Below are positions 1-5,332 of a DNA stretch of 5,332 nt, in pieces. The position numbers and the translations under genes were made by a program. The DNA is from Candidatus Aerophobota bacterium. GTDB lineage: Bacteria; Aerophobota; Aerophobia; Aerophobales; B3-G15. Every line of letters starts with the position of its first letter. Positions within the stretch are counted from its first letter, which is position 1. Where the stretch lies: NCBI GenBank assembly GCA_003648845.1, contig QMQA01000113.1, positions 1-5,332 of the forward strand, read 5' to 3'. The notes beneath the pieces are model-generated. The model had not been told where the DNA came from. It saw nothing but the letters and a program-made list of their open reading frames with translations, and ran no database searches.

Positions 1-265
1 AGCTTAAGAACTCCAAAAATTTAATGTTTTCCTCACTCACTATCCCCACTACCACTTGAACTTTTCTTTTTTTCTCATCCCTTGAGTGACCGTGACATTT
101 TAGGTTTCCCTTGGATTCTCTGAGCGTAAAATAGGTGGAGGTAAGATTGTAGAAGACTAAATCCACCTTATGCTTTTTTAGGAAAGGTGAGAGAATATCT
201 GGTATTCCTATCTTTTCCCACAAGGTGCGGCCAAGAAGATAGGATCCCCAGAGGCATGGTAACCT
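1..265 (-). pseudogene. IS1634-like (IS4 superfamily) transposase remnant
   Basis: The minus strand is open from base 265 to the left edge, where it continues outside the window. The translation includes GRTLWEKIGIPDIL, then FYNLTSTYF, then CHGHSRDEKKRKVQVVVGI. This order matches the middle of IS1634-type DDE transposases, which have a 'LW+++GI' helix, a 'D-(V/L)-T-(S/T)-x-YF' strand with the first catalytic Asp, and a 'GxSRD.+.+.QVVVG' segment. Two defects show that it is dead. The catalytic Asp position reads Asn (AAT, bases 148-146), and a TAG stop at 268-266 lies directly upstream in frame, with a further TAA at 319-317. No start codon or N-terminal domain is visible, so the 5' part is lost near the tetR-type promoter. 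No terminal inverted repeat is seen. The family call rests on remembered motifs, not on a search; the exact IS group could differ. Confidence 0.68.
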
Positions 266-299
266 CTACTTTTTAAGGAAAGTCCTGAGGATTTGCAAT

Positions 300-328
300 T
301 TGACTTTTTGAATTTTTTATTATAAAAT
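300..328 (+). promoter_or_regulatory. Sigma-70-type promoter of the TetR-family gene
   Basis: TTGACT at 300-305 matches the -35 consensus at five of six positions. TAAAAT at 323-328 matches the -10 consensus at five of six. They are 17 bases apart, the ideal spacing. Transcription would start near 335, inside the dyad at 330-358. An overlapping TATAAA (321-326) gives a poorer 15-base spacer. This is a prediction from sequence only. Confidence 0.6.
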
Positions 329-329
329 T

Positions 330-358
330 AACTAAAAGACTAAATTGGTCAAAAAGTT
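330..358 (+). promoter_or_regulatory. Imperfect 29-bp dyad, probable TetR-family operator
   Basis: The dyad is centred on base 344. Its inner arms are GAC-N-AA (338-343) and TT-N-GTC (345-350), and its outer arms are AACT (330-333) and AGTT (355-358). Inner and outer arms share the same centre and are separated by four unpaired A bases on each side. It lies just downstream of the -10 element, over the predicted transcription start, where a bound repressor would block initiation. TetR-family dimers usually bind dyads of about this size beside their own gene, so negative autoregulation is the likely reading. Confidence 0.5.
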
Positions 359-376
359 CACAAGGAAGTAGCATTC

Positions 377-952
377 ATGAAAAATTCTAAGTCCGAACTT
401 ATCCTTAACGTTGCTCAAAAGCTATTCGCGCAATATGGATTTAAGAAAACCACTCTTGACGAAATTGCTCGCTCAGCTCACATTACCAAAAGCAGCATTT
501 ATTATTATTTTGATAGCAAAGAAGATATTTTCCGCGCCGTGCTGGAGAAAGAAAACAGGTTATGGAGCCAAAAGATAAGGGAAGTAATTAGCAAGGCAAA
601 TACCCCTCAGGAAAAGTTGCGCGCTTACGTTGTAACAAAAATGAAGCATCTTAGCCAATTAGTTAACTTTTATAGTGCACTTAAGGAGGAATATTTAGAG
701 CACTATTCCTTTATCGAGAGGATAAGAAAAAAGAATCTCCAGGAGGAGATAAAAATAGTGAGGGCAATTTTAAAAGAAGGGGCAAAAAAGGGAATTTTTC
801 AGGTAGAAGACCTGGAGTTAGTGGCATTTGTTATCGTCACAGCTCTCAAAGGACTGGAATATCCCTGGGCAATGAAAGTACCTATGCCTGACATGGAAGA
901 GCATATCGATCTTTTGCTGAAAGTATTATTCAATGGATTGTTGAAGAGGTAG
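377..952 (+). CDS. TetR/AcrR-family transcriptional regulator
   Basis: This 191-residue protein has the usual length and plan of a TetR-family repressor. The N-terminal DNA-binding domain spans about residues 5-55. It contains the signature GFKKTTLDEIA, then the recognition helix in ITKSSIYYYFDSKEDIF, which is the most conserved part of the family. Residues 60-191 are mostly helical and form the ligand-binding and dimer domain; they are too variable to name the ligand. The start is supported by AAGGAAG (362-368), eight bases before the ATG. The protein probably represses its own promoter through the dyad at 330-358 and may sense a substrate or product of the radical SAM operon downstream, but that link is only proximity. 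Three of nine Arg codons are CGC, unlike the almost pure AGA/AGG use in the radical SAM genes, so it may have a separate origin. It ends at TAG; a TAA follows five codons later. Confidence 0.9.
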   Translation: MKNSKSELILNVAQKLFAQYGFKKTTLDEIARSAHITKSSIYYYFDSKEDIFRAVLEKENRLWSQKIREVISKANTPQEKLRAYVVTKMKHLSQLVNFYSALKEEYLEHYSFIERIRKKNLQEEIKIVRAILKEGAKKGIFQVEDLELVAFVIVTALKGLEYPWAMKVPMPDMEEHIDLLLKVLFNGLLKR

Positions 953-959
953 CCTGTCC

Positions 960-989
960 TGGTTTAAAAAGAAGACCAAATTTTAATTT
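960..989 (+). terminator. Weak hairpin with AT-rich tail after the TetR-family gene
   Basis: TGGTTT (960-965) can pair with AGACCA (973-978) through six pairs including one G-U, with a seven-base A-rich loop. The following bases 979-989 are AT-rich but are not a clean T run. The stem is short and mostly weak pairs, so termination would be leaky at best, and read-through into the downstream genes is possible. The GACCAA within it also resembles one arm of the putative TetR-type operator, so it could be a binding half-site instead. The remaining bases up to 1047 show no convincing promoter or RNA element. Confidence 0.22.
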
Positions 990-1058
990 CCAATATTATT
1001 CATGAGATATTTCTGTCTATAAGGTGTTGCTGAGGCTATTAACAACAAGGAGAAAGAT

Positions 1059-1157
1059 ATGCGGGAGCTTGTAGAATACGTAATTAAGAAAATTGCAAAC
1101 AATCCTGATAAGATCAAGATCCAGGAAAAAGAAAAAAATAAAAACAAAAAGGTGTAA
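1059..1157 (+). CDS. 32-residue ORF resembling the N-terminus of KhpA (KH-domain RNA-binding protein), truncated
   Basis: The ORF begins MRELVEYVIKKIANNPDKIK, very close to the start of KhpA (YlqC/UPF0109), whose members typically read 'MKELVEYIxKxLVDNPDxVxV'. KhpA is normally about 75-80 residues and carries a single KH domain with a GxxG RNA-binding loop. Here the protein ends after a Lys-rich tail (KEKNKNKK) at TAA, before the GxxG region, and no continuation is found before the next gene starts 14 bases on. AAGGAG (1048-1053) lies five bases before the ATG, so it is probably translated. It cannot bind RNA as a KH protein. It may be a gene fragment left by a rearrangement, or a short leader whose translation is coupled to the next gene, since its stop overlaps that gene's ribosome binding site. 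khpA usually sits beside rpsP and rimM, which are absent here. The homology is recognised by eye. Confidence 0.6.
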   Translation: MRELVEYVIKKIANNPDKIKIQEKEKNKNKKV

Positions 1158-1162
1158 AGGAG
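1156..1162 (+). promoter_or_regulatory. Shine-Dalgarno site overlapping the upstream stop codon
   Basis: AAAGGAG shares its first two bases with the TAA that ends the khpA-like ORF and lies nine bases before the ATG at 1172. Ribosomes finishing the small ORF would be placed directly on this site, which suggests translational coupling to the first radical SAM gene. Confidence 0.6.
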
Positions 1163-1171
1163 AAATAAAAG

Positions 1172-2566
1172 ATGAAGGTGATGCTTATTCTTCCTCCATC
1201 TAAGTTTGTCTTGAAGGATAAATTAGGCATTACCAGCGTTCCTCTTGGTCTTGCTTATCTTGCTTCCTTCATTGAAAAAGATGGGCATAAGGTAAAAATC
1301 ATTGATTCTAACACCTTAGGTTACAGGATAAAAGATATTAAAGAGGAAATTGAAAAATTCAACCCCCATCTTGTAGGTGTAACTGCCACAACATCCTGTA
1401 TTTACGATGCCTATGAAGTAGCAAAGATTATAAAGGAGGTTGATCCCGGAATAAAGGTTGTTATAGGAGGTCCTCATGTAACTTTCATTGCAAAAGAGAC
1501 ACTTAAGGAATGCCCTTTTATAGATGTAGTTGTAAGAGGAGAGGGAGAGGAAACTTTTAGAGAACTTGTAAACTTTTTTGAATCTTCATCGGAGGATACC
1601 TGGTCTCTTGAAGAGGTTAAAGGGATAACTTTCAGGAAGGATAACAAAATAATAGAGACAGATAGCCGTTCTCTTATAAAAAATCTGGATAGCATCCCTT
1701 TTCCTGCTTATCATCTTCTACCTATGGAAAAATACAGTCTGGAGGGTAAGAGATTTGCTACCATAATTACTTCAAGAGGTTGCCCCTTCTCCTGTATTTT
1801 TTGTTCCTCCTCACGGCTTTTTGGCAAAACCTGGAGGGCGAGGTCTCCTGAAAATGTTATAGAAGAGATAAAACTGCTAAAAAATAAATATGGGGTGAGA
1901 GAAATAGAATTTTTAGATGACACCTTCACACTAAATAAGAAAAGGGCAGAAAAAATATGTGAGATTTTAATTAAAGAAAAAATCGATATTTCCTGGTCCT
2001 GCTCGTCAAGAGTTGATACCATAGATGAGTCGTTAATAGAAAAATTAAAAAAGGCAGGATGTCATACAATTTACGTTGGCGTTGAATCGGGTTCTCAAAA
2101 GATACTGAATATAATTGATAAAGGTATTACTTTGCCCCAGATAGAAAAGACTATTAATCTTATAAAGAAGGTTAATATTAATTCATTTGGCTCTTTTATA
2201 TTAGGAATTCCTGGAGAGACAGTAAAAACAATTAAAAAAACTATAAATTTTGCCAAGAAGCTAAATCCATCCTTTGTCCAGTTTAGTATATGTACTCCCT
2301 ATCCCGGGACAAAACTATTTGAAATGGCCAAAGAAAAAGGTTGGCTTTTAACAAAAGACTGGTCAAAATATACCATTCTTGACCAGGTTATGAAAATCCC
2401 GGGGATGGTCACCACCAATCTTAACAGGTGGCTTTTAAGAGCCTATCTTAGTTTTTATCTTAGACCAAAGTTTATACTCGAACAGTTGAAGAGGAAGGGT
2501 TTCTTTTTCTTTGTCACCAGAAAGATCTTCGCAGCGGCCCTGGAGTATGTGGGGGTGAAAAGGTAA
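1172..2566 (+). CDS. B12-binding-domain radical SAM protein (intact, first of three)
   Basis: This 464-residue protein has the two-domain plan of COG1032 enzymes. Residues 1-140 form a Rossmann-like cobalamin-binding-type domain: an N-terminal strand (MLILPPS), PLGLAYLA, the VKIIDSN strand, and GGPHVT at 99-104 followed by RGEGEETF. The classic DxHxxG loop is absent, which is common in this group. The radical SAM barrel starts at about residue 195. C204, C208 and C211 form the CxxxCxxC motif that holds the 4Fe-4S cluster, with Phe before the last Cys. FLDDTFT (247-253), GVESGS (303-308) and GIPGE (345-349) are further SAM-binding and barrel motifs. The C-terminal helix region (WLLRAYLSFYLRPKFIL) is seen in many members and may shape the substrate site. 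Such enzymes use SAM and often methylcobalamin to methylate or rearrange unreactive carbons; the substrate here is unknown. The ATG at 1172 has a strong Shine-Dalgarno site. The gene is 26 bases upstream of the next. Confidence 0.9.
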   Translation: MKVMLILPPSKFVLKDKLGITSVPLGLAYLASFIEKDGHKVKIIDSNTLGYRIKDIKEEIEKFNPHLVGVTATTSCIYDAYEVAKIIKEVDPGIKVVIGGPHVTFIAKETLKECPFIDVVVRGEGEETFRELVNFFESSSEDTWSLEEVKGITFRKDNKIIETDSRSLIKNLDSIPFPAYHLLPMEKYSLEGKRFATIITSRGCPFSCIFCSSSRLFGKTWRARSPENVIEEIKLLKNKYGVREIEFLDDTFTLNKKRAEKICEILIKEKIDISWSCSSRVDTIDESLIEKLKKAGCHTIYVGVESGSQKILNIIDKGITLPQIEKTINLIKKVNINSFGSFILGIPGETVKTIKKTINFAKKLNPSFVQFSICTPYPGTKLFEMAKEKGWLLTKDWSKYTILDQVMKIPGMVTTNLNRWLLRAYLSFYLRPKFILEQLKRKGFFFFVTRKIFAAALEYVGVKR

Positions 2567-3374
2567 ATTATGCAGCTTCTTGAGGGAAGTAAATGCCCGA
2601 TATCATTCTTACAGCAGATAAAACTGTTTTAATTAACCACAAGTTAACCTGCCTTGGAGGCTTTGTTGCCTGTATTCCAAGAGGTTCTCTTCCCTCTTTT
2701 TTCATAAGCTACTTTGAAAAGAAAATCTTTCTTCCTGCGCCAACAAATGAAAAAGGTGAGGTGGAGATAGCAAATCTTCTTTTAAGAAAAGTGGAGGCTA
2801 TTTTGCTTGAAAGAGGCTTTGATGTTCTTGTGTGTGATTCAACTCAGCTTGATGGGTTACATGCAAAAGTTTATGGTATAAGTACAATTGATCCCTTTGG
2901 AATTGGTCCTGCTACATCTACCATGGTAGGTCTTTCAGGAGGGAAAGAGCCTTTTAACAGGTATTACTTTGAGAAGCTGGTGAGGACAATAAGGAAAGAG
3001 CATCCAAAGGCAAAAGTAATTGTTGGAGGGCCTGGAGTATGGCAATTTGATGTTTTTCCTGAAAAGCAAAAACAGCTTGGTATAGATTGCATTGTTCAGG
3101 GAGAAATAGAAGAAGTGGGGGAGGGACTTTTTAAAAATGCTCTCATAGGTGATATCCCCAGAAAGATTGTGGCTCCTCCTGCAAAGAAAATAACAGGAAT
3201 AAAAAAACCTACATTGTGGGGAATGGTTCAGATAGGAAGAGGATGTGATAGAGGATGTCAGTTCTGTGATCCAGGTATGAGGCATTATGCCTGGAGACCC
3301 ATTAAAGATATTCTGGAAGATGCAAAGGTTAATGCAAAATCAAGGTATGTAAATTCAATAACCCTCCTTGCAGA

Positions 3375-3394
3375 AGATTAGCTAAGATATGCTA
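3375..3394 (+). repeat. Adjacent 10-base near-repeat covering the internal TAG
   Basis: AGATTAGCTA (3375-3384) is followed directly by AGATATGCTA (3385-3394). They agree at eight of ten positions; the only difference is TA in the first copy versus AT in the second. The first copy contains the TAG stop. A 10-base duplication would shift the frame, yet the frame matches on both sides, so the stop did not arise by simple duplication. It may be chance in AT-rich DNA. Confidence 0.4.
3379..3381 (+). other. In-frame amber codon at position 263 of the second radical SAM gene
   Basis: TAG lies between GAT (Asp262) and CTA (Leu264), with conserved radical SAM sequence in the same frame on both sides. 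In related proteins remembered from this family, an aliphatic residue usually follows the 'AED' strand end. A single change from TTG (Leu) would therefore make this stop. Alternatives are pyrrolysine or suppressor read-through, or a base error. Nothing in the window, such as pylT or pylS, supports recoding directly. Confidence 0.85.
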
Positions 3395-4141
3395 ACAAAC
3401 CTGGCGAATGGGTGCCCTGTGGGAAGATAATAGATCTTGTAAACAAGGTAAAAAAACTTGGAAAACCAATATCTCCTTCCCATGCCAACTTAAGCTCCGC
3501 AGCAGCTGCACCTGAGATAGTAAGGGAATATTCTAAAGCATTGGGGTTAACAAAGGATAATTTCAGTGCATTTCAGGTAGGACTTGAGACAGGCTCTACA
3601 AGATTAATGAGGATGCATATGAAAGGGAAGGCTTTACCCTGGGAACCTGATAGATGGCAGGAGGTTGCAAAAAAGGGATTTGAAGTTTTAGTTAAAAACC
3701 ACATATTTCCTCTTGCAACCCTGGTTGCCGGTCTTCCTGGAGAAAAGGAAGAGGATGTTCAAGAAACCATAAATCTTGTTAAAGATCTTAAAGAATATCC
3801 CTCTTTAATTATGCCCCTCTTTTTTGTTCCTTTGGGGAGATTAAAGGATAATAAATCCTTTATAGAGCAAAACCTTACCGAAATTTATAAGGAGCTTTAT
3901 GTTACCTGCTTTGAGCATACAGCTTACTGGGGAAGAAAGTTTACCTCCTGGGGTGGGAGATCTCTACCTTTTATAGCTCAGTGGGTTGTCCACGTTGGGA
4001 CAATGCTTGCTTTTGATTACTTTAAAGCTTTAAAGGAAAATAAAAAAGTTTCTTATACTAAGTGGAGCTTTTACCTTTTAAAAGAAAATAGCATCTTTCT
4101 TGCATCAAGAATCCTGCCTCCCCAAAAATTAAAAGTTGCCT

Positions 4142-4147
4142 GAGGAG
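4142..4147 (+). promoter_or_regulatory. Shine-Dalgarno site overlapping the stop of the second radical SAM gene
   Basis: GAGGAG uses the last two bases of the TGA (4141-4143) and lies four bases before the ATG at 4152. This places gene 3 in the same transcript as gene 2 and suggests translational coupling. If ribosomes stop at the internal TAG of gene 2, coupling to gene 3 would be reduced, so the amber codon could also lower expression downstream. Confidence 0.55.
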
Positions 4148-4151
4148 AAAA

Positions 4152-5332
4152 ATGGAGGTAGAGCTTATCTGTCCTACCTGGAGCAAAAAAACGGAAAAAA
4201 AGAGAGCAAAAAGAGCAAGAGTATTTAAAATACCCCCTCTTGGACTTTTAAATGTGGCTGCTATAACGCCTGAAGATGTGAAGGTAACCTTAACAGATGA
4301 GAATGTTGAGGTGATAGATTTTGATAGAAAAAAGGATCTTGTAGGTATTACAGTTATGACCTCTGCTGCTCCAAGAGCCTATGAGATTGCCGATATCTTT
4401 AGAAAAAAAGGAGTACCGGTAGTATTGGGTGGTCCACATGTATCAGCCCTGCCAGATGAGGCAATAAAATATGCTGATTCTGTTGTAATTGGTGAGGCAG
4501 AAGGTGTGTGGAAAAGGTTAATTGATGATTTTAAAAGATACGGCAGGAAAGGTTTGAAAAAATTTTACAAAAATGAGGAAAAACCTGATCTTTCTGAGGT
4601 TCCTTTTCCAAGGTGGGATCTTTTAAAAAAAGAAAAATACATTGTTACAAAAGTCCTGTATGCAACAAGAGGATGTCCTTTTAACAGCTCCTTTTGTTCT
4701 GTAACAGAGGTTTTAGGAAGAAAGATAAGAAAAAGGCCTGTTGAAAAAATTGTAGAGTGTGTTGAGAAAAATGTAGGCAAAAGTTTAAAAGATCGTTTTT
4801 TTGTCTTTTTAGATGATAACATTATGGGTGACAGGGTATATGCAAAAGAGCTTTTTAAGGCACTTGTTCCTTATAAATTAATATGGATGAGTCAGGCATC
4901 TGTTAATGCTGCCTATGATGAGGAGCTTTTAGCTCTTGCTGCAAAAAGTGGATGTAAAGCCTTATTTGTTGGTTTTGAAACTATTCTGCCTCAGGCTCTT
5001 AAAGAAATAGGCAAGCACCAGAATAAAATAGAGTTTTATCTTGAGGCTATAAAAAGATTTCACAGATATGGTATATTTGTGGAGGGAGCTTTTATATTTG
5101 GGTTTGACAGTGATACAAAGGATGTTTTTGAAGAAACTGTAAGATTTGTCAATAAAGCAAAGCTTGATGGTGTGCAGTATACCATTTTAACACCTCTTCC
5201 AGGGACAGCATTTTATGAGAAGATAGAAAGAGAGAAAAGGTTTATAGATAGGGACTGGTCAAATTATGACTGTGGGCATGCAGTTTTTAAGCCTAAAAAC
5301 ATGACACCCGAAGAGCTTCAGGCAGGACTTTC
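4152..5332 (+). CDS. B12-binding-domain radical SAM protein with a degenerate cluster motif (3' end outside the window)
   Basis: The frame is open from the ATG to the right edge, giving 393 residues; family members are usually about 440-500, so the C-terminal tail is missing. Residues 1-150 form the cobalamin-binding-type domain, with IPPLGLLNVAA, LTDENVEVID, GGPHVSALPDEA (93-104) and IGEAEGVW. The PFPRWDLL linker leads to a radical SAM barrel with FLDDNIMGDR (D221, D222), VGFET (273-277) and LTPLPGT. This matches the COG1032 group whose members carry a 'GCPxxCxFCSVT' motif. Here that motif reads GCPFNSSFCSVTE: C175 and C182 are present, but the middle Cys at 179 is Ser (AGC, 4686-4688), one base from TGC. 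All three Cys normally bind the 4Fe-4S cluster, so the protein is probably inactive as drawn, unless it is a non-catalytic partner or this is a base error. It follows gene 2 after eight bases. The substrate is unknown. Confidence 0.88.
   Translation, partial: MEVELICPTWSKKTEKKRAKRARVFKIPPLGLLNVAAITPEDVKVTLTDENVEVIDFDRKKDLVGITVMTSAAPRAYEIADIFRKKGVPVVLGGPHVSALPDEAIKYADSVVIGEAEGVWKRLIDDFKRYGRKGLKKFYKNEEKPDLSEVPFPRWDLLKKEKYIVTKVLYATRGCPFNSSFCSVTEVLGRKIRKRPVEKIVECVEKNVGKSLKDRFFVFLDDNIMGDRVYAKELFKALVPYKLIWMSQASVNAAYDEELLALAAKSGCKALFVGFETILPQALKEIGKHQNKIEFYLEAIKRFHRYGIFVEGAFIFGFDSDTKDVFEETVRFVNKAKLDGVQYTILTPLPGTAFYEKIEREKRFIDRDWSNYDCGHAVFKPKNMTPEELQAGL

Follow-up and report, generated by a model that had tools for sequence, protein, structure and literature searches.

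A single in-frame amber codon in a radical SAM gene from a Candidatus Aerophobetes-like contig: a probable local consensus or assembly error

The TAG codon that interrupts the second radical SAM gene of the window studied here (an entire contig of 5332 bases) is best read as a single-base difference that most likely stems from an error of the consensus or from a locally chimeric assembly, and not as a state of the population; we assign this reading a probability of about 0.58. The true gene would then most likely encode an uninterrupted radical SAM enzyme of 516 residues, as in its sisters, with glutamate at residue 263, and the consensus base of the contig would be wrong at that codon. The host of the contig would be a Candidatus Aerophobetes-like bacterium, and the stop was found in no other database entry. 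Near-identical sister sequences settle most of the question here. We suggest such sisters as the first comparison whenever a short metagenome contig shows a lone stop in frame.

The interrupted gene, gene 2, occupies positions 2593–4143 of the forward strand and comprises 516 codons followed by TGA. Homologs, an alignment and the AlphaFold model of a sister protein mark its product as radical SAM protein 2, probably B12-binding. Reading of the frame, together with the alignment and comparison with related DNA and sister proteins, places its sole internal stop, a TAG, at 3379–3381 of the forward strand, at codon 263, where the sister proteins have Glu. A first-pass annotation, made from the letters of the DNA, had described a single amber at codon 263 (in the range 3340–3420) of a frame of 516 codons with no second stop or frameshift, flanked in frame by conserved motifs, and on each of these points it was correct. 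The cysteines C218, C222 and C225 of the CX3CX2C motif (CxxxCxxC in the annotation) and SITLLAED precede the TAG, and LRYA, VGLETGS and GLPGE follow it. The three cysteines are invariant across 26 aligned rows.

With X placed at the stop, the full frame of gene 2 gave 386 homologs at E ≤ 0.001, of which 120 were listed. Coverage of the query is 100% for the best 13 of the listed matches; the top three, P0002, P0003 and P0004, are 516 aa long and 99–100% identical to it. These end-to-end homologs argue strongly that the frame 2593–4143 is a genuine gene and not a chance open frame. The clusters of the three sisters hold 16, 2 and 1 member sequences, respectively. They belong to the 15 closest listed relatives (P0002–P0016), in which the three named proteins (P0014–P0016) are from Candidatus Aerophobetes. 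A match to PF04055 is precomputed for the three sisters; the truncated half of gene 2 scores 24.7 bits with this profile, below the cut-off of 29.5. The same half matches PF02310 weakly over residues 125–177 (24.6 bits, cut-off 32.1), a domain carried by a minority of the gene 2 homologs listed. At the DNA level, orthologs were found in Aerophobetes drafts at locus L001 (516 aa, 81%) and at locus L002 (80%, incomplete at the contig end). Across 17 genomes of the phylum, a close ortholog is present in G001, G002 and G015 and a partial one in G016; ten of the remaining 13 have distant matches only and three have none.

What did codon 263 specify before the stop? Residue 263 is Glu in the three sisters and, more broadly, in all 15 of the closest listed relatives. 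In an alignment of all 120 homologs listed (of 386), the column holds Val in 96, Glu in 15, Thr in four, Ile in three, Met in one and Phe in one, and Asp occupies the preceding position in all 120. The codon is GAG in L001 and GAA in L002, the GAG of L001 differs from TAG by one base, and none of the three orthologs read as DNA (L001, L002 and L007) has a stop in the gene. Given Glu in the sisters and relatives, and GAG and GAA in the two loci, the original codon was likely a Glu codon. The TTG origin favoured by the first-pass annotation thus fares poorly, while its preference for a point mutation holds up: the sisters at 99–100% identity have a sense residue and the stop allele is confined to one contig. 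The annotation had also proposed aligning close homologs at this column, and all 120 of those listed have an amino acid there, Glu in the sisters. The range of residues in the column (Val, Glu, Thr, Ile, Met and Phe), together with Glu in the sisters, indicates that position 263 is tolerant and that a special residue would not be needed there.

The stop appears to be private to this contig. The protein database consists of predicted proteins, in which a stop allele would appear as a truncated entry. A search with the truncated product of 262 aa returned eight proteins, of which the sole near-identical one is the window's own (one member, one contig of 5332 bases). None of the other seven is near-identical and, in the alignment to P0002, none ends at residue 262; the nearest end point is that of P0246, which is 36% identical and aligns to residue 269. 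Compared with P0002, the product of gene 2 differs at two of 516 residues, namely 263 (the stop) and 463, and the window agrees with P0003 at the latter. The remaining differences from P0003 or P0004 are each common to at least one sister. Hence, the stop stands alone among the protein-level changes in gene 2 in having no match in P0002, P0003 or P0004. Codon differences from L001 are distributed much alike on the two sides of the stop, with 67 synonymous and 51 replacing before it, and 69 and 46 after it. By this comparison the halves of the gene would have evolved alike, such that any break must be very recent; with equal constraint before and after the TAG, any inactivation would be too recent to show. 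One private stop, uninterrupted sisters and equal constraint on both sides are likewise what nonsense errors and null alleles of the ordinary kind show in metagenome contigs. The first-pass annotation had left recent inactivation, a base error and recoding side by side; our analysis keeps a point change, be it an error or a fresh null, and does not support recoding.

Two local oddities among the relatives of gene 2 are worth recording. Residues 340 and 342 (window positions 3610–3618) are R and H in the window and P0002, and N and W in P0003 and P0004, a difference that requires several base changes within nine bases. Two homologs, P0245 (229 aa) and P0248 (188 aa), resemble the same enzyme minus large in-frame pieces. 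In P0245 the junction lies at a repeated motif, GF(D/E)VLV, which makes either misassembly or a genuine deletion at the repeat possible.

The choice between an error and a real base draws on the adjacent gene. Gene 3 (4152–5332, forward strand), which runs off the contig end, encodes B12-binding radical SAM protein 3, with PF02310 and PF04055 both over the cut-off. It contains another improbable patch, 1.3 kb beyond the TAG: in protein alignments, residues 170–188 (4659–4715, forward strand) depart from the nearest relatives at six positions, including a Cys-to-Ser change at residue 179 (4686–4688). Relative to P0122, a sister at 98% identity, gene 3 differs at seven of 393 residues, and six of these fall within the 19 codons of the patch. 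All six patch residues are absent from all four nearest relatives (P0122, P0123, P0124 and P0146). Uniform random draws of seven positions were equally clustered in one of 200000 cases, a figure that applies to a patch picked after being seen. Ser179 replaces the second Cys of the cluster-binding CX3CX2C motif of gene 3, which is Cys in 120 of the 120 homologs listed (of 7329 found). P0122 is the only near-identical sister of gene 3, and it is listed without a source, like the window's own proteins.

A stop and a lost cluster cysteine in adjacent genes, with little else changed, favour a locally bad or chimeric consensus. A segment taken from a divergent relative, with errors added, might have the composition of the gene 3 patch: of the 120 gene 3 homologs listed, Tyr170 and Ser179 each occur in none, whereas Phe177 occurs in 47, Glu186 in seven, Val187 in three and Leu188 in 19. 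The presence of four of the six patch residues in other family members counts against a consensus error, as does the variation of the sisters themselves in a small cluster (gene 2 residues 340 and 342). The patch could, on the strength of those four residues, be a real recombinant allele.

What would the interrupted gene produce? The AlphaFold model of P0002 has a mean pLDDT of 89.5, and its best Foldseek match is MgmA (PDB 9ccb; E 1.5e-15, TM 0.55 by query length). The top 14 matches also include TsrM (6wte), AprD4 (6fd2), CysS (9n1d) and TokK (7kdy), as well as the methylthiotransferases MtaB and MiaB. On the basis of this fold, the product of gene 2 is probably a cobalamin-dependent radical SAM enzyme. 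It resembles MgmA, TsrM, AprD4, CysS and TokK in fold, and it has the CX3CX2C motif, but these named matches are only 10–15% identical in sequence, and the copy in the window is interrupted at codon 263. In the P0002 model residue 263 comes just after the strand at 256–259, and the strands at 293–295, 325–332, 371–379 and 405–410 come later. With these four strands lost, a product of 262 residues would not be expected to form an active radical SAM barrel.

This bears on the principal alternative, that the base is real and represents a recent nonsense mutation, that is, a null allele in this strain that is too young for other decay and has an inactive product. We regard this as possible, though less probable than an error. 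The one base that separates TAG from the GAG of L001 is consistent with it, as are the position of the stop after strand 256–259, which leaves the first two barrel strands of the P0002 model and removes the later ones, and the loss of a cluster cysteine from gene 3 as well, as might happen once selection on the pathway has lapsed. However, a local error better explains two improbable lesions in adjacent genes that are otherwise near-identical to their sisters, one lesion sitting among six tightly clustered changes, and the listed ORFs of the window show no other evident frameshift or internal stop.

An alternative in which the gene remains functional is that its halves are made separately, the second from a GTG at 3412. 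An ORF with this start does exist (3412–4143, forward strand; 243 aa). It is a mechanical ORF of hypothetical expression, and we take it to be a remnant of the C-terminal half of gene 2. A functional split is nonetheless highly improbable: visual inspection shows no evident ribosome-binding site ahead of 3412, the break falls between barrel strands in the P0002 model, and the search with the 262-aa N-terminal product gave no other near-identical entry of truncated length.

Could a pyrrolysine system or an amber suppressor tRNA decode the TAG, such that a full-length protein is made? If it were pyrrolysine, the proteins that host this residue would gain a new type. The pyrrolysine methylamine methyltransferases MttB, MtbB and MtmB likewise have a TAG in frame between stretches of conserved sequence, and the constraint after the TAG of gene 2, which matches that before it, is consistent with decoding. 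In true pyrrolysine genes, however, the TAG generally keeps its position between species. For trimethylamine methyltransferase, PMC8318568 gives 327 of 485 in deltaproteobacteria and 334 of 483 in archaea. The TAG of gene 2, by contrast, occurs in one contig and is replaced by Glu in the sisters. The TAG thus appears not to be conserved at the same position in orthologs, as would be expected of a pyrrolysine gene; sisters at 99–100% identity have Glu, and column 263 is variable among the 120 homologs listed. An amber-suppressed or reassigned code would be expected to use TAG seldom or never to end ordinary genes. In the G001 and G002 loci, by contrast, nine of the 29 mechanical ORFs with a minimum length of 150 aa end in TAG, which is a common ordinary stop there, and it also ends the TetR gene of the window.

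The decoding machinery was judged from draft genomes of relatives, and from these we infer its absence in the window's own genome. Profile searches for PylS (TIGR02367), PylB and PylD covered the 17 genomes of the phylum; the control genome Methanosarcina acetivorans responded in all three, and in each search one control, not specified by name, exceeded the cut-off. The large subunit of PylS was detected in one of the 17 genomes (G017; 351.6 bits, cut-off 178.15), which favours decoding. However, PylB and PylD were each over the cut-off in none of the 17, and PylS was over it in none of the four genomes with a gene 2 ortholog (G001, G002, G015 and, with a partial one, G016). None of the tRNAs predicted by ARAGORN, 24 in G001 and 18 in G002, has a CUA anticodon (Rfam counts are 26 and 23). 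These genomes are drafts that may be incomplete, and each of these absences is therefore weak singly. Together with Glu in the near-identical sisters, they make recoding very unlikely. We give similarly little weight to a newly born recoding, in which a strain with a pyrrolysine or amber-suppressor system tolerates or uses a TAG that has just arisen at a permissive site. The possibility, raised by the first-pass annotation, that a radical SAM enzyme is a new pyrrolysine host therefore finds no backing: the position is not conserved, the genomes with orthologs have no PylS, PylB or PylD over the cut-off, and no CUA tRNA was predicted in G001 or G002. Excerpts from the literature on Aerophobetes and pyrrolysine, and on in-frame amber codons and radical SAM, did not describe any radical SAM gene recoded in this way.

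The PylS of G017, a genome with no close gene 2 ortholog, lies at L049:16841-17674 on contig C38. A corrinoid-protein-like ORF (TIGR02370, 67.6 bits, below the cut-off of 215.3) comes next and is incomplete, as it runs into the contig end. ARAGORN found no tRNA in L049, neither PylB nor PylD is over the cut-off in G017, and none of the ten MttB-like matches of this genome, some of which are fragments, has an internal TAG. It is possible that the PylS represents contamination of the bin. The only MttB match of the phylum search with a seemingly internal TAG, in G012, was rejected as a case of recoding, since the TAG is the last codon of its ORF, 12 bases before the end of the match, and hence an ordinary gene end.

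Two genes lie upstream of gene 2 in the window. A TetR-family regulator of 191 aa (377–952, forward strand; PF00440, E 6.6e-18) has TAG as its own stop (950–952). Gene 1 (1172–2566, forward strand) encodes B12-binding radical SAM protein 1, which is 464 aa long and uninterrupted, ends with TAA, has PF02310 and PF04055 over the cut-off and finds an 82% full-length match in G001. Scans of the window with Rfam and for tRNAs gave no match, nor did a plasmid search; two viral contigs that came up as pattern matches were rejected as relatives, neither being related. The gene order has parallels elsewhere. In both L001 and L007, gene 2 has a gene 3 homolog behind it, and on the contig of L001 (G001:C160) gene 2 comes after the end of a homolog of gene 1.

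The full-length match to gene 1 in G001 lies on contig C173 (82%). A second match in the same genome is split between C158 (89%, residues 1–410) and C160 (89%, residues 393–464), and two such close matches suggest either a duplicate or a mixed bin. Behind the gene 2 and gene 3 pair, L001:3221-3643 holds the start of a flavoprotein-like ORF. By eye, we take this ORF to resemble the geranylgeranyl reductase family, which would presumably hint at a lipid-related role for the cluster.
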